Shown: positions 1 through 64,000 of the stretch, piece after piece | Numbering within the stretch: the stretch's first letter is position 1 | Layout: every line of letters begins with the position of its first letter | Assembly: GCA_016284355.1 (NCBI GenBank) | Contig: JAEEOQ010000111.1 | Coordinates: 30,991-94,990, forward strand | Direction of reading: 5' to 3' | Source of the DNA: Lachnospiraceae bacterium | GTDB lineage: Bacteria > Bacillota > Clostridia > Lachnospirales > Lachnospiraceae | Length of the DNA: 64,000 nucleotides | Translations under genes and position numbers: made by a program | The notes under the pieces: model-generated | Databases searched by the model: none | The model's input: only the letters and a program-made list of their open reading frames with translations | What the model was told of the DNA's origin: nothing

Positions 1-205
1 TTTCAAGCATTGCTCTTGTAGGGTTTGATTCTCTTGTATAGTCAAAACCGCTTCCGTTATGCCCCGGCTCTATATGGCTAAATGACGCCGTCTGGTAGAT
101 CGGCATGCTGATAGGTCTGATTCCTTCGGTACCAAATGCTCCCGCTCCGTGAACGCACTTTGTTTCTATATCATTAATAAGACAGCAACAGTCTGCATCT
201 GTCAT
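1..205 (-). CDS. Cys/Met metabolism PLP-dependent enzyme, N-terminal part (runs off window)
   Basis: The ATG at 205-203 directly follows the TAG stop of the M20 gene (TAGATG), so the two are translationally adjacent. The first 68 residues read like the N-terminus of the cystathionine gamma-synthase/lyase and O-acetylhomoserine sulfhydrylase family: TKCVHGA, then PISMPIYQTASF, then YTRESNPTRAMLE, which supplies the tyrosine and arginine that bind PLP phosphate across the dimer. The catalytic lysine lies beyond the window. The family acts on the gamma or beta carbon of sulfur amino acids in the cytoplasm. As last visible gene of the 5925-to-1 operon it probably handles the sulfur product, for example as a lyase or desulfhydrase. 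The exact reaction cannot be told from this fragment. Confidence 0.85.
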   Translation of the reverse strand, partial: MTDADCCCLINDIETKCVHGAGAFGTEGIRPISMPIYQTASFSHIEPGHNGSGFDYTRESNPTRAMLE

Positions 206-1537
206 CTATTTTCCCCCTTCCGGTATATCTGCTTCTTCAACACTGTTAAATTTATCCATAAATGCCACATATTCATCTTTTGACTTAAATCTTGGCTTAT
301 AATCCGCCTTAAGACCTTTTGCAAGCTTTGCTCCGTCTTTAAGGAGTCTGTAGGCAGAGATTGCAAATATCTTTGCAGTAAGCACGTACGCCTCATCCTC
401 GTCAATGATGTCAAAATCGCTTTGATGTGTGCCTCCTGTCATGCCGCCTGTGTGAAATGTATATACAGGAAGTAAATGCTGCACATCACCGACATCTGTG
501 GATCCGCCGCTGTGAAATCCGGGGCCGCGCAAGGTAAATGGCTTATCTGTTATCTCTTTTACTCCCTCTACAAGGTCTGCAGGAAATTCCTGAGCTATGG
601 CAGGAAGATAACCCGGCATAGTCTCTATGCGGTATCCTGCTCCAAGTGCAAGAGCCCCTGCTTTAAAGGATCTGTCGGTCTTTTCTGCCGCATCCGCAAA
701 TGCTTCAAGGGTGCCGCCTCTTACGAGAGTCTCTATAACTGCCTCTTCAGGGACCACATTTACAAGGTCTCCGCCCTTAGTAAGGATAGGATGCACTCTT
801 ACGCTGTCCTCATCTCTAAAGGTCTCTCTGTTAAGTGCAAGGGCCTGAAGGCCAAGGCTTGCTGCAGAAAGGGCGTTTATGCCTGCTTCAGGTCTTGCCG
901 CCGCATGCGCTGCCCGCCCCTTTATCTTAATTACCTTTGATACAAAACCATTGTTGCTGCCGGAGCCAAGCTCAATCCCTTTAGCAATGTGGTGAGCAAG
1001 GGCACTGTCCACATCATCAAACGCTCCGATGCGGATAAGTTCGCACTTTCCGCCGCCGTACTGTATGCGTCCTTCCGCTTTAAGGCCATTTTTAAATTCA
1101 ACCTCACCGTATTCTTCGGCAGGTACCGCAAAAAATATGACCTGACCGTCAAGGGCTACCTTAACCTGAGGGTCTGTAAGAGCAAATGCGGCTCCCACTA
1201 CGCCTGCAAGCTGAGCATGGTGCCCGCAGCAGTGCGCCCCTTCTGTTTCAGGGTTTGCATGAGCATGAGAAGGAATACGAAGAGCATCAAGCTCGCCAAT
1301 GAGAGCAAGAGAAAAATTGTCCTTTTTAGCCTCGTTTATATAGGACTTAACGCCTGTTATGGCAAGGCCGCCTTCGGTCCTTTCGGTTATGTTTTGTACC
1401 TTTTCCACAAACTTGCCTGCGGTGCGATATTCCTTATAACCAAGCTCCGCATGATCGTATATATCTCTTGCAAAAGCTATGATCTCATCTTTCCTTGATT
1501 CGATTATCTCTATGATCTTTTGCTCTGTTTTATCCAT
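206..1537 (-). CDS. M20-family amidohydrolase/metallopeptidase (AbgB/hippurate hydrolase-like)
   Basis: A 443-residue cytoplasmic dinuclear metal amidohydrolase of the M20 family. Visible signature pieces are GELDAL (residues 81-86), the metal-binding HCCGHH (102-107) and the catalytic Glu pair in PAEEYGE (about 141-142), followed by a HHIAKG segment and a dimerisation/lid domain. An open TTG lies at 1543, but the GGGGAG Shine-Dalgarno is only 2 nt from it and 8 nt from the ATG at 1537, so the ATG is preferred. The family removes acyl or carbamoyl groups from amino acids. Beside a thiazoline-carboxylate hydrolase homologue it could act on an N-carbamoyl or N-acyl cysteine; that substrate is inference. 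Confidence 0.85.
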   Translation of the reverse strand: MDKTEQKIIEIIESRKDEIIAFARDIYDHAELGYKEYRTAGKFVEKVQNITERTEGGLAITGVKSYINEAKKDNFSLALIGELDALRIPSHAHANPETEGAHCCGHHAQLAGVVGAAFALTDPQVKVALDGQVIFFAVPAEEYGEVEFKNGLKAEGRIQYGGGKCELIRIGAFDDVDSALAHHIAKGIELGSGSNNGFVSKVIKIKGRAAHAAARPEAGINALSAASLGLQALALNRETFRDEDSVRVHPILTKGGDLVNVVPEEAVIETLVRGGTLEAFADAAEKTDRSFKAGALALGAGYRIETMPGYLPAIAQEFPADLVEGVKEITDKPFTLRGPGFHSGGSTDVGDVQHLLPVYTFHTGGMTGGTHQSDFDIIDEDEAYVLTAKIFAISAYRLLKDGAKLAKGLKADYKPRFKSKDEYVAFMDKFNSVEEADIPEGGK

Positions 1538-1558
1538 TATCAATTCTCCCCGTATTAT

Positions 1559-2431
1559 TTATTTTGTATCTCTGCTGTAGTACATATATTTAAGAGGGAC
1601 TCTTCCTGATTTAATGGAACCTGCAGCCGCGTATCCTACCGCAAGATGCATTGCAACCTCAAATTCTTCAGGAAGACCGTAAGCCTCTTTAAACTCCTTT
1701 GCATGTCCGGGGCTGTCAGAGAGCCATACGCTTGTAAGCCCAAGAGCATGGGCCATAAGTCCCATGTGATCTCCTGCTGCCGCGCAGTCAAAGCCTCTGT
1801 TATGAGGTACTCTTTCAGGAAGATCCTGCTTTACTATCCTTGAAGGTCTCTTATCGTAGGCAATAACGATGATCACCGCATTTTCTGTAGATACGTCGCT
1901 CCAGATAAGCTTCTTTTCTTCCTCGCTTCGAAGAACTATAAACCTTACCTCATCAAGATTGCAGCCTATTGGCGCCGCTCTTCCCGCATCGCAGATTGCA
2001 TCTATTATCTCATCAGACACGTACTTATCGCTCCAGCCGGATCTTCCTGATCTTCTGCCCCAAAGGAGCTTGTTTACCACTTTTAGCTCTTCATCTGTAA
2101 AGGGTTCCGGCTGCTCACCAACCTCAGGTATTTCAGGCTTAACACCGTTTCTTATCTGCTCTGCATATTCAAGATATCTTTTTACCCAGAGGATATCATC
2201 ATCTTCTTCAGAGTATCCTCTTGCCTGCCATTCTTCAAAAAGAAGCTTTGCATCAATACCGAAGTTTTCGATGGCTTTTCCTCTCCAGTTAAGGATAGTT
2301 GGGTAAATAGGAACCTCTATACCGTGATGTGTTCTTTCGTGAAGCGCTCCGCGAAGAGTGACCTCATCAAATTTTTTAAGATCTTCCCTTGTATAAAACT
2401 CGCCGCCAATCCTGGCTCTTTCTTCTGACAT
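1559..2431 (-). CDS. Nitroreductase family flavoprotein
   Basis: A 290-residue protein whose C-terminal two thirds match the FMN-dependent nitroreductase fold: RRSGRSGWSDKYV followed by a helix ending in AGRAAPIGCN (FMN phosphate region), then FIVLRSEEE, a DCAAAGDHMGLMAHALGL helix and a VGYAAAG strand. The N-terminal ~110 residues are an extra region (THHGIEVPIYPTI and an acidic helix) not in short nitroreductases. GGGAGG sits 7 nt before the ATG. Substrate unknown; the operon suggests it reduces or conditions the imported sulfur/nitrogen compound. It lies 21 nt upstream of the M20 gene and 30 nt downstream of the ATC-hydrolase-like gene, so it is surely cotranscribed. Confidence 0.85.
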   Translation of the reverse strand: MSEERARIGGEFYTREDLKKFDEVTLRGALHERTHHGIEVPIYPTILNWRGKAIENFGIDAKLLFEEWQARGYSEEDDDILWVKRYLEYAEQIRNGVKPEIPEVGEQPEPFTDEELKVVNKLLWGRRSGRSGWSDKYVSDEIIDAICDAGRAAPIGCNLDEVRFIVLRSEEEKKLIWSDVSTENAVIIVIAYDKRPSRIVKQDLPERVPHNRGFDCAAAGDHMGLMAHALGLTSVWLSDSPGHAKEFKEAYGLPEEFEVAMHLAVGYAAAGSIKSGRVPLKYMYYSRDTK

Positions 2432-2461
2432 TTTATTTCCTCCCTTTCGCCCCGGGTAAAC

Positions 2462-3163
2462 TTATAGTTCGGGGCTGTTTATATTAAAATTTACCTTCTC
2501 GTATTTTAAAAGTTTTTCTTTGGCTTCTTTACCGTAGTCTTTTTCTATATCGTCTAAGACTTTTTTGGCTACGGTCTCACCCTCTATGCCAAAAATCCCT
2601 ATGCTGATCTCCCTGTAAGACCAGTAAGAGTGTGCGCAGTGATAAGTAAAACTCTTTAGCCCGTCCTCTTTTTTAAGAGGTCTGCCGCCTTCAGTAAGGC
2701 CTGAGTTTTCCACCCTCTGGATACAATAATCATGATCGTGAAGTGTCTGAGTCGTACTGTACTTTATCTCAGGACTAAACCCTCTTGCTATGGAAGGGTC
2801 AAGATTGCTGCAATAAGCCACTCCTGCCTCCGGAAGGTTCATTTCTTTAAACTGCGCTGCCCAGGGGCATCTTGTTACGTGTATCTCGTAATCAGGTGAA
2901 ATGCTTATGCTTTCCGACTGGTTAGACTGCCCTAAATCTTTTATTTCTTCCGTATTTACCCACTCGCCGTACCTGCGGTAAGTTTCGTATGTAAGCGGCT
3001 CCCCGTCTGCTATGGCACGAAGCGCCATTCTCCTTCCGCGCTGCTCTGCGTAATACCTTGTGGCAAATATAAAAGCCTCGATTCCCCTGCTCCCAAACTC
3101 ACTTTTAAGGTAAACGTAGTATTTTGCAGCTATGTAGGCATGAACTTTTTCGTTAAATCCCAT
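2462..3163 (-). CDS. L-2-amino-thiazoline-4-carboxylate (ATC) hydrolase family protein
   Basis: A 233-residue protein that matches the PF14196 pattern: VTRCPW (Cys99), EAGVAYCSNLD (Cys118, Asp122), ARGFSPEIKY, and TQTLHDHDYC (Cys147). In Pseudomonas the founding enzyme opens the thiazoline ring of ATC to N-carbamoyl-L-cysteine, which a second amidohydrolase converts to cysteine. Here an M20 amidohydrolase lies in the same operon. The start is supported by AAAGGGG 7 nt before the ATG. The Cys-rich attenuator upstream of the operon agrees with a cysteine-yielding role. Many PF14196 members are only distantly related to the characterised enzyme, so the exact substrate is unproven. Confidence 0.8.
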   Translation of the reverse strand: MGFNEKVHAYIAAKYYVYLKSEFGSRGIEAFIFATRYYAEQRGRRMALRAIADGEPLTYETYRRYGEWVNTEEIKDLGQSNQSESISISPDYEIHVTRCPWAAQFKEMNLPEAGVAYCSNLDPSIARGFSPEIKYSTTQTLHDHDYCIQRVENSGLTEGGRPLKKEDGLKSFTYHCAHSYWSYREISIGIFGIEGETVAKKVLDDIEKDYGKEAKEKLLKYEKVNFNINSPEL

Positions 3164-3187
3164 CTTATGTCCCCTTTCAAAGGCATA

Positions 3188-3970
3188 TTAAATGATATAT
3201 TCTTCGTCAGAAGCTTCTTTGCCTCTGCTGATATCTGCAATAATATCCGCCGCATATCTTGAAAGGGCCGCATCGGTCCTGCTTCTTGGAAATCCCACAT
3301 TTATCCTGTATTCGGATAAAATGCGACCCGGTCTTGGAGTAAGTACTATTACTCTGTCTGCAAGATATACCGCTTCGTTAATGTCATGTGTTACAAAAAA
3401 GAAGGTCTTCTTTTCCTTTTGTCTTATGTTAATGAGCTCCTCCTGAAGCGTGCATCTTGTAAGATGGTCAACTGCAGAAAAGGGTTCATCCATAAGTATT
3501 ACCTTTGGCTCTGCTATAAGGGTTCTGGCGATCCCCGCGCGCTGTCTCATACCGCCTGACAGCTGCGCAGGATATTTGTTTTCAAATCCCTTAAGCCCCA
3601 TAAGATCAAGATAATAATCAAGTCTCTTCTCTTTCTCTTCTTTTGTTACTTTGGTGTTTTCAAGTCCGAATAAGATGTTTTTCCTAACGCTTCGCCAAGG
3701 GAAGAGGGCTGCATTTTGAAAAACAACCCCTATTTCCCTGCTTGGCCCTGTTACCTTTTTGTCTCCGATGTAAACAGTGCCGCTGCTTTCCTTTAAAAGG
3801 CCTGCCACGATCTCAAGAAGAGTACTTTTTCCGCAGCCTGAAGGACCAACTATGCAGACAAATTCGCCTTCTTCAATATCAAGATTAACGTCAGAGAGGG
3901 CTTTTACCTCCCCTGCCTCATCCGGATCATCGTAAATTTTATCTATACTTTCTATCTTTATAGCCGGCAT
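3188..3970 (-). CDS. ABC importer ATPase, nitrate/sulfonate/taurine (SsuB/TauB) type
   Basis: A 260-residue ATP-binding subunit. Walker A GPSGCGKST at residues 42-50, ABC signature LSGGMRQR at 137-144, Walker B VILMDEPF at 157-164, and the switch histidine in FFVTHDI. The overall pattern, including PGRI near the C-terminus, is that of ATPases for nitrate, sulfonate, taurine or thiamine-precursor importers. GCGAGGT lies 7 nt before the ATG. It sits between the binding protein and the ATC-hydrolase-like gene and works with the permease at 5152-5925 at the inner face of the membrane. Confidence 0.92.
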   Translation of the reverse strand: MPAIKIESIDKIYDDPDEAGEVKALSDVNLDIEEGEFVCIVGPSGCGKSTLLEIVAGLLKESSGTVYIGDKKVTGPSREIGVVFQNAALFPWRSVRKNILFGLENTKVTKEEKEKRLDYYLDLMGLKGFENKYPAQLSGGMRQRAGIARTLIAEPKVILMDEPFSAVDHLTRCTLQEELINIRQKEKKTFFFVTHDINEAVYLADRVIVLTPRPGRILSEYRINVGFPRSRTDAALSRYAADIIADISRGKEASDEEYII

Positions 3971-3988
3971 GTTAATTACCTCGCTTTT

Positions 3989-5095
3989 TTATTTGCTTTC
4001 AGGATCTTTAAGTCCAAGTTCTTCTGCTGCCTTAAGTGCGAACTCATTTGTATACGTGCCTTCCGGAGTAACGTTTTCTTCAATCCATCCGTACTGTTTT
4101 AAGTATTCAAATGTCTTCTCAAGTCTGTCTTCAGGAATGACAGGATAATCAAGCCATACGTCGATCTCTGAAAGAACTGCCTCACGAAGTACGTCTTTGT
4201 CTGTGTTAAGGTACTCACTTCCCCACTCGATAAACTCGTCAAAATACTCATTTTTAACCTGCTCATGTACTTTGTAGTATGCAGTAATAAATCTCTGAAG
4301 GTCTTCAGGCCTGTTCTTTATCACGTCATCACTTGCCATAAGAGTTCCGGTGTAATAGTCAGGAATGAAATCCCAGGCTCTTCCAAGAACATTTCCAACG
4401 CCTTCTACTTTTGCAAGCTCTGCATACGGGTTATGGATAATAGTTGCATCAACTTCGCCTGATGTAAGTGTTGCGTAGGCTTTCTGATATGAACCGTTTG
4501 CAATAAGCTCAACCTCATCTTCTTTAATACCGTTTGCTTCAAGCATCTTAAGTACTGAAAGTCTCATTCCGCCTGATGCACCCGATGTACCGATCTTTTT
4601 CCCGCGAAGGTCCTCAAAACTCTTTATATCATTATTTGCTATAAGCCAGTAGCATCCTGAATATCTCCACATATTTCCTACAAGTTTTGCAGGAACGCCG
4701 TTATTGATACCTGCGATAAATGCGCTTGGATCACCATCAGTGATATCTATCTCACCTCTTGTTATAAGAGAGAGTTTACCCTGTGAACCATCTGCATTCT
4801 GAACGTTGTCAAATTCAATACCAAGTTCCTTGTATAGACCTTTTTCAATAGCAAAGTTGTTTACCGCGCCTGTCATACCTGTTGCAAAGCTTGAATTAAA
4901 TCTGATAACGGGAAGTTCCCCATCTGCCTTAGAGCCTGAAGCATTTTCGCTTACTGCAACTGTTTTTGTCTGCTCAGTACTCTTTGCACTTTCGTTTTTA
5001 TCTTCTTTTTTTGCACTGCCGCAAGCTGCAAGAGCTCCTATGGTTAATGCGGCGATAAGTCCAAGTACTGTTATCTTGTTAAATATTTTCTTCAT
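3989..5095 (-). CDS. ABC importer substrate-binding lipoprotein, TauA/SsuA/NMT1 type
   Basis: A 368-residue secreted lipoprotein. The chosen ATG at 5095 begins MKKIFNKI with an n-region, hydrophobic core and an ALAAC lipobox, and has AAAGGAA about 8 nt upstream; the longer open frame to 5143 would put 16 charged residues before the signal and is rejected. The mature part shows the type-2 periplasmic binding fold of the NMT1/TauA family (IRFNSSFATG, ITRGEIDITDGDPSAFIAGI, GKKIGTSGASGGM, SGEVDATIIHNPY). It captures the ligand for the permease and ATPase encoded on either side. The ligand is not readable; the operon suggests a small sulfur- and nitrogen-containing compound. Confidence 0.92.
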   Translation of the reverse strand: MKKIFNKITVLGLIAALTIGALAACGSAKKEDKNESAKSTEQTKTVAVSENASGSKADGELPVIRFNSSFATGMTGAVNNFAIEKGLYKELGIEFDNVQNADGSQGKLSLITRGEIDITDGDPSAFIAGINNGVPAKLVGNMWRYSGCYWLIANNDIKSFEDLRGKKIGTSGASGGMRLSVLKMLEANGIKEDEVELIANGSYQKAYATLTSGEVDATIIHNPYAELAKVEGVGNVLGRAWDFIPDYYTGTLMASDDVIKNRPEDLQRFITAYYKVHEQVKNEYFDEFIEWGSEYLNTDKDVLREAVLSEIDVWLDYPVIPEDRLEKTFEYLKQYGWIEENVTPEGTYTNEFALKAAEELGLKDPESK

Positions 5096-5151
5096 TTTAT
5101 TATTCCTTTCGATTTTGAGATTATTGTCTTTTTTATCCGGCATTTATCGGT

Positions 5152-5925
5152 TTATTTTTTTATCCACCTGTGAGTGAAGGTATATTCCGTAAGAGCTACA
5201 AGTTTTACAAGTAATACGGATATAACTGTTACTATCACTATCACAAGGAAAATTCGTGGTGTATTTAAAAGCTGCTGTGATTCTGCAAGCAGGAAGCCAA
5301 GTCCTGCCTTTGCAGACTGCATCTCCGCAAAAACCACTGTAGTCATTGCTGTTGCAGCCGCCATACGAAAGCCGTTAAACATTGAAGGCAACGCCGCCGG
5401 CACCAGCACTTTAAAAACTGTTTCAATCTTGTTTAGCTCAAAAACCCTTGCCACCTTTAAATACTCGTTAGGGCACTGCTTTGTTCCTGTTACGGTATTA
5501 TAAAGAATCTGAAATACCGATGATAAAAATATCAGGAACACCTTTGATTTAAATCCGATTCCAAACCACAGGATAAGTAGCGGCAGGATGGCTGTTTTTG
5601 GCACCGCCATGATAGCGGAACAAAAAACGTTCATGTATTTTTCAAGTGGCTTAAACAGTGTCCATAAAAGTCCAACCGTAACGCCCACCGCTCCTCCTAT
5701 AACATAGCCAAGCAGAACTTCCTTTAGCGTAATGCCAAGATGTTCAAAAAGAATCCCTTCTTTTACTGTCTTTATAAGGTCTTTAAAGATGCCGCTTGGC
5801 GAAGCAAGAAAGACTTTACTGATCTTCCCGCTTGTAACGGAATATTCCATAAAGGCAAGAAGTGCGATCACGCTTAAGATCTGCAATATGGTCACTATGT
5901 CGACCTTTTTTTCTTTTACTTTCAT
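5152..5925 (-). CDS. ABC importer permease, SsuC/TauC type
   Basis: A 257-residue inner-membrane subunit with about six hydrophobic segments and the EAA loop region (EYLKVARVFELNKIETVFKV, then VPAALPSMFNGFRMA) that contacts the ATPase. A GTG at 5934 is also open, but AGAAGGG lies 8 nt before the ATG at 5925, which is taken as the start. It is the first structural gene after the Cys-rich leader and terminator, so the attenuator controls its transcription and that of everything down to position 1. Confidence 0.92.
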   Translation of the reverse strand: MKVKEKKVDIVTILQILSVIALLAFMEYSVTSGKISKVFLASPSGIFKDLIKTVKEGILFEHLGITLKEVLLGYVIGGAVGVTVGLLWTLFKPLEKYMNVFCSAIMAVPKTAILPLLILWFGIGFKSKVFLIFLSSVFQILYNTVTGTKQCPNEYLKVARVFELNKIETVFKVLVPAALPSMFNGFRMAAATAMTTVVFAEMQSAKAGLGFLLAESQQLLNTPRIFLVIVIVTVISVLLVKLVALTEYTFTHRWIKK

Positions 5926-5950
5926 TTTTATCACCCTTCTTTTAAAGCTT

Positions 5951-5993
5951 AAAAAATAACACCCGGCTTTTGTTTTTCAACTATACCGGGTGC
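5951..5993 (-). terminator. Candidate attenuator terminator in the leader of the sulfur-type operon
   Basis: On the minus strand CACCCGG (5992-5986) pairs with CCGGGTG (5966-5960), followed by a U-rich run (5958-5951). It lies 3 nt after the stop codon of the leader peptide and 26 nt before the permease start. The 5' arm CCCGGT (5990-5985) is also perfectly complementary to ACCGGG (6065-6060) inside the leader reading frame, so an alternative antiterminator pairing is possible. Location plus competing pairing suggest attenuation; no folding energy was computed. Confidence 0.7.
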
Positions 5994-5995
5994 TC

Positions 5996-6127
5996 TTAAA
6001 GCTTCATCTCGTTTGCATGCGCGTGCAAATAGCGCATATAGCTTGAAATGTTTTTCATTCCCGGTGGTATATGCTTCATACAACAACACATGCACATGTT
6101 TGAATTTGTCATAAGTTCCCTTATCAT
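5996..6127 (-). CDS. Cys/Met-rich leader peptide (43 aa), candidate cysteine-responsive attenuator
   Basis: This short frame is too small for routine gene calls. From the ATG at 6127 it gives 43 residues. Residues 11-17 are MCMCCCM, so four of its codons are Cys and eight are Met. A HIPPGM stretch follows and the frame stops with TAA at 5998-5996, right at the base of the terminator hairpin. GGAAGGAG lies 10 nt before this ATG. A second in-frame ATG at 6112 has AAGGG 6 nt upstream and would give 38 residues. The arrangement (promoter, short Cys-rich frame, competing hairpins, transporter operon) matches known leader-peptide attenuators of amino-acid operons; Cys-rich upstream frames before sulfur genes are known in Actinobacteria. 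Translation itself is inferred. Confidence 0.72.
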   Translation of the reverse strand: MIRELMTNSNMCMCCCMKHIPPGMKNISSYMRYLHAHANEMKL

Positions 6128-6184
6128 GTTTTCATTTCTCCTTCCTCTTGCAAAACCAAATTGCAAATGAATCATGTGTCATAT

Positions 6185-6211
6185 ATTATACCTATCAACC
6201 TACTATGTCAA
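6185..6211 (-). promoter_or_regulatory. Near-consensus sigma-A promoter for the leader and sulfur-type operon
   Basis: On the minus strand TTGACA (6211-6206) is followed by TATAAT (6190-6185) with a 15-nt spacer, or by TAATAT two bases further on with 17 nt. Transcription would start near 6178, giving a leader of about 250 nt before the permease that contains the short Cys-rich frame and the terminator. Confidence 0.75.
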
Positions 6212-6242
6212 TAGTTTTATTGATAAAAAAATTTCATGCTCA

Positions 6243-6284
6243 GTTATCATTTTTTTTGATAACACATGTACCGGGTACCATAGT
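6243..6284 (+). promoter_or_regulatory. Inverted repeat and weak promoter candidate before the carboxylesterase
   Basis: GTTATCA (6243-6249) and TGATAAC (6257-6263) form a perfect 7-bp inverted repeat around seven T. Its right arm supplies a TTGATA -35-like hexamer (6256-6261), with CATAGT 17 nt downstream; the spacer between them is a copy of the dispersed palindrome. This could be an operator-promoter for the gene at 6362, but the -10 is poor. The rest of 6285-6361 holds only AT-rich sequence and the ribosome binding site. Confidence 0.3.
6262..6279. repeat. Dispersed palindrome (GTACCWGGTAC family), copy 1, variant/truncated
   Basis: ACACATGTACC followed by GGGTACC matches the left arm and core of the 23-nt family, but the centre is G instead of A/T and the right arm is lost. 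It lies between two divergent operons. Confidence 0.6.
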
Positions 6285-6361
6285 CAAAAAATGCGTATAT
6301 CAATCCATGGTTTTTTCTGTTAAAATTTATGTAAATGAATTAAACTTGGAGGATTAAAAAG

Positions 6362-7942
6362 ATGGTTAAGACAAAATACGGCTTTGTGGAAGGCGTGCCT
6401 TCTGACAGAGAAGATGTTACGGTTTTTAAGGGGATCCCTATCGGTGCCACTACTGAAGGTGCGGGGAGGTTTTGCGCTCCAAAAGAGCCTGCGCCCTGGG
6501 ATGGCGTAAGGTTATGTGATAAGTGGCCTGACAGGTTTTTACAGGATATAACTTCTAAAGTTCCCGGTACCTTTTGGGGTGATGAGTTTTATTACGATGA
6601 TGATTACGAACCGGGAAACAGCGAAAACGGCCTTGCCGTAAATGTATTCGCGCCAAAAAAAGCTGCAAATGAAGATGGACTTCCCGTTTTATGCTGGATC
6701 CACGGCGGCGGTTTTACGAGCGGATACGCTTCAGAGATTGAGTTTAATGCAAGTAACCTTGCAGTGAAAGGCATTATAGTAGTTCTTATACAATACCGCC
6801 TTTCAGCACTTGGCTGGCTTGTAACTACAGAGCTTTGCGAAGAAAACGGTGGACACGCCGGTAATTATGCGGTTCTTGACATGGTACACGGCTTAAAGTG
6901 GATAAACGAGAATATAAAAGAGTTTGGCGGCGATCCTAAGAAAGTCACCATCGCAGGCCAGTCTGCAGGAGCATTTTCGGTTACTATGCTTCTTCGCACT
7001 CCGCTTGCAAAGGGACTTTTTAGAAATGCAATCGTACAGAGCGGATTTAACGGATTTTTAAACGGTGCCGATTTTGGTGCAAAGTTTTCTACCCTTAAAG
7101 CCGCCGCGGAAGCCGGTGATAAGGCGATCAAAACCGTATTTGGTGAAAATGCTTCTATAGAAGATGTCAGAAAGGTTTCCACTTCTGATCTCCTGCTGCC
7201 AAGAGAAGGCGCAGGCACAGGTTTTGGCGGTGCTCCTATGACAAGACTTGCGGAGCTTACATTTCTAACCGGAAATGCCACCGTAGATAATTATGTATTT
7301 ACAGAAGAATCAGTTGACCTTACGCGCCCGGGTGCCCTTGATGGCATCAATATCATCATTGGCGGTACAAGCGATGAATACACCTCACTTACAGGAGATT
7401 TCATCGATAAAATGGGAATCACAAAGGATACTGCAGCAGGCATCTTAGAAAAGCAATACAAAAAAGGCTGCGCAGAGCTTTATGATATAAGCGATGATAA
7501 AAAAGCTCAGGCTGCCCATATGCGCGCAGGAAGCGATGCATCCTTCCAGAAATACCTTCTTTCTGCGGGTGCCACTGAAAATAACAAGGATCACAAAACA
7601 TTTGCCTATTATTTTACTCAGGTTCCAAGCGGCAGAAACAGCGAATTTCGCGGAGCCTACCACTCTTCAGATCTTTGGTATATGTTTGATTCCATAAGAG
7701 AAGGAGCTGCTCATAGAAACTGGACAAAGGAAGATAGAGAGACCGCAAAGATCATGAGCACCTACTGGGCAAACTTTGTAAAAACCGGCGATCCAAACGG
7801 CGAAGGTCTTACTAACTGGGAAGAATGTAAGGAAGAAAACGGCTACAGATTCCTTCAGATAGGAAAAGGAAAGTCAGAAATGAAAGACCACACAGATTTC
7901 CCTGAAAGAGATGCCTTTTTCCGCAGCCTTTATCAGAAATAA
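6362..7942 (+). CDS. Type B carboxylesterase family alpha/beta hydrolase
   Basis: A 526-residue carboxylesterase/lipase type B protein with no signal peptide, so probably cytoplasmic. Family marks are FKGIPIG and FCAPKEPAPW near the N-terminus, the oxyanion-hole motif WIHGGGF, the QYRLSALGWL strand, the nucleophile elbow GQSAGA (Ser201), GGTSDEY with a likely acidic triad residue, and a late AYHSSDLWYMF segment that supplies the histidine. It cleaves carboxylic esters; the natural substrate is unknown. GGAGG lies 9 nt before the ATG. It is a single-gene unit, divergent from the sulfur-type operon and convergent with the DUF4097 gene. Confidence 0.92.
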   Translation: MVKTKYGFVEGVPSDREDVTVFKGIPIGATTEGAGRFCAPKEPAPWDGVRLCDKWPDRFLQDITSKVPGTFWGDEFYYDDDYEPGNSENGLAVNVFAPKKAANEDGLPVLCWIHGGGFTSGYASEIEFNASNLAVKGIIVVLIQYRLSALGWLVTTELCEENGGHAGNYAVLDMVHGLKWINENIKEFGGDPKKVTIAGQSAGAFSVTMLLRTPLAKGLFRNAIVQSGFNGFLNGADFGAKFSTLKAAAEAGDKAIKTVFGENASIEDVRKVSTSDLLLPREGAGTGFGGAPMTRLAELTFLTGNATVDNYVFTEESVDLTRPGALDGINIIIGGTSDEYTSLTGDFIDKMGITKDTAAGILEKQYKKGCAELYDISDDKKAQAAHMRAGSDASFQKYLLSAGATENNKDHKTFAYYFTQVPSGRNSEFRGAYHSSDLWYMFDSIREGAAHRNWTKEDRETAKIMSTYWANFVKTGDPNGEGLTNWEECKEENGYRFLQIGKGKSEMKDHTDFPERDAFFRSLYQK

Positions 7943-7945
7943 ATT

Positions 7946-8032
7946 ACATATGTACCAGGTACCAGTGTAAAAAAATGACATATGTACCTGGTACATGTGT
8001 CAAATTTTTACACTGGTACCTGGTACATATGT
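7946..8032. repeat. Triple dispersed palindrome forming a 28-bp perfect inverted repeat between convergent genes
   Basis: Three copies of the 23-nt palindrome occupy 7946-7968, 7978-8000 and 8010-8032. The outer two with their A/T runs are exact reverse complements over 28 nt (7946-7973 against 8005-8032), and the middle copy forms its own hairpin in the loop. The unit fills almost all of the 99-nt gap between the carboxylesterase stop and the DUF4097 stop. A run of A before and T after the stems would let it act as a bidirectional terminator. No other terminator is visible here. Confidence 0.85.
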
Positions 8033-8041
8033 TATTATCTG

Positions 8042-8995
8042 TTACTTTACAATCTCAAATTTTATATCTCCGGTGTCGGTGGTTATCTCGCACTTTCCAC
8101 CGTTTGTGGTCTTTGGCACATTGATACTGCCGGTATCTGAGGAAGCAAAGAATACCTTGTCTGAAAGGAACGAGCCCTTTACGCTGCCGGTATCAGTTGT
8201 AACGTAAACCTCTGCGGCATCACATCTTTCAATTCTTACATCGCCTGTGCTTCTCTCTATTTTCATGGTATTTGTTACAATAACATTTTTAAGATCCATA
8301 TCTCCTGTTGATCCATCAGAAGTAAGGTTTGCGCAGGTGCTGTCTGTTACGCTTGCGCTGCCGGTACTGTTATGGATATAAAGATCGTTTTTAACGTTTA
8401 CATCCTTAAGGCTCTTCATTCCTGTAGATGTAACAAGCTCCATATTGTTTGCAGATACACCGTCAAGAGTTATCATTCCAGTCGAAAGATTGATCTTAAC
8501 ATCTCCACTTGCACTTGCATAGCATCTTACATCTGCTGTATCACCTGTTATATCGATCTCGCTAAAGGAGAAATCTGAAGGGATATCGATATTTCCGGTA
8601 TCCGTATCAATTTTAAGATTCTCATAAATTTTTTCAGGAAGATAAACCGTAACCTCAGGGCTGCGCATTGAAAACATGGAAAAATCGGATATCTTGCGCT
8701 CATTTACGGATTTGATGGTAAGAGTACCGTTTGAAACGCTGACCTCATGTCTAAGCTTTTCTTCCTCAAAGCATTCAACGGTTGTCTTGCCGTTTGTGGC
8801 AGGCTTAAATGTCAGCCTTGTAATATCTGTATCAACTGAAATGTTTTTAAAGCTTTCCGAAAAATCGTATGTATTTGTCACATAGTTGCTGTTATCAAGC
8901 TTCTTAAAATCAAAATTCATCCTGCTTGCGGCAAATACGCTGACTACAGCTCCAAGCGCCACAAGTGCTGTTGCTATTATAAGTAATTTCTTCAT
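8042..8995 (-). CDS. DUF4097-type beta-strand repeat envelope protein
   Basis: A 317-residue protein with an N-terminal hydrophobic signal or anchor (KKLLIIATALVALGAVVSVFA) and then many short repeats of the form T-DTG-I / STGD, for example IDTDTGNIDI, STGMITLDG, STGDMDLKN, STGDVRIER, DTGSVKG and DTGDIKFEI. This is the right-handed beta-helix-like pattern of DUF4097. Such proteins sit outside the membrane; their biochemical role is unsettled. Its ATG overlaps the stop of the DUF1700 gene (TAATG), and together with the PadR gene upstream it forms a three-gene unit. Likely regulated by that PadR protein. Confidence 0.85.
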   Translation of the reverse strand: MKKLLIIATALVALGAVVSVFAASRMNFDFKKLDNSNYVTNTYDFSESFKNISVDTDITRLTFKPATNGKTTVECFEEEKLRHEVSVSNGTLTIKSVNERKISDFSMFSMRSPEVTVYLPEKIYENLKIDTDTGNIDIPSDFSFSEIDITGDTADVRCYASASGDVKINLSTGMITLDGVSANNMELVTSTGMKSLKDVNVKNDLYIHNSTGSASVTDSTCANLTSDGSTGDMDLKNVIVTNTMKIERSTGDVRIERCDAAEVYVTTDTGSVKGSFLSDKVFFASSDTGSINVPKTTNGGKCEITTDTGDIKFEIVK

Positions 8996-9597
8996 TAGAC
9001 TTCAGTCCCCTTTCCAATAACCATTGTCTTTATTCCAAGTGCGATCTTCTTTGTGAGTATAAATGCTGCTTTTGAAAGAGCCACGCATCCTGCAAACATA
9101 AAGATTGCAAAGCCTGCAAGTGCTACGGCTGAACCTGCTACAAATATTGCTCCCATAATGTTTGTTTTGGTCACATAAAATATAGCTCCAAGTACACCTG
9201 CTACCGCTCCGACTGCAAGTCCAAGATCTGCAGCCCAGATACCGATAAGCACCGCCCAGAGAGTGATGTAAAGTGAAAAGCATACTGCAAATGCTGCGAT
9301 AAGAAGCGGAAACCAAAGCGGGAAACCAAGTATTAACAGTGCTATCTCCCAGCCCTTTCTTGGCTGTTTCTGCTTTACCTTTTCTTTTACGATCCTTGTC
9401 AAAGGAATCTCTGACATGATCTGATCTACTATTTCGTCTACAGAGCCTACGGCTGCCACAGCCTCCTCTTCGGAAAGCCCGTCTTCCATACGATCGTCGA
9501 TCATCTCCGAATAGAAAAGCACTCTTTCGTCAATGTCGCTTTGTGGAAGGCCGTTAAGCCTGAACTTAAGCTCGAATAAAAACTGTTCCTTATTCAT
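8995..9597 (-). CDS. DUF1700/HAAS-type membrane protein
   Basis: A 200-residue protein with a soluble N-terminal helical part (QFLFELKFRLNGLPQSDIDERVLFYSEMIDDRMEDGLSEE split by a GSVDEIVDQI helix) characteristic of DUF1700/HAAS proteins, followed by about four hydrophobic segments from residue ~85. The family is usually found next to PadR regulators and DUF4097 proteins, exactly as here, and is thought to act in envelope-associated signalling. It overlaps the padR-type gene by 8 nt and the DUF4097 gene by 1 nt, so expression is coupled. Confidence 0.87.
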   Translation of the reverse strand: MNKEQFLFELKFRLNGLPQSDIDERVLFYSEMIDDRMEDGLSEEEAVAAVGSVDEIVDQIMSEIPLTRIVKEKVKQKQPRKGWEIALLILGFPLWFPLLIAAFAVCFSLYITLWAVLIGIWAADLGLAVGAVAGVLGAIFYVTKTNIMGAIFVAGSAVALAGFAIFMFAGCVALSKAAFILTKKIALGIKTMVIGKGTEV

Positions 9598-9910
9598 TTA
9601 CGTTGTCCTCCTTGCTGATAAACCTGTATACTGCCATGATCTCTTTCCAGTCTTCCTTAAACTCTTCTATACGTTTAAGCCCCGGCTCTGTAATGTGGTA
9701 ATACTTTCGAAGCCTTCCCTCATGCTCTGCCGTTCGAACGGTGAGCATTTTCGCGTTCTCAAGACGTTTAAGGATAGTATAAAGAGTGGATTCCGAAAGC
9801 TCCAGATACGGCTTCATGTCTTTTATGATCTTATATCCGTAGGAGTCTTCATCCTTGATGGAAGCCAATACGCAAACATCAAGCAAGCCTCGTTTTAGCT
9901 GTATATCCAT
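9590..9910 (-). CDS. PadR family transcriptional regulator
   Basis: A 106-residue winged-helix regulator. The ATG at 9910 starts MDIQLKRGLLDVCVL with GGAGG 6 nt upstream; the open frame extends to 9997 but lacks a ribosome site there. DSYGYKIIKDM, ESTLYTILKRLE (recognition helix) and the wing GRLRKYYHITEPG are typical of short PadR proteins. It is first in a PadR/DUF1700/DUF4097 unit and probably represses its own promoter through the dyad at 9960-9978. The inducer is unknown. Confidence 0.92.
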   Translation of the reverse strand: MDIQLKRGLLDVCVLASIKDEDSYGYKIIKDMKPYLELSESTLYTILKRLENAKMLTVRTAEHEGRLRKYYHITEPGLKRIEEFKEDWKEIMAVYRFISKEDNVNE

Positions 9911-9959
9911 ACCATACCTCCTATTACATAATACATCAGGTAACGTTATACATCTCTTT

Positions 9960-9997
9960 GTGATATACATCGTATCACGAGGTATTATATTTGTCAA
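9960..9997 (-). promoter_or_regulatory. Promoter with overlapping dyad operator for the PadR module
   Basis: On the minus strand TTGACA (9997-9992) and TACGAT (9974-9969) are separated by 17 nt. The -10 lies inside a dyad GTGATA (9960-9965) / TATCAC (9973-9978), so a protein bound there would block polymerase. This fits autoregulation by the PadR protein encoded 50 nt downstream. Confidence 0.65.
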
Positions 9998-10020
9998 CTA
10001 TATTTTTTAAAATATTTTTT

Positions 10021-10075
10021 ACATATGTACCTGGTACATATGTAAAAAAATGACACAGGTACCTGGTACATGTGT
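10021..10075. repeat. Dispersed palindrome, two copies (upstream of the PadR promoter)
   Basis: Copies at 10021-10043 (perfect 11-bp arms around one centre base) and 10053-10075, separated by AAAAAAATG-like linker. The second copy belongs to the 97-bp inverted duplication shared with 11802-11898. Confidence 0.85.
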
Positions 10076-10143
10076 AAAAAAAGGCCCCTGCCTTAGGCAG
10101 GGACCCCTTTCAAAGAGTCTACTGTGGTCTGTCTTCACCCATT
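10047..10143. repeat. 97-bp inverted duplicate of the 3' end and terminator of the DHH phosphoesterase gene
   Basis: Reverse-complementing this stretch gives the same sequence as 11802-11898 with one mismatch that I can find. It contains the last codons MGEDRPQ-stop of the DHH gene at 11803-11826 as non-coding remnant, the GC-rich terminator stem, seven T, and one copy of the dispersed palindrome. The stem GGCCCCTGCC (10083-10092) / GGCAGGGACC (10096-10105) with the following T run on the minus strand serves as terminator of the DUF6935-like gene. Confidence 0.9.
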
Positions 10144-10148
10144 GGGCA

Positions 10149-10646
10149 TTATGCCCAAGGATCTTCTTCCTTCGGTACCCTTATATCTGCAAGGCACTGG
10201 ATATCATTTATGAACCATTCCCCTGTGGATGGCTTCTTACGAAGCTTTACAGGTCTAACTGAATCAGCGCCTGAGCTCTTTACATAAAGGACCGCCCAGT
10301 TCTCATCGTTAAATGAATATGGATTATCGCTTACTTCGATGGTATAAGGCGCGGTTGGCTTATAACCGTTGTCAGGAGTAGCGCCTGCAAAGAAAGAAAA
10401 AGCCTTGTAATACTTTCCTTTAAGTCTATCGTTTAAAAACTGCTTTTCCATAAGCGAAACACTTTCAGGACCTTTAAGAAAATCAAGCATCTCATATACA
10501 CTATCAGCACTATTTTCGTATGCACAAAGAGCAGCAAGAGCAAGTGCACATGTCTTGTAAGGGGTATCAAGCTTTGCCTCAGGAAGAGCTTTAAGTTCTG
10601 TAAGGTTCTTTGGTAAATCTTTAAAAGTAAACTTTTCTGTAGCCAT
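10149..10646 (-). CDS. DUF6935-like conserved hypothetical protein
   Basis: A 165-residue soluble protein without signal peptide or membrane segment. I recognise the pattern of a Lachnospiraceae family I would label DUF6935: FTFKDLPKNLTELKALPEA at the start, a helical CALALAALCAYE segment, then YTIEVSDNPYSFNDENWAVLYVKSSGADSVRPVKL in pieces, and a C-terminus WFINDIQCL...DPWA. Function is unknown. It is transcribed away from the DHH gene and its stop lies 6 nt from an inverted fragment of that gene's 3' end. GGAGG precedes the ATG at 10646 at normal distance. Confidence 0.75.
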   Translation of the reverse strand: MATEKFTFKDLPKNLTELKALPEAKLDTPYKTCALALAALCAYENSADSVYEMLDFLKGPESVSLMEKQFLNDRLKGKYYKAFSFFAGATPDNGYKPTAPYTIEVSDNPYSFNDENWAVLYVKSSGADSVRPVKLRKKPSTGEWFINDIQCLADIRVPKEEDPWA

Positions 10647-10845
10647 CTTTCAAATCCTCCAATACATAGTGATCATATTACCAAAGACCATTCTACCACT
10701 ATGAGGAAAGGTGCAAATCCCTAAAAAGTGCTATTTGGTCACATGTTTCAAGTTGCCTATATATTTTTACCCCGATCTGTGATAAGATAATAGTGCTTTA
10801 GTCGAGTATAAATGAGAAATTTTTTACATAGAACGGAGAAATCAC

Positions 10846-11826
10846 ATGGCAGACATTAAAGACCTTATTGAAATATGCAAAGGAAAGCATGTTTACATTC
10901 AGACTCATAACTTCCCTGATCCTGATGCCATAGCTACTGCATTTGGCCTTCAGAATCTTCTTAAGAAATTTGATGTTGAATCTACTCTTTGCTATGAGGG
11001 CAAGATCGATAAGATCAGTACAAAGAAGATGACAGATCTTTTCAATATCGACATACACGGATATGGCACTCTTAAAGATACTATGAAAGAGGAAGACTAT
11101 ATCATCTGTGTCGATTCACAGAAGCTTGGCGGAAACACCACAGACTTTGTTGGTGACGAGATTGCAGCTATAGATCATCATCCTACTTACAAAGAAGTAG
11201 AGTACAAGTATAAAGACATCAGACAGGTTGGTGCTTGTGCTACCATTATTTGCGGCTACTACAAAGACCTTGGTATTGAGCCCGACGCGCTTACCGCTTC
11301 AGCTCTTTTATATGGTCTTAAAATGGATACAGCCCAGCTTACAAGAGGCGTAACAGAGGAAGATATTGATGCATTTGCTTATCTTTTCCCTCTTTCAGAC
11401 GGCTCTCTTGTTACGAAACTTGAGCGTAATACTCTTGAATTTGCAGACCTTAAGGCATATGGGGCAGCCATTGAAAATATTAAAGTTTTCGGAAGAGTTG
11501 GTTTTTCTTATATTCCGTTCTCTTGCCCGGATGCTGTCATAGCGATCATCTCAGACTTCATCCTTCAGCTTAATGAGGTAGAGGTAGCTATTGTCTATTC
11601 TGCAAGAGAGGACGGTATGAAGTTTTCCGTTCGAAGCGAAGCAGAAGGCGTTGATGCCGGCAAGATTGCAAATGAGGCCCTTAAAGAATGGGGTAACGGC
11701 GGCGGACATGCTTCTATGGCGGGCGGTCTTATCAAGTCAGATAATCTTGATAAATTAGGACCATATCCCGATGCAGTGATAAATCAGATTTTCCTTCACG
11801 TAATGGGTGAAGACAGACCACAGTAG
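10846..11826 (+). CDS. DHH-DHHA1 family phosphoesterase (NrnA-like)
   Basis: A 326-residue cytoplasmic protein with the DHH fold. Motif I is NFPDPDAIA near residue 23, motif II ICVDSQ, motif III AIDHHP, and the C-terminal DHHA1 substrate motif GNGGGHASMAGG near residue 285. Members degrade nanoRNAs or cyclic dinucleotide products and remove the 3' phosphate from pAp with manganese. Length fits NrnA-type stand-alone enzymes. GGAG lies 8 nt before the ATG. The N of NFPDPDA replaces the H found in many NrnA proteins, so the exact substrate is uncertain. The gene ends in a strong terminator that has been duplicated at 10047-10143. Confidence 0.88.
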   Translation: MADIKDLIEICKGKHVYIQTHNFPDPDAIATAFGLQNLLKKFDVESTLCYEGKIDKISTKKMTDLFNIDIHGYGTLKDTMKEEDYIICVDSQKLGGNTTDFVGDEIAAIDHHPTYKEVEYKYKDIRQVGACATIICGYYKDLGIEPDALTASALLYGLKMDTAQLTRGVTEEDIDAFAYLFPLSDGSLVTKLERNTLEFADLKAYGAAIENIKVFGRVGFSYIPFSCPDAVIAIISDFILQLNEVEVAIVYSAREDGMKFSVRSEAEGVDAGKIANEALKEWGNGGGHASMAGGLIKSDNLDKLGPYPDAVINQIFLHVMGEDRPQ

Positions 11827-11839
11827 ACTCTTTGAAAGA

Positions 11840-11869
11840 GGTCCCTGCCTAAGGCAGGGGCCTTTTTTT
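11840..11869 (+). terminator. Rho-independent terminator of the DHH phosphoesterase gene
   Basis: GGTCCCTGCC (11840-11849) pairs with GGCAGGGGCC (11853-11862) around TAA, followed by seven T. Confidence 0.9.
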
Positions 11870-11892
11870 ACACATGTACCAGGTACCTGTGT
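11870..11892. repeat. Dispersed palindrome, copy after the DHH terminator
   Basis: ACACATGTACC, A, GGTACCTGTGT. It follows the T run of the terminator directly and is part of the inverted duplication. Confidence 0.85.
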
Positions 11893-11910
11893 CATTTTAA
11901 GTAAATTGAA

Positions 11911-11937
11911 AGAGGTCGCATAAGCGGCCTCTTTTTT
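11911..11937 (-). terminator. Terminator between the DHH gene and the convergent potD gene
   Basis: AGAGGTCGC (11911-11919) pairs with GCGGCCTCT (11924-11932) with one wobble pair, with T/A runs on both sides, so it can end transcription from both directions. Confidence 0.75.
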
Positions 11938-11955
11938 CGTGAAATCATATATCGA

Positions 11956-13005
11956 TTACTCCCCAAGTACTTCCTTCCAGAGTGAGTTGTACTTTGCATC
12001 GTACTCTTCACCAAGGTACTTGAAGGTTTCGCAGCGCTCAAGTACTTCAGGGTCAGGGAAAGCAACCTTGCTGTTTCTGATGTCCTCATCTTCGATAAGC
12101 TTTTGAGCCTCTGTGTTTGGAGTTGAATATGTTATATATTCAAAGTTCTTAAGAGCAATGTCAGGTCTGCAAAGGAAGTTAATGAACTTTTCTGCATTCT
12201 CCTTGTGCTCGGCATTCTTAGGTATAACCCAGGAATCGATCCATACGTTAGAGCCTTCCTTTGGTACCACGTACTCAAGGTTTGGATTTTCTCTCTTTGT
12301 ATAGATAGCTTCGCCTGAATAAATAACACCGATTGCAGCGCTATCGCCGATCATCTTATCTCTTACTTCATCTACTACATAAGCCTGAACCACGCCGCTT
12401 GCCTTCTGGTCTTTAAGAAGTTTTGTGGCAGCGTCAAGCTCAGCATCATTAGTAGAATTAAGTGAATATCCAAGATACTTTAAAGCCACGCAGTAAGCAT
12501 CTCTTACGCTCTTTTGCATAAGAATGTTGTCCTGGTATTTCTCATCAAAAAGAACTGACCAGCTGTCGATAGGCTCATCTACCATAGTTTTGTTGTAAAG
12601 GATACCAACTGTTCCCCAGCAGTAAGGCACTGAGTATTTGTTCTCAGGGTCAAACTCTCTGCTTGACTGAAGGTACTGCTCACCAATATACTGAATGTTC
12701 GGAATGTTGTTAAAATCGATCTCAGCAAGAAGATCCTCTTCTCTCATTCGCTGGATCATGTAATCGGAAGGACACACAACGTCGTACTTTACAGCACCTG
12801 TAGCAACCTTTGGATACATGGTTTCATTTGTGTCAAATTCGTCGTATTTAACCTTAAGTCCTGTTTCTTCTTCAAAGATCTTAAGGACATCCTTATCCAT
12901 ATATTCACCCCAGTTATATATGTACAGGTCAGCCTTTTTGCCGCATCCGCCAAAAACCCCGGTGGCAACTACAAGTAACAATAATAAAGCAGTGATCTTT
13001 TTCAT
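11956..13005 (-). CDS. potD: Spermidine/putrescine-binding lipoprotein
   Basis: A 349-residue lipoprotein: signal MKKITALLLLLVVATGVFG with GGC lipobox at residue ~21, then the PotD hallmark LYIYNWGEYMDKDVLKIFEEETG, YDVVCPSDYMIQRM, PYCWGTVGILYN and WIDSWVIPKNAEHKENAEKFINF. It binds polyamines outside the membrane and hands them to PotB/PotC. It is the last gene of the regulator-potA-potB-potC-potD operon, 23 nt after potC. AAGGAG precedes the ATG by 10 nt. Ligand preference between spermidine and putrescine cannot be read from sequence. Confidence 0.93.
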   Translation of the reverse strand: MKKITALLLLLVVATGVFGGCGKKADLYIYNWGEYMDKDVLKIFEEETGLKVKYDEFDTNETMYPKVATGAVKYDVVCPSDYMIQRMREEDLLAEIDFNNIPNIQYIGEQYLQSSREFDPENKYSVPYCWGTVGILYNKTMVDEPIDSWSVLFDEKYQDNILMQKSVRDAYCVALKYLGYSLNSTNDAELDAATKLLKDQKASGVVQAYVVDEVRDKMIGDSAAIGVIYSGEAIYTKRENPNLEYVVPKEGSNVWIDSWVIPKNAEHKENAEKFINFLCRPDIALKNFEYITYSTPNTEAQKLIEDEDIRNSKVAFPDPEVLERCETFKYLGEEYDAKYNSLWKEVLGE

Positions 13006-13028
13006 TCTTTAAAAACTCCTTAGTATAT

Positions 13029-13823
13029 TTATTTTGAAGTCTCAGGCGAAATGTCTTTCTTTCCTGCAGATCTTCTGTTCACTATGATAAGAAGGATAAG
13101 CACCGACATAAAAAGAAGTGTGCTAAGGGCGTACATCTCAGGCTTAATTCCTTTTCTCACCTCTGTATAGATCTTGGTAGACAGTGTATCAACTCCGGGG
13201 CCTTTTGTAAAATGAGTGATAACAAAATCATCAAGGGACATGGTAAAAGCCATAAGAAAGCCCGATAAGATCCCCGGGAAAATGTCAGGGAAAATAACTT
13301 TCCTGAAGGCATAAAAATGACTGGCTCCAAGGTCAAGTGCCGCCTCGTAGGTATTTTTGTTGGTCTGTCTGATCTTTGGCATAACAGAAAGCACAACGTA
13401 CGGCAGGTTAAATGTAATGTGTGCAAAAAGCACGCTTACAAAACCAAGTGAAAACTTAAGGGCAATAAAAAGAAGCATAAGCGAGATACCTGTTACGATA
13501 TCTGCATTAAGCATAGGAATATTGGTTATGCCCATAAGTATGGTACGCGGAAGTTTTTTCATTCGGTTCATGGCTATGCAGGCCATAGTTCCCACAACCG
13601 TAGCCACAAGAGCGCTTACAAAAGCTATAACAAGGGTATTTACAAGAGCAGACATAATGTCTTCGTTTGCAAACATCTTAGCATACCACTCAAAGGTAAA
13701 GCCGCCCCACTTTGCCCTTGACTTGCTGGCATTAAAGGAAAGCACCACAAGCGTAGCTATCGGAGCATATAAAAATATAAGGATGAGGGCAAGGTAAACA
13801 TTCTTGCCGATCTTTTTTACCAT
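13029..13823 (-). CDS. potC: Spermidine/putrescine ABC transporter permease
   Basis: A 264-residue permease with six hydrophobic segments and the EAA loop (YEAALDLGASHFYAFRKVIFPDIFPGIL). The sequence FSLDDFVI-like MSLDDFVITHFTKGPG is a PotC mark. It overlaps potB by 7 nt; GGGGAGGG 6 nt before the ATG lies inside potB, so translation is coupled. It forms the channel together with PotB. Confidence 0.93.
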   Translation of the reverse strand: MVKKIGKNVYLALILIFLYAPIATLVVLSFNASKSRAKWGGFTFEWYAKMFANEDIMSALVNTLVIAFVSALVATVVGTMACIAMNRMKKLPRTILMGITNIPMLNADIVTGISLMLLFIALKFSLGFVSVLFAHITFNLPYVVLSVMPKIRQTNKNTYEAALDLGASHFYAFRKVIFPDIFPGILSGFLMAFTMSLDDFVITHFTKGPGVDTLSTKIYTEVRKGIKPEMYALSTLLFMSVLILLIIVNRRSAGKKDISPETSK

Positions 13824-14632
13824 AACGAGCCCTCCCCTTCTTTATCGTATTTAGCTGTAATAAGCATGCTGACAAAGATAAAGATCATCAGCACGATAGA
13901 AAGGCCGGAGCCTGTATGCCAGTTCATTATCTGAAACTCCTGCTCGATAACATTGCCAAGAAGCAGTATCTTGCCGCCTCCGAGTATATCTGAGATAACG
14001 AATGTGGTAAGAGCAGGTACAAAAACCATGGTAATACCGCTTATGATACCCGGAAGTGATAATGGCAAAGTAACCTTCACAAAGGTCTGAACCTCATTTG
14101 CCCCAAGGTCTCTTGCCGCGTTAAGCACGTTGTCGTCTATCTTTACAAGTACGTTGTAGATAGGAAGCACCATAAATGGCAAAAAGTTATAAACCATGCC
14201 AAGAATGATGGCAGAAGGTGTGTTTATTATGTTCTGTTTTGGAAGCCCCACTGCGGAAAGCACGGTATTAATAACTCCGTTTTTATCAAGAAGGGTCTGC
14301 CACGCAAATGTCCTTAAAAGAAAGTTCATCCACATGGGAAGTATAAATATAAGTACAATAAAGCTGCTTGAGCTTCTGCCCTTGCCTTTAAGTATCATAG
14401 CGAGCGGATACGCAAGGAAAAGGCAAAGCACCGTACTTATAAGCGAAAGCTCAATTGAAAGCCATAATGCCTTAAGATTTACAGGCTTTGAGATCTGCGC
14501 GATACTCCCAAGGGTAACGTTAAAATCGTTATCCGTAAATCCGTAAAACAGTATAAAGAACAGTGGTATAACAATAAATGCCACCATCCAGAGAGTATAC
14601 GGGGCAGCAAGTAGTTTACCGTTACGTTTCAT
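13817..14632 (-). CDS. potB: Spermidine/putrescine ABC transporter permease
   Basis: A 271-residue permease with six hydrophobic segments. The EAA loop [26 protein letters not shown] and the following [18 protein letters not shown] are typical PotB sequences. Its start overlaps the end of potA by 11 nt and its end overlaps potC by 7 nt. Confidence 0.93.
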
Positions 14633-15698
14633 CTATCTTCACTGCCTCCTCATCCTCACTTTCAGGCTTGTTCATGATCTGGATGTCAAAAGGATCAACC
14701 TTTATACCGACCCTTGCGCCAACAGGTGAAAGATCTGTGCTGTGTACAAGCCACTCTCTTCCTGCCGCTTCAACTTCCATCTCATAATGAACGCCCTTAA
14801 AAATAAGGCTTGTAACAACGCCGTCAAGTGTACCGGCTCCTTCAGGTACAAGGTCTATATCTTCAGGTCTTATTACTACATCTACAGGCTTATTGATGCC
14901 AAAGCCCGTATCAACGCATTCAAATTTATGTCCAAATATCTCAACAAGTTTATCTTCAAGGAAAGTAGCAGGGAAAATGTTGCTCTCTCCGATAAAATCT
15001 GCCACAAAAGCGTTACAAGGCTCATTGTAGATATCCTCAGGGGAACCTATCTGCTGGATATAGCCCTGGTTCATAACCACTATGGTATCTGACATGGTAA
15101 GCGCTTCTTCCTGATCGTGGGTTACATATACGAAAGTAATACCAAGCTCATTTTTAAGTCTTATAAGCTCGTATTGCATGTCCTGGCGAAGCTTAAGGTC
15201 AAGAGCGCCAAGAGGCTCGTCAAGAAGGAGCACCTTTGGCTCGTTTACTATAGCTCTTGCTATGGCAATACGCTGCTGCTGACCGCCTGATAAAGAGTCC
15301 GGCATACGGTTTTCAAAGCCGTCAAGATTAACAAGCTTAAGAGCATACTTTACCTTGTCTTTTATATAATTACCGCTCTTTTTCTTTATCTTAAGACCAA
15401 AGGCAATATTTTCCGCCACAGTCATATGTGTAAAAAGGGCATATTTTTGGAAAACCGTATTAAGCTCTCTTTTATTTGGAGGAAGATTTGTGATATCCTT
15501 CCCGTCAAAAAACACATGGCCGCTATCAGGAGTCTCAAAACCGCCCATAATACGAAGGGTAGTGGTTTTTCCGCAGCCTGAGGGTCCAAGAAGTGTAAGA
15601 AATTTATTTTCATTAAAATACAGGTTCAGATCGTCAAGCACCACATTATCCCCGTAGCGTTTTGTAATCCCTGCAAGTTCTATAAGCTTATTAGCCAT
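14622..15698 (-). CDS. potA: Spermidine/putrescine ABC transporter ATPase
   Basis: A 358-residue ATPase. Walker [10 protein letters not shown] at residues 38-46, signature LSGGQQQR, Walker [13 protein letters not shown], switch [11 protein letters not shown]-terminal TOBE-like regulatory domain (about 240-358, including VVIRPEDI) is present as in PotA. It lies 26 nt downstream of the regulator gene and energises uptake through PotB and PotC. Confidence 0.94.
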
Positions 15699-15724
15699 TT
15701 TAAAAGCCTCCCATAATTATCATA

Positions 15725-16270
15725 CTAAAAACTTGGCGGAGTCGAGATCCAAAGGACCTTCGCGCCGGAACTTCCCGCTTTTATATAATGGGTCTTTCCT
15801 GCCACATAGTAGAAAGATTCACCTTTTTTTGCCTTATAGCCCTTGCTTCCGATATATACGGTAATACTTCCCGAAAGCACGTACCCAAATTCCTCTCCTT
15901 CGTGAGGGTTGTCAGGGTAGGTAGAGCCGCCGGGCTCAAGAGTAAGAAGAATAGGTTCCATCTCATTTTTCTGGGCATTTGGAATTACCCACTCTATGGT
16001 GTTGCCAAGCTCGCTGTCAATTTTTTCAAAATAGTCACTTTTTTTGAATACCACCTGGTCCGGCTCGCTGTCCGTAAAAAACTCTTCAAGATTGGTGCCA
16101 AGGCACTGTAGTATGTCTACAAGAGTAGCTATGGAAGGTGAGGTAAGATCGCGCTCAAGCTGAGAAATAAAGCCTTTTGAGAGCTCGCACCTGTCCGCCA
16201 GTTCCTCCTGCGTAAGATTCTTTTGAACTCTTAGTTCTTTGATCTTCTGACCTATAACCAACTGTTCCAT
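15725..16270 (-). CDS. XRE-cupin transcriptional regulator of the polyamine operon (PuuR-like)
   Basis: Up to 181 residues: an XRE-type helix-turn-helix at residues ~8-62 (IKELRVQKNLTQEELADRCELSKGFISQLERD) and a C-terminal cupin-2 domain (EPILLTLEPGGSTYPDNPHEGEE, then GYVLSGSITVYIG). This architecture senses a small ligand, probably a polyamine, and represses transport. The ATG at 16270 sits directly after AAAGGGG; an in-frame TTG at 16261 (VIGQKIKEL) has a better 9-nt spacing and may be the true start. A perfect palindrome lies in its own leader at 16284-16300. Confidence 0.88.
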   Translation of the reverse strand: MEQLVIGQKIKELRVQKNLTQEELADRCELSKGFISQLERDLTSPSIATLVDILQCLGTNLEEFFTDSEPDQVVFKKSDYFEKIDSELGNTIEWVIPNAQKNEMEPILLTLEPGGSTYPDNPHEGEEFGYVLSGSITVYIGSKGYKAKKGESFYYVAGKTHYIKAGSSGAKVLWISTPPSF

Positions 16271-16283
16271 CCCCTTTGTAAAA

Positions 16284-16300
16284 CTAAACTAAAAGTTTAG
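16284..16300 (-). promoter_or_regulatory. Palindromic operator in the leader of the polyamine operon
   Basis: CTAAACT, AAA, AGTTTAG: perfect 7-bp arms with 3-nt spacer, between the promoter and the regulator start. It is the obvious candidate site for the XRE-cupin protein, giving autoregulation of regulator and transporter. Confidence 0.6.
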
Positions 16301-16318
16301 AAATGGTAAACTCTGCTC

Positions 16319-16347
16319 ATTATACACCGTAGGTTTATAAAATGCAA
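16319..16347 (-). promoter_or_regulatory. Sigma-A promoter of the polyamine operon
   Basis: Minus strand TTGCAT (16347-16342), 17-nt spacer, TATAAT (16324-16319), with TG two bases before the -10. Confidence 0.72.
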
Positions 16348-16386
16348 TATATTTATAAATAAAAGCTACTGTCCCTCGGTTTTTTA

Positions 16387-16395
16387 TGGTATAAT
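16387..16395 (+). promoter_or_regulatory. Extended -10 promoter for the small gene at 16424
   Basis: TGGTATAAT is an extended -10 element 28 nt before the coding start. No good -35 is visible, which is usual for extended -10 promoters. Confidence 0.55.
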
Positions 16396-16423
16396 CAGGT
16401 ACGGATCTTACTTAAGGAGAATT

Positions 16424-16741
16424 ATGATGATAGAGGCAAAGGATATTCTTTCGTTTAACTTTTATACCTACGGGCAGGCTTTTAAGGGGAGCTACTCCGG
16501 AATGCGCTATCTTGTACAGATGAAAAAGAGAGAGCTGCCGCTTCCGGAAGGATCTGAAGAAGGTGCAAAGCCCCCTGTTGAAAAGTACTTTTTTGTAGCA
16601 ACGTGGCCTGAGCCTTTTTCATACGAGAATACAGACGAAAGCCTGATAAAGAAGGTGGAATACCCTTTTAAAGAGGAGAGCTACCACGATATCATAGACT
16701 ATCTAAACGGGATTCACAAAGAATATGTAAAAACCGAATAG
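16424..16741 (+). CDS. Small conserved hypothetical protein
   Basis: A 105-residue soluble protein with several aromatic residues (FNFYTYGQAFKGSYSGMRY, YFFVATWPEPFSYENTDE) and a C-terminal helix DIIDYLNGIHKEY. I recognise it as a small family common in Clostridia that databases sometimes call a GNAT-like protein, but I see no acetyl-CoA binding motif, so no function is assigned. AAGGAG is 4 nt from the first ATG (16424) and 7 nt from the second (16427); the second may be used. It is a single-gene unit with its own promoter and terminator. Confidence 0.75.
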   Translation: MMIEAKDILSFNFYTYGQAFKGSYSGMRYLVQMKKRELPLPEGSEEGAKPPVEKYFFVATWPEPFSYENTDESLIKKVEYPFKEESYHDIIDYLNGIHKEYVKTE

Positions 16742-16749
16742 CAAAAAGC

Positions 16750-16778
16750 GGACCGGGATAATTTACCCGGTCCTTTTT
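16750..16778. terminator. Bidirectional terminator between the small gene and the GH2 gene
   Basis: GGACCGGG (16750-16757) pairs with CCCGGTCC (16766-16773), with T run after and A run before the stem. Confidence 0.85.
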
Positions 16779-16785
16779 ATGCTTA

Positions 16786-18579
16786 TTATTCTGTTTTGTC
16801 AGGCGCGGTGTTTTCTGTGCCTTCTGCTTCTTCCAAAAGCTCGTCTTCAGGTTCTTCCTCTGTCTCGATAAGGAGCTTATTTACCTTACGGTCGTAGGTA
16901 AGAACTCCGTTTATCTCATCTTCTATATCCGAAACCTGAGTAAACACTCCTGCGCAAAGGCCGTCAGGAACAAGTTTAAAAAGGTCTTCTTTTAACTTAA
17001 CGTAAGCTTTTTGAAGGGACCTTGGAGAGTCATAAAGCCTGTAGCCGTATATCTTTCTTGGAGCCGAGTGCTCTTTTACAAGGCAGGCAAAACCGCCGTA
17101 TTCACTGTAGACTATGGCGCGCTTATCGTCTTTTTTGCCTTCAAGGCTGAATACATCAAAGTAATTATGTATGCTCCGGACATCGCCGCCGCCCTGATCC
17201 ACCCAGCCACTGGCATGGTCAATAAGCCTTGTATTATCTGTCTCTCTTATCATTTTCGTTATCTTGAGAGCATCAAACTGGCCCCAGCCCTCATTAAAAG
17301 GAGTCCAAAGTGCAATACAGGGAACGCTTAAAAGGTGCAGCACCGTATTTTTACATTCAATAGTCCAGTTCTTTTTAGCCATACGGTCTGTTCTTGCAAA
17401 GTACATATATCTGTTGTCACGGATCTTTGTCTGAAGCTTTGTAAATACGGTAGGGATATATGTTACTTTAAGAGCATTGTAAGGTCCGCCGCCATTTACC
17501 ATATCCTGCCATACGATCATGCCAAGCCTGTCGCAATGATAATACCAGCGCATAGGCTCGATCTTTATGTGCTTTCGGATCATATTAAAGCCGGTTTTCT
17601 TCATTTGTTCTATATCGTAAATAAAAGCCTCGTCAGAGGGCGGTGTCATAAGCCCTTCCGGCCAATACCCCTGGTCAAGAACGCCGTCCATAAAGATTGC
17701 CTTATGATTAAGACATAGCCTTAAAATGCCTTTTTTGTCACGCTCCATGGTAAAGCAGCGCATAGCATAGTAAACTTCAACTTCATCATTACCATATGTG
17801 ATCTTTCTTGTGTAAAGATGAGGATTTTCAGTGGTCCATGGGATAAACTCGTCATCAGGGACTGCTATCTCCTCAAATATCTCGCGGTTTTCATTTCCAG
17901 CTATCTTTATGGTAAATTCTACTTTTCGGTCGTCATAGTGCGGGATTATGACCACATTTTCAATGTATGTATCAGGAACCCATTCGCTCCAGACTGTCTG
18001 CCAGATGCCGCTTTGAGGAGTGTAAAACATGCCCTTGTGGGAAAGCATCTGTTTGCCTCTTGAAAGCTCGCATTTATCCGTCATATCGCGGACCTTAAGG
18101 CGAAAAACATTGTGTTCTTTAAGTGTATTTTTTGTATCGATCGTAAAAGGAAGATATCCGCCTTCATGCTCCCCTACTTTTACGCCGTTAAGAAAGACCT
18201 CACAGACCTGATCTACCGCGCCAAAATGAAGCAAAAGGCGCTTGCCTTCCTGTAATTTTACGTCAAATTCTCTTTCATACCAAAGTCGCTCGTTTGGTTG
18301 CAAGACTCTGTTTACTCCGGAAAGCAGGCTCTCCGGAGAAAATGGCACCAAGATTTTTCCGTCCCAGTCTTCTATACCAAGAGGATCCTCGCATTTTTCA
18401 GGGCGAAAGGCATAGTTCCACCAGCCGTTTAATATCTCGTAATTATCTCGTACCATCTGTGGTCTTGGGTATTCACAAAGTACCTTGTAAGATGGGTCGT
18501 CCATATGAAGGAGTGATTCCCTTTTAAGGTCCTCTCCCCAGGAAGTATAAAGCTCAGGCATTTCTTTTTTTCCAAACAT
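16786..18579 (-). CDS. Glycoside hydrolase family 2 protein
   Basis: A 597-residue GH2 enzyme without signal peptide, so intracellular. Order: N-terminal sugar-binding jelly roll (WWNYAFRPE, LLHFGAVDQVCEVFLNGVKVGEHEGGYLPF), immunoglobulin-like middle domain, and TIM barrel (GFNMIRKHIKIEPMRWYYHCDRLGMIVWQD). The acid/base Glu is in WTPFNEGWG (about residue 429) and the nucleophile Glu in VYSEYGG (about 492). It is shorter than most GH2 beta-galactosidases and has an acidic tail. The ATG at 18579 has GAGGG 6 nt upstream; the open frame to 18660 would cover the promoter. Substrate cannot be told; GH2 includes beta-galactosidase, beta-mannosidase and beta-glucuronidase. Confidence 0.9.
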   Translation of the reverse strand: MFGKKEMPELYTSWGEDLKRESLLHMDDPSYKVLCEYPRPQMVRDNYEILNGWWNYAFRPEKCEDPLGIEDWDGKILVPFSPESLLSGVNRVLQPNERLWYEREFDVKLQEGKRLLLHFGAVDQVCEVFLNGVKVGEHEGGYLPFTIDTKNTLKEHNVFRLKVRDMTDKCELSRGKQMLSHKGMFYTPQSGIWQTVWSEWVPDTYIENVVIIPHYDDRKVEFTIKIAGNENREIFEEIAVPDDEFIPWTTENPHLYTRKITYGNDEVEVYYAMRCFTMERDKKGILRLCLNHKAIFMDGVLDQGYWPEGLMTPPSDEAFIYDIEQMKKTGFNMIRKHIKIEPMRWYYHCDRLGMIVWQDMVNGGGPYNALKVTYIPTVFTKLQTKIRDNRYMYFARTDRMAKKNWTIECKNTVLHLLSVPCIALWTPFNEGWGQFDALKITKMIRETDNTRLIDHASGWVDQGGGDVRSIHNYFDVFSLEGKKDDKRAIVYSEYGGFACLVKEHSAPRKIYGYRLYDSPRSLQKAYVKLKEDLFKLVPDGLCAGVFTQVSDIEDEINGVLTYDRKVNKLLIETEEEPEDELLEEAEGTENTAPDKTE

Positions 18580-18640
18580 TTTATTCCCTCGGTCCGTTGT
18601 ATTTAATAATGCCGCTACCGCGATATTTACCGCATACTTC

Positions 18641-18650
18641 ATTATAACAT
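18641..18650 (-). promoter_or_regulatory. Extended -10 promoter of the GH2 gene
   Basis: The minus strand reads ATGTTATAAT (TATAAT at 18646-18641, preceded by TGT). It lies about 60 nt before the chosen GH2 start and inside the spurious N-terminal extension, which supports the shorter protein. Confidence 0.6.
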
Positions 18651-18653
18651 AAA

Positions 18654-18682
18654 TGACCAAAAGAGGTATTCCCTTTTGGTCA
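18654..18682 (-). terminator. Inverted repeat, probable terminator of the secreted-protein gene
   Basis: TGACCAAAAG (18654-18663) and CTTTTGGTCA (18673-18682) are perfect 10-bp arms with a 9-nt loop. It lies after the stop of the upstream minus-strand gene. The T run is weak (TTTATGTT). Its TTTTGGT arm resembles the outer arm of the long hairpin at 22921-23000. Confidence 0.55.
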
Positions 18683-18706
18683 TTTGTTTTAAGTTATTTC
18701 CTGTTA

Positions 18707-19819
18707 TTATTTGCTTGATTTAACCTTGCTGTACTTACCGTAAATATTCTTTCCGAAAGGATCTGTTACATATCCACGTACGCGTACGTAGCAGTTTTTG
18801 TTACTCTCAATATTGAAGTTGTAGACCTCTTCTTTGGTACTGATCTTTTTCTTTCCTACAACGCCGGCTTTTACATTGATGTCCCTGTTTACAAGTTTGC
18901 TCTTAAGCTTTTTGTTTGATGCTGCCTGAACGGTAAAGCCGCTTACTTCTCCGTTACCCTTCATCTTAATCGCATCGATAAAGTAATAATTCCAGATAGA
19001 GTTCTTTTTAACGGTAACCTTGCTGACTGTAGGCTGCTTAACTGCAAACTTTTCAGCTTTATAGCTGATCTTGTATGGAACGTATCTGCTGCTGATGTAG
19101 TACTTAACTTTAAGGAAGTATGTACCTTTCTTTAAGTATACTGTCTCTTTTGAAACCGCAGAAACGCTTCCGCCATAAAGCTGGTGGCTCTCGCCGTCAT
19201 CATTAAGGATCTCTACTGTCCAGTATTCATAATTACCGCTTATGGTCTTTGGCCCAAACTCAAGTACAACCTTGCTTGTTTTATCTAACTTAAACGTATA
19301 GAAATCCTCAGACTCATCTTTTGTGATAACGCCGTACTTTACTTTGCCGTTTTCAAGCTTACAAGCTGCATCTGCTGTATCGTTAAGCTCATTTTCCCAC
19401 TCGTTTGAAGCGGTATAGTTAACAGTTAATGTAACATCTTTTTTAATGTCCTCAGTATTATATGATGTAAGCTTAATGTAGAAATAACGGCCGCCCTTTG
19501 TTGCATACTCTGTGGTTGAAACCTTTTCAAACTGGTTTCTTCCATTAGCAGTTTCTGCAAGCTGATGACCTTCTGAGTCTAAAAGGAGCATTTCAAACAG
19601 TCTTTCATCGTCTGAATTGATAACTGCATCAACTGTAAAAACTCCGTCCTCAGGTGCTGTGAACTTAAGCATCTTTGGCTCACCTGAAAGAGTATAAGAA
19701 TACGTCTGGTTAACGTTGATCTCTTCTTCTGCAGCCTTTACCTGCTTTGCAGGAATAAACTGACAGATAAATGCAAGTACCAGCACTCCCGCTAAAAGTC
19801 TTTTAAGTGTTTTCTTCAT
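18707..19819 (-). CDS. Secreted protein with PPC-like domains and Ig/FnIII-like C-terminus
   Basis: A 370-residue exported protein. Signal MKKTLKRLLAGVLVLAFICQFIPAKQVKAAEEE, with cleavage after VKA. Two domains with bacterial pre-peptidase (PPC)-like pattern follow: residues ~40-140 (LKFTAPEDGVFTVDAV, GGRYFYIKLTSY) and ~145-255 (EDFYTFKLDKTSKVVLEF, KGTYFLKVKYY). The last ~90 residues resemble the fibronectin-III-like modules common in Lachnospiraceae surface proteins, ending YVRVRGYVTDPFGKNIYGKYSKVK. There is no catalytic motif or sortase signal. The start at 19819 has GGAGG 8 nt upstream and is the start of the signal peptide. Probably a secreted or surface binding protein; partner unknown. 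Confidence 0.8.
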   Translation of the reverse strand: MKKTLKRLLAGVLVLAFICQFIPAKQVKAAEEEINVNQTYSYTLSGEPKMLKFTAPEDGVFTVDAVINSDDERLFEMLLLDSEGHQLAETANGRNQFEKVSTTEYATKGGRYFYIKLTSYNTEDIKKDVTLTVNYTASNEWENELNDTADAACKLENGKVKYGVITKDESEDFYTFKLDKTSKVVLEFGPKTISGNYEYWTVEILNDDGESHQLYGGSVSAVSKETVYLKKGTYFLKVKYYISSRYVPYKISYKAEKFAVKQPTVSKVTVKKNSIWNYYFIDAIKMKGNGEVSGFTVQAASNKKLKSKLVNRDINVKAGVVGKKKISTKEEVYNFNIESNKNCYVRVRGYVTDPFGKNIYGKYSKVKSSK

Positions 19820-19937
19820 TTCATTATCCTCCGTAATAAACGTGTCGGTCACATTTTATGCGCATGACCAAATACTATGATACCAAAAGGTGACCGCAAA
19901 CGCAAGGTTAAAAATATAACAAATACTCATAATAATC

Positions 19938-19967
19938 CGGCCTGTCGGTTATAAAGCCGGCAGGCCG
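19938..19967 (-). terminator. Terminator of the flavin reductase gene
   Basis: CGGCCTGTCGG (19938-19948) pairs with CCGGCAGGCCG (19957-19967) with one wobble, 27 nt after the stop codon. Confidence 0.75.
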
Positions 19968-19993
19968 TGTTTTACATATTATATTATGTTATA

Positions 19994-22225
19994 TTATTTT
20001 GCGTACTTAGCTGCTGCATCTTTACCTACAAGTCTACCTGAAGTAAGAGCCCAGCCCTGTGCTGCACCGCCGTATGTAACATATGCCTTGTTTGACTTGT
20101 TAAGTACACCAAGTGAGTTGTTACCTACTACGTATACGTTATCAACTGCGCTGCCGTCTTCCTTAAGAAGGTTGCAGTTTGTATCGATATCAAGACCACC
20201 ACATGTTGAGTAAACATAAGCAGCACCCTTGATGCAGTAAACCTTACCATTAGCCTTGCCGTGGATATCAGATACGTTTACCTTAAATCCAAGCTTGCTT
20301 GAAAGATCGTCAAGTGAATCAGCAATTATAACATCGTTATACTTTACGCCCATTGCCATGATTTCGTCAATGTTTGCTACAGGAGTACCTGCTTCGTAAG
20401 CACCGCCCTGGTTAAAGAACATAGGAGATACGAAGTTGGTAAGACCTGTTGTCTTAATTGCATTGTACTCGTCCTCATTGATAAGAACGTAGTAGTTAGC
20501 GCCTGCCTCCCATGCATTAAATGAAATGCCAAGGCCGTTGTAGTTAGGATCGAAAGCATCACCGTTGCTCTTAATGAATGTGTAGCTCATATCCTGTACA
20601 AGTGAAGCAAGGATGCTCTTGTCATCGTTTGAATAATCATCGCTTCTGATGATGGTATCAAGGTTTGCGATATGATCCTCAACAGCTACATCTTCGTTGA
20701 AGAGAGCGCCGCCAAGCTTAAGACCTTCTGAGATACCAAAACCGTTACACTGGGTCATACCCTTTGTGTGCCATACAGCACCTGTATACTTCTGTGTCAT
20801 CTCTGCATTTCCGATGTAACCACCATCTGCAAGAACTACGCTGTCGCCGTATACTTTATAAACTGTTCCGTCATAATACTCAGCTTCAACACCTACAACC
20901 TTGCCGTCTTCTACGATAAGGCTCTTTGCTGTAAGCTCTGTCATGTATTTGTTCTTCTCGTTCATAGCTGTTGCTTTTTCCATTGAGTTAAGGTAAGCAA
21001 CATCTTTGCTTCCGCCGTTCTTTCCGCCGTACATTGTCCAAAGTGGCCAGCCGTGTACATCGTAGAATGCGAACATTCCATCAAGGAACTGGAAGTCATA
21101 GTTATCTTCAAGCCATCCGAAGGTCTCGCCTGACTCTTTAATGAAAAGCTTTACAAGCTCAGGCTTAGCGTCGTTTTCAGTGTACTCCATCCATGCGTTA
21201 AAAAGCTCGTCAGGATCTACAAAGTTGTTTCCGCCGTTATTTGCTACCTGTCTTGCAGGGTTAACAGCCATAGGACCGGCTGTATTTGTACCGTTTCCAC
21301 CGATCTTTGCTGCTGCATCCATACCAAATACTGTAGCACCGTTTTCAGCTGCTGAAAGGTATGTGGCAACACCTGAAGTACCAAGGCCTACGATAACCAC
21401 ATCATAATCGTTAAGAACAACTTCTTCTGTGCTCTTAGCTACCTTCTCATACCACTGAGATGAATCACCGCCGTTGGCATCAATAACCTTGGCAATGATA
21501 GTCTTTGCAGCGTTGCTTGATACTGTAGCACCTGTGATAGAGTCTACTGCAAGTGACTGGCTCTCAATGATTCTTGGGAAAAGATATTTTTCAACTGTTT
21601 CGTAAATAGGGCTGTATTCATCTTCATCTGCCTGAGTAGCGCTACCTGCACAAACTGTTGTGATGTCTGTGATCTTGTTTCCTGCAAATGTTACAGAAAG
21701 CTCCATCTCTTTCATAACACCAAAGCCCGGAGTCTTGGCGCTGTATGTACCGTCAGCAACTTCAGCCTTGTCTGCTTTGCTTACTTCAATGCCCATGGCC
21801 TGATTTAAAGCGTCTGTAACTGCTGCCTTAACTGCGTTTGATGTAAGTGTAGCACCCGAAACGCCGTCAATCTCTGCGCTTCCTGCTGCAAGAACCTGTT
21901 CTTTAAGTTCTTCTGCTGCAGCGCCGCCAACTGCAGGAGTCTCGCTCTCAGCGTTAATCTCTACTGCTGTGATAGCATTCTCATCTACAGTAAGTGTTAC
22001 TGTAACTGTTCCGCCAAAGCCTTCGCCCTCACCTGTATAAGTACCTGCTGTGTACTTACCTGCTACGGTTTCGTTTGATGCATTGTTTTCAGAATTCTCT
22101 GCTGCGCTGTTTGCATTAGCATCAGCGTTTTCTGCCGCACTGTTATCTGCTTTCTTACCGCATGCGCTAAGCACAAGGCAAAGAGAAAGAAGAATAAGTG
22201 CAAGTTTCTTCATACTGTTCTTCAT
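19994..22225 (-). CDS. Extracellular FAD-dependent reductase lipoprotein with two flavinylated FMN-binding domains
   Basis: A 743-residue lipoprotein. Signal with LSAC lipobox (Cys22), then a low-complexity Ala/Asn/Glu linker (~25-55). FMN_bind domain 1 (~56-145) carries DGVSGAT (Asp120-Thr126); FMN_bind domain 2 (~157-250) carries DSITGAT (Asp228-Thr234). These match the ApbE flavinylation motif, where FMN is attached to the last Thr. From residue ~273 comes an FAD_binding_2 / fumarate-reductase-like domain (VVIVGLGTSG, LADGGYIGN, and a C-terminal GLDIDTNCNLL...VYVVGNN). Such secreted flavoproteins receive electrons from membrane quinone/flavin chains and reduce fumarate-like or aromatic acceptors outside the cell. 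The acceptor is unknown; two FMN domains in series are less usual than one. GGAGG lies 7 nt before the ATG. Confidence 0.9.
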   Translation of the reverse strand: MKNSMKKLALILLSLCLVLSACGKKADNSAAENADANANSAAENSENNASNETVAGKYTAGTYTGEGEGFGGTVTVTLTVDENAITAVEINAESETPAVGGAAAEELKEQVLAAGSAEIDGVSGATLTSNAVKAAVTDALNQAMGIEVSKADKAEVADGTYSAKTPGFGVMKEMELSVTFAGNKITDITTVCAGSATQADEDEYSPIYETVEKYLFPRIIESQSLAVDSITGATVSSNAAKTIIAKVIDANGGDSSQWYEKVAKSTEEVVLNDYDVVIVGLGTSGVATYLSAAENGATVFGMDAAAKIGGNGTNTAGPMAVNPARQVANNGGNNFVDPDELFNAWMEYTENDAKPELVKLFIKESGETFGWLEDNYDFQFLDGMFAFYDVHGWPLWTMYGGKNGGSKDVAYLNSMEKATAMNEKNKYMTELTAKSLIVEDGKVVGVEAEYYDGTVYKVYGDSVVLADGGYIGNAEMTQKYTGAVWHTKGMTQCNGFGISEGLKLGGALFNEDVAVEDHIANLDTIIRSDDYSNDDKSILASLVQDMSYTFIKSNGDAFDPNYNGLGISFNAWEAGANYYVLINEDEYNAIKTTGLTNFVSPMFFNQGGAYEAGTPVANIDEIMAMGVKYNDVIIADSLDDLSSKLGFKVNVSDIHGKANGKVYCIKGAAYVYSTCGGLDIDTNCNLLKEDGSAVDNVYVVGNNSLGVLNKSNKAYVTYGGAAQGWALTSGRLVGKDAAAKYAK

Positions 22226-22258
22226 AAATGAACCTCCACTAAATGTAATTCTAAAACC

Positions 22259-22284
22259 TGTAAGCGACTTACATGTTGCTTACA
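22259..22284 (-). promoter_or_regulatory. Dyad upstream of the flavin reductase gene
   Basis: TGTAAGC (22259-22265) and GCTTACA (22278-22284) are perfect 7-bp arms with a 12-nt spacer, about 35 nt before the start codon. It lies downstream of a TGCTAACAT extended -10 candidate, so it may be an operator. The binding protein is not known. Confidence 0.4.
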
Positions 22285-22436
22285 CCTTTAAAACGCCTTT
22301 ATGTTAGCACATTTTTCCGAAAATATCCACTTTTATCTTATTTAAAAGTAACCAAAAATAGAAATAAATGGGGGTGTTTTTCCGTCAGATTTGATGATAT
22401 ACTCTTATTGTAATAAAAAAGAAAGGACTAGGGATC

Positions 22437-22925
22437 ATGGAAAAAAGAGCGTATTTTGCAGGAGGGTGCTTTTGGTGCGTAACTCCTGTATTTAAGATTT
22501 ACGGAGCGAAAGAAGTTATAAGCGGATATTCAGGCGGAGATGAGGTAAACCCTTCTTATGAAGACGTAAAGCATCAAAAGACCGGTCACCGTGAGACCAT
22601 AGAGGTTGTTTATGATGACGAGAAGACTTCATATGCCAAGCTCCTTGATATCTTTCTTGCAAATGTGGACCCCTTTGACGGCGGCGGTCAGTTTATAGAC
22701 AGAGGGCACTCTTACACCCTTGCTGTCTATTATAATGATGAAACTGAAAAAGCACTGGCGGAAGAAAAACTAGCGGCACTTGCCAAAGAATCCGGCAAAG
22801 AGCCGCAGATCGCAGTGGAAAGCTTTAAAAGCTTTTACCCTGCAGAAGAATACCATCAGGATTACTACCTAAAAAACCCTGATGCTTTTGAAAAAGAATT
22901 GATTGAGTCGGGTAGAAAGAAATAA
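22437..22925 (+). CDS. msrA: Peptide-methionine (S)-S-oxide reductase
   Basis: A 162-residue MsrA. The catalytic motif GGCFWC (Cys11, with Cys14 close by) is followed by the substrate motif GYSGG, the GHRETIEVVYD strand and DPFDGGGQFIDRGHSYTLAVYY, all typical. It repairs methionine-S-sulfoxide in proteins using thioredoxin. This is a cytoplasmic stand-alone MsrA without MsrB. Its stop codon lies inside the left arm of the long inverted repeat, which therefore also serves as its terminator. Confidence 0.95.
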   Translation: MEKRAYFAGGCFWCVTPVFKIYGAKEVISGYSGGDEVNPSYEDVKHQKTGHRETIEVVYDDEKTSYAKLLDIFLANVDPFDGGGQFIDRGHSYTLAVYYNDETEKALAEEKLAALAKESGKEPQIAVESFKSFYPAEEYHQDYYLKNPDAFEKELIESGRKK

Positions 22926-23000
22926 CCAAAAGGGACAGTCCCCCGGTGGTCAAAAAGCTTTGTTTTTTTGACCACCGGGGGACTGTCCCTTTTGGTTATT
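22921..23000. repeat. Long perfect inverted repeat (36-bp arms) containing GGGACAGTCCC
   Basis: 22921-22956 and 22965-23000 are exact reverse complements; the loop is 8 nt. The arms begin AATAACCAAAAGGGACAG and end GGTGGTCAAAAA. Within each arm GGGACAGTCCC is itself an imperfect palindrome. It fills the entire gap between the convergent msrA and leuS genes and includes the msrA stop. It can fold as a bidirectional terminator. The motif resembles dispersed repeats seen in many Clostridia, but no other full copy is in this window. Confidence 0.92.
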
Positions 23001-23001
23001 T

Positions 23002-25428
23002 CTACTTAACTACTATGTTATAAATTCTGCCTTTTACGTAGATCTCTTTTACGATCTGCTTTCCGTCTGTAAATTTCTTTACTTCATCAAGTGCAAATAC
23101 TTTCTCTTTAACCGTATCCTGCTCTTCGCTCTTGCCGACGGAAAGAGTTGCACGAACCTTGCCGTTTACCTGTACAGCGATCTCGATGGTATCTTCTACG
23201 GTAGCTGCTTCATCGTATTTAGGCCAGCTCTCGTAGGCGATGGTGTTATCGTGTCCCATTATCTGCCAGATCTCTTCACATACATGCGGAGTGATAGGAG
23301 AAAGAAGCTTTACAAGACCTTCTGCATATTCTCTAGGGCAGCTGCCTACTTTGTATACTTCGTTTACAAAGATCATCATCTGGCTGATGGCTGTATTAAA
23401 GCCAAGTGCCTCAAAGTCGTTTGTAACCTTCTTAACAGTCTGATGATAAAGTTTCTTTAATGCCTCATTATCTGTATCTGTAAGATTTGCCTCATCTGTA
23501 AAGAAGTTCCATACACGGTTAATGAATCTTCTTGCACCTGCTACGCCCTGCTTGTTCCAAGGCTTGCTTACTTCAAGAGGTCCCATGAACATCTCGTAAA
23601 GTCTTAAGGTATCTGCGCCGTACTCTTTTACTACATCACTTGGGTTTACAACAAATTCAGGGAAACGTTTACCCATCTTGATGCCGTTTTCGCCAAGGAT
23701 CATACCCTGATGTACAAGCTTTTTAAATGGCTCCTTTACAGGAGAAAGGCCCTTATCGTAAAGGAAACGGTTCCAGATACGTGAATACATAAGGTGACCT
23801 ACAGCATGCTCAGGTCCGCCTATATAAAGGTCAACAGGAAGCCAATGCTTTAAAAGCTCCTGGTTTGCAAATTCTTTATCGTTATCAGGATCGATATATC
23901 TCATGTAGTACCATGAAGAACCTGCTGAGCCCGGCATAGTTGAAGTCTCACGAACGCCCTTTACGCCGTTCTTATCGTACTTCTTCCACTCTGTGGCATT
24001 TTCAAGAGGCGCCTTGCCGTTCTTACCCTTGTAATCTTCAAGCTCAGGAAGGATAAGAGGAAGCTCCTCATCAGGCAGGAAGTAAATGCTGCCGTCTTCT
24101 TTGTATACACAAGGAACAGGCTCGCCCCAGTAACGCTGTCTTGCAAAGATCCACTCACGGAAGTGATAGTTTACAACGCGCTTTGCAACGCCCATACCTT
24201 CAAGCTTCTTTGTAATGGCTTCTTTTGCATCTTCAACAACCATACCTGTAAACTCTTCTGAGTTCATAAGCTTGCAGCCCTTGCCAAGGTAATCGTATTT
24301 TTCAAAAGCATGCTCTGATACGTCTGCTCCGTCAATAACCTGGATCATAGGAATGTTATGTACCTGTGCATACTCAAAGTCACGCTGGTCGTGGGAAGGA
24401 ACAGCCATAACAGCACCTGTACCATAGGAAGCAAGAACGAAGTCACCGATAAAAAGCGGAACTTCCTTGCCGTTTACAGGGTTGATACAGGTAACGCCCT
24501 TAAGCGGACAGCCTGACTTTGTTTTGTTAAGCTCGGTTCTGTCCATATCGTTTTTCTTAAGAGTCTCATCGATATAAGCCTGAACTTCGTCTTTATTTTG
24601 AACTCTGTCCATAAGGCCCTTTACGATCTCTCCGTCAGGAGCAAGTACCATAAATGTGATACCGTAAATGGTCTCGATACATGTGGTAAAGATGCTGAAC
24701 TCTCCGCCGCCTACGATCTTAAATTTAACCTCAACGCCCTCAGAGCGGCCGATCCAGTTTCTCTGCATCTCTTTTGTGGATTCAGGCCAGTCGATCTCGT
24801 TAAGGCCTTCAAGGAGTTTTTCCGCAAATGCAGGCTGATCGATAACCCACTGCTTCATGTTCTTACGAACTACAGGGTATCCGCCTCTCTCTGACTTACC
24901 GTCTATAACCTCATCATTTGAAAGAACGGTACCAAGCTCTTCGCACCAGTTAACAGGCATATCGATATGCTTAGCATAGCCTGCCTCGTATAATTTCTTA
25001 AAGATCCACTGTGTCCATTTGTAGAACTTAGGATCGCTTGTTGCAATACATTTGCTCCAGTCATAGTCAAAGCCAAGCTCACGAAGCTGACCTGAGAAGG
25101 TCTCAATATTTTTCTCCGTAAAACCTGCAGGGTGATTACCTGTGCTTACCGCATACTGCTCTGCAGGAAGACCGAAAGAATCATATCCCATCGGGTGAAG
25201 GACATTATAGCCCTGCATCCTCTTCATTCTTGACATGATATCTGTAGCTGTGTAGCCCTCAGGATGGCCTGCGTGAAGGCCTACTCCCGATGGATAAGGG
25301 AACATATCAAGTACATAATATTTTGGTTTACTAAAGTCCCAGACATCAGTTTTAAATGTCTCGTGCTCTGCCCAGTATTTGTGCCATTTTGCTTCGACCA
25401 CCGCAGGGTCGTAAATTTTCTCTGACAT
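23002..25428 (-). CDS. leuS: Leucyl-tRNA synthetase
   Basis: An 808-residue class I synthetase. PYPSGVGLHAGHPEGY (HIGH motif as HAGH, residues 52-55), CP1 editing domain (~220-420) with MAVPSHDQRDFEYA, the catalytic core segment YARWYW-like WIFARQRYWGEP, YMRYIDPDN, and the KMSKS loop as GIKMGKR (near 586). The anticodon-binding and C-terminal domains are complete. In the editing domain the usual TTRPDT is replaced by TTCIET (about 246-251). GGAGG is 8 nt before the ATG. A leucine T-box lies upstream. Confidence 0.96.
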   Translation of the reverse strand: MSEKIYDPAVVEAKWHKYWAEHETFKTDVWDFSKPKYYVLDMFPYPSGVGLHAGHPEGYTATDIMSRMKRMQGYNVLHPMGYDSFGLPAEQYAVSTGNHPAGFTEKNIETFSGQLRELGFDYDWSKCIATSDPKFYKWTQWIFKKLYEAGYAKHIDMPVNWCEELGTVLSNDEVIDGKSERGGYPVVRKNMKQWVIDQPAFAEKLLEGLNEIDWPESTKEMQRNWIGRSEGVEVKFKIVGGGEFSIFTTCIETIYGITFMVLAPDGEIVKGLMDRVQNKDEVQAYIDETLKKNDMDRTELNKTKSGCPLKGVTCINPVNGKEVPLFIGDFVLASYGTGAVMAVPSHDQRDFEYAQVHNIPMIQVIDGADVSEHAFEKYDYLGKGCKLMNSEEFTGMVVEDAKEAITKKLEGMGVAKRVVNYHFREWIFARQRYWGEPVPCVYKEDGSIYFLPDEELPLILPELEDYKGKNGKAPLENATEWKKYDKNGVKGVRETSTMPGSAGSSWYYMRYIDPDNDKEFANQELLKHWLPVDLYIGGPEHAVGHLMYSRIWNRFLYDKGLSPVKEPFKKLVHQGMILGENGIKMGKRFPEFVVNPSDVVKEYGADTLRLYEMFMGPLEVSKPWNKQGVAGARRFINRVWNFFTDEANLTDTDNEALKKLYHQTVKKVTNDFEALGFNTAISQMMIFVNEVYKVGSCPREYAEGLVKLLSPITPHVCEEIWQIMGHDNTIAYESWPKYDEAATVEDTIEIAVQVNGKVRATLSVGKSEEQDTVKEKVFALDEVKKFTDGKQIVKEIYVKGRIYNIVVK

Positions 25429-25458
25429 CTATTTTTCCTCCTCGAAATAATAATCTTA

Positions 25459-25699
25459 TAAAAAAATAAAGTCTCTGCCATAACAGCAGAGACGTATATT
25501 TACCGTGGTACCACTCTGATTCAGATGCATAAACATCTGCACTCATGCGTTCTGTAACGGGAACACCCGCAAGGGACTACTAAAGTTCACCCCTTAAGCT
25601 CCCGGACGAGTTCAAAACCTCCCGCTTACCTGCTTACACCTGCCGCAGGCTCTCTGAAAAGGGGCCGATCTTTACTGCTTCCGTTCGTCGCGATTAACT
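25459..25699 (-). promoter_or_regulatory. T-box riboswitch (leucine) with terminator, leuS leader
   Basis: On the minus strand the T-box core GTGGTACCACG lies at 25514-25504, in the antiterminator context CAGAGTGGTACCACGG. The terminator GTCTCTGC (25471-25478) / GCAGAGAC (25486-25493) is followed by a T-rich run to 25459. Upstream is the stem I region; GAACTCG around 25612-25606 contains the specifier CTC (25610-25608), a leucine codon, in agreement with leuS. Uncharged tRNA-Leu would favour the antiterminator. Confidence 0.92.
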
Positions 25700-25705
25700 T
25701 TTCTT

Positions 25706-25734
25706 ATCATAAGATAAATGCGTTTTTTTGTCAA
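25706..25734 (-). promoter_or_regulatory. Sigma-A promoter of leuS
   Basis: Minus strand TTGACA (25734-25729), 17-nt spacer, TATGAT (25711-25706). The region from here to 25804 shows no further gene or element. Confidence 0.82.
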
Positions 25735-25804
25735 GGATTATTCGCTAAGCCTTAGTCAGTTCGTCCGCCATTCTTACAACTCTGTAGGATTTTAATATAG
25801 TTCA

Positions 25805-25827
25805 GGCTGCCGCACAAGACGGCAGCC
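25805..25827 (-). terminator. Terminator of the solute-binding protein gene
   Basis: GGCTGCCG (25805-25812) pairs with CGGCAGCC (25820-25827), 30 nt after the stop codon of the gene at 25857. Confidence 0.75.
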
Positions 25828-25856
25828 CGGCTATTTATTTTGCTTTTTTCTGCATT

Positions 25857-27593
25857 TTATTTTGCGAGGTATTCGTCGTAATATCTCTGGTAGATCTTAA
25901 CGCTGTTTTCTGCTCCGAGGCTGTTTACTCTCTCAACAAAGTTAGCCCAGGTAGTGTCATTGATCTCTTCGTATCCCATGATAAATTTAGGGATCATGGT
26001 ATCCATGTAATCGGTGTAGTTTGAATAATCTGATGAAACAGCATCGTTATCCTCAGCAGTCATAGATACACCTGATGGATATGTATTTGCTTTTCCGTAC
26101 TTTCTCCACTCGTCGGATGCTTTCTTTGAAGCCTCTGATGCATAAGCATTGTTGTATTTGTAAAGTGAAAGTCCCGGAAGTCTTATTCCGTAAAAGCTGT
26201 TGGTCTTGCCGTCGATTGAAAGCTGTCCTTTATCAGGAACAAGAAGGTCGTTAAACTTAAATGTATCTTCAATGCCTGTGTATGCACCTTCTGTAAGTCC
26301 TGCGTCAACATATACCTTGTTGTCTGCTGCGCCCTGCTCTGCGGTAAGTCCGTAGCTTCTAAGCATCATTCCCTCATCTGTAAAGAGATAATCACAGATC
26401 TTAAGGAATCTTGCAAGCTTAGCTTCGCTGCAGGCCTTTGTTACTACGTATGCATTTGTATTTGCCAAAGCTCTGTCAGCATCTGATGACAAGAATCCCA
26501 TTCCCTTGTCTGTATGAGCAGTGTCAAGAGGTGAAGGGATGGCATTTACGGTCATCTCAAGTCCGTATTCAGGCATGCTCATAGCTCCGCCAAGCTGAGA
26601 TGTAAGTCCGTACCAGATACCTGCTGCAGCGCCGTATGTAAGGGCTGTATTTGGAAGATAGAACATGTCATTTGTACGGCTTGCAAAATCCTTGTAGATG
26701 TACCCTTTTTCGTACCACTCATGCATCTTTTCAAGATAATTTCTGAAGTTGTCCTGTGCAGGTCCAAACTTAACAGTATCGCCATCCACATAGATTCCCG
26801 GTGCAGCATCAAAACCGTTTAAAAGCTCACCTGTCTGGAAATATCCGTTGTATGGGATAATGAGGTCGGCATAATCTGTCATGCCTGCTGCCTGGAAGTA
26901 AAGATCCATAAGTGAAAGAGCGTATTCCCAGTCCTCAACGGTGGTCATTTCCTCGTTTCCGCTTGGGAAAGAAACATATCCGCCTGTCATAGTCTCAAGG
27001 ATATCTCTTCTGTATACAAAACCGCCCCAATGGTAAGCCTCATCTTTTCTAAGTCCTGAAGGAATACTGAAGATTCTTCCTTCATTGTCATAGAGTGCTT
27101 TTCTTACGTCCTCATTTTCAGGAGCCTGTAAGAATGCGTAGTAGTTTGGCGCGTACTTCTCAATATAAGGAGCAAGGTCAACTATAACGCCGTCCTCGTA
27201 AAGTGAAGCAACGCCTTCTGTAGAGAAGGTAACTTCCATTACATCTGTGTAGCTGCCTGTACCAAGCATAAGTGAAAACTGCTCTTTCTCAGAACCCATG
27301 GCAGGCTGCTGGAAATCAAGCTTACAGTTAAATTTCTTGTTTATATAATCAACTATCGGGTTCTCTGAATAAGAATCATATACTTTGTAATCATCCTTAT
27401 AAAGCCAAACTGTTATGTCAAGGTTCTCATTTTCATCATCAACAAGTTCGTTTGCAGATTTGCTCACTGTCGTTCCATCCTCTGCTTTTGTGGTAACGTC
27501 TGCTTTGCCGGTGTCTTCACTCTTACCGCAGCCGGCAAAAATGCTTACGATCATGGTGCAAGCAAGCACCAGTGCTACTAACTTTTTCTTCAT
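25857..27593 (-). CDS. Oligosaccharide-type ABC transporter substrate-binding lipoprotein (LplA-like)
   Basis: A 578-residue lipoprotein: signal with FAGC lipobox (Cys ~22), an Asp/Thr-rich linker, then a large family-1 solute-binding protein with the pattern of the LplA/YtcQ group (DITVWLYKDD, FNCKLDFQQPAMGSEKEQFSLMLGTG, IVDLAPYIEKYAPNYYAFLQ). Such proteins bind plant polysaccharide fragments. It is the third gene of a permease-permease-binding protein unit, with an AraC regulator divergent and a GH78 rhamnosidase 3 kb away, so a rhamnose-containing oligosaccharide is a plausible ligand (inference). Confidence 0.92.
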   Translation of the reverse strand: MKKKLVALVLACTMIVSIFAGCGKSEDTGKADVTTKAEDGTTVSKSANELVDDENENLDITVWLYKDDYKVYDSYSENPIVDYINKKFNCKLDFQQPAMGSEKEQFSLMLGTGSYTDVMEVTFSTEGVASLYEDGVIVDLAPYIEKYAPNYYAFLQAPENEDVRKALYDNEGRIFSIPSGLRKDEAYHWGGFVYRRDILETMTGGYVSFPSGNEEMTTVEDWEYALSLMDLYFQAAGMTDYADLIIPYNGYFQTGELLNGFDAAPGIYVDGDTVKFGPAQDNFRNYLEKMHEWYEKGYIYKDFASRTNDMFYLPNTALTYGAAAGIWYGLTSQLGGAMSMPEYGLEMTVNAIPSPLDTAHTDKGMGFLSSDADRALANTNAYVVTKACSEAKLARFLKICDYLFTDEGMMLRSYGLTAEQGAADNKVYVDAGLTEGAYTGIEDTFKFNDLLVPDKGQLSIDGKTNSFYGIRLPGLSLYKYNNAYASEASKKASDEWRKYGKANTYPSGVSMTAEDNDAVSSDYSNYTDYMDTMIPKFIMGYEEINDTTWANFVERVNSLGAENSVKIYQRYYDEYLAK

Positions 27594-27610
27594 TTCTCTT
27601 CTCCTGTTCC

Positions 27611-27655
27611 GCGGGTTTTTCCCGCTTAATCAATACTTTTGCGAAAAATTTTCGC
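27611..27655 (-). other. Two small hairpins between permease and binding-protein genes
   Basis: GCGGG/CCCGC (27611-27625) and GCGAAAA/TTTTCGC (27641-27655) are stems in the 75-nt gap before the binding-protein gene. Such hairpins often stabilise the mRNA of binding-protein genes so that they are made in excess over permeases; that role is inferred. Confidence 0.45.
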
Positions 27656-27668
27656 GCCCACTTTTTTA

Positions 27669-28562
27669 TCAGCCCTTTACTCCGCCAAGTGTTACGCCTG
27701 TTACAAAATACTTCTGGGCAAATGGATAAGCCATAAGAACAGGCAAGGTACCCACTATTACCACGCAGTATTTAACAAGGTTTGCGGTGTAATTTACAAC
27801 TCCCGAAGCATCGCCTGTAGCTATAAGTACCGTAGCCGTATCATTTTTAATGAGGAGCTCCCTCATTATAAGCTGAAGCGGCCAGGCATCTCTTGCTGCA
27901 GGAAGGTAAATTGAAGCCGGATACCATGAGTTCCAGTGCATAACCACCGTAAACATGGCAATAACGGCTATATTTGCCTTAACAAGGGGCGCTAAGATCT
28001 TAAACATTATGGTCATAGGCCCTGCTCCGTCAAGCTTAGCTGATTCTTCATAACTGTCCGGAAGCTGCTCAAAACCGCTCTTCATCATGGTGATGTAAAA
28101 GGCGTTTATTATACCCGGGATCATAAGAGCCCATCTTGAATTAATAAGACCTAAGGCTCTGTTTACCTGGTAGCTTGGGATAAGTCCGCCTGAAAACATC
28201 ATGGTAAAGAGAATAAATATCATGAGAGGGTTCTTAAGCTTAAAGCTCTTCCTGCTCACAAGATATCCTGCGATAACGGTAATGAGAGTTCCCACTACTG
28301 TATTCCATACGACATATATGATGGTATTGCCGTATCCCTTAAGAACACTGGCAGTTTGAAGTACAAGTTTGTATCCGTCAAAGGTCACTTCTCCAAGTGG
28401 CTTCCAGATAATACCCGAGGCGCTCATAAGAAGTCTCGGATTACTTAAAGAAGCCATGGTAACGTGCCAGATCGGGATAATACATAAAAATGCAAAAACT
28501 ATCATAAATGAGTAGTTTAAAATGTTAAAAACCACCCTTGAAGGTTTTAATTTTTCTACCAT
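27669..28562 (-). CDS. Carbohydrate ABC transporter permease (LplC/YtcP-like)
   Basis: A 297-residue permease with six hydrophobic segments and the EAA loop (YEESAKLDGAGPMTIMFKILAPLVKAN). The ending YPFAQKYFVTGVTLGGVKG is diagnostic of the LplC/YtcP group that pairs with LplB-type permeases. It lies 14 nt after the partner permease gene. Its multitask ATPase is not encoded here and probably comes from an MsmX-like gene elsewhere. Confidence 0.93.
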   Translation of the reverse strand: MVEKLKPSRVVFNILNYSFMIVFAFLCIIPIWHVTMASLSNPRLLMSASGIIWKPLGEVTFDGYKLVLQTASVLKGYGNTIIYVVWNTVVGTLITVIAGYLVSRKSFKLKNPLMIFILFTMMFSGGLIPSYQVNRALGLINSRWALMIPGIINAFYITMMKSGFEQLPDSYEESAKLDGAGPMTIMFKILAPLVKANIAVIAMFTVVMHWNSWYPASIYLPAARDAWPLQLIMRELLIKNDTATVLIATGDASGVVNYTANLVKYCVVIVGTLPVLMAYPFAQKYFVTGVTLGGVKG

Positions 28563-28576
28563 TTTCTGCTTTCCCC

Positions 28577-29506
28577 CTATACGATGCCGATATCCGTCGC
28601 TTTTTTAGAAAGCGTATTTGAGATCACCAGCAATGTGGTTCCCACTACCGAGTTAAAAAGTCCTACTGCAGTAGCATATCCGTACTGCATGTTCTCAATA
28701 CCCATACGCTGTACGTTTGTGGAGATTACATCTGCTGTTTCGTAGATACTGCTGTTGTAAAGAAGGAGTATCTTGTCTCCGCCTACGCTCATCATTGTTC
28801 CGCAGCGAAGGATGAGCATTGTGACTATAGCAGGCATTATGCCGGGAAGCGTAACATGCAAGCACCTTTTCCATCTGCCGGCACCGTCTATTGCTGCTGC
28901 CTCGTACTGCTCTGTCGGAACTGCCGTAATTGCCGAAATAAAAAATATGGAACCGTATCCAAGTCCCTGCCAGATATCTGAAAGCAGGTTTATGGTCCAG
29001 AAATACTTAGGGTTTTGTAATAGGTTTTCCCTTTGTATTCCAAAGAGTTTAACAGCAAGGTTTGTTACAACACCGTTTGTTGAGCAAAACTCAATGATAA
29101 GACCTGCAATAACTACCATAGAAACAAAATATGGCATATAGCTTATGGTCTGAACCGACTTTTTAAACCATTTAAGTCTGATCTCGTTAAGGAGCAGGGC
29201 AAAGATAATTGTAAGCGGGAACCCCACGAAAAGTCCCAGTGCGTTGATAACAAAGGTGTTTCGTAAAAGTGTAAAGAAGTTTGGGCCTCCAAAGAAAGCC
29301 GCAAAGTTCTTAAATCCCACAAATCTGCTGCCAAGTATACCCCTTGCAGGCTTATAATCCTGGAAAGCCATTACCACGCCAAACATTGGCACATAACAAA
29401 AGATTATGAAATATACCACGATAGGCACAGTAAGTAGATACAAAGACTTGTTGATGGCAAAATCATGCTTCCATCCATTGTTTGATTTAGGTTTACTATT
29501 TTTCAT
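28577..29506 (-). CDS. Carbohydrate ABC transporter permease (LplB/YteP-like)
   Basis: A 309-residue permease with six hydrophobic segments. YVPMFGVVMAFQDYKPARGILGS and the EAA loop YEAAAIDGAGRWKRCLHVTLPGIMP are marks of the LplB family. The ATG at 29506 has GGAGG 10 nt upstream; the frame extending to 29533 lacks a ribosome site. First gene of the transporter unit; divergent from the AraC regulator with 139 nt between. Confidence 0.93.
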   Translation of the reverse strand: MKNSKPKSNNGWKHDFAINKSLYLLTVPIVVYFIIFCYVPMFGVVMAFQDYKPARGILGSRFVGFKNFAAFFGGPNFFTLLRNTFVINALGLFVGFPLTIIFALLLNEIRLKWFKKSVQTISYMPYFVSMVVIAGLIIEFCSTNGVVTNLAVKLFGIQRENLLQNPKYFWTINLLSDIWQGLGYGSIFFISAITAVPTEQYEAAAIDGAGRWKRCLHVTLPGIMPAIVTMLILRCGTMMSVGGDKILLLYNSSIYETADVISTNVQRMGIENMQYGYATAVGLFNSVVGTTLLVISNTLSKKATDIGIV

Positions 29507-29645
29507 CTTTCTTAATCCTCCATCCGAAAACAATTATAGATGTGAGATCTTTTTTAGTATTGTATTGTTGTTTTATATATGGTAAATTTGTTGCGTAAGA
29601 TATGTTTGTTTTATGAATTGTAGATTTGTTTAAGGAGAAGATAAA

Positions 29646-30836
29646 ATGCGATCTGTACCGGATTACGACTACATAGCCGAAAAAACAGGAGATATGCTTG
29701 GTGTACCAATAAGAGTCTACGAAGGAAAAGAGCTTAAGATTTTTCACTTTTCTCTTCCATTTGCAAAAGATCCGATCACGCCCCATTTAGACAGGGTCTT
29801 ATCAGGTAACGGTAATGTGGGATATTATATTGCACCTGACTTTTCCTACTACGGCGTTATACGTCATAAGAAAAACACCATAGTCATAGGTCCTACCAAA
29901 GCAGCTTCCTTTGATGATAAAGAGATCCACGATATGTCTTTTGCACTTGAAGTCTCACCGGAAAAACAGTATGCCTTCTTTTCAGCAATGAAAGCCATTA
30001 TACCTTTCCCTCTTTCCATTCTCTTACAGGTGCTTTGCTCCATGAACTACTCATTAAATGAGGAAAAGATGTCCACCAGCGATCTTGAGATAATAGAAAG
30101 CGAGCAGGACGGCCTTTATAAAGAATTTACCGAGCTTCCATACGAGCGCTACGACGCTTCCGAAGAGCTTGATGCAGATGTAATAAAGTCATACCAGACA
30201 GAGCAGACCTTAAGCGATATGATAAGGCGCGGAAGCCGTGACGAATTTATGGAATGGATAAAGCATGCTCCCACCATCAGAGCAGGTGTCAGCACGCCAG
30301 ACGGTCTTCGCCAGGCAAAAAATATTTTCATTGTAAGTACTGCCCTTTTTTCAAGAGCCGCAATAAGAGGCGGCATGGATGTAGCGGAAGCCATCAAGCT
30401 TTCCGACTCATATATAATGAAGTGTGAGCAGCTGACAAACCCCCAGGCCATATCAAACCTGCAGTTTCATATGGTACTTGATTATATTGAAAAGGTTGAA
30501 AAAATAAGATATCACAGAAACAAATCCGAATTTGTTGGAGAAGTTGCAAACTATGTGCATCACCACATTTCAGAGCCAATAAAGACGGAAGATATTGCAG
30601 ATGCCCTATTTATAAGTAGAAGCCGCCTTTCCACCAAATTTAAGGAAGAAAGCGGCATTACACTTACTGATTACATTAGAAATATGAAAATATCGGAGGC
30701 CAAGCATTTGCTTAAGCACTCCGATAAAAGTCTTCTTTTGATATCAACTTACCTTGGTTTTTCCTCCCAAAGCCATTTTTGCAGAGTCTTTAAAGAGGTG
30801 ACAGGGATGTCACCTAAGGAGTACAAAGAGTCCTAA
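29646..30836 (+). CDS. AraC family transcriptional regulator
   Basis: A 396-residue regulator. The C-terminal ~100 residues hold both AraC helix-turn-helix motifs (IKTEDIADALFISRSRLSTKFKEESG, then LLLISTYLGFSSQSHFCRVFKEVTGMSPKEY). The N-terminal ~290 residues form a sensor found with carbohydrate importers in Lachnospiraceae; I do not see a cupin. AAGGAG lies 8 nt before the ATG. Divergence from the LplB/LplC/LplA-type genes suggests that it activates the transporter, and possibly the nearby rhamnosidase gene, in response to a sugar. Confidence 0.92.
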   Translation: MRSVPDYDYIAEKTGDMLGVPIRVYEGKELKIFHFSLPFAKDPITPHLDRVLSGNGNVGYYIAPDFSYYGVIRHKKNTIVIGPTKAASFDDKEIHDMSFALEVSPEKQYAFFSAMKAIIPFPLSILLQVLCSMNYSLNEEKMSTSDLEIIESEQDGLYKEFTELPYERYDASEELDADVIKSYQTEQTLSDMIRRGSRDEFMEWIKHAPTIRAGVSTPDGLRQAKNIFIVSTALFSRAAIRGGMDVAEAIKLSDSYIMKCEQLTNPQAISNLQFHMVLDYIEKVEKIRYHRNKSEFVGEVANYVHHHISEPIKTEDIADALFISRSRLSTKFKEESGITLTDYIRNMKISEAKHLLKHSDKSLLLISTYLGFSSQSHFCRVFKEVTGMSPKEYKES

Positions 30837-30873
30837 CAAAAATTCCCTTTGCCTTACGCAAAGGGAATTTTTG
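30837..30873. terminator. Bidirectional terminator, 16-bp perfect stem
   Basis: CAAAAATTCCCTTTGC (30837-30852) pairs perfectly with GCAAAGGGAATTTTTG (30858-30873). It starts right after the AraC gene stop and ends next to the stop of the convergent M18 gene, so it serves both. Confidence 0.92.
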
Positions 30874-32265
30874 TCAAGCATTTTCAAGGAATGCTTTATA
30901 TCCTTTGTATGCTTCGTAGATATCTGCCTTACAGGTGATCTCCCAAGGAGCATGCATATTAAGTACAGGTACACCTGAATCGATAACGTTCATACCGTAG
31001 CGAGCCATAATGTAAGCGATGGTTCCGCCGCCGCCCTGATCTACTTTACCAAGTTCAGAAGTCTGGAATGAAACGCCGCCCTTTTCCATAATGGCACGAA
31101 GCTCAGCCATGTACTCAGGATTTGCATCGTTACAGCCATACTTTCCTCTTGAACCGGTGTATTTGTTAAATACGATACCACGTCCAAGGAAAGCTGAGTT
31201 CTTAAGCTCATTAACTGTTCCGTAGTTAGGATCTACTGCAGCGCTAACGTCTGATGAAAGAAGCTTTGAAGCAGCAAGTGCACGGCGAAGATCAAGCTCT
31301 GAGTACTTGCCCATAGCGTTCATGATCTCAGCTACTGTATTTTCAAAGAATCTTGACTTCATACCGGTAGCACCGATGCTGCCAACCTCTTCTTTATCTA
31401 CAAGGATGCAGCCAAGTGTCTTTTCAGGAGCCTTTGCCTCAAGGATAGCAAGAAGAGATGTGTAAGCACATACTCTGTCGTCCTGACCGTAACCCATGAC
31501 CATGCTTCTGTCAAGGCCGTAGTCTCTTGCTTCGCCTGCAGGTACGAGCTCAAGCTCTGCAGAAAGGAAATCCTCTTCTTCCATATTGTATTCATCTTTA
31601 AGGATCTTGATGATATTTGCTGCAACAGCCTTCTTTTCCTCGCCCTTAAGCGGCATGGTGCCAACGAGGATATCAAGCTTCTCGCCTTCTACAACCTTTG
31701 CGCCCTTCTTGTCAAGCTGATCTGCAGAAAGGTGAACAAGAAGATCTGTTACTGAAACAACAGGGTCGCCCGGCTTATCGCCAATGTTAATATTTACAAG
31801 GCTGCCGTCTTTTTTTGCCACAACACCGTGAATGGCAAGAGGAAGTGTAACCCACTGATATTTCTTGATACCACCGTAATAATGGGTATCCATCATTGCA
31901 TAATGTGTTGTGTAAAGAGAATCTTCCCAAAGTGGATTCTGCTTAAGATCGATACGAGGAGAATCGATATGTGCACCAAGAAGTGACATACCCTCGCTAA
32001 GTGGCTTCTTGCCTATAACAAAGAGCATAAGGTTTTTATCCATGTTGTTTGCATAAACCTTGTCTCCTGCTTTAAGCTTCTTGCCTGCTTTGATGATATC
32101 TGCAAGGTCTTTAAAACCTGCCTCTTTTGCAAGTTTGACTGACTCACTTACGCATTCGCGCTCTGTCTTACAATCAGAGATAAACTTGCGGTAATCTTCT
32201 GAAAGAGAAAATACAGCTTTTAATTCTTTAGCTTTGTATTTTTCCCATGCTGATTTGTTTTCCAT
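30874..32265 (-). CDS. M18 family zinc aminopeptidase
   Basis: A 463-residue cytosolic aminopeptidase of the M18 (aspartyl aminopeptidase/aminopeptidase I) family. LLGAHIDSPRIDLKQNP gives the first metal His/Asp, VDKEEVGSIGATG the catalytic Glu pair, and LNMHAPWEI the late metal His; GYGQDDRVCAYTSL carries the bridging Asp. Length fits the family. It trims N-terminal residues from peptides. AAAGGGA lies 9 nt before the ATG. It is a single-gene unit between the AraC gene and the divergent GH78 gene, with no obvious functional link to either. Confidence 0.93.
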   Translation of the reverse strand: MENKSAWEKYKAKELKAVFSLSEDYRKFISDCKTERECVSESVKLAKEAGFKDLADIIKAGKKLKAGDKVYANNMDKNLMLFVIGKKPLSEGMSLLGAHIDSPRIDLKQNPLWEDSLYTTHYAMMDTHYYGGIKKYQWVTLPLAIHGVVAKKDGSLVNINIGDKPGDPVVSVTDLLVHLSADQLDKKGAKVVEGEKLDILVGTMPLKGEEKKAVAANIIKILKDEYNMEEEDFLSAELELVPAGEARDYGLDRSMVMGYGQDDRVCAYTSLLAILEAKAPEKTLGCILVDKEEVGSIGATGMKSRFFENTVAEIMNAMGKYSELDLRRALAASKLLSSDVSAAVDPNYGTVNELKNSAFLGRGIVFNKYTGSRGKYGCNDANPEYMAELRAIMEKGGVSFQTSELGKVDQGGGGTIAYIMARYGMNVIDSGVPVLNMHAPWEITCKADIYEAYKGYKAFLENA

Positions 32266-32369
32266 AATAAAAAGTCCCTTTCGTATATTAGCGAGTGCTT
32301 ACTTCACTCGCACCAAAATGCATTATAACATATATTTTTACATAATAAAAGGTAACAAGCATATCATTA

Positions 32370-32424
32370 TTGCAACAAATATGCAAGTTTTCCCCTTTGA
32401 AATGAGATAAAATACATCTAAGAT
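32370..32424 (+). promoter_or_regulatory. Candidate promoter and dyad before the rhamnosidase gene
   Basis: TTGAAA (32397-32402), 16-nt spacer, TAAGAT (32419-32424) form a moderate promoter. Just upstream, TTGCA (32370-32374) and TGCAA (32382-32386) form a dyad in the position of an activator site. The rest of the 218-nt gap shows nothing else. Confidence 0.4.
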
Positions 32425-32483
32425 GAGAGATTTTTTGATACATAGATCGGTAATAAAAAGAAACAAAAAGCGGAGGATGAAAT

Positions 32484-35036
32484 ATGAAAGCAGTAAGACT
32501 TAGGACGGCAGATCTTAAAGATCCTATAGGGATAGATATCGCAGCGCCCGTATTTACCTGGAACTGCGAAGACGGCGTAAGCCAAAGCGCGTATAAAGTG
32601 GTCTGCACAGATGAAGACGGAAAAACAGCATGGGATTCAGGTAAAGTCACATCATCAGACATGCATGTAAAATATGCAGGAAGAAAGCTTTGCAGCAGGG
32701 ACATCATCACATACACTGTGACACTTTGGGATGAAAACGGCGCCGAAGAAACAAGCGAGCCTGCCACATTTGAAATGGGGCTCCTTAACGAAAGTGACTT
32801 TAAGGCATCATGGATAACAGGCAACTACAACCCAAATAAGAAAAACAGATACCCTGTAGATTATTTTAGAAAGAAATTTGTATCTGAAAAGAAGGTTAAA
32901 AAGGCAAGGCTTTATGCCACAGCATGCGGTGTATACGAGGCAAGCATCAACGGTGAAAAATGCGGAAGCTTTGTACTGGCTCCCGGTATTACGGATTACC
33001 GCTTAAGGATGCAGCTTCAGACCATCGACGTTACAGACCTTATTAAAGACGGAGACAACTTCCTTGAGATCGCTCTTGCAGACGGCTGGTACAGGGGAAG
33101 CGTTGGTGCATGGGGTCTAACATGCCAGTACGGCGTAGAGACCAAGGTATATGCGCAGCTTGAGATAACATTTGAAGACGGTCAGGTACGTACCGTAAGA
33201 AGCGACGAGAGCTGGGATTGGAGCAATGACGGCCCTATAGAGTTTGCAGACAACAAGGATGGCGAGATCGTAGACGCGAGAAAGACTCCAAGTTTCAATG
33301 GGAAAGCCAAAGTGACTACCACAAACGTACGTCCATGCGCTTCAAATAACGTTGCCATTGAAGAACACGAGACCTTTAAAGGAAAAGTTATCACCTCTCC
33401 TACAGGAAAGAAGATACTTGATTTTGGTCAGAATATGGCGGGCTATATCTCATTTACGGTAAAAGCCCATAAAGGCGATAAGCTCACCCTTCGCTTTGGC
33501 GAACTTATCGGAGAAGACGGCGAGCTTACCCAGAAAAATATTCAGTGCAGCAATAAGAAGAAAACCACACCGCTTCAAAAGATCGAATACACCTGCAAGG
33601 AAGGCATAAATGAGTACAAGACAAAATTTGCCATCTTTGGATTTGCTTATGTTGAAATAACAGGTGGAATTAAAATAAATCCTGATGATTTTACCGCTAT
33701 TGCTGTTTATTCTTCCATAGAGGAAACCGGCTTTTTTGAAAGCTCAAACGAGCTGTTAAATAAGTTCGTTCATGCCACAAAGTGGTCTACAAAGAGCAAC
33801 AGCGCAGATATCCCTACAGACTGCCCGACCCGTGAGCGCCACGGCTGGACAGGCGATGCTCAGATCTTCTTTAAGAGCGCAAACTATCTTTTTGACTACG
33901 CTGCATTTTCAAAGAAGTACCTTCGAGATGTATACGATATTCAGGAAAAAGACGGCAAACTGCCACAGATAGCTCCCTACGGCGGTGTCGACAGCTATAT
34001 GAACGTTATGAACGGAAGCGTTGGCTGGGCTGATGTGGGAGTACTCATCCCTTACAGATATTACCTCATGAACGGCGATACAGAGATCTTACATGAGTAT
34101 TACGACAGAATGAAACTTTACGCCGAGTTTATGATGAAAAGATGCGGCAAAAAGGGCGGCCTTATGGCTGAGAAGATAAAGCTTTCAAAGGAAAATGCAC
34201 CTTACCTTGTAAATATCGGTCAAAGTTATGGCGAGTGGGCAGAGCCAAAGGATGTATTCGACTCAAAATGGACTGATTTTGTAGCTCCGCACCCTGAGGT
34301 TTCAACAGCCTACACCTCATATATCATGGCTGTAATAGTCAAAGTAGCAAAGATAATAGGAAGAAATGAAGATGTTCCTGTTTATGAAACATATAGAGAC
34401 GGCTGCAAGAGAGCCTATAGCGAGCTTGTATCTGAAGGAAAATACAGCCTTGATACTGACCGTCAGGCGCAGCTCGTAAGACCTCTTTATATGGAGCTTT
34501 TAAATAAAGAGCAGGAGGATTTTGCAAAGAGACGTCTTTCTGCCGCCATAAAAAATTACGGCTACAGACTTGGAACCGGCTTTCTTTCAACTCCGCTTAT
34601 TTTAAAGGTTCTTGAAAGCTACGATCTGGAGACCGCTTACAAACTCCTTGAAAATGAGGAGATCCCGGGCTGGCTTTCTATGCCAAAGAACGGTGCCACA
34701 ACCATATGGGAGGGCTGGGAAGGCCCTAAGGCGCCCGGCGGAATAGCTTCGCTTAACCACTACTCTAAGGGTGCTCTTTGCGAGTGGCTTTTTGAGGGTA
34801 TGTGCGGAATAAACATGGCAGGAGAAGGAAAGTTTGTTATAAAGCCGCTCCCCGGCGGCAGCTTTACATTTGCAAAGGCAAGCTATAACAGCCGCTACGG
34901 TCTTGTATCCTGCGGATGGAAAAAGACCGACTCAGGATATTCCTATGAAATAAGCATACCTGCAAACACTACCGCAAAGATCATCCTTCCGGGCGGAAAA
35001 GAATCTGAAGTAACTGCAGGCGAGTATATATTTTAA
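32484..35036 (+). CDS. Alpha-L-rhamnosidase, glycoside hydrolase family 78
   Basis: An 850-residue GH78 enzyme without signal peptide, so it acts on imported oligosaccharides. Order: N-terminal FnIII-like domain (~1-110, TDEDGKTAWDSGKV), beta-sandwich domains with ARLYATACGVYEASINGEKCG, then LDFGQNMAGYISF, the catalytic six-hairpin barrel with DCPTRERHGWTGDAQ (446-460), which carries the acidic residues of the inverting mechanism, and a C-terminal beta domain. GGAGG lies 7 nt before the ATG. It hydrolyses terminal alpha-L-rhamnose; together with the sugar importer it suggests use of rhamnogalacturonan or rhamnosylated glycans. Confidence 0.93.
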   Translation: MKAVRLRTADLKDPIGIDIAAPVFTWNCEDGVSQSAYKVVCTDEDGKTAWDSGKVTSSDMHVKYAGRKLCSRDIITYTVTLWDENGAEETSEPATFEMGLLNESDFKASWITGNYNPNKKNRYPVDYFRKKFVSEKKVKKARLYATACGVYEASINGEKCGSFVLAPGITDYRLRMQLQTIDVTDLIKDGDNFLEIALADGWYRGSVGAWGLTCQYGVETKVYAQLEITFEDGQVRTVRSDESWDWSNDGPIEFADNKDGEIVDARKTPSFNGKAKVTTTNVRPCASNNVAIEEHETFKGKVITSPTGKKILDFGQNMAGYISFTVKAHKGDKLTLRFGELIGEDGELTQKNIQCSNKKKTTPLQKIEYTCKEGINEYKTKFAIFGFAYVEITGGIKINPDDFTAIAVYSSIEETGFFESSNELLNKFVHATKWSTKSNSADIPTDCPTRERHGWTGDAQIFFKSANYLFDYAAFSKKYLRDVYDIQEKDGKLPQIAPYGGVDSYMNVMNGSVGWADVGVLIPYRYYLMNGDTEILHEYYDRMKLYAEFMMKRCGKKGGLMAEKIKLSKENAPYLVNIGQSYGEWAEPKDVFDSKWTDFVAPHPEVSTAYTSYIMAVIVKVAKIIGRNEDVPVYETYRDGCKRAYSELVSEGKYSLDTDRQAQLVRPLYMELLNKEQEDFAKRRLSAAIKNYGYRLGTGFLSTPLILKVLESYDLETAYKLLENEEIPGWLSMPKNGATTIWEGWEGPKAPGGIASLNHYSKGALCEWLFEGMCGINMAGEGKFVIKPLPGGSFTFAKASYNSRYGLVSCGWKKTDSGYSYEISIPANTTAKIILPGGKESEVTAGEYIF

Positions 35037-35059
35037 TAAATTATCTCTTAAGCAAAAAA

Positions 35060-35088
35060 AGAGCAGATGTACCGAATACATCTGCTCT
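35060..35088 (-). terminator. Bidirectional terminator between the GH78 and ilvE genes
   Basis: AGAGCAGATGTA (35060-35071) pairs perfectly with TACATCTGCTCT (35077-35088); a run of seven T follows on the minus strand. Confidence 0.9.
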
Positions 35089-35102
35089 GACATAAGATCT
35101 GA

Positions 35103-36128
35103 TTATTCAATAACCTTTATCCAGCCCTTTGGAGCCTCAAGACGTCCCATCTGAATGCCTGTAAGGGTATCGTAAAGCTTCTTTGTAACAGGTCCCATCT
35201 CGCTCATACCGCTTGGGAACTCTATAGCCTTGCCGTCTCTTACGATCTTTCCTACAGGAGAGATAACTGCTGCGGTACCGCAAAGACCACACTCTGCAAA
35301 ATCTTTAACCTCATCAAAGAGAACTTCTCTCTCTTCCGTCTCAAGACCAAGGTACTCTTTTGCCACATACATAAGAGAACGTCTTGTTATTGAAGGAAGG
35401 ATGCTTGAGCTCTTTGGAGTAACAACCTTGCCGTCTTTTGTAACGAAAATAAAGTTTGCACCGCCTGTTTCCTCTACCTTTGTTCTTGTGGCAGGGTCAA
35501 GGTACATATTCTCATCGTAGCCCTCTTCGTGAGCTGTAACTATAGCATGAAGGCTCATTGCATAGTTAAGGCCTGCCTTGATATGTCCTGTACCGTTTGG
35601 AGCAGCACGGTCAAAATCTGAAACCTTAAGGGTAAGAGGCTTTACACCGCCCTTAAAGTATGGGCCTACAGGTGTTGTAAAGATACGGAACTGATACTCA
35701 TCAGCAGGCTTAACGCCTATTACAGGGTTGCTTCCAAACATATAAGGACGCACATAAAGAGTTGCTCCGCTTCCGTATGGCGGTACAAAATCTGCATTTG
35801 CGGCAACTGTCTTAACAACCGCATCAACAAATTTATCTTCAGGTATAACCGGCATAGCAAGACGCTCACAGGAATCTTTCATACGGCTTGCATTAAGGTC
35901 CGGTCTGAAGCAGACAATATGTCCGTCTTCTGTTGTATAAGCCTTAAGTCCTTCAAAACAGGTCTGTGCGTACTGAAGTACACCTGCACACTCGCTGATG
36001 GTAATGGTGTCATCTTCGGTTAAAGCACCCTCATCCCACTTTCCGTCTTTATAGTAACTTACAAATCTTTTATTTGTCTTAACATAACCAAATCCAAGAT
36101 TTGCCCAGTCGATATTCTGTTTTTCCAT
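35103..36128 (-). CDS. ilvE: Branched-chain amino acid aminotransferase
   Basis: A 341-residue fold-type IV PLP enzyme of the long BCAT form. VLQYAQTCFEGLKAY, YVRPYMFGSNP, the PLP lysine in GHIKAGLNYA, NMYLDPATRTKVEETGGANFIFV and LFDEVKDFAECGLCGTAAVISPVG are family sequences. It interconverts Leu, Ile and Val with their 2-oxo acids. GGGAGG lies 9 nt before the ATG at 36128 and only 3 nt before an upstream in-frame ATG at 36134, so 36128 is preferred. It is a single-gene unit. Upstream 36129-36264 shows only AT-rich sequence. Confidence 0.95.
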   Translation of the reverse strand: MEKQNIDWANLGFGYVKTNKRFVSYYKDGKWDEGALTEDDTITISECAGVLQYAQTCFEGLKAYTTEDGHIVCFRPDLNASRMKDSCERLAMPVIPEDKFVDAVVKTVAANADFVPPYGSGATLYVRPYMFGSNPVIGVKPADEYQFRIFTTPVGPYFKGGVKPLTLKVSDFDRAAPNGTGHIKAGLNYAMSLHAIVTAHEEGYDENMYLDPATRTKVEETGGANFIFVTKDGKVVTPKSSSILPSITRRSLMYVAKEYLGLETEEREVLFDEVKDFAECGLCGTAAVISPVGKIVRDGKAIEFPSGMSEMGPVTKKLYDTLTGIQMGRLEAPKGWIKVIE

Positions 36129-36264
36129 TTTCATTATCCTCCCGTCATTTCTGGTTTCAAAAATAAAAACTTTTATCTAATATACACCTTTACAACATAA
36201 AAATCCATATTATTTGACTTATTTTAATATTGAATTTAGTTATGTAAGTCATAACAGGAAGGTA

Positions 36265-37173
36265 TCAAAGATTTCTTATATAGTCGCATGCTGCTATGGC
36301 AGCATTAGCCCCGTCTGCACAGGCTGTGGTAACCTGTCTTAAAGATTTTGTTCTGCAGTCTCCCGCCACAAAAACTCCAGACGTTACGCTCCTGCAATCT
36401 TCTCCTGCGCTAAAGTATCCTCTTTCATCAAGGCAGGCAAGATCTTTAAAAGCTTTTCCGCAAGGCACAAGGCCTACAGCAAGAAAAACTCCGTCGCAAT
36501 ATTCTTCAAAGACCTGTCCGTCCTTTTCGTATCTTACCCCCGCAAGGGCTCCGTCTTTTTCTATGTAAGAAAGGACTTTTGTACCCGTAACGCCCTTAAC
36601 GTTGCTGTTTTTAAAAAGCTGCTCTCTAAGTTTTTCATCTGCAGTAAACTCCGGAAGATCCTGTAATAGTACAAGCTCACCCACGATCCCTGCAAGCAGG
36701 TTGCTCTCTACAAATGCGGAATTCCCGCCGCCTATCATAACCACCTTTTTCCCTGCGTAGTAATCTCCGTCGCAAACGGCACAAAAAGAAATCCCGTTTC
36801 CAATAAAGTCTTCTTCCATAGGAAGACCGAGAGTTCTGTGTTTTGTACCTGTAGCAAGTATAACGCTAAGACCTTGCACTTCTTTACCCGAATCTAAAAG
36901 AGCTGCAAAATGATCGTTTTCTTTTCTTACGGAAAGCACTTCTTCCATAAGCACTTCTCCGCCCTGTGCCATAACCTGGTCAAGGTATTTATCTGCAAAC
37001 TCATCTCCAGAGATAGATTCAAACCCCGGTATATTCTCAACTTTTGGAGAATTAACTATCTGTCCGCCAAAAACACTTTTTTCTATAACAATAACTTTTT
37101 TTCCGTTACGAAGTCCGTAAAGGGCTGCTGTAAGTCCTGCAGGTCCTCCGCCCACCACAATTATATCGTACAT
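36265..37173 (-). CDS. trxB: Thioredoxin reductase family FAD/NAD(P) flavoprotein
   Basis: A 302-residue TrxB-type enzyme: FAD motif GGGPAGL near the N-terminus, redox-active CAVC in ISFCAVCDGDYY (about residues 132-135), second nucleotide motif IGGGNSAFVE and a C-terminal VFVAGDCRTKSLRQV FAD-binding stretch. It reduces thioredoxin-like proteins. It lies 83 nt downstream of nrdD on the same strand. The NrdD protein carries its own glutaredoxin-like tail, so TrxB is a good candidate electron donor. A terminator separates them, so they may be only partly cotranscribed. Confidence 0.92.
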   Translation of the reverse strand: MYDIIVVGGGPAGLTAALYGLRNGKKVIVIEKSVFGGQIVNSPKVENIPGFESISGDEFADKYLDQVMAQGGEVLMEEVLSVRKENDHFAALLDSGKEVQGLSVILATGTKHRTLGLPMEEDFIGNGISFCAVCDGDYYAGKKVVMIGGGNSAFVESNLLAGIVGELVLLQDLPEFTADEKLREQLFKNSNVKGVTGTKVLSYIEKDGALAGVRYEKDGQVFEEYCDGVFLAVGLVPCGKAFKDLACLDERGYFSAGEDCRSVTSGVFVAGDCRTKSLRQVTTACADGANAAIAACDYIRNL

Positions 37174-37195
37174 CCGGTATTTCCTCCGATAAAAA

Positions 37196-37223
37196 TGTAA
37201 GCCCGCAATTTTGCGGGCTTACA
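37196..37223 (-). terminator. Terminator between nrdD and trxB
   Basis: TGTAAGCCCGCAA (37196-37208) pairs perfectly with TTGCGGGCTTACA (37211-37223); five T follow on the minus strand just before the trxB ribosome site, so it can attenuate rather than block read-through. Confidence 0.8.
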
Positions 37224-37256
37224 AGAATTAATTTTTCATTTACATCAAACTCTTCT

Positions 37257-39665
37257 TTATACGTTATGATGCTTCATCCAGTCGCTTGCTGCTGTCTCTC
37301 CCACGAACCTTGTTCCGTCAGGATCGATGATTGTCGGTGTCTGAACGATCTGGAGCTCTCTTGCAATGTCCATATTTTCAGTACAGTTTACTTCTCTGTA
37401 TTCTATGCCATTTACTTTAAAACGCTGCTCAGCGCTCTTGCACTTTGGACAGTGGTCTTTTGTATAAACGATAGGAACAACCTTTGTAAGTGTTGCTGCG
37501 TCACTTACCACTCCGCAGCTCTCACTCCCGCTTTCATTCGCATTTTCAGGCTCCTCATCCATATTAAATACGAATTCGCTCTTTACCTGGCTTTTTCCAA
37601 GGTCATATACTCGTCTGTTCTTGTACTCCTGGGTCTTTCCTTCGTTCCAGTTCTGAACAGGTCTGTAGTAACCTGTGATACGGCTGTAAACCTCAGCCTT
37701 TTCACCGCAGTGCGGGCATGTGTACTGCTCGCCTGCGAGATAACCGTGGGTCTTACATACGGAATATGTAGGGCTTAAGGTGTAGTAAGGAAGCTTGTAG
37801 TTATTTGCTATGGTTCTTACAAGTTTAGCTGCAGACTGCCAGTCAGGAAGCTTTTCCCCAAGGAAAGCATGGAAAACAGTACCTGATGTGTAAAGAGTCT
37901 GAAGCTCGTCCTGAATATCGAGTGCCTCGAAAATATCAGGTGTAAACTCTACAGGAAGGTGTGAACTGTTTGTATAGTACGGTGTGTCACCGTCTTTACC
38001 TGCTGTGATGATGGCAGGCCATCTCTTTCTGTCGTGCTTTGCAAGTCTGTATGCTGTACTTTCAGCAGGTGTAGCCTCGAGGTTATAAAGCTCGCCCTCG
38101 TACTTCTCCTGGTAATCTGAAAGTCTGTTGCGCATATGGTTAAGAACTTTCTTTGTAAATTCCTGTGTTTCTTTATGTGTAAGGTCTGCCTTAAGCCAGC
38201 TTGCATTAAGACCAACCTCGTTCATACCAACAAGTCCGATGGTTGAAAAATGATTTGCGAAGGTTCCAAGGTATCTCTTTGTATATGGGTAAAGTCCTTC
38301 GTTAAGGAGCTTTGTGATAACCTGTCTCTTAACATGAAGGCTTCTTGCAGAGATATCCATCATACGGTCGAGTCTGTTAAAGAAATCAGTCTCATCCGCT
38401 GCAAGGAAAGCGATACGAGGCATATTGATAGTAACAACGCCTACAGAACCTGTGCTCTCGCCTGAGCCAAAGAATCCGCCGCTCTTTTTACGAAGCTCAC
38501 GAAGGTCAAGGCGGAGTCTGCAGCACATTGATCTGATATCTGATGGCTCCATATCTGAGTTTACATAGTTTGAAAAATACGGAGTTCCGTATTTGCTGGT
38601 CATCTCAAAAAGAAGACGATTATTCTCTGTATCTGACCAGTCAAAATCCTTTGTAATGCTGTATGTAGGGATAGGATACTGGAAACCGCGGCCGTTGGCA
38701 TCACCCTCGATCATAACCTCGATGAATGCCTTATTGACCATATCCATCTCTTTCTTACAATCTTTGTATTTGAAATCCACTTCTTTTCCGCCGATAATGC
38801 AGTTTAATTCTGCAAGATCGTTTGGAACAGTCCAGTCAAGTGTGATATTTGAGAAAGGAGCCTGAGTACCCCAGCGGCTAGGTGTGTTAACGCCGTATAC
38901 AAATGACTGAATGCACTGTTTTACTTCTTTATATGAAAGATCATCTATTTTTACAAAAGGAGCAAGGTAGGTATCAAAGCTTGAGAAAGCCTGAGCTCCT
39001 GCCCACTCGTTCTGCATTATTCCAAGGAAATTGACCATCTGGTTGCAAAGTGTAGAAAGATGGCCTGCAGGTGATGATGTTATCTTGCCCGGGATTCCGC
39101 CAAGACCTTCCTGAATAAGCTGCTTTAAGCTCCAGCCTGCGCAGTATCCTGTAAGCATGCTAAGGTCGTGGATATGGATATCTGCGTCTTTATGTGCATT
39201 TGCTATCTCATCATCATATATCTCAGAAAGCCAGTAGTTTGCGGTAACCGCACCGCTGTTTGAAAGGATAAGACCTCCTACTGAATAGGTAACTGTAGAG
39301 TTCTCTTTTACTCTCCAGTCTTCTACCTTAACGTAACTGTCTACCAGGTTCTTGTAATCAAGGTAGGTAGATTTCATGTTACGGATCTTTTCACGGTTTC
39401 TTCTGTAAAGAATGTAAGCCTTTGCCACATCTGTGTATCCACTCTGTTCAAGAACATGTTCCACGCTGTCTTGAATATCTTCCACAGATACAACCCCATC
39501 TTTGACCTTGTTCTGGAAATCGGATGTAACTCTTAATGAAAGAAGACCGAGGATATCATCGTCATATATCTTCTCGGTAGCTTTAAAAGCCTTTCCGATC
39601 GCATCACTGATCTTGCGGAGATCAAACTCAGCTGTTTCTCCGCCACGTTTAAGTACTCTTATCAT
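37257..39665 (-). CDS. nrdD: Anaerobic ribonucleoside-triphosphate reductase fused to a glutaredoxin-like domain
   Basis: An 802-residue class III reductase. N-terminal ATP-cone (~1-95, MIRVLKRGGETAEFDLRKI), ten-stranded catalytic barrel, zinc cysteines CKTHGYLAG and CPHC (about 637 and 650-653), glycyl-radical region RITGYY with probable Gly665, then a linker rich in Glu/Ser and a C-terminal glutaredoxin-like domain (about 725-802: PIVYTKDHCPKCKSAEQRF, CPKC at 739-742, and the cis-Pro segment QTPTIIDPDG). It makes dNTPs without oxygen. The fused redox domain implies a thiol reductant instead of formate. The radical activase NrdG is not encoded nearby. GGAGG lies 8 nt before the ATG. Confidence 0.95.
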   Translation of the reverse strand: MIRVLKRGGETAEFDLRKISDAIGKAFKATEKIYDDDILGLLSLRVTSDFQNKVKDGVVSVEDIQDSVEHVLEQSGYTDVAKAYILYRRNREKIRNMKSTYLDYKNLVDSYVKVEDWRVKENSTVTYSVGGLILSNSGAVTANYWLSEIYDDEIANAHKDADIHIHDLSMLTGYCAGWSLKQLIQEGLGGIPGKITSSPAGHLSTLCNQMVNFLGIMQNEWAGAQAFSSFDTYLAPFVKIDDLSYKEVKQCIQSFVYGVNTPSRWGTQAPFSNITLDWTVPNDLAELNCIIGGKEVDFKYKDCKKEMDMVNKAFIEVMIEGDANGRGFQYPIPTYSITKDFDWSDTENNRLLFEMTSKYGTPYFSNYVNSDMEPSDIRSMCCRLRLDLRELRKKSGGFFGSGESTGSVGVVTINMPRIAFLAADETDFFNRLDRMMDISARSLHVKRQVITKLLNEGLYPYTKRYLGTFANHFSTIGLVGMNEVGLNASWLKADLTHKETQEFTKKVLNHMRNRLSDYQEKYEGELYNLEATPAESTAYRLAKHDRKRWPAIITAGKDGDTPYYTNSSHLPVEFTPDIFEALDIQDELQTLYTSGTVFHAFLGEKLPDWQSAAKLVRTIANNYKLPYYTLSPTYSVCKTHGYLAGEQYTCPHCGEKAEVYSRITGYYRPVQNWNEGKTQEYKNRRVYDLGKSQVKSEFVFNMDEEPENANESGSESCGVVSDAATLTKVVPIVYTKDHCPKCKSAEQRFKVNGIEYREVNCTENMDIARELQIVQTPTIIDPDGTRFVGETAASDWMKHHNV

Positions 39666-39725
39666 ACTTTTCTCCTCCTTCGGTACTAATGGATAACACC
39701 ACGTTACCCATCCCGTCTGAAATAT

Positions 39726-39754
39726 ATGATAGCAAAGTTAGAACCTTAAGTCAA
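39726..39754 (-). promoter_or_regulatory. Sigma-A promoter of nrdD
   Basis: Minus strand TTGACT (39754-39749), 17-nt spacer, TATCAT (39731-39726). The transcript would begin about 60 nt before the start codon. Confidence 0.75.
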
Positions 39755-39761
39755 CAAAAAA

Positions 39762-39808
39762 CCACAAAATATATTTGCCAATTTTTTAATAGGCACTATA
39801 TCTTGTGG
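39762..39808 (-). promoter_or_regulatory. Two NrdR-type boxes upstream of nrdD
   Basis: CCACAAAATATATTTG (39762-39777) and GCACTATATCTTGTGG (39793-39808) each resemble the NrdR consensus ACACWATATNTTGTGT and start 31 bp apart, three DNA turns, which is the usual spacing of paired NrdR sites. They lie just upstream of the -35. NrdR represses reductase genes when dATP is high; its gene is not in the window. Confidence 0.72.
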
Positions 39809-39816
39809 TTTGACTA

Positions 39817-41064
39817 CTAATGTCGAATCAATATTTTATCGTAGATCTCTTTGGGTACATAGGCCTTGATATAGACTCCTGTCTCCGTATATTCTTCAGC
39901 TATAAGTTCACCCTTACTACGAATGAGAGCAAGCTTTCCACCCTCGTCGTATGAAAAAGTATGCTCGATAAGGATCTTGCTCTCTCTTAAAAGATCTTCC
40001 ATTATCTCAGTAAGAGTATCGCACCCAAGGCCGCTCTTAGCGGAAATGCGGACAAATTTGTCTGCTCTAAGGTCCTTTATATCGGTGTTTGCAGTTTCTT
40101 TATCACACTTGTTAAAGACAGTTATTATCTTTTTATCGGAAATTCCAAGCCCTGATAAGGTATCGTATACCACATGCATCTGCTTTTCCGCATCCGGGTT
40201 GCTTATATCCACAACATGTATGATAATGTCTGCGTACTTTGCTTCTTCAAGAGTACTCTTAAATGCTTCTATAAGGTGGTGGGGAAGCTTTCTTATAAAA
40301 CCTACCGTATCCGTAAGAAGCACTTCCTGCCCCGAAGAAAGCTTAAAGTTTCTGGTGGTTGGATCAAGGGTTGCAAATAGCTTGTCTTCAGCAAGGATAT
40401 TTGCATCAGTAAGCTTATTAAGAAGCGTTGATTTGCCGGCATTTGTGTAGCCGACTATCGAAAAAACAGGAAGGGCATTTTTGCTTCTTGCCTTTCTTGT
40501 AACTTCTCTTGACTGCACCACTCCCGCAAGCTCTTCTTTTAGCTGTGAGATACGGTTTCTTATCTGACGTCTGTCAGACTCAAGCTTGCTCTCGCCCGGG
40601 CCTCTTGTACCGATACCGCCTCCGAGCCTGCTCATTGAAACTCCTCTTCCCGAAAGTCTCATAAGCCTGTAGCGAAGCTGCGCAAGCTCAACCTGGATCT
40701 TTCCCTCATTTGTGGTGGCATGTGAAGCAAAGATATCAAGTATTACCATTGTCCTGTCCATTACCTTGCAATCAAGGAGATCTTCAAGGTTTTTGTACTG
40801 GGCAGGGCTAAGCTCGTCGTCACATACAACTCCGGTAGCTTCTGTCTCTTCCACAAGCTGCTTTACTTCTTCCACTTTACCTTTTCCGATATAGGTGCCG
40901 CTGTGCACGGCTTCTCTGTTTTGTATCACGGTAGCGGTAACCTGCCCGCCTGCCGTCTTTATAAGCTCTGCAAGTTCGTTTAAAGAATCTGCAGTGTCAT
41001 CGCCTTCTGCCGTCTGCACTCCCACGAGTACAAACTTTTCAAGTTTTTCTTTAGTTTCGATCAT
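39817..41064 (-). CDS. hflX: GTPase HflX
   Basis: A 415-residue HflX GTPase. N-terminal HflX domain (~1-195) with SGTYIGKGKVEEV and GRGVSMSRLGGGIGTRGPGE-type loop (138-158), then the G domain: G1 GYTNAGKS (205-212), DTVGFIRKLPHHLIEAF (G3 with the HflX-typical extension) and NKCD (G4). HflX splits stalled or hibernating 70S ribosomes. Its ATG overlaps the stop of the TPR lipoprotein gene by 1 nt (TAATG) and AGAGGG lies 6 nt before it. Confidence 0.95.
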   Translation of the reverse strand: MIETKEKLEKFVLVGVQTAEGDDTADSLNELAELIKTAGGQVTATVIQNREAVHSGTYIGKGKVEEVKQLVEETEATGVVCDDELSPAQYKNLEDLLDCKVMDRTMVILDIFASHATTNEGKIQVELAQLRYRLMRLSGRGVSMSRLGGGIGTRGPGESKLESDRRQIRNRISQLKEELAGVVQSREVTRKARSKNALPVFSIVGYTNAGKSTLLNKLTDANILAEDKLFATLDPTTRNFKLSSGQEVLLTDTVGFIRKLPHHLIEAFKSTLEEAKYADIIIHVVDISNPDAEKQMHVVYDTLSGLGISDKKIITVFNKCDKETANTDIKDLRADKFVRISAKSGLGCDTLTEIMEDLLRESKILIEHTFSYDEGGKLALIRSKGELIAEEYTETGVYIKAYVPKEIYDKILIRH

Positions 41065-42254
41065 TAAAAACCCTCTGTTATTTCTGTAAGTAATGTTAAT
41101 TCTTTCTTTATTCTTTTATCATCAGGGAAGCTTGCATTATATTCTTTTGCTGCCTTATAGGCTTCTTCATATCTGCCAAGTTTTTCCAAAGATGCGATCT
41201 TTTTGTACATAAGGTTCCCATAGCCTTCTGCAGATCCAAGTGCAAGACCTTTTTCAACAAGGGAAAGTGTCTGCTCATAGTCTTTACCCGCAAAAGCACA
41301 TTCACTCATGCCGTCAAAATAAGTCACATTCGTGATTTCGCCCTCATTTTCGGCATAAAGACTGTAATAACGCATGGCGGCATCATAGTCGCCTCTGTTT
41401 ACGCAGATATTGCCAAGATAATAATAGCTTTCGTAAAAGCCGTCCCCTGCAGAAGCTATAAGTTCAGTCTCTGCAGTCTTAAGATCGCCGCAAAGATAAT
41501 GTACCACCGCAAGGTTGTAATAGTCCTCTTTGGTCTTTGTCTTAAGAGTATATGTGGCGGTAAGCACTTTTTCTGCTTCAGCCTCGTTTCCCGTAAGCTT
41601 ATACATATTATATTTACCGATATAATAAGAAAAATTGCCCGGGTCAAAAGCTATGGCGTTATCGTAATCTTCAGCCGCCTTTGTAAGGTCGCCCGTAGCC
41701 ATATAAGCAGCAGCTCTTGAAGCATATGCAGACGCATCCGACTTTTTCTTTTCAAGGACTTTGTTAAATACCTCTATAGCCTCTTCGTATTTTGAAAGAC
41801 GAAGATCAACTGCACCAAGGTATTTTCTTATATCGGAGTTAAGATCTTGAAGTTCTTCTATTTCAAGTGCTTTTTCAAAGTATTCAAAAGCTGCGTCATA
41901 GTCTCCCTGCTCGTAGGCGATAATACCTCTTGCGCGATATATCTTCTTGTTGTTTTCTCTTACGATACTGTTGTTTTTTTCGCTGAAGGCCTTGTCAAGG
42001 TTCTTTCCTGCCTCTTCGTAATCGGAAAGTGCCATACATGCAAATGCATTATCTATGTAATACTCGGCTCTGTCAGGGTTTGCTGCGATAGCCTTGTCAA
42101 AGCACTCGTGGGCTTTTAAAGGTTCGTTTCCCTGCATATATTTTGTACCTTCTTTATAAAAAGAAGATGCATCTAAAGCGGCACATCCGGTAAGCGAAAG
42201 AAACGCTGCCGAAAATAAAGCCGCAATAATGCATCTTCTAGCGATCTTGATCAT
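41064..42254 (-). CDS. TPR-repeat lipoprotein
   Basis: A 396-residue exported lipoprotein: short basic start, hydrophobic segment and LTGC lipobox (Cys ~24), then about ten tetratricopeptide repeats across the rest (for example PLKAHECFDKAIAANPDRAEYY, YDAAFEYFEKALEIEE, YEEAIEVFNKVLEKKKSDASAYA). TPR proteins scaffold other proteins; no partner can be named. The ATG at 42254 has AAAGGGGG 9 nt upstream; in-frame ATGs at 42263 and 42287 are possible but have poorer spacing. Coupled to hflX by a 1-nt overlap, an unusual pairing with no known meaning. Confidence 0.87.
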   Translation of the reverse strand: MIKIARRCIIAALFSAAFLSLTGCAALDASSFYKEGTKYMQGNEPLKAHECFDKAIAANPDRAEYYIDNAFACMALSDYEEAGKNLDKAFSEKNNSIVRENNKKIYRARGIIAYEQGDYDAAFEYFEKALEIEELQDLNSDIRKYLGAVDLRLSKYEEAIEVFNKVLEKKKSDASAYASRAAAYMATGDLTKAAEDYDNAIAFDPGNFSYYIGKYNMYKLTGNEAEAEKVLTATYTLKTKTKEDYYNLAVVHYLCGDLKTAETELIASAGDGFYESYYYLGNICVNRGDYDAAMRYYSLYAENEGEITNVTYFDGMSECAFAGKDYEQTLSLVEKGLALGSAEGYGNLMYKKIASLEKLGRYEEAYKAAKEYNASFPDDKRIKKELTLLTEITEGF

Positions 42255-42336
42255 GTTTCTCATCCCCCTTTGCATACTTTTACGCAAATTTCCCTGCCTT
42301 TAAAGTATACCAATCGGGAATGGATTTTACAAGGTA

Positions 42337-43992
42337 CTATTTATTTCCGTGTTCAAGGAACTCAGGTGTAAGTGCAAAAAATGCAAAGCCGCAAAGCATG
42401 TTAAAGAGAGCTCCAAGGACTCCGAAAAGAAGTACCATCTTAAGGTTGATCCCCACTACTATAAATACGACAGCAGGCACCGCACCAAAATAGATAAACA
42501 TTATCTGTACCATCTGCTTTAGCTTTTCTCCTGCATCTACAGGGATGGAAACCCCGATAAATGTTCCTACGGTAGTTCCGTAAAAATCAATTGAAAGTGC
42601 AAACAAAAGCCAGACAAGCACAGTGCTTATATTTGTTCCAAGGTAGATACCTGCTCCCACTAGAGGGATAAAGATATCAAAAAGGCAGCAGACTCCGCCT
42701 CCAAGAAGTGAAAAGAAAAGCTTTTTACTTGCCTTTTCAGGTATCATAACGAAAAATTCTTTTGAAGTATCTGCCTGAAGCGGATTGCCAAGGGTCCTGA
42801 AAAATACTATAAGCGATATCAGTGCCCCTACAAACAGGAATCCGTTGCCGTTCTTTACATTTCTTGCAAGGTAGGCAACAATGCCTGCCGCAAGGATATA
42901 AAGTCCCATGGTCTTTGTAAAGAAATGAAGGAAAGCAAACCTGTTTCTGTTGTATAAAGTCTTATAGAAAAAGACATTTGCACCTTTTCCTTTACCGATA
43001 CCGTCGCGTTTGATCCTGTCGCTGCGCTCTTTTGTACGGATCTTCGTAGTTCCGTTTCTTTTTGATGCTTCGACGGCTTCTGCCATTTTCTCAACCTGTC
43101 CTATAGCCTCTTCATAAAAATCTGCATTTATATTCCATATCACTGCTATAAGAGCGATAAAGCCTACTATATTAAGTCCCGTAAACATTAAGAACATAGG
43201 CACATTTCCCGCAAGGGCATAAACGATAAGTCCTCTTATCCAGCCCCAGAAAGGAACAAAATAGGTATTCTTATTTGTAAGAAAATCAACCGCATTCCTT
43301 AAAAGCACCTTATCCGTCATATTGTTATATACAAGGAAACCCCCTGCTATAAGTACGATAAGCGCATATACAATAAAGTTTACTACTTTTTTGTACTTCT
43401 CGTTTTTATTTGCAAGGGTATAAAAAGTAACCTGCAAAAGGGTTGATGCAAGGAGCAAAAAGAACCAGCCCACTAAGATCGAGATTGCTCCAAACACAGG
43501 AAGTCCTGCATTAACAATAAGGTTTGGCAGCTGGAAGATCATATAAAGTGATGCCACAAGCTGCATGCCGAGGGTAAATATAAGCCTGAAAAGCATTACC
43601 GATTGCGGTTTAATAGGCGCCGAAAACAGCATTGCCACGTCTCCCTGCTTAAAGATAGAGCCTGCATTCTTGCTGTTTAATACCATCAGGATAATATATC
43701 CAAGTATAACAGCTGAAGCTATAAATTCAGTAAAATTTTCTTTGGTTATACCGTTTTCAGCAAAGTAGGATCTTCTTTCCTCAGCCGGAGTTTCCTTCTC
43801 TTCCTGCTCTCCTTCCTGCAGGATCTCGTTTTCCTCTTTGTTTTTACTAATGTTGTTTGCGACAAGACCTGCTCCAAGGCCGACCACAAAGCCAAACACC
43901 ATGATTATAAGGAAAAATCCCAGCCATGTCTTAAGAAGCTTTTTAAGTCCGTTTACAAAGGTGTGCAGTGCATAATAGCCCCAAAGTCTCAT
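42337..43992 (-). CDS. Putative ABC exporter membrane subunit (PF16962-like)
   Basis: A 551-residue integral membrane protein with about twelve hydrophobic segments in two groups separated by a basic cytoplasmic loop (~300-340, KRNGTTKIRTKERSDRIKRDG). The pattern matches the PF16962 putative ABC exporter family: AGSIFKQGDVAMLFSAPIKPQSVMLFRL and GNPLQADTSKEFFVMIPEKASKKLFFSL. It pairs with the ATPase directly upstream, whose TAA is immediately followed by this ATG. The exported substrate is unknown. Confidence 0.88.
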   Translation of the reverse strand: MRLWGYYALHTFVNGLKKLLKTWLGFFLIIMVFGFVVGLGAGLVANNISKNKEENEILQEGEQEEKETPAEERRSYFAENGITKENFTEFIASAVILGYIILMVLNSKNAGSIFKQGDVAMLFSAPIKPQSVMLFRLIFTLGMQLVASLYMIFQLPNLIVNAGLPVFGAISILVGWFFLLLASTLLQVTFYTLANKNEKYKKVVNFIVYALIVLIAGGFLVYNNMTDKVLLRNAVDFLTNKNTYFVPFWGWIRGLIVYALAGNVPMFLMFTGLNIVGFIALIAVIWNINADFYEEAIGQVEKMAEAVEASKRNGTTKIRTKERSDRIKRDGIGKGKGANVFFYKTLYNRNRFAFLHFFTKTMGLYILAAGIVAYLARNVKNGNGFLFVGALISLIVFFRTLGNPLQADTSKEFFVMIPEKASKKLFFSLLGGGVCCLFDIFIPLVGAGIYLGTNISTVLVWLLFALSIDFYGTTVGTFIGVSIPVDAGEKLKQMVQIMFIYFGAVPAVVFIVVGINLKMVLLFGVLGALFNMLCGFAFFALTPEFLEHGNK

Positions 43993-44727
43993 TTAGACCT
44001 CCTCCTTTGCTTCCTTAACATCCTTAGGATCGATGCCTTCTGTTATCTCAAAGAAAAGATCTTCAAGAGATTCGCCCTTTTCATCAAGCTCTGCTTTGGT
44101 GATGTTGGCCATTATGTTTCCATTTTGCATGATAAGGGTTCTGTCCCAGAGCATATCAACGCTGTCGATGATATGGGTACTTACAAGGAGTGTTTTTCCG
44201 CTTTCACGCATCTCATCGATGATGTTTTTAAGTTCCTTAATGGCATGAGGGTCAAGTCCTATCATAGGCTCATCAAGAAGCAATACCTTTGGATCAGGAA
44301 GAAGCCCTATGCAAAGGTTAAGTTTTTGCTGCATACCTTTTGAAAGCTCGTCTCCAAATTTCTTTCTTTTATCGTCAAGCTCAAATCTTTTAAGGAGCAT
44401 ATCGATCCTGTCTTTGTAATCTGTAAGCTTATATGCTCTTGCGATAAACTCCATATGTTCCTCTACCGTAAGGTTAGGGTAAAGTGAAGGGATCTCAGGC
44501 ACATATCCAAGTATCCTTTTTGCATCTACCGACTTATTTTTATATCCACCAACCACGATCCTGCCATCGTACTTTAAAAAACCTATTATGGATTTCATAA
44601 GTGTACTTTTACCTGCTCCGTTAGGGCCGAGCAAAATAGTCATATCGCCCGGGTTAAGGTGAAAAGTAAGATCGTTGCATGCAGTAACCTTTCCGTATTT
44701 TTTAGTTACATTTTTTACATCTAACAT
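43993..44727 (-). CDS. ABC exporter ATPase
   Basis: A 244-residue ATPase: Walker A GPNGAGKST at ~35-43, signature LSKGMQQKLNL (variant with K instead of G), Walker B LLLDEPMIGLD, switch LVSTHII. This is the type found with PF16962 or Bcr-like exporters. GGAGGAG is 5 nt before the ATG. First gene of a two-gene exporter operon. Confidence 0.92.
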   Translation of the reverse strand: MLDVKNVTKKYGKVTACNDLTFHLNPGDMTILLGPNGAGKSTLMKSIIGFLKYDGRIVVGGYKNKSVDAKRILGYVPEIPSLYPNLTVEEHMEFIARAYKLTDYKDRIDMLLKRFELDDKRKKFGDELSKGMQQKLNLCIGLLPDPKVLLLDEPMIGLDPHAIKELKNIIDEMRESGKTLLVSTHIIDSVDMLWDRTLIMQNGNIMANITKAELDEKGESLEDLFFEITEGIDPKDVKEAKEEV

Positions 44728-44819
44728 GAAAACTCCTCCATAAAATTATATCTTTAAAGATATTTATAACTTAATCCATGAAAAATGTAAATATGCGTAT
44801 GATTAGAAATAAATTAAAA

Positions 44820-44846
44820 AAAGCCGGGATCTTTCATCCCGGCTTT
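44820..44846 (-). terminator. Terminator of the CobW gene pair
   Basis: AAAGCCGGGAT (44820-44830) pairs perfectly with ATCCCGGCTTT (44836-44846); a run of seven T follows on the minus strand. Confidence 0.9.
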
Positions 44847-44854
44847 AGGTGTAT

Positions 44855-45811
44855 TTAGGTAAAATATACTATTTTTTCTTCAGGTTCAACTCCAGGCTCA
44901 TATTTTTCAGCGTAAAGCACAGGGCCTCTGCCATGGTACTCTTTTACGGTCTCGATATTCACCTTGGCTGTTACCTTAACCCAGCTCTTAAGCTCTAAGT
45001 TCTTTGCGCCCTTAGCGTGGCAGAAAAATCCGATAAACTGTACATCTTCCGCGCAGCAGGTCATAGCAAATCTGCCGGGTACAAAAAGATCGTCTGCAAA
45101 GTTCTTGCCTCTGTATACCTGGGCTGTAAATACCATCTTCTTGCCCTTATAACGCTCAGGGTTATCCATGGCATCAAGATACCAAAGGCCGAAATCGTCG
45201 TCATGAAGCTCGATAACAGGCTGGTTATAGTCAAACGGAAGCTCTTCTTCAAACTGATCATCCATGGTTCCGTCTGCAGACTCATACATGATCTGAGCCT
45301 TACGGTTAAGAGGTTTGATATTTCTTCTGAAATATCCTCTGTCCATAGAAGCATCGCATCTGTTAAATATAACAAGGTCAGCCATCTTTACCTGATTTAA
45401 GATAAGGGCTTTCATGCTGTTGTTGCTTGTATATACGTTAAATGTGGTGGAATCGATGGTGGCGATAACCTGTACAAGCATCCAGTTTTCAGGAAACTCC
45501 CCTGCTATATCTTCAGGGTTCCACATTCCGTTGTTTTCTATAAGGATACGGTCAGGCTTATATGTGCTCTCAAGCTCGTCAAAGTACTCTTCAGTAAGAG
45601 TTTCCATATCTTCTACGGTAACTGTCTCTGTCTTGTTTTTCTTAAGTAACGCCGGGTTTATCTCTTCGATACCCTCTTCGCACATTATAAGAAGGCTCTT
45701 AAGGCCGTCGTTAAACTCGCCTTCAGCAAAAGTATCTCTTATAAAGCTTGTCTTACCGCTCTCAAGTAATCCCGTAAACATATATACAGGAATTTCTTTT
45801 CTTCTAAACAT
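44855..45811 (-). CDS. CobW-like GTPase lacking the CxCC motif, with a YcgQ/DUF1980-like C-terminus
   Basis: A 318-residue protein. N-terminal G domain with G1 GLLESGKTS (14-22), a Walker-B-like stretch RILIENNGMW, and the NRCD motif (G4) in LVIFNRCDASM. The GCxCC metal motif of classic CobW/COG0523 proteins is absent: the equivalent loop reads LLIMCEEGIEEI. The C-terminal third (ERYKGKKMVFTAQVYRGKNF, PGRFAMTCCAEDVQFIGFFC, SWVKVTAKVNIE) resembles the C-terminal domain of YcgQ/TIGR03943 proteins. It is 26 nt downstream of the His-rich CobW gene and probably acts with it in metal handling. Confidence 0.82.
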   Translation of the reverse strand: MFRRKEIPVYMFTGLLESGKTSFIRDTFAEGEFNDGLKSLLIMCEEGIEEINPALLKKNKTETVTVEDMETLTEEYFDELESTYKPDRILIENNGMWNPEDIAGEFPENWMLVQVIATIDSTTFNVYTSNNSMKALILNQVKMADLVIFNRCDASMDRGYFRRNIKPLNRKAQIMYESADGTMDDQFEEELPFDYNQPVIELHDDDFGLWYLDAMDNPERYKGKKMVFTAQVYRGKNFADDLFVPGRFAMTCCAEDVQFIGFFCHAKGAKNLELKSWVKVTAKVNIETVKEYHGRGPVLYAEKYEPGVEPEEKIVYFT

Positions 45812-45837
45812 AAATGATTACCTTTCAGTAAATGATC

Positions 45838-47034
45838 TTAAACCCCGAAGAGCTCTTTAAGTTTATCTTCTTTAAGTTCAGAACCTATTACGCAGATACG
45901 TCCTGTGTAATCGGCGCTTCCTCTTCTTACCTCGTACTCGCCTGCGGTAAGATCAAAGTGGAACCACTCACCCTCTGTAGCAGGTACGATACCCTTACTA
46001 CGAAGAATGATACCAAACTCATTTCCTTCGATAACAGAGAGTCTTGCAAGGATGCTCTTAAGTTCTTCCTCGCTGAACTTCTTAGGGCTTTCCTCGCCCC
46101 AGCTTGTAAATACCTCATCTGCATGATGATGGTGATGATGTCCGTCGTGATCATGATGGTGGTGATGATGGTGCTCATGCTCGTCTTCATCATCGTCGTC
46201 ATCATGATCGTGGTGATGATGGTGCTCATGCCCGTCTTCATCATCGTCGTCATCGTCATGGTGGTGATGATGGTGCTCGTGCTCATCGTCGTCATCGTCG
46301 TCATCATCGTCATGGTGATGGTGATGATGATGCTCATGCTCATCTTCATCGTCGTGGTGATGATGGTGATGACACTCACACTCCGGATCGTCGCACTCGT
46401 CATCATCGTCATACATAAGCTCTTTTACAAGGGAATCGCCCTGATCCATAGCATCAAGGAAAGCTGCTCCGCTTATCTGATCCCAAGGAGTTGTGATGAT
46501 GGTTGCAACATCGTTGTGCTCTTTAATTGCAGCTACCACATCAGCAAGCTTCTCATCTGAAACATTCTGAGTACGGCTTAATATAATAGTGTTTGCATTT
46601 TCTATCTGGTCGTTAAAGAACTCACCAAAGTTCTTCATATACATCTTTGCCTTGATAGCATCTACAACTGCTACAAAGCTGTTAAGCTTAGCGTCGCCAA
46701 GGTCATCCTTAACATTCTGTACGGCTTTTATAACATCTGAAAGCTTACCTACGCCTGATGGCTCAATAATGATACGGTCAGGATGATACTGTTCTACAAC
46801 TTTCTTAAGAGCCTCGCCAAAGTCTCCTACAAGTGAGCAGCAGATACAGCCGCTGTTAAGCTCTGAAATGTTGATACCGGCATCTTTAAGGAAACCTCCG
46901 TCGATACCGATCTCGCCGAACTCATTTTCAATAAGAACAAGTTTCTCGCCCTTAAAGCTTTCAGCGATCATCTTTTTTATAAGTGTAGTTTTACCGGCTC
47001 CAAGGAATCCGGAAAATATGTCTATCTTTGTCAT
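45838..47034 (-). CDS. CobW/COG0523 metal-chaperone GTPase with a very long His/Asp-rich tract
   Basis: A 398-residue GTPase: G1 GFLGAGKTT (9-17), ENEFGEIGIDG switch, metal motif SGCICCSL (Cys63, Cys65, Cys66), IIEPSGVG and the G4-like SRTQ in place of NKxD. Residues 222-304 are almost only His, Asp and Glu (about 43 His by my count), in four units of His5-7, Asp/Glu 5-10, His-Glu. The C-terminal CobW_C domain (~310-398, FGIILRSKGIVPATEGEWFHFDL) is intact. COG0523 proteins deliver or store Zn, Ni or Co. A palindrome overlaps the -10 of its promoter. The ATG has AAAGGAAG upstream at normal range. Confidence 0.92.
   Translation of the reverse strand: MTKIDIFSGFLGAGKTTLIKKMIAESFKGEKLVLIENEFGEIGIDGGFLKDAGINISELNSGCICCSLVGDFGEALKKVVEQYHPDRIIIEPSGVGKLSDVIKAVQNVKDDLGDAKLNSFVAVVDAIKAKMYMKNFGEFFNDQIENANTIILSRTQNVSDEKLADVVAAIKEHNDVATIITTPWDQISGAAFLDAMDQGDSLVKELMYDDDDECDDPECECHHHHHHDDEDEHEHHHHHHHDDDDDDDDDEHEHHHHHHDDDDDDEDGHEHHHHHDHDDDDDEDEHEHHHHHHHDHDGHHHHHHADEVFTSWGEESPKKFSEEELKSILARLSVIEGNEFGIILRSKGIVPATEGEWFHFDLTAGEYEVRRGSADYTGRICVIGSELKEDKLKELFGV
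46123..46371 (-). repeat. In-frame tandem repeat encoding the His/Asp tract
   Basis: About 250 nt made of CAT/CAC and GAT/GAC/GAA codons in four units of roughly 50-66 nt. The unit boundaries GAGCAC/CATGAGC recur. Such DNA can gain or lose units by slippage; each multiple of 3 nt keeps the frame. Confidence 0.88.
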
Positions 47035-47078
47035 CTGCTTTATACTTCCTTTCTATATTTCCTATAAATATCCTTAAA

Positions 47079-47107
47079 TAGTGTAACACTAAATAAATAT
47101 AATGCAA
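47079..47107 (-). promoter_or_regulatory. Promoter with palindromic operator for the CobW pair
   Basis: Minus strand TTGCAT (47107-47102), 16-nt spacer, TGTTACACT extended -10 (TACACT at 47085-47080). The perfect palindrome TAGTGT-A-ACACTA (47079-47091) covers the -10, which suggests repression, plausibly by a metal sensor. It does not match Zur or CopY sites that I know well. Confidence 0.5.
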
Positions 47108-47151
47108 GTTAAAAAAATATAAACTGATTTTTTAAGTTCCATAAATCAAAA

Positions 47152-47177
47152 GATACCGGTGTTAAACCACCGGTATC
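47152..47177 (-). terminator. Terminator overlapping the stop of the CarD-like gene
   Basis: GATACCGGTG (47152-47161) pairs with CACCGGTATC (47168-47177). The stop codon of the gene lies in the loop, so the last codons form the 5' arm. Confidence 0.75.
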
Positions 47178-47677
47178 ATCTCTTCATGATCTATTCTTTC
47201 TGCAATATAATCTTTGATCTTATCTCTTTCAAGCCCTAAAGAAACAGCTAGCTCGCCGTACAGACTGTCTTCGGCGAGCTTAAAAAATCTTTCATCGCTG
47301 ACGGTGATCTTCTTGCCCTCTGCAAGCCTTTTCACCTTCCGCTGATAGATGTTTTTTAACATCTTGACAAGTTCAACCGGAACACACCCTGTAAGGATCT
47401 CCTTAAATACGGTTTCTCTTTCTTTTTCATTTTCTATATCAAGGGAATGGATAGAAGGGATATTACCAAGTATCTCTTCTGCTTCATCTCTTGAAATAAG
47501 CTTTCTTAATACGACTTTTGTGTTATCAACCGGGGTAAATACCGTGCTACCCTTGATATACACAGGCGCCAGTGTGTAATAAAGACGATCGGAATCGCCT
47601 GTAGGCAGACTGCCGATAGAGACAACCTTACATACGCCTTTAGAACCGTAAACAACAAAATCTCCTACGTTAAACAC
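47162..47677 (-). CDS. CarD/CdnL family RNA polymerase-interacting regulator
   Basis: A 171-residue protein. The N-terminal Tudor-like RNA-polymerase-interacting domain (FNVGDFVVYGSKGVCKVVSIG, then LYYTLAPVYIKGSTVFTPVDN) is followed by an all-helical domain from ~70 (KLISRDEAEEILGNIPSI, LVKMLKNIYQRKVKRLAEGKKI). CarD-type proteins bind the polymerase beta subunit and stabilise open complexes, often at rRNA promoters. The start is a GTG at 47677 with AGGAGGG 6 nt upstream. Monocistronic. Confidence 0.9.
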   Translation of the reverse strand: MFNVGDFVVYGSKGVCKVVSIGSLPTGDSDRLYYTLAPVYIKGSTVFTPVDNTKVVLRKLISRDEAEEILGNIPSIHSLDIENEKERETVFKEILTGCVPVELVKMLKNIYQRKVKRLAEGKKITVSDERFFKLAEDSLYGELAVSLGLERDKIKDYIAERIDHEEMIPVV

Positions 47678-47687
47678 GATAAACCCT

Positions 47688-47755
47688 CCTTTGACCAGAA
47701 ATAAGGAACAAAAGCCGGAGGCATAAGGCTATAAAGCCTTTCTTCCCCCGGTCAA
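47688..47755 (-). other. Structured 5' leader of the CarD-like gene
   Basis: On the minus strand a nested inverted repeat (outer GACC/GGTC, middle CCGG-rich arms, inner AAGGCT-TTAT-AGCCTT) precedes the ribosome site, followed by CTTTTGTT. It could be an attenuator-like hairpin. I do not recognise a riboswitch class. Confidence 0.35.
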
Positions 47756-47864
47756 GACTGTATTTATTCTAACATAAAATATGTCAAAACTCAAATCAGT
47801 ACTTCTAATCAATAAGAGGGTTTATAATCTCATTTATCCTTTTGTAAAAACAATTTCTATTATT

Positions 47865-49139
47865 TTAAATTTGTGAAAAAGCCTGCTCAAGATCAGCGAT
47901 TATATCTTTTTCATCTTCAAGACCCACTGAAAATCTGATAAGATCCGGAGCTACCCCTGCTGAGATAAGCTGCTCGTCGGTCATCTGTCTGTGGGTATGG
48001 CTTGCAGGATGAAGAAGACATGTCTGGGCGTCAGCCACGTGTGTTACAATGGATGCAAGCTTAAGAGCATCCATAAATTTAAGCTGGGTGGCTCTGTCAC
48101 CCTTTACGCCAAAACAAAGAACTCCGCAGGTACCATCCGGCATATATTTTTTTGCAAGAGCGTGGTAAGGATCGCTTTCAAGGCCCGGATACTTTACCCA
48201 TGCTACCTTTTCGTTCTTTTCAAGATATTTTGCTACGGCAAGAGCATTCTCGCAGTGCTTTTTCATGCGGAGAGGCAAAGTCTCAAGGCCAAGATTGATA
48301 TAAAATGCATTCTGAGGAGACTGGATAGAGCCAAAATCTCTCATAAGCTGGCTTGTGGCCTTTGTGATATAAGCAAGTTTGCCGAATTTTTCCGCATAAA
48401 CAAGGCCGTGATAAGATTCGTCAGGAGTAGTAAGACCCGGGAACTTGTCTTTATGCGCCATCCAGTCAAAGTTTCCTGAATCTACGATACATCCGCCCAC
48501 AGTTGAAGCGTGTCCGTCCATGTATTTTGTGGTGGAATGGGTAACGATATCTGCTCCCCACTCAAAAGGCCTGCAGTTTACAGGGGTAGCAAAAGTGTTG
48601 TCTATAATAAGAGGTACCCCGTGTTTATGAGCTATCTTTGCAAATTTTTCTATATCATATATAGAAACCGTAGGATTTGTGATGGTTTCTCCAAATACAG
48701 CCTTGGTATTTGGTTTAAAGAGCTTATCCATCTCTTCTTCGCTTATTTCCTGATCATATACAGTACATTCAATACCCATCTTAGCCATGGTTGTGGTAAA
48801 AAGGTTAAAAGTACCGCCGTATATAGCCTTTGAAGCAAGAAAATGATCTCCTGCCTCGCAGATATTAAAGATGGCAAAAAAGTTTGCTGCCTGGCCGGAT
48901 GATGTAAGCATAGCTGCAACGCCGCCCTCAAGAGCTGCTATCTTTGCAGCTACCGCATCATTTGTGGGGTTTGCAAGTCTTGTATAAAAATAACCGCTTT
49001 CCTCAAGGTCAAAAAGCTTTCCCATGTCATCACTGTCATTGTAATGAAATGTGGTGCTCTGGTATATAGGAAGCTGTCTTGGCTCCCCATTTCCCGGTGT
49101 GTAGCCTTCATGAAGGCACTTTGTTGAAATCTCACTCAT
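47865..49139 (-). CDS. metY: O-acetylhomoserine sulfhydrylase / homocysteine synthase
   Basis: A 424-residue PLP enzyme of the Cys/Met metabolism family with the length and sequence of the O-acetylhomoserine type: TKCLHEGYTPGNGEPRQLPIYQSTTF, YFYTRLANPTND, SSGQAANFFAI, IIDNTFATP, PLP lysine in HSTTKYMDGH, SLGDAQTCLLHPASHTHRQ-like VADAQTCLLHPASHTHRQM and IRFSVGLED. It makes homocysteine from O-acetylhomoserine and sulfide. No SAM riboswitch or T-box is present in the 110 nt upstream. AGGAGG lies 10 nt before the ATG. Confidence 0.93.
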   Translation of the reverse strand: MSEISTKCLHEGYTPGNGEPRQLPIYQSTTFHYNDSDDMGKLFDLEESGYFYTRLANPTNDAVAAKIAALEGGVAAMLTSSGQAANFFAIFNICEAGDHFLASKAIYGGTFNLFTTTMAKMGIECTVYDQEISEEEMDKLFKPNTKAVFGETITNPTVSIYDIEKFAKIAHKHGVPLIIDNTFATPVNCRPFEWGADIVTHSTTKYMDGHASTVGGCIVDSGNFDWMAHKDKFPGLTTPDESYHGLVYAEKFGKLAYITKATSQLMRDFGSIQSPQNAFYINLGLETLPLRMKKHCENALAVAKYLEKNEKVAWVKYPGLESDPYHALAKKYMPDGTCGVLCFGVKGDRATQLKFMDALKLASIVTHVADAQTCLLHPASHTHRQMTDEQLISAGVAPDLIRFSVGLEDEKDIIADLEQAFSQI

Positions 49140-49209
49140 TAATTATTTTCCTCCTAAAGTCATTTGATAGAAATTATATACTCTTTTTTCTTTGTTGTCG
49201 ATAGTTAAA

Positions 49210-49235
49210 GGGCGGCTCCTTTTACGAAGCCGCCC
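49210..49235 (-). terminator. Terminator of the zinc-ribbon/SPFH gene pair
   Basis: GGGCGGCT (49210-49217) pairs with AGCCGCCC (49228-49235), followed by TTTAACTAT on the minus strand, 17 nt after the stop. Confidence 0.8.
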
Positions 49236-49252
49236 TGTTATGACGCTTGCTG

Positions 49253-50521
49253 TTAATCTTTGCTTTTTTGCTCTCTTCTTGTTTCGGTCCTAACGTAAAT
49301 ATCGTCGCGGACCGTAAATGTGGCTTTGCCCTTAGCATAGCCATTTGCCGTTACCGCCGTATGCACGCTCTTTAGCTGTGCCTTAAGGCTGCCGACTCTT
49401 ATAAAAGCACAAAGGAGCGGAAGCAAAATTGTTGCTCCTATCTTATAGAGCATAGCATTACTGCTCTGCGCCGCAGGATCGCCCTTAAATACCACAAAGG
49501 CAAGAAGTGCCACCACTGCAAGAGCTATGGCAAATGTAATGCCAAAGTATTTATAGAGTTTACCCTTGTCTGCGGGAAGGTCGCCGATAAGTTTTCCTGT
49601 CTGGCCGTTCATGGCAAAAAGGAAATTCTGTCCGTTCCATTTTGTGGAAAGCATCCACACCGGGAAAAGAGCATAGTTTACTTTTCCACGCTTAATGTCA
49701 ACTTTCTCGCTTTCTTCTGAAACACTGTCATATCCTTCCACATCATCACGCATGGCGTTTAACACTGAATTGGTAAATCTAAGGTCAGCTCTCTTTTCGC
49801 ACTCTTCCTTGCTTACATCGAATTTTTCTGCCATATATCCCGGAAGATATGCAGTAGTAAATTCACGAAGATCGGTGTAATCATAAGGCTCTATGGAATC
49901 CATGTGGTCATCCGGCATCTTGCTTGATGCATCGACTGGAACCTTTTCAAAATCCATATAGCCGGCTCTGTAAACATCGTAGAATTCTGTGGTGGTTATG
50001 ATCTCGTCGTCGGTTTCTTTTCTGTCTTCCTTAATGCCTTTATAACGGACATCCGCATCTGCTCTGCCGTCAAAAAGCCAGAAAGGAACGTAAACACCCT
50101 TTATCTCTTCTACTCTGTTTCCTTCTGTAAAGGAATCAGGAAGAAGCTTTTTGCCCTTATAATGATTCTTAAGCGCCTCCACTGCAGCCTTCTTTTCAAG
50201 TTTAAAAGGAATAACAAGATCAGGCTTAAGAGCGCCTTCAAGTTTACTTGGAACCACAGTCGGGTTATCGCAATAAGGACAGCTTGTAGCAACGGTTGTT
50301 TCATCAAAAATGAGCTCAGCACCACAGGACGGGCAGTTATATGCTTTAACACCGTCTGCTGCCTCATCCCACATTTTTGAAGGTCCTGCAGATGAAAGTT
50401 TTACTTCATCTTCCGTAAAAAGGCTGCCGCAATATTCGCATTCAAGCTTGTTTTTTTCACCGTTAAACTTAAGAGGTCCTGTGCAGGCAGGACATTTATA
50501 GTTTGTAATACCTTCCGCCAT
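49253..50521 (-). CDS. Zinc-ribbon membrane protein (YdjG-like)
   Basis: A 422-residue protein. Two four-Cys zinc ribbons at the N-terminus (YKCPACTGPL / LECEYCGSLF at ~8-34, and YNCPSCGAEL / TSCPYCDNPT at ~61-87), a large soluble middle region, and two hydrophobic segments near 335-385. This architecture is that of B. subtilis YdjG-type TFIIB-ribbon proteins, which work with the SPFH protein YdjI at the membrane in envelope stress. The SPFH partner lies 19 nt upstream here; no PspA gene is visible. Confidence 0.85.
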   Translation of the reverse strand: MAEGITNYKCPACTGPLKFNGEKNKLECEYCGSLFTEDEVKLSSAGPSKMWDEAADGVKAYNCPSCGAELIFDETTVATSCPYCDNPTVVPSKLEGALKPDLVIPFKLEKKAAVEALKNHYKGKKLLPDSFTEGNRVEEIKGVYVPFWLFDGRADADVRYKGIKEDRKETDDEIITTTEFYDVYRAGYMDFEKVPVDASSKMPDDHMDSIEPYDYTDLREFTTAYLPGYMAEKFDVSKEECEKRADLRFTNSVLNAMRDDVEGYDSVSEESEKVDIKRGKVNYALFPVWMLSTKWNGQNFLFAMNGQTGKLIGDLPADKGKLYKYFGITFAIALAVVALLAFVVFKGDPAAQSSNAMLYKIGATILLPLLCAFIRVGSLKAQLKSVHTAVTANGYAKGKATFTVRDDIYVRTETRREQKSKD

Positions 50522-50540
50522 AAGTCCACCCCTTTAAATC

Positions 50541-51761
50541 TTATGATCTGTCAGCGTCTGTAATAGGATCTCCGCAGTTAGGACAGAATTTAGGAGCATT
50601 TGCAAGATCTGTAGTGCTCCATCCGCACTTGTCACACTTTATCATGCCGCCCGGTTTCTTTGAGCCGCAGTTAGAACAGAAATTACCTGTATTAACGGTT
50701 CCGCAAGAGCATGTCCAGGTACCGGCAGGAGCTGCCTGTGGCTGAGGCTGCTGCGTTGCTCCTTGCGCAAAAAGGTTTGCCGCGTTCATGCCGCCTGCAT
50801 TTTGAGCCATGCCCATTCCCATAAAGCCCATAGCTGCGCCGTTTGTATTTTTAGCTGCATCCTGCATAGCCTGGCCCTGAGCACCTGCAAGGTAACCGCC
50901 TGCCATGTTTGGATTTGAAAGAGCTTTGCTGCGCTGAAGATCTTTGATCATCTTCTCGTCTTCTTCGTCAGCCTTGATACTTGAAACGCCAAAATTAGCG
51001 ATCTCAATACCTCGCTGTTCTCCCCAGAGCTTGCTGAGTTCTTCCTTAAGAGCATCTCTGATCTCTGTTGTATGAGAAGTAACAGCAGAATATCTGATAC
51101 CCATGGCACTGATACGTCCAAAAGCAGGCTGAAGCGCTGTTAAAAGCTCGCTCTTAAGTGTTGAATCGATCTCGCTTCTGTTAAACTCACCTGCGAAGTT
51201 TCCGCAGATATTTGTATAGAAAGTAATAGGATTTACGATCTTGTAGCTGTATTCACCAAAGCACTTTACGGAAATATCCATATCAAGTCCGATATTGTTG
51301 TCTACAACACGGAAAGGAACAGGAGAAGGTGTTCCGTATTTGTTGCCGATGATCTCTTTTGTATTAAAATAATAAACTCTCTGATCCTTAGGAGCCTCGC
51401 CGCCAAATGTAAATCTCTTGATGGCTGTGCTTAAAACTCCTCCGATGCTGTCTGCAAGATTGCCTGCAAAAAGTGAAGGCTCTGTAGAGCAGTCATATGT
51501 GTATTCACCCGGCTCTGCACAAACATCTACAACCTTGCCCTGCTCAACGATAAGCATACACTGTCCGTCTGCTACCGCAATAACAGAACCGTTGCTTATG
51601 ATATTGTCATTACCCTTTGTGTTACTTGATCTGTCTGAAGTCTTCTTCATTCCCTTTACAGCAAGAACATCTGCAGGAATGGCTTCACAGTAAAAATACT
51701 CCTTCCACTGATCTGCAAGTGTACCGCCTGCTGCACCCTTTAAAGCTTTAATTAATCCCAT
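50541..51761 (-). CDS. SPFH domain protein with C-terminal zinc ribbons (YdjI-like)
   Basis: A 406-residue protein: N-terminal SPFH/band-7-like core (~1-290; IIVEQ-like CMLIVEQGKVVDVCAEPGEYTYD, QRVYYFNTKEIIGNKYGTPSPVPF, LSKLWGEQRGIEIANFGVSSI), a Gly/Ala/Gln-rich linker (~290-345), and two short zinc ribbons (WTCSCGTVNTGNFCSNCGSKK, IKCDKCGWSTT...FCPNCGDP). The start at 51761 has AAAGGAG 8 nt upstream; the longer frame to 51812 is rejected. Likely scaffolds a membrane complex with the YdjG-like protein. Confidence 0.9.
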   Translation of the reverse strand: MGLIKALKGAAGGTLADQWKEYFYCEAIPADVLAVKGMKKTSDRSSNTKGNDNIISNGSVIAVADGQCMLIVEQGKVVDVCAEPGEYTYDCSTEPSLFAGNLADSIGGVLSTAIKRFTFGGEAPKDQRVYYFNTKEIIGNKYGTPSPVPFRVVDNNIGLDMDISVKCFGEYSYKIVNPITFYTNICGNFAGEFNRSEIDSTLKSELLTALQPAFGRISAMGIRYSAVTSHTTEIRDALKEELSKLWGEQRGIEIANFGVSSIKADEEDEKMIKDLQRSKALSNPNMAGGYLAGAQGQAMQDAAKNTNGAAMGFMGMGMAQNAGGMNAANLFAQGATQQPQPQAAPAGTWTCSCGTVNTGNFCSNCGSKKPGGMIKCDKCGWSTTDLANAPKFCPNCGDPITDADRS

Positions 51762-51855
51762 TTTTATATCTCCTTTCAAAAAACATTTTTTGTTTAGCTG
51801 CACTAAGCACATTATAATATTTTTCAGGCAAAATGATAATAGCTATTATTAGTAA

Positions 51856-52479
51856 TCAAAAGCCTAAAATAACGATCCCCGATTCCCTTGCGGCTACCGC
51901 AAGTTTGGTCCTTGAATCAAACCCTGTTTTATCCATCATATGCTTGATGTGGCTGCGCACAGTCCAGACAGACATATGAAGTCTGTCAGCTATAAGCGCG
52001 TCAGAATCGCCGCTTGTAAGCTCACGCAGCACCTCAAGTTCTCTTTCCGTAAGCTCGCTGCTTTTGCAAAGTCCAAGTACAACCTCGGGTTTTTCCAAAG
52101 GATAAACCGACTCTCCCGCCATGGTCCTGTCCATGATATCAAGTATGGATTCCCGGCTAAGATCTTTATACCAGAAGCTTTCAACGCCTATGGCCCTTGC
52201 TCTGTCAATATAGGAACACTCCGGCATAGAGGTAACGATTATGATCTTTATCTCAGGATATTTCTTTTTTATTCTTTCCGCTGCCTCAAGACCGCTCTCC
52301 CCCATAGACGTACATACATCCATAAGTATAAGGTCAACCTGATGGCTCATGCAGTAAACTTCCGCCATTCCGGCAGATTCTATGGAATAAACCAGTTTGT
52401 AGTGCTCACTCTGCTTTATGATCATCTCAAAAAGCTGGCGTGGCATGGCCTGGTCTTCCACCACCATAACATTGATCAT
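51856..52479 (-). CDS. LuxR/NarL-type response regulator
   Basis: A 207-residue regulator: receiver domain (1-120) with acidic pair ED (8-9), phospho-acceptor Asp54 in LILMDVCT, and Lys in WYKDLS; LuxR helix-turn-helix (~140-207) with LTERELEVLRELTSGDSDALIADRLHMSVWTVRSHI. Pairs with the histidine kinase whose gene ends 12 nt upstream. Last gene of the run that starts with trkA. Target genes unknown. Confidence 0.93.
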   Translation of the reverse strand: MINVMVVEDQAMPRQLFEMIIKQSEHYKLVYSIESAGMAEVYCMSHQVDLILMDVCTSMGESGLEAAERIKKKYPEIKIIIVTSMPECSYIDRARAIGVESFWYKDLSRESILDIMDRTMAGESVYPLEKPEVVLGLCKSSELTERELEVLRELTSGDSDALIADRLHMSVWTVRSHIKHMMDKTGFDSRTKLAVAARESGIVILGF

Positions 52480-52491
52480 TGTCCCTCTCTC

Positions 52492-53736
52492 CTATCCCGG
52501 TATCTTTATAGTAAGCTTAAAGCCTTCACCTATCTCGGTTTCCATAACGCCGCAGGCCTTCTTTATCTGCTCGTTAAGTGAAGTAAGGCCGCCCCCCATA
52601 AGGACTTTTTTCCCGCTGCATTTTCCGTTGTCAGAAAAGCTAACGGTATAAAACGCCCCTTCTTCTTTTATATCTATATACATCTCTGTGGCCTTTGCAT
52701 GCTTTACGGAATTGGTCATACACTCTCTTGCCGCAGCATTTATAAGTCTTAAGACCTTAAGGTTCTCCTTTGGAAGATTGCCGTTTATTATCACAAGAAG
52801 TCCAATTGTCTGACCCGCATTTATGATCTGGATCACAGGGTCTGTCATATCTTCGCTTACGGTCTCTCTTCGAAGAAGACTTATATTTCTCTCCCATGTC
52901 TTTACAAGATTTGCCGCAGCCGCGGGAAGCCTGTTTTGTGTAAGATAATATCTTGTGGCAAGAAGGGCTTCACCAAGATTATCGTGTATACGCACCTTTG
53001 CGGAAAGGATCTCCTCCTCTCTTGTAAGCCTTGTTACACTCTCACCGTATTTTCTAAGCATTCCGTTCATGGCAGAAAGTCTTTCGTTATCTGCCTGAAG
53101 CTCTTTTCTAAGCTCATGCAAAGATGTGGTATCCATGGCAAGGATCTGATTTATCATCTCACCCTCCACATTTATCTGTTCTTTTATAAATGTGATATTT
53201 TTCCCGTCATTAAGCTGCAGATTTATTATTTCCTTTTCTCCGTCAAACCGGTCAGCTCCCGGCAATTTCTTAAGTTCTTCAAAGAAAAGTTCGCCGCTAA
53301 GAAGTACCTTTCCAAGACACTTTTCAGCAAGTTCATACATAGTTTTGTTGGCAATGATGATAATACCTGAATTTTCATAAAACAAAAGCCCGGAAGGGAG
53401 CATATCAGCCCCTTCTTTTATGGAAGCGCCGGTTATCTCGCGGCTCATCCTGAAAAGCTCTGTTATAAGGAAAGCAGCTGTTATAACGGTAAGCGTTCCG
53501 CAGGCAAAAATGCAAGGGAAAGGCGACCCTGCCGAAAGCCTTATACCTGCGATCACCTGCTCGATGCCCCTTTCTTTTAGCAGTCTTAAAAATGAAATGA
53601 CAAAAGCAGTTATGATCACAAAAAGCACAGGAAGGATCAGGTCTCTTAATCTGCCGGTATGATAAAATGTGACGCTTATCCAAAAAACCTGAAGTGCCAT
53701 CAGCACGATAAGTGCGCAAAGTAAAGGTGTCATCAT
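52492..53736 (-). CDS. Sensor histidine kinase (HisKA_3-like)
   Basis: A 414-residue kinase: a few membrane segments in the first ~110 residues, a linker/PAS-like part with GLLFYENSGIIIIANKTMYELAE, coiled coil (~205-245), the phospho-acceptor His251 in VRIHDNLGEALLATRYYL, and an HATPase_c domain with NAAARECMTNSVKHAKAT (N box) and SDNGKCS (G1). It phosphorylates the adjacent LuxR-type regulator. Overlaps the upstream sensor gene by 4 nt (ATGA). Confidence 0.9.
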   Translation of the reverse strand: MMTPLLCALIVLMALQVFWISVTFYHTGRLRDLILPVLFVIITAFVISFLRLLKERGIEQVIAGIRLSAGSPFPCIFACGTLTVITAAFLITELFRMSREITGASIKEGADMLPSGLLFYENSGIIIIANKTMYELAEKCLGKVLLSGELFFEELKKLPGADRFDGEKEIINLQLNDGKNITFIKEQINVEGEMINQILAMDTTSLHELRKELQADNERLSAMNGMLRKYGESVTRLTREEEILSAKVRIHDNLGEALLATRYYLTQNRLPAAAANLVKTWERNISLLRRETVSEDMTDPVIQIINAGQTIGLLVIINGNLPKENLKVLRLINAAARECMTNSVKHAKATEMYIDIKEEGAFYTVSFSDNGKCSGKKVLMGGGLTSLNEQIKKACGVMETEIGEGFKLTIKIPG

Positions 53737-55280
53737 AAAACGTCACCTCCGTCTATCTTAAGAGAAGCATGCTCGTCTTTGACCTTCAGCTCTATATCGA
53801 TCTCTTTTGAAGAAAACACTTTTTCTTTTATTGTCTCTTCAAAGGCATCGTAAGCACGCTTAGCAATATCAACGCTTATATCTCCGCTTACATCTGCCTT
53901 AAGTCTTGCCATACAGCCGGTATCACTTATATAACCTGCGGATTCTCTTATGCAAAGTTCCAGTTCTTTTGCCTTTATCCTGTTGCTGCTTTGCCCAAGG
54001 ATAATAAGATTTGATCTTCTTTTTATGTAAGCGCCGTAAACAGAGGCTTTTTTAAGTATTTCATCGTACCCGTCGGTATAGTCTGCGTTGTTTTTTATAA
54101 GCATATCAAGCTCGTTTATGGGCTCTTTTAACTCTTCAGCTATCTGATCATAAAGCTTGCTTTGCATATTTACCGCCGCGATCTTCTTTTTTATCTCGAT
54201 CTCGGCGTTTAATACGCTGTTGCTGTCTGAAAGCTCTTTTTTTGTTTCAGACAAGGCCTCAAGAGTTCTGTTTAGCATCGATACATCTTCTGTCCAGAGG
54301 AAATGGCCGCTTCTGATCTTTATATTTTTAAGTCTTGTGTCTTCATCAAGATAGAATTCTTCTTTTTCAGACTCGGTATAGGCCGCGGCAGGAAGTTCTT
54401 TCCAGTTTTTTGAAGAGTAGCGCACATTATAATCATTATCGGTGATCTGCGCTGCAAAAGGTGAATTTAAAAAGACTTTCTCATAGCCGATATTTGCCCT
54501 TATAAACCCCGCCTGTATAAGACTTTCCCAAAGAGACATGGTAAGCGCACAAAACATGGTGGTAACATCGATGTTTATGTGGATCTTTGAAAGCACTCCC
54601 GTAACATAAAAAAACGTGTACAAAAGTCCGATCCCAACTATTATAAGCGGAAAAACGATTCTTTTTCTTATACCCTTTATAACGCATTTTTTATAAATGA
54701 TATAAAGCATGGCTCCCACAAGCAAAAGGATCCATGTTACTATCACATAATAAAAGAACCCGTATGTGTATTTGTCAGCATCTGCATCGATAAACTTAAA
54801 TACAAGTTCATGCTGCTCATTGGTAAATACCACAAGAAACATCAGCACCGTAATAACATGGATCAAAAAAAACGCCGGTTTTGGCCTGTAGTTTTCTTTT
54901 GTCCCCACATAGATCGCCGCCGTAAGTCCCATAAGCGGCAAAAACAAAAGAGCCACGTAAAACAGATACCAAAGGAGTCTTGTAGCAAGAGGGTCTTTCA
55001 CTATATAGTATTTGACGGTCTTTATTATAAGCCAGCAGGTCATAACAACGCAGGAAGTAATAAGACAGTTCCTGATCTTTTTTTGCATAACTCTCCTGTA
55101 AACCGCCACTCCCCAAAAAAGTACTGCAGCAAGCAGCGCTGCCGCCACCATCATTTCTTTAAAGCTGTTTAAGAGCTCACTTTGAAAGTGCAGCGAGTTG
55201 ATTATGCTTACGGCTATGAGATAGGCATAGCTTCCTATCAGCAGACCTATCTGTTTTACCATTCTCCTACTCAATCTCAT
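53733..55280 (-). CDS. Seven-TM-type membrane sensor protein, kinase-like but lacking catalytic parts
   Basis: A 515-residue protein with about eight hydrophobic segments in the first 250 residues (histidine-kinase 7TM sensor type), a short PAS-like part (~270-330, AAQITDNDYNVRYSS), coiled coil, and a dimerisation-like helix SKLYDQIAEELKEPI where the phospho-acceptor His is replaced by Tyr. No ATP-binding N or G box is seen. It likely senses or transmits to the kinase encoded next. ATG at 55280 has AGAGG 7 nt upstream and overlaps the end of the GTPase gene by 14 nt. Confidence 0.8.
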   Translation of the reverse strand: MRLSRRMVKQIGLLIGSYAYLIAVSIINSLHFQSELLNSFKEMMVAAALLAAVLFWGVAVYRRVMQKKIRNCLITSCVVMTCWLIIKTVKYYIVKDPLATRLLWYLFYVALLFLPLMGLTAAIYVGTKENYRPKPAFFLIHVITVLMFLVVFTNEQHELVFKFIDADADKYTYGFFYYVIVTWILLLVGAMLYIIYKKCVIKGIRKRIVFPLIIVGIGLLYTFFYVTGVLSKIHINIDVTTMFCALTMSLWESLIQAGFIRANIGYEKVFLNSPFAAQITDNDYNVRYSSKNWKELPAAAYTESEKEEFYLDEDTRLKNIKIRSGHFLWTEDVSMLNRTLEALSETKKELSDSNSVLNAEIEIKKKIAAVNMQSKLYDQIAEELKEPINELDMLIKNNADYTDGYDEILKKASVYGAYIKRRSNLIILGQSSNRIKAKELELCIRESAGYISDTGCMARLKADVSGDISVDIAKRAYDAFEETIKEKVFSSKEIDIELKVKDEHASLKIDGGDVL

Positions 55281-57900
55281 CAAGTAACCTCTTTGCCTCT
55301 TTACTTATCATATCTGTCAAAAATATCTTTTCATTTTTGTTTGTTACTTCAAAATCTCTTCTAAGAGCCGCTTCTTCGGTATTCATATCCTGTAAGAATT
55401 CTCTTGCTGAAAGCAGGCGGCACCCCTGACTTCTTATAATGATCTGCTCCTGTCTGTCGGATGTGGCTACTGTAATAAGATACTTTTTTGCATTATCCGT
55501 GGCAAATCTTTCAATATAGCTGTCTGCAGTCTGCGCTGTCTTTGTGTAGACAATGTTTATACTGCCTTCTTTTAAAACCTCTTCAGGGTGGCTTAAAACG
55601 TGATACGCATCAAAAACAAGGATAACGTGGGCTTTTATGCGCCCTGCATAGTTGCATACCTTGTCTATGAGTTTTTGCTTTGCTCCGTCTATATTGGCCT
55701 TAAGTAGATCTGCTGCCTCATCCCAGGAAAACAGTACGTTATAGCCGTCTATCAAAAGATATTCGTCTTTGATCTCAGGAGCCTTAAAGCTCCGTTTTCT
55801 GATAACAGGCTCTTCTTTCTTAAATCTGCTCTTTTTAACTTTCCTGTTTGCATAAAGGGTGCGCTCTAAGATCCCGTCTATCTCGTCGGTACCTATAAAG
55901 GACCTCTTTTCTGCCTCGGCCTTTGCTTTTGCAATGATCTCCTCTTCTGTAGGTATATTGCTCTCAACCTCAAAGCCTGTAAGTTTTATGTCGTCTTCCA
56001 CATGTTTAAACTCAGGCACAGATTCCCAGGTTACTATAAAGCCTGTTCCGTGGCTGCAAAATACGGAAGATGAAGGGTTATCAAGGTCACTTTCAGGATC
56101 GTAGGCAAAACTTTCCATAACTTCATCTGCGTTATGGCAAACATCATACCCTGAAGGAGTAAGTGTAATTGAGCCCTTTCCTCCTGTATAAGAATTAAGC
56201 TCGCTCTGATAACCGTTCATGGTGACAACAGGTACATTGCCGCTTATAACGGCGCGCTCTGCCCCGCTTTCTGTTATCTCAAAGGTTCCGCTCATTTTTT
56301 CTATATCGCTTATGGCTCTTCCAAGAAAATTAGCAGGAAGCTCTAAGGTAAAATCATAGTATGGTTCAAGAAGCACCGCAGGGGCCTGCATAAGACCCTG
56401 GCGAATGGCTCTGTAGGTAGCCTGCCTGAAATCTCCGCCTTCTGTGTGCTTTATATGGCTTCTTCCTGAAATAAGTGTGATCTTTATATCTGTAACAGGC
56501 GAACCTGTAAGAACTCCCACATGTTCTTTTTCAAGGATATGAGTAAGTATCAGTCTCTGCCAGTTTTTCTCCAAAATATCTGTGCTGCAGGATGAATATG
56601 CGGTAATGCCGCTTCCGGGCTCCCCCGGCTCAAGTAAAAGGTGTACCTCCGCATAGTGCTTTAACGGCTCAAAATGGCCTATTCCTATGGCAGGCGCGGT
56701 TATGGTCTCTTTATAAAGGACGCTGCTTTCACCAAAGTTAACCTCTATGCCGTATCTTCTTGCTATCTCGCTTTTTAAGATCTCAAGCTGAACATCTCCC
56801 ATACTCTCAGCCTGAAGCTCTGAAAGAGCCTCATTCCAGCGGATATGAAGATCCGGCTGTTCATCTGCAAGCTCGTAAAGTTTTGGAAGCACTTCTTTTA
56901 CGTCTCTTCCTCCGCCAATCTCCATTTTGTATGTCATAACAGGTTCAAGGCTTACCTTTGTAAGGCCTTTTTCGGCTCCTATGGCTTCCCCGAACCTTGT
57001 AGTATTAAGGCCGCTTACTGCTACAATCTCTCCCGCAAAGCTCTCTGTTGGCGACGCATACCTGTTGCCTGAATAGACTCTGATACCCGTTACCTTTTCG
57101 CCTGAAGGCATTACAAATCTGTTTTTAAGAGAGCCACCTGTTATCTTCATGTGGGTAAGTCTTGTTCCGTCTTCATCATGAGAGATCTTAAAGACTCTTG
57201 CGCCAAACTTTTCTCCGTACTGCGGAAAAGTAACGTACTTAAAGAGACCTTCCATAAACTGCGTTACACCCTCATTTCTAAGGGCAGAGCCAAAAAATAC
57301 CGGAAAGATCACTCTTTCATCTATTAGTTCTTTTATATCTTCTAAAGAAGGGGCACTGCCTTCAAGATAATTTTCAAGAAGTTCTTCATTGCTTGCGGCA
57401 ATATTTTCCATAAAGCTTTCAGCCGAATCATCCGTAAAATCAATGATCTCAGGAGACAGACGGCTTTTAAGCTCGGAAAGGATCTTTTCTTTATCAGTCC
57501 CCGGCTGGTCCATCTTATTTACAAAAATAAAAGTTGGGATCTGTGCCTCGCTAAGGCACTTAAAGAGAGTAAGCGTATGCCCCTGCACTCCTGCAGGCCC
57601 GCTTACTATAATGATAGCGGCATCTAGTACAGCAAGGGTTCTTTCCATTTCGGCGGAAAAATCCACATGCCCCGGAGTATCAAGAAGAGTAACGCAGGTG
57701 TCTTTATACTCAAAGACCGCCTGCTTAGAAAAAATGGTAATGCCGCGTTTTTTCTCTAGTTCAAAGGTATCTAAGAAAGCGTCGCCATTATCGACTCTTC
57801 CTGTCTTATTAATGGCGCCGCTGTTAAATAAAATGCTTTCAGATAAAGTTGTTTTGCCCGCATCTACATGGGCCAGGACTCCTATAACGAGCCTTTTCAT
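55267..57900 (-). CDS. TetM-like ribosomal GTPase fused to a Rae1/YacP-type NYN endonuclease domain
   Basis: An 877-residue fusion. Residues 1-~630 are an EF-G/TetM-like translational GTPase: G1 HVDAGKTT (11-18), RGITIF (G2), DTPGHVDF (G3), NKMDQPG (G4), SAL (G5), then domains II-V including LLEPYYDFTLELPANFLGRAISDI and VISGNVPVVTMNGYQSEL. A basic linker follows (~640-710). Residues 713-~845 match PF05991/NYN_YacP: YLLIDGYNVLFSW (717-721 IDGYN), VILVFDAYHV (763-768), VYTKTAQTADSYIE (791-794 TADS), VATSDRQEQ (813-819). In B. subtilis Rae1 this domain cuts mRNA in the ribosomal A site. Whether the protein gives tetracycline protection or acts in ribosome rescue is unknown. It starts 3 nt after trkH and overlaps the next gene. 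Confidence 0.93.
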   Translation of the reverse strand: MKRLVIGVLAHVDAGKTTLSESILFNSGAINKTGRVDNGDAFLDTFELEKKRGITIFSKQAVFEYKDTCVTLLDTPGHVDFSAEMERTLAVLDAAIIIVSGPAGVQGHTLTLFKCLSEAQIPTFIFVNKMDQPGTDKEKILSELKSRLSPEIIDFTDDSAESFMENIAASNEELLENYLEGSAPSLEDIKELIDERVIFPVFFGSALRNEGVTQFMEGLFKYVTFPQYGEKFGARVFKISHDEDGTRLTHMKITGGSLKNRFVMPSGEKVTGIRVYSGNRYASPTESFAGEIVAVSGLNTTRFGEAIGAEKGLTKVSLEPVMTYKMEIGGGRDVKEVLPKLYELADEQPDLHIRWNEALSELQAESMGDVQLEILKSEIARRYGIEVNFGESSVLYKETITAPAIGIGHFEPLKHYAEVHLLLEPGEPGSGITAYSSCSTDILEKNWQRLILTHILEKEHVGVLTGSPVTDIKITLISGRSHIKHTEGGDFRQATYRAIRQGLMQAPAVLLEPYYDFTLELPANFLGRAISDIEKMSGTFEITESGAERAVISGNVPVVTMNGYQSELNSYTGGKGSITLTPSGYDVCHNADEVMESFAYDPESDLDNPSSSVFCSHGTGFIVTWESVPEFKHVEDDIKLTGFEVESNIPTEEEIIAKAKAEAEKRSFIGTDEIDGILERTLYANRKVKKSRFKKEEPVIRKRSFKAPEIKDEYLLIDGYNVLFSWDEAADLLKANIDGAKQKLIDKVCNYAGRIKAHVILVFDAYHVLSHPEEVLKEGSINIVYTKTAQTADSYIERFATDNAKKYLITVATSDRQEQIIIRSQGCRLLSAREFLQDMNTEEAALRRDFEVTNKNEKIFLTDMISKEAKRLLDEIE

Positions 57901-57903
57901 AAA

Positions 57904-59343
57904 CTATTTTCTCCTGTATGTACTCGGTAATATAAGGAAAAGCATAGGGAAAAGCTCAAGTCTTCCCGCAAGCATATCAAACATAAGGACAACTTTTGAA
58001 AATGCCGAATATGCCGCATAATTTCTCGCAGGACCAACTCCCGCAAGGCCGGGGCCTATATCGTTAAGAGTGGCAACGACTGCGGTAAAGTTTGTAGTAA
58101 AATCAAATTCGTCAGGTGCTATAAGAAGTACGGAAAAGACAACTACCACAACGTATACGGCAAGGAATGAATTCGCAGAGCGCACCGTCTCGTGGGCTAC
58201 CATATGTCCGTCCATCTTGATCTTTTTTATCTCACGAGGATGTACCAGTGTGGAAAGCTCTTTTTTGATGGATTTAAACCATATAACGAACCTTGAAACT
58301 TTCATACCGCCGCAGGTACTGCCCGCGCATCCGCCTATAAACATAACTGCCACAAGAACCGTCTTTGAAAGCTGCGGCCAGGAGTCAAAATCAACAGTTG
58401 CAAAACCTGTTGTAGTCATAATTGAAGCCACCTGGAAAGCAGCATGTCTGACTGTTTCTCCTGCCGATGCGTAAATACCGCGAATATCAAAGCAGATTAT
58501 GCCTATTGCTGCAGCCATGATGATGGTGTACCATCTTACTTCTTCAAGCTTAAATATCTCTTTTATCTTTCCGCTTATAAGAAGAAAATACACAGTAAAG
58601 TTCATACCTGCAAGAAACATAAAAACAGTTATGACGATCTGGTTATACGCACCGTAACTTGCTATACTGTCTCCTAAAAGTCCAAAACCTCCGGTACCGA
58701 TGGTACCAAACGAAATAGTAAGGGCCTCAAAAAGAGACATCTTGCCAAAAAGCAAAAAGATAACTTCAAGAGCAACAAGGCCGATGTAAATAAGATAAAG
58801 GATCTTTGCCGTGTCTTTTGCATGTGGCACAAGTTTACCTACTGAAGGGCCTGTACTTTCCGCTTTCATGATGTTCATGGACCTGCCACCCATAAGAGGA
58901 ACGATCGCCATCATAAAAACGCAGACACCCATACCGCCTATAAAGTGAGTAAAGCTGCGCCAGAAAAGGCTTGCTCTGCTAATGGTGGTAAGGTCTGAGA
59001 TAACACTGGCTCCGGTGGTGGTAAAGCCTGAAACCGTCTCAAAAAGTGCATCTATGTAATTTGGTATCTCGCCTGTAACTACGAAAGGAACCGCACCAAA
59101 AAGCGACATAAAAACCCAGGAAAAACCTACGCAAAGAAAACCTTCCTTAGCGTAGATCTTGGAATTAACGGGTTTCTTTAAAGACATAAGCGTTCCTATC
59201 AAAAAGCTTGCAAGAGCCGTAAGCAGATAAACAAGGACATTGTTTTCTTTGTAAATGAGTCCCACAAGTGCAGGAAACATAAGAAGCCCGCCTTCTATCT
59301 TAAGGACCAGTCCCACAACGTACATAACAATACGAAAGATCAT
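57904..59343 (-). CDS. trkH: Trk/Ktr potassium uptake channel subunit
   Basis: A 479-residue membrane protein with the repeated M1-P-M2 layout of TrkH/KtrB channels. Selectivity-filter regions are visible around TVSGFTTTGASV, SFGTIGTGGFG, ASIMTTTGFATVD and ATLNDIGPGL, each supplying a filter glycine. It takes up K+ together with the TrkA ring encoded immediately upstream; the ATG overlaps the trkA stop. Confidence 0.94.
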   Translation of the reverse strand: MIFRIVMYVVGLVLKIEGGLLMFPALVGLIYKENNVLVYLLTALASFLIGTLMSLKKPVNSKIYAKEGFLCVGFSWVFMSLFGAVPFVVTGEIPNYIDALFETVSGFTTTGASVISDLTTISRASLFWRSFTHFIGGMGVCVFMMAIVPLMGGRSMNIMKAESTGPSVGKLVPHAKDTAKILYLIYIGLVALEVIFLLFGKMSLFEALTISFGTIGTGGFGLLGDSIASYGAYNQIVITVFMFLAGMNFTVYFLLISGKIKEIFKLEEVRWYTIIMAAAIGIICFDIRGIYASAGETVRHAAFQVASIMTTTGFATVDFDSWPQLSKTVLVAVMFIGGCAGSTCGGMKVSRFVIWFKSIKKELSTLVHPREIKKIKMDGHMVAHETVRSANSFLAVYVVVVVFSVLLIAPDEFDFTTNFTAVVATLNDIGPGLAGVGPARNYAAYSAFSKVVLMFDMLAGRLELFPMLFLILPSTYRRK

Positions 59344-60704
59344 CAGCTCTCAAGAACCTCCTTAATGTCAGACACGCTCTTATCGGCAAAAACAAACACA
59401 ACAAGGTCATTTTTCCTTATCTCATCAGAACCTGTAGGGATAATGATAGCGCCGTTTCTGTAAATACAAGCAAGGATCGTATCTTTCTTGAATTTAAGTT
59501 TTGAAAGAGCAACTCCTGTATAAGAAGCATCATCTTTTATGGCAAATTCAACTGCTTCAGCCTTGCCGTCTTCAAGTTTGTAGAGCTTTTCAACGTTGCT
59601 TGACAGCGATCTGCTCATAGACCTTGCGTATCTGACTATATTTTCTGCCATGATAACACCCGGATTGATAACGGTGTCAAGGTCAAGGTTGTCTATAACA
59701 GATTTAAATGTGATCCTGTTTATCTTTGTAACTGTCTTTATGTCGGCATTTACTTCTTTTGCATAGATCGACATAAAGATATTTTCCTCATCAAGACCTG
59801 TAAGAGCTACAAACCCCTGCGCACTCTTTATGCCTTCTTCATCAAGGATCTTCTGGTCTGTGGCATCTCCGCAGATAACCATGGCGTCGGGAAGCATGTC
59901 GCTAAGCTCTTCGCAGCGCTCCTTCTTTTGCTCGATAATGGTTACCCTTACGCCGCTTGCAAGAAGGTATTTGGCAAGATAATAAGAGATCTTGCCGCCG
60001 CCTGCTATAAGGGCGCTTCCTACTCGGTTCTTTAAAAGCCCCAGCTTTCTAAAGAAGGAAATCGCATCATTTCGCTTTCCTACTATAGTTACTTTATCGT
60101 TTTCTTCAAATACGAAATCACCTTTAGGGATGATGACCTGGTCATTTCGGCTTACGGAAGCCACCAGGATATTGGGATTTATGTTACTTCTTATGTAAGT
60201 AATAGGCTTATCTATAAGTTCTGAGTCTTCGCCTACTTTAAAATGCAGCATCTCAACGCGTCCGTTTGCAAATCTGTCGATCTTGATAGCCGAAGGGAAC
60301 TGCATTATACGAGATATCTCGTCTGCCGCAAGGGACTCCGGGTTGATGATCGACGATATACCGAATTCCTGCATAAAGGTGTTTACCTCTTTGTGATAAA
60401 GAGGATTACGGACTCTTGCTATGGTACGGCAATGCCCTGCTTTTCTTGCGATAAGGCAGCAGATAAGGTTCTGCTCGTCAGAGTTGGTAACTGCAATAAC
60501 AAGATCGGCATCTTTAACGCCGGCCTCCATAAGGGTTTCATGGCTTACGCCATTACCTACGATACCCATGATGTCAAGTTCATCTGTAACGGAACTGATA
60601 ACAGCAGCGTTTGGATCGATGATAACTATGTCGTGATCTTCGCTGCTAAGCTGTGAGGCTATGGTAAAGCCAACTTTTCCGCAACCTACGATTATGATCT
60701 TCAT
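59343..60704 (-). CDS. trkA: Trk system potassium transporter regulatory subunit
   Basis: A 453-residue cytosolic protein with two RCK units, each an NAD-binding Rossmann domain and a TrkA_C domain. First motif IIVGCGKVG (3-11) with the acidic VIIDPNA; second SALIAGGGKISYYLAKYL near 232. TrkA_C segments hold VIIPKGDFVFEENDKVTIVG and IIIPTGSDEIRKNDLVVFVF. It gates TrkH in response to nucleotides. First gene of the apparent six-gene run 60704-51856. Confidence 0.95.
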   Translation of the reverse strand: MKIIIVGCGKVGFTIASQLSSEDHDIVIIDPNAAVISSVTDELDIMGIVGNGVSHETLMEAGVKDADLVIAVTNSDEQNLICCLIARKAGHCRTIARVRNPLYHKEVNTFMQEFGISSIINPESLAADEISRIMQFPSAIKIDRFANGRVEMLHFKVGEDSELIDKPITYIRSNINPNILVASVSRNDQVIIPKGDFVFEENDKVTIVGKRNDAISFFRKLGLLKNRVGSALIAGGGKISYYLAKYLLASGVRVTIIEQKKERCEELSDMLPDAMVICGDATDQKILDEEGIKSAQGFVALTGLDEENIFMSIYAKEVNADIKTVTKINRITFKSVIDNLDLDTVINPGVIMAENIVRYARSMSRSLSSNVEKLYKLEDGKAEAVEFAIKDDASYTGVALSKLKFKKDTILACIYRNGAIIIPTGSDEIRKNDLVVFVFADKSVSDIKEVLES

Positions 60705-60761
60705 ATGTCTTAATACTTCCTTTGTAAATGATCTACCCTCAACTTATTTATTTTACCACAT

Positions 60762-61421
60762 TTACTCATTTATTGAAAGTCCGCGTTTTGCAAGGGTGTC
60801 TGCAAGTTCGTTAAACTCTACTCCCGCGTGACCTTTTACTTTTACAAAACTTACCTCTATGCTGTCTTTTACGCTGTCAAAATAGTCTCGGTAAGCTATG
60901 GTCCCCTCTTTATTTGCCTTCCATTTCCGAAGAGGCCATGCAGCGATCCCCTCGTAGTCATGATAAACAGTAAGTTTTTTAATGCCAAGCTCTATGGCAA
61001 GCTTTATAGCCTCCATACTTGCTCTTACCTCTCCTGCCACATTTCTCATGGTCGCAAGCTCAGCGTCTACCCCCTTGCCGCTTATCTCTTTAGTCTCCTC
61101 ATCCGTAATAAACACAACTCCGTAGCCAAAGCTGTCAGGATAGCGCTCATCGTAGCTTCCGTCCACATAGGCTATGGCCTCCCCTTTTTTTACATATGTA
61201 CCAGGTACCTGCGCCGCATCTTTTACACATGTACCAGGTACATGTGTAATTTTTGCCTTTGGAGTGTCGATGCCTTCAAGGAAATCTTCTGCTTCTTTTA
61301 ATGTCTTAAAGCTCTTGTATCTGGCTCCCGCAAAGCCGTCCACCTGCTCTTTGCACTCGTCCCAGGTCTTATATATGCCGGGCTTTCGTCCGTTTCTTAC
61401 CGCATAAAATTTATCTGCCAA
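60762..61421 (-). CDS. rnhA: Ribonuclease HI with hybrid-binding domain; linker encoded by dispersed palindromes
   Basis: A 219-residue protein. Residues 1-~52 form the viroplasmin/hybrid-binding domain (KFYAVRNGRKPGIYKTWDEC, FAGARYKSFKTLKEAEDFL). Residues ~82-219 form the RNase H catalytic domain with Asp87 (YVDGSY), Glu131 (AGEVRAS), Asp155 (VYHDYEG), His198 (KGHAG) and Asp208 (ELADTLAK), all present. It cleaves RNA in RNA-DNA hybrids. The joining stretch (58-79, THVPGTCV and QVPGTYV) is encoded by two copies of the dispersed 23-nt palindrome. The start is TTG at 61421 with GGGAGAG 7 nt upstream. Confidence 0.93.
   Translation of the reverse strand: MADKFYAVRNGRKPGIYKTWDECKEQVDGFAGARYKSFKTLKEAEDFLEGIDTPKAKITHVPGTCVKDAAQVPGTYVKKGEAIAYVDGSYDERYPDSFGYGVVFITDEETKEISGKGVDAELATMRNVAGEVRASMEAIKLAIELGIKKLTVYHDYEGIAAWPLRKWKANKEGTIAYRDYFDSVKDSIEVSFVKVKGHAGVEFNELADTLAKRGLSINE
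61192..61247. repeat. Dispersed palindrome, two copies inside the RNase HI gene
   Basis: Copies at 61192-61214 (right arm degenerate, ending CTGCGC) and 61225-61247 (perfect 11-bp arms). Both are read in the same frame and give the similar peptides THVPGTCV and QVPGTYV. The 33-nt period keeps the reading frame. Confidence 0.9.
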
Positions 61422-61578
61422 TTTGTTTCTCTCCCGTATTTTATTCTAATATCTAGTTTACCCCCGAAAATGCTTACATTCAATAGCAAAATGCCTTTAA
61501 TTTCCGGTTCTAATATTACATATAAGAAGAAATACAGAAAAAAAATAATTTTACTATGGAAAAAATTGAATAATTGTG

Positions 61579-61594
61579 TTATTGTATACAATAA
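61579..61594 (+). promoter_or_regulatory. Perfect 16-bp palindrome upstream of the aminotransferase gene
   Basis: TTATTGTA / TACAATAA is a perfect palindrome 60 nt before the coding start, with TTGAAT-like and TATACA-like hexamers around it. It may be an operator (GntR-type sites often look like this). The remaining divergent gap 61422-61654 shows no other feature. Confidence 0.4.
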
Positions 61595-61654
61595 ATATGA
61601 AGGAAGAGATAAATTGGCGGCATGTACTGCCAAAGGATCCGGAGGGAGAGAGTT

Positions 61655-62947
61655 ATGAATAAATACGAATCAATGACAAAAGACGAGCTTGTTTTAGCCA
61701 AAAACGAGTATCAAAAAGAGTATGATGCTTTCAAGGCACAGGGTCTTAAACTCAATATGTCAAGAGGAAAGCCAAGTAAAGAACAGCTTGACCTTAGTAT
61801 GGACCTTATGAGTGTTCTTGACAAGGATTCCGAGCTTGTAGGCGAAGAGGGAGACGACTGCAGAAACTACGGAGTACTTGACGGACTTAAAGAAGCAAGA
61901 GAATTCCTCGGTGCTATCTGCGAGGTTTCTTATGAAAATATCATTATTTACGGCAACTCTTCACTTAACGTTATGTACGACACAGTTGCAAGGTCCATGA
62001 CCCACGGAGTATGCGGAAGCACACCTTGGTGCAAGCTTGATAAAGTTAAGTTCCTTTGCCCTGTACCCGGGTATGACAGACACTTTGCCATCACCGAGTT
62101 CTTTGGCATCGAAATGATAAATATTCCTATGACAGAGTCAGGTCCTGATATGGATCTTGTTGAAAAATACGTTGAAAATGACCCTGCGGTTAAGGGTATC
62201 TGGTGCGTACCTAAGTATTCAAACCCTCAGGGTATTACATATTCAGATGAAACCGTAAGACGTTTTGCAAGGCTTAAGCCTGCTGCAGAAGACTTCCGTA
62301 TCTACTGGGACAACGCTTACAATGTTCATCACCTTTACGAAGAAAAAGAAAAGCAGGATTTCCTCATCGAGATCCTTAATGAGTGTGAGCGTGCAGGCAA
62401 TCCTGACATTGTTTACAAATTTATTTCAACTTCAAAGATCAGTTTCCCTGGCTCCGGTGTTGCTGCTATTGCTGCTTCTAAGAAAAACCTTGAAGATATC
62501 AAAAAGCAGCTTCGCGTTCAGACTATCGGCCACGACAAGTTAAATCAGCTTCGTCACGTACAGTACTTTAAAAACATTGACGGTGTTATGGCCCACATGA
62601 TGAAGCATGCAGCTATCCTTAGACCTAAGTTTGAGATGGTACTTGATACCCTTGATACCGAGCTTGGTGATCTTGGAATCGCAAGCTGGACAAAGCCTAT
62701 GGGCGGCTACTTCATTTCCTTTGATTCTATGGAAGGTACAGCAAAGAGGATCGTTGAGCTTGCAAAGGAAGCCGGCGTTGTGCTTACAGGCGCAGGTGCC
62801 ACATTCCCGTACGGAAAAGACCCTAAAGATTCAAATATCCGTATTGCTCCTTCCTTCCCTACACTTGACGAGCTTAAACTTGCGGCAAAGCTCTTTACAC
62901 TTTGCGTAAAGCTTGCCTGCGTTGAAAAAGTACTTGAGAGTAAATAA
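61655..62947 (+). CDS. Class I aminotransferase, aspartate aminotransferase subgroup (PF12897-like)
   Basis: A 430-residue fold-type I PLP enzyme. LNMSRGKPSKEQLDLS, RNYGVLDGLKEAREFLG, IIIYGNSSLNVMYD, CPVPGYDRHFAI, PKYSNPQGITYS, YWDNAYNVHHL and the PLP lysine in STSKISFPGSGVA are visible; FISFDSMEGTAKRIVELAKEAGV lies near the end. This subgroup is annotated as aspartate aminotransferase in Firmicutes. GGAGGG lies 8 nt before the ATG at 61655; the longer frame from 61622 is rejected. Ends in its own terminator. Confidence 0.92.
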   Translation: MNKYESMTKDELVLAKNEYQKEYDAFKAQGLKLNMSRGKPSKEQLDLSMDLMSVLDKDSELVGEEGDDCRNYGVLDGLKEAREFLGAICEVSYENIIIYGNSSLNVMYDTVARSMTHGVCGSTPWCKLDKVKFLCPVPGYDRHFAITEFFGIEMINIPMTESGPDMDLVEKYVENDPAVKGIWCVPKYSNPQGITYSDETVRRFARLKPAAEDFRIYWDNAYNVHHLYEEKEKQDFLIEILNECERAGNPDIVYKFISTSKISFPGSGVAAIAASKKNLEDIKKQLRVQTIGHDKLNQLRHVQYFKNIDGVMAHMMKHAAILRPKFEMVLDTLDTELGDLGIASWTKPMGGYFISFDSMEGTAKRIVELAKEAGVVLTGAGATFPYGKDPKDSNIRIAPSFPTLDELKLAAKLFTLCVKLACVEKVLESK

Positions 62948-62964
62948 ATATCTCTGATATAATG

Positions 62965-62997
62965 AGGCCGGGATTAGTGTGATCCCGGCCTATTTTT
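62965..62997 (+). terminator. Terminator of the aminotransferase gene
   Basis: AGGCCGGGAT (62965-62974) pairs perfectly with ATCCCGGCCT (62982-62991), then ATTTTTG. Confidence 0.9.
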
Positions 62998-63016
62998 GAC
63001 TTTTAACGGAGGAAAT

Positions 63017-63895
63017 ATGCTTCTTAATACATATCTTAAGGAGACTTTTGGCTGCAAAGTATATAAAATTGCTTTAAATGGCGGTTTCACATGTCCTAAC
63101 AGAGACGGAAAGATCGACAGCCGCGGCTGTATCTTCTGCTCTGCTGGAGGCAGCGGAGATTTTGCGGAAAGCTCGGAGCTTTCCGTAACTAAGCAGATAG
63201 AAGCCGGCAAAAAGAGGCTTCAGGGCAAGATAAAAGACGGAAAATATATCGCGTACTTTCAGGCTTTTACAAACACTTACGGGCCGGCAGATAAACTACA
63301 AAGGCTGTTTACGGAGGCTATAAACCACCCTGACGTGGTGGCATTATCAATTGCCACAAGGCCCGACTGTTTGCCTGAAGAAGTGCTTGCTCTCCTATCT
63401 GAGCTTAACAAAATAAAGCCTGTCTGGGTAGAGCTTGGGCTGCAGACCGTAAATGAGGAGTCCGCAAAGTACATAAGGCGCGGCTATCCTCTTTCCGTAT
63501 ATGATAAAGCCGTAAAAAATCTTAAAGATATTGGTATAAATGTTATAACCCACGTTATCTTAGGGCTCCCGGGTGAAAGCAAAGAAGACATGCTTGATAC
63601 GGTGCGGTATGTCTGCAAAAGCGGAAGTTCCGGCATCAAGCTCCAGCTATTACATGTACTTAAAGGTACCGACCTTGAAAAAGACTATTTAGCAGGGAAA
63701 TTCGCGGTACTGTCTGAAGATGAATATGTTGATATCATTGAAAAGTGCCTTAAAGTAATCCCGCCTGATGTTGTGATCCACCGCCTTACAGGTGACGGAG
63801 ATAAAAAGATCCTTGTAGCTCCCCTTTGGAGCGGTGATAAAAAGCACGTAATAAACAGAATAAACGCTATAATAAAAGACACAGACCATCACTAG
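63017..63895 (+). CDS. TIGR01212-type radical SAM protein (YtqA-like)
   Basis: A 292-residue radical SAM protein. The cluster cysteines lie in FTCPNRDGKIDSRGCIFC (Cys26, Cys38, Cys41), a spacing characteristic of the TIGR01212/YtqA group rather than the usual CxxxCxxC. IAYFQAFTNTYGP, ALSIATRPDCLPEEV, VWVELGLQT and THVILGLPGESKEDM follow the family. The role of the group is not settled; some relatives modify tRNA. ATG at 63017 with GGAGG 4 nt upstream is preferred over the TTG at 62996, which lies in the terminator of the previous gene. Confidence 0.9.
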   Translation: MLLNTYLKETFGCKVYKIALNGGFTCPNRDGKIDSRGCIFCSAGGSGDFAESSELSVTKQIEAGKKRLQGKIKDGKYIAYFQAFTNTYGPADKLQRLFTEAINHPDVVALSIATRPDCLPEEVLALLSELNKIKPVWVELGLQTVNEESAKYIRRGYPLSVYDKAVKNLKDIGINVITHVILGLPGESKEDMLDTVRYVCKSGSSGIKLQLLHVLKGTDLEKDYLAGKFAVLSEDEYVDIIEKCLKVIPPDVVIHRLTGDGDKKILVAPLWSGDKKHVINRINAIIKDTDHH

Positions 63896-63911
63896 TCTGT
63901 GTCTTTATTGT
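63875..63911 (+). terminator. Terminator overlapping the end of the radical SAM gene
   Basis: AAAGACACAGAC (63875-63886) pairs perfectly with GTCTGTGTCTTT (63895-63906). The stop codon lies at the top of the loop. Confidence 0.85.
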
Positions 63912-63935
63912 TGCTAATAAAATAGTTAAAGCTTA

Positions 63936-64000
63936 TTATTTGTAGTTCTTGAAACCAAGTTTCTTCATGGTTACGCCGTCAATCTTACCTGAAACCTTCT
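63936..64000 (-). CDS. C-terminal end of a gene running off the window, product unknown
   Basis: On the minus strand the frame reads KVSGKIDGVTMKKLGFKNYK and ends in two TAA codons (63938-63936 and 63935-63933). Twenty-one residues are too few to recognise. Codon use is like the neighbours and the frame is open to the window edge, so a real gene is likely. It is convergent with the radical SAM gene. Confidence 0.55.
   Translation of the reverse strand, partial: KVSGKIDGVTMKKLGFKNYK

Follow-up and report, generated by a model that had tools for sequence, protein, structure and literature searches.

A predicted cysteine-sensing transcription attenuator upstream of a likely sulfur-scavenging operon in a Lachnospiraceae bacterium

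Transcription attenuators of the trp and his type, described by the Yanofsky model, combine a short frame led by a Shine-Dalgarno (SD) sequence, a run of codons for the regulated amino acid, and an RNA arm that is shared by an antiterminator and a terminator. In Firmicutes, tRNA charging is also read out by T-box leaders, which act by antitermination and bind the tRNA directly without translation, and sulfur control in this phylum is usually described in terms of T-boxes, S-boxes, and repressors. The polycysteine short frames of mycobacteria are reportedly leaderless, as the title of a 2020 study by Canestrari has it. Cys leaders without terminators are described for the cys operons of Mycobacterium and Propionibacterium acnes and for cbs of Bifidobacterium longum, and the polycysteine frames of mycobacteria and relatives are there reported to carry Cys codons near the stop, with no terminator found (PMC1262725). 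His leader peptides precede hisS/hisZ in bacilli (PMC2965389). The preliminary description of the locus considered here held that Cys-rich leader frames are described mainly in Actinobacteria; they are indeed found there, but uORFC-8-2 before cysS of Rhodobacterales is likewise a short frame with two tandem Cys codons and a 3′ intrinsic terminator (PMC8632094). No Cys leader from Clostridia was found in the open-licence literature searched.

In what follows, the window is the whole 64-kb stretch of Lachnospiraceae DNA that was analyzed. On the basis of sequence comparison and modeling, it is very probable that positions 6214-5951 of its minus strand act as a transcription attenuator that senses cysteine and controls an operon likely to serve sulfur scavenging. 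The preliminary description had placed a minus-strand promoter, a 43-codon frame with the residues MCMCCCM, a terminator, and a following permease gene in this region, and each was found in its place (Table 1), the parts, their order, and their spacing being directly readable from the DNA.

Table 1. Predicted features of the leader and of the operon behind it in the window
Feature	Position	Strand	Basis or detail
Operator-like box CTATTGACATAGTAGG over -35 hexamer TTGACA (6211-6206)	6199..6214	minus	sequence match
-10 region TATAATAT	6183..6190	minus	TAATAT, spacer 17
Shine-Dalgarno sequence AGGAAGGAG for leader frame	6138..6146	minus	sequence
Leader frame MIRELMTNSNMCMCCCMKHIPPGMKNISSYMRYLHAHANEMKL, 43 codons, stop 5998-5996	5996..6127	minus	ORF translation
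Sensor codons MCMCCCM	6077..6097	minus	Cys codons at 6094-6092 and 6088-6080
Antiterminator 5′ strand A, UAUACCACCGGG; core ACCGGG 6065-6060	6060..6071	minus	sequence, pairing tests, stall model
Terminator 5′ arm B, AGCACCCGGU; partner A or C	5985..5994	minus	fold
Terminator 3′ arm C, GCCGGGUGUU	5958..5967	minus	fold
U tract AUUUUUU	5951..5957	minus	sequence
ABC permease (PF00528)	5152..5934	minus	domain search
Substrate-binding lipoprotein, NMT1/SsuA-like	3989..5143	minus	domain search
ABC ATPase	3188..3970	minus	domain search
ATC-hydrolase-family protein (PF14196)	2462..3163	minus	58.8 bits versus cut-off of 28.1
Nitroreductase-family protein	1559..2431	minus	domain search
M20 amidohydrolase (TIGR01891)	206..1543	minus	domain search

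A promoter scan matched the sequence from TTGACA at 6211 to the consensus at 10 of 12 positions. The terminator hairpin (5994-5958) had a predicted energy of -18.0 kcal/mol with 10 pairs and ran directly into AUUUUUU; a simple terminator scan returned no site; that scan covers loops of 3-8 nt, and the terminator loop measures 17 nt. The whole leader folded with -66.2 kcal/mol (z -4.5), a stability equaled by none of 200 shuffled sequences. As is expected of an attenuator, a short frame with candidate regulatory codons, predicted from its SD sequence and Cys run and presumably translated, lies between the promoter and the first gene; among 203 other short ATG frames that follow an SD sequence, taken from the window and the loci compared with it, just 1 had a Met-plus-Cys share as high. 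Immediately ahead of the leader frame, at 6124-6135, ATG AAA ACA TGA makes up a frame of three codons with a stop that overlaps the leader start codon, a possible coupled start.

The complementarity of ACCGGG (6065-6060) and CCCGGT (5990-5985) was confirmed, the last Cys codon lying 14 nt from ACCGGG (about 15 nt had been claimed) and being followed by 27 further codons. The frame also ends, as described, at the foot of the terminator, its stop codon lying 1 nt before the stem; this distance is 16-34 nt in five relatives and 23-40 nt in 12 class leaders. At a distance of 1 nt, the 5′ arm would lie under any ribosome that halts at the stop, and termination would be hindered; the window leader could work only if, at the moment of hairpin formation, the ribosome were still within the frame or had been released. 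The Pro-Pro-Gly stretch that had been regarded as a possible stall is present, but relatives encode NSRA, FSQA, NLTQA, or GFRS at this place. Given that the stretch is not kept in relatives, a programmed stall was rejected, and by this comparison Pro-Pro-Gly is a by-product of the putative antiterminator strand.

None of the six operon proteins reached an NCBIfam equivalog cut-off. In a Pseudomonas route, an ATC hydrolase and a carbamoyl-cysteine amidohydrolase convert ATC to L-cysteine (PMC10821248), and by analogy with this route a role in sulfur or cysteine salvage or scavenging is likely for the window operon, whose substrate is likewise presumed. The presence of both an ATC-hydrolase-family protein and an M20 amidohydrolase was counted as fitting sulfur control. 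At another locus with this operon (L013), a tRNA gene (3159-3228) lies directly upstream of the M20 gene.

Relatives of the operon were collected by a scan for the binding protein, which gave 23 loci, mostly from Lachnospiraceae and two from Spirochaetaceae/Treponema, and by a family search, which found the protein in 8 of 397 genomes, the window's own included, and added two further loci to make 25 besides the window. Within a class-wide sample, the binding protein was found in 1 of 391 genomes, namely the window's own. A Cys-rich frame followed by a terminator was present at 7 of the 25 loci (L006, L007, L010, L016, L017, L026, and L027) and such a frame without a clear terminator at two more (L024 and L025); no Cys leader was seen at 16, among which L014 and L019 have little or no upstream sequence. 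A survey of 379,010 bases in 29 sequences picked out 30 Cys-dense frames with an SD sequence among 10,339 short frames, a total that includes alternative starts, and 8 of the 9 strongest terminator-like hairpins behind them stood at heads of this operon, in eight genomes including that of the window. In L026, a hairpin of ∼15 pairs (by eye) and a T run lie at 4389-4436, between the promoter and the Cys leader, possibly as a second terminator. The ATC-hydrolase homologue at L003/L029 was rejected as a comparison, as it lies behind a ksgA-like gene (by eye) and without the operon.

The box over the -35 hexamer recurs at other sulfur genes. An exact match to CTATTGACATAGTAGG occurs in the window's own genome at the window site only, and the pattern CTATTGACAWAGTAGG was found in 50 of 328 family genomes, at 59 sites including the window, compared with 4 genomes for the reversed pattern. 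The -35 sequence is CCTATTGACAWAGTAGG in all five leaders found by their MCMCCC codons and ACTATTGACATAGTAGG in the window. Seventeen of the 58 other sites have terminator leaders, three of these with one Cys codon remaining, 6 have leaders with Cys codons near the frame end and no terminator seen, and at 35 no leader was seen. Genes could be called at 56 sites, 28 of them in a cluster of O-acetylhomoserine sulfhydrylases and cystathionine-type enzymes and the remainder comprising 6 binding lipoproteins, 5 cysK-like, 4 sufC-like, 3 nifS-like, and 10 single genes, where each cluster was named from one or two members. Across family genomes, the box is common to cysK, O-acetylhomoserine sulfhydrylase, MetQ-like, and suf genes. 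It is also seen at the -35 position before sufC-, nifS-, Rrf2-like, and other genes.

In the window's own genome, an O-acetylhomoserine-sulfhydrylase-like gene stands behind a box with one mismatch and a cysK-like gene behind a box with two (both genes named by eye), and neither gene has a leader; a further two-mismatch site (L057) lies inside a gene. With up to three mismatches, 19 operator sites were found in this genome versus 49 for the reversed pattern, and since the control there outnumbers the pattern, interpretation was confined to exact, one-mismatch, and two-mismatch sites. The regulator that recognizes CTATTGACAWAGTAGG may be an Rrf2/CymR-like protein; an Rrf2 protein is encoded ∼3 kb from the cysK-like gene of this genome. 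The box over the -35 hexamer is probably a second layer of control that acts on initiation.

Two codon patterns extended the set of leaders. DNA encoding MCMCCC occurred in 8 of 397 family genomes, and the reversed pattern in none; besides the window, five of seven sites are leaders, preceding an O-acetylhomoserine-sulfhydrylase-like gene, a MetQ-like gene, two cystathionine-enzyme-like genes, and a binding lipoprotein gene, and the other two (L048 and L053) are not leader-like. DNA encoding MCCRM occurred at 19 sites in 15 genomes of the class sample (391 genomes), with one site for the reversed pattern, and 12 of the 19, spread over three other families (f53, f66, and f83), are leaders that have a terminator as well as an A strand like those above. 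In total, 37 leaders that combine a Cys run with a terminator were assembled, comprising 8 of this operon (window included), 17 at other operator sites, and 12 from the class sample, where the 17 of 58 and the 12 of 19 were chosen by eye and L111, L114, and L126 were counted despite a single remaining Cys codon in the run. A terminator thus lies before the first gene in 36 leaders besides that of the window. Among the target genes, cysK and O-acetylhomoserine sulfhydrylase scored above NCBIfam cut-offs, and the MetQ-like and cystathionine-enzyme-like genes below. By these sequence resemblances, the window leader is one member of a wider putative class that spans Lachnospiraceae and three or more other families of Clostridia and is tied to the -35 operator.

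A second type of leader, in which the Cys codons (RMCCC, CCCPSCYMCM) lie near the stop and no terminator was seen, was noted at L074, L083, L102, L110, L112, L121, L144, L024 (3018-3113), and L025 (3010-3117). It stands ahead of this operon or of genes that are O-acetylhomoserine-sulfhydrylase-like or encode binding proteins; the L112 frame continues beyond the Cys run. This type resembles the mycobacterial kind, and its mechanism is perhaps translational.

Leaders entered each analysis in different numbers: 37 in the stall model, 30 in the fold without a ribosome (all except L126, L135, L148, L007, L010, L016, and L017), 25 in the test of complementarity, 22 and 17 in those of covariation, and 8 in that of pairing within this operon. 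Taken alone, the A:B pairing of the window is only suggestive, with p = 0.082 for complementarity, 0.12 and 0.15 for pairing, and 0.053 for energy gain; it is the relatives that make the proposed antiterminator pairing convincing. In the class, the usual strand A is CUCCCGGGC, which comes a few nt downstream of AUGUGUUGUCGAAUG, and the usual terminator arm is GCCCGGGAG. The two strands were observed to vary jointly, as CUCCCAGGCA with UGCCUGGGAG in L101 and L108, CCCAAGC with GCUUGGG in L093, UUCCGGU with GCCGGAA in L078, and CGGACGGGU with ACCUGUCCG in L127, and within this operon as CCCUGUA with UACAGGG in L006, GCUGUAUG with CAUACAGC in L026, and CCGGAC with GUCCGG in L027.

Covariation was counted in 22 leaders, none from this operon, the window having been excluded because an alignment of 17 leaders (A1) misplaces its 3′ part. 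In the 22 leaders, 90.0% of cells were paired versus 85.6% in shuffled sets, cells changed on both sides numbered 12 versus 2.1, and pairs with a change 7 versus 1.9. None of 500 shuffles reached the observed values on any of the five measures, and structures slid along the alignment were 23-48% paired, although relatedness may inflate the shuffle comparison and the slide control, which keeps relatedness, favors a structure read off the same sequences. An inner helix, UGGC:GCCA, was present in 83% of cells. In the 17 leaders that include the window, cells changed on both sides numbered 14 versus 5.2 (0 of 500 shuffles) and pairs with a change 7 versus 4.2 (33 of 500). Complementarity of A and B relative to shuffled A gave combined p values of 9e-19 for 25 leaders and 7e-15 for 12 further leaders, values that are not independent because members are related; among the eight leaders of this operon the combined p was 1e-4, and A:B was weak at two class leaders (L142, p 0.27; L146, p 0.32). 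It is via this covariation in relatives that an antiterminator mutually exclusive with the terminator is supported (p 0.08 for the window alone). The check proposed at the outset, that relatives should keep a short Cys-rich frame and both pairings through compensatory changes, was thus positive, the compensatory signal being stronger at other sulfur genes than among the eight leaders of this operon.

A covariance model (R1) was built from the 22 leaders. Its sole match at E ≤ 10 in the 64-kb window was at 6091-5954 on the minus strand (13.9 bits, E 0.064), where the inner helix is not kept. In 45 other loci, R1 matched L135 (2.7e-27) and L027 of this operon (1.5e-16), as well as L126, L111, L076, L093, L144, and L078; among further leaders of the operon it matched L007 (0.022) and, weakly, L006 (0.99), and gave no match at L010, L016, L017, and L026. 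The window leader is, on sequence grounds, a divergent member of the class, a placement for which its position, operator, and codon run count no less than its R1 score. Rfam, including T-box RF00230, SAM/S-box, and other riboswitches, gave no match at the window leader or the relatives scanned, the best chance match at the window leader (E 0.69) being on the opposite strand. With no covariance-model match at these leaders, a known riboswitch or T-box was rejected as their identity. Elsewhere in the window, at 25485-25697 on the minus strand, there is a T-box leader (142 bits).

The influence of ribosome position was modeled by folding the RNA ahead of a ribosome with its A site on a given codon, from a leading edge 13 nt ahead to the terminator loop. 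Over 37 leaders, mean pairing of the terminator 5′ arm with upstream RNA was 0.86 with the ribosome placed at the main run's first Cys codon, fell to 0.73, 0.52, and 0.35 at codons +2, +3, and +5, and was back at 0.45-0.49 at codons +8 to +12. The profile was flat when linkers were shuffled (0.63 to 0.58, with 0.61 at codon +5), and the mean drop from 0 to +5 was 0.51 versus at most 0.08 in 40 shuffled sets. For the window, pairing went from 0.82 to 0.30, a drop of 0.52 that was matched by 1 of 40 shuffles. In the model, therefore, a ribosome on the Cys codons favors the antiterminator and a ribosome beyond them abolishes it, except in L016 and L017, where no step tied to stalling is seen and 20 and 26 of 40 shuffles, respectively, do equally well; the step is small in L007, L111, and L146 (11, 22, and 10 of 40). 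The L016 and L017 leader peptides are nearly identical over 19 residues (SYVFGMQMCSMCM[C/R]GCCTKK), despite showing no step. The claim that a stalled ribosome leaves ACCGGG free to capture the arm is upheld by the modeled step behind the Cys run, but its statistics for the window alone are weak.

Without a ribosome, mean arm pairing was 0.82 in 30 leaders and 0.49 in the window, and by this measure most leaders seem to have no protector (1:2) hairpin, with a partial hairpin in the window. Given that the antiterminator forms without a ribosome in most leaders, the ribosome itself, once past the Cys codons, would be the likely switch; in most members the off-switch is likely to be translation past these codons and not a separate protector hairpin. 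The proposed sequence of events is then as follows. RNA polymerase would transcribe the leader with a ribosome trailing on the short frame. When cysteinyl-tRNA is plentiful, the ribosome would pass the Cys codons onto A and on toward the stop, so that A could not hold B; B would then pair with C, and transcription would end at the U tract. When cysteinyl-tRNA is scarce, the ribosome would wait on the Cys codons with its leading edge just before A, and A could capture B and block the terminator, allowing transcription of the transporter, ATC-hydrolase-like, and amidohydrolase genes. Translation of the frame, stalling at Cys, and termination are presumed to take place in vivo.

In ten leaders of this operon (the window, seven with and two without a terminator), Met is as frequent as Cys, accounting for 44 of 336 codons compared with 47; the Cys enrichment is circular because the frames were picked for Cys, and that of Met is not. 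ATG took up the same 44 of 336 codons in frame versus 10 of 692 in the other frames, and 20 other Cys-dense frames held just 12 Met in 594 codons; Met enrichment is therefore not a companion of Cys density. Met within two codons of Cys exceeded chance (reached by 40 of 5000 shuffles), and in leaders picked by the operator alone Met stood right before Cys in 16 of 17 and within two codons after the last Cys in 14 of 17. In all 30 leaders tabulated, Met occurred before Cys in 29 and after it in 27, although class counts of Met, like those of CGA, are circular to the extent that the search pattern itself specified these codons. The Met counts, and the MetQ-like or homocysteine-making products of some targets, would suit a leader that senses methionine, or slow translation generally, with any stall near the run freeing A. 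We regard this as unlikely, given that adjacent Cys codons are the core in most members, that Met is mostly a single codon on each side, and that initiation itself requires Met.

The Arg codon CGA directly follows the Cys run in 10 of 11 aligned leaders not chosen by a CGA-containing pattern (e.g. L105, L106, and L114); it might be a slow codon that adds to the stall, or serve the RNA. This recurrence, together with the dense Cys and the M-C-C-R-M core, could also be expected if the Cys-rich nascent peptide were itself the sensor, of metal, redox state, or a small thiol, and arrested the ribosome independently of charged tRNA-Cys. Known arrest peptides, however, have conserved sequence ahead of the core, whereas in these leaders what precedes the core shows no conservation between groups and the run itself varies from CC to CCCCC and MCMCMC, which makes a peptide sensor very improbable. 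That the frame encodes a working small Cys-rich protein, with an ordinary terminator hairpin behind it, would agree with the good SD and start, and Cys clusters can bind metal; it is nevertheless highly implausible, as the residues encoded by strand A vary (NSRA, FSQA, NLTQA, GFRS, IPPG) while the terminator pairing is kept, lengths and C-terminal parts differ, and five leader peptides had no match in Pfam or NCBIfam. A chance neighborhood of Cys-rich frame and terminator, to which the weak pairing statistics of the window might point, is scarcely credible in view of the recurrence at the same operon and across the regulon with covariation and of the single R1 match in the window. Cysteine-sensing attenuation is thus the preferred reading.

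If correct, it would add a sulfur-sensing RNA class in Lachnospiraceae and other Clostridia, with a core of M-C-C-R-M followed by an RNA-constrained A strand, covering cysK, O-acetylhomoserine sulfhydrylase, cystathionine-type enzymes, and MetQ-like and other transport genes. The leader could then serve as a signature for naming sulfur uptake operons, and such leaders as simple reporters with which to ask if a single leader can respond to two amino acids and how attenuation proceeds without a protector hairpin. A broader proposal, which we put forward as possible and hold tentatively, is that this undescribed Clostridia class reads both Cys and Met charging in one leader, uses the ribosome as its off-switch, and, through a common -35 operator, gives two-step sulfur control in which uptake, cysK, O-acetylhomoserine sulfhydrylase, and MetQ-like genes change, from one species to the next, between control by the operator alone and control by operator and leader together.

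With the polycysteine frames of mycobacteria the window leader has in common a Cys run in a short frame before cysteine genes; it stands outside that leaderless group in being SD-led, in having a terminator, and in the length of frame after its last Cys, and L024, L025, L074, L083, L102, L110, and L121 come closer to the mycobacterial frames. The tandem Cys codons, the terminator, and the proposed logic are those of uORFC-8-2, which is confined to cysS in Alphaproteobacteria and has two stems, the first of which contains the Cys codons (PMC8632094); here, uptake and sulfur-assimilation genes of Clostridia are involved, strand A follows the Cys codons, and by genes and clade the window leader falls outside that family. 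The His leaders of bacilli offer the same kind of codon-run peptide in place of a T-box in Firmicutes, for histidine and in Bacilli (PMC2965389). A read-out of tRNA charging would be common to T-boxes (RF00230), none of which occurs at these leaders. In comparison with trp and his attenuators, the frame, the codon run, the shared arm, and the biosynthetic or uptake genes behind them are the same, whereas here the codons are Cys (and Met), a 1:2 hairpin is mostly absent, the antiterminator is the default modeled fold, and the frame extends over strand A toward the terminator.
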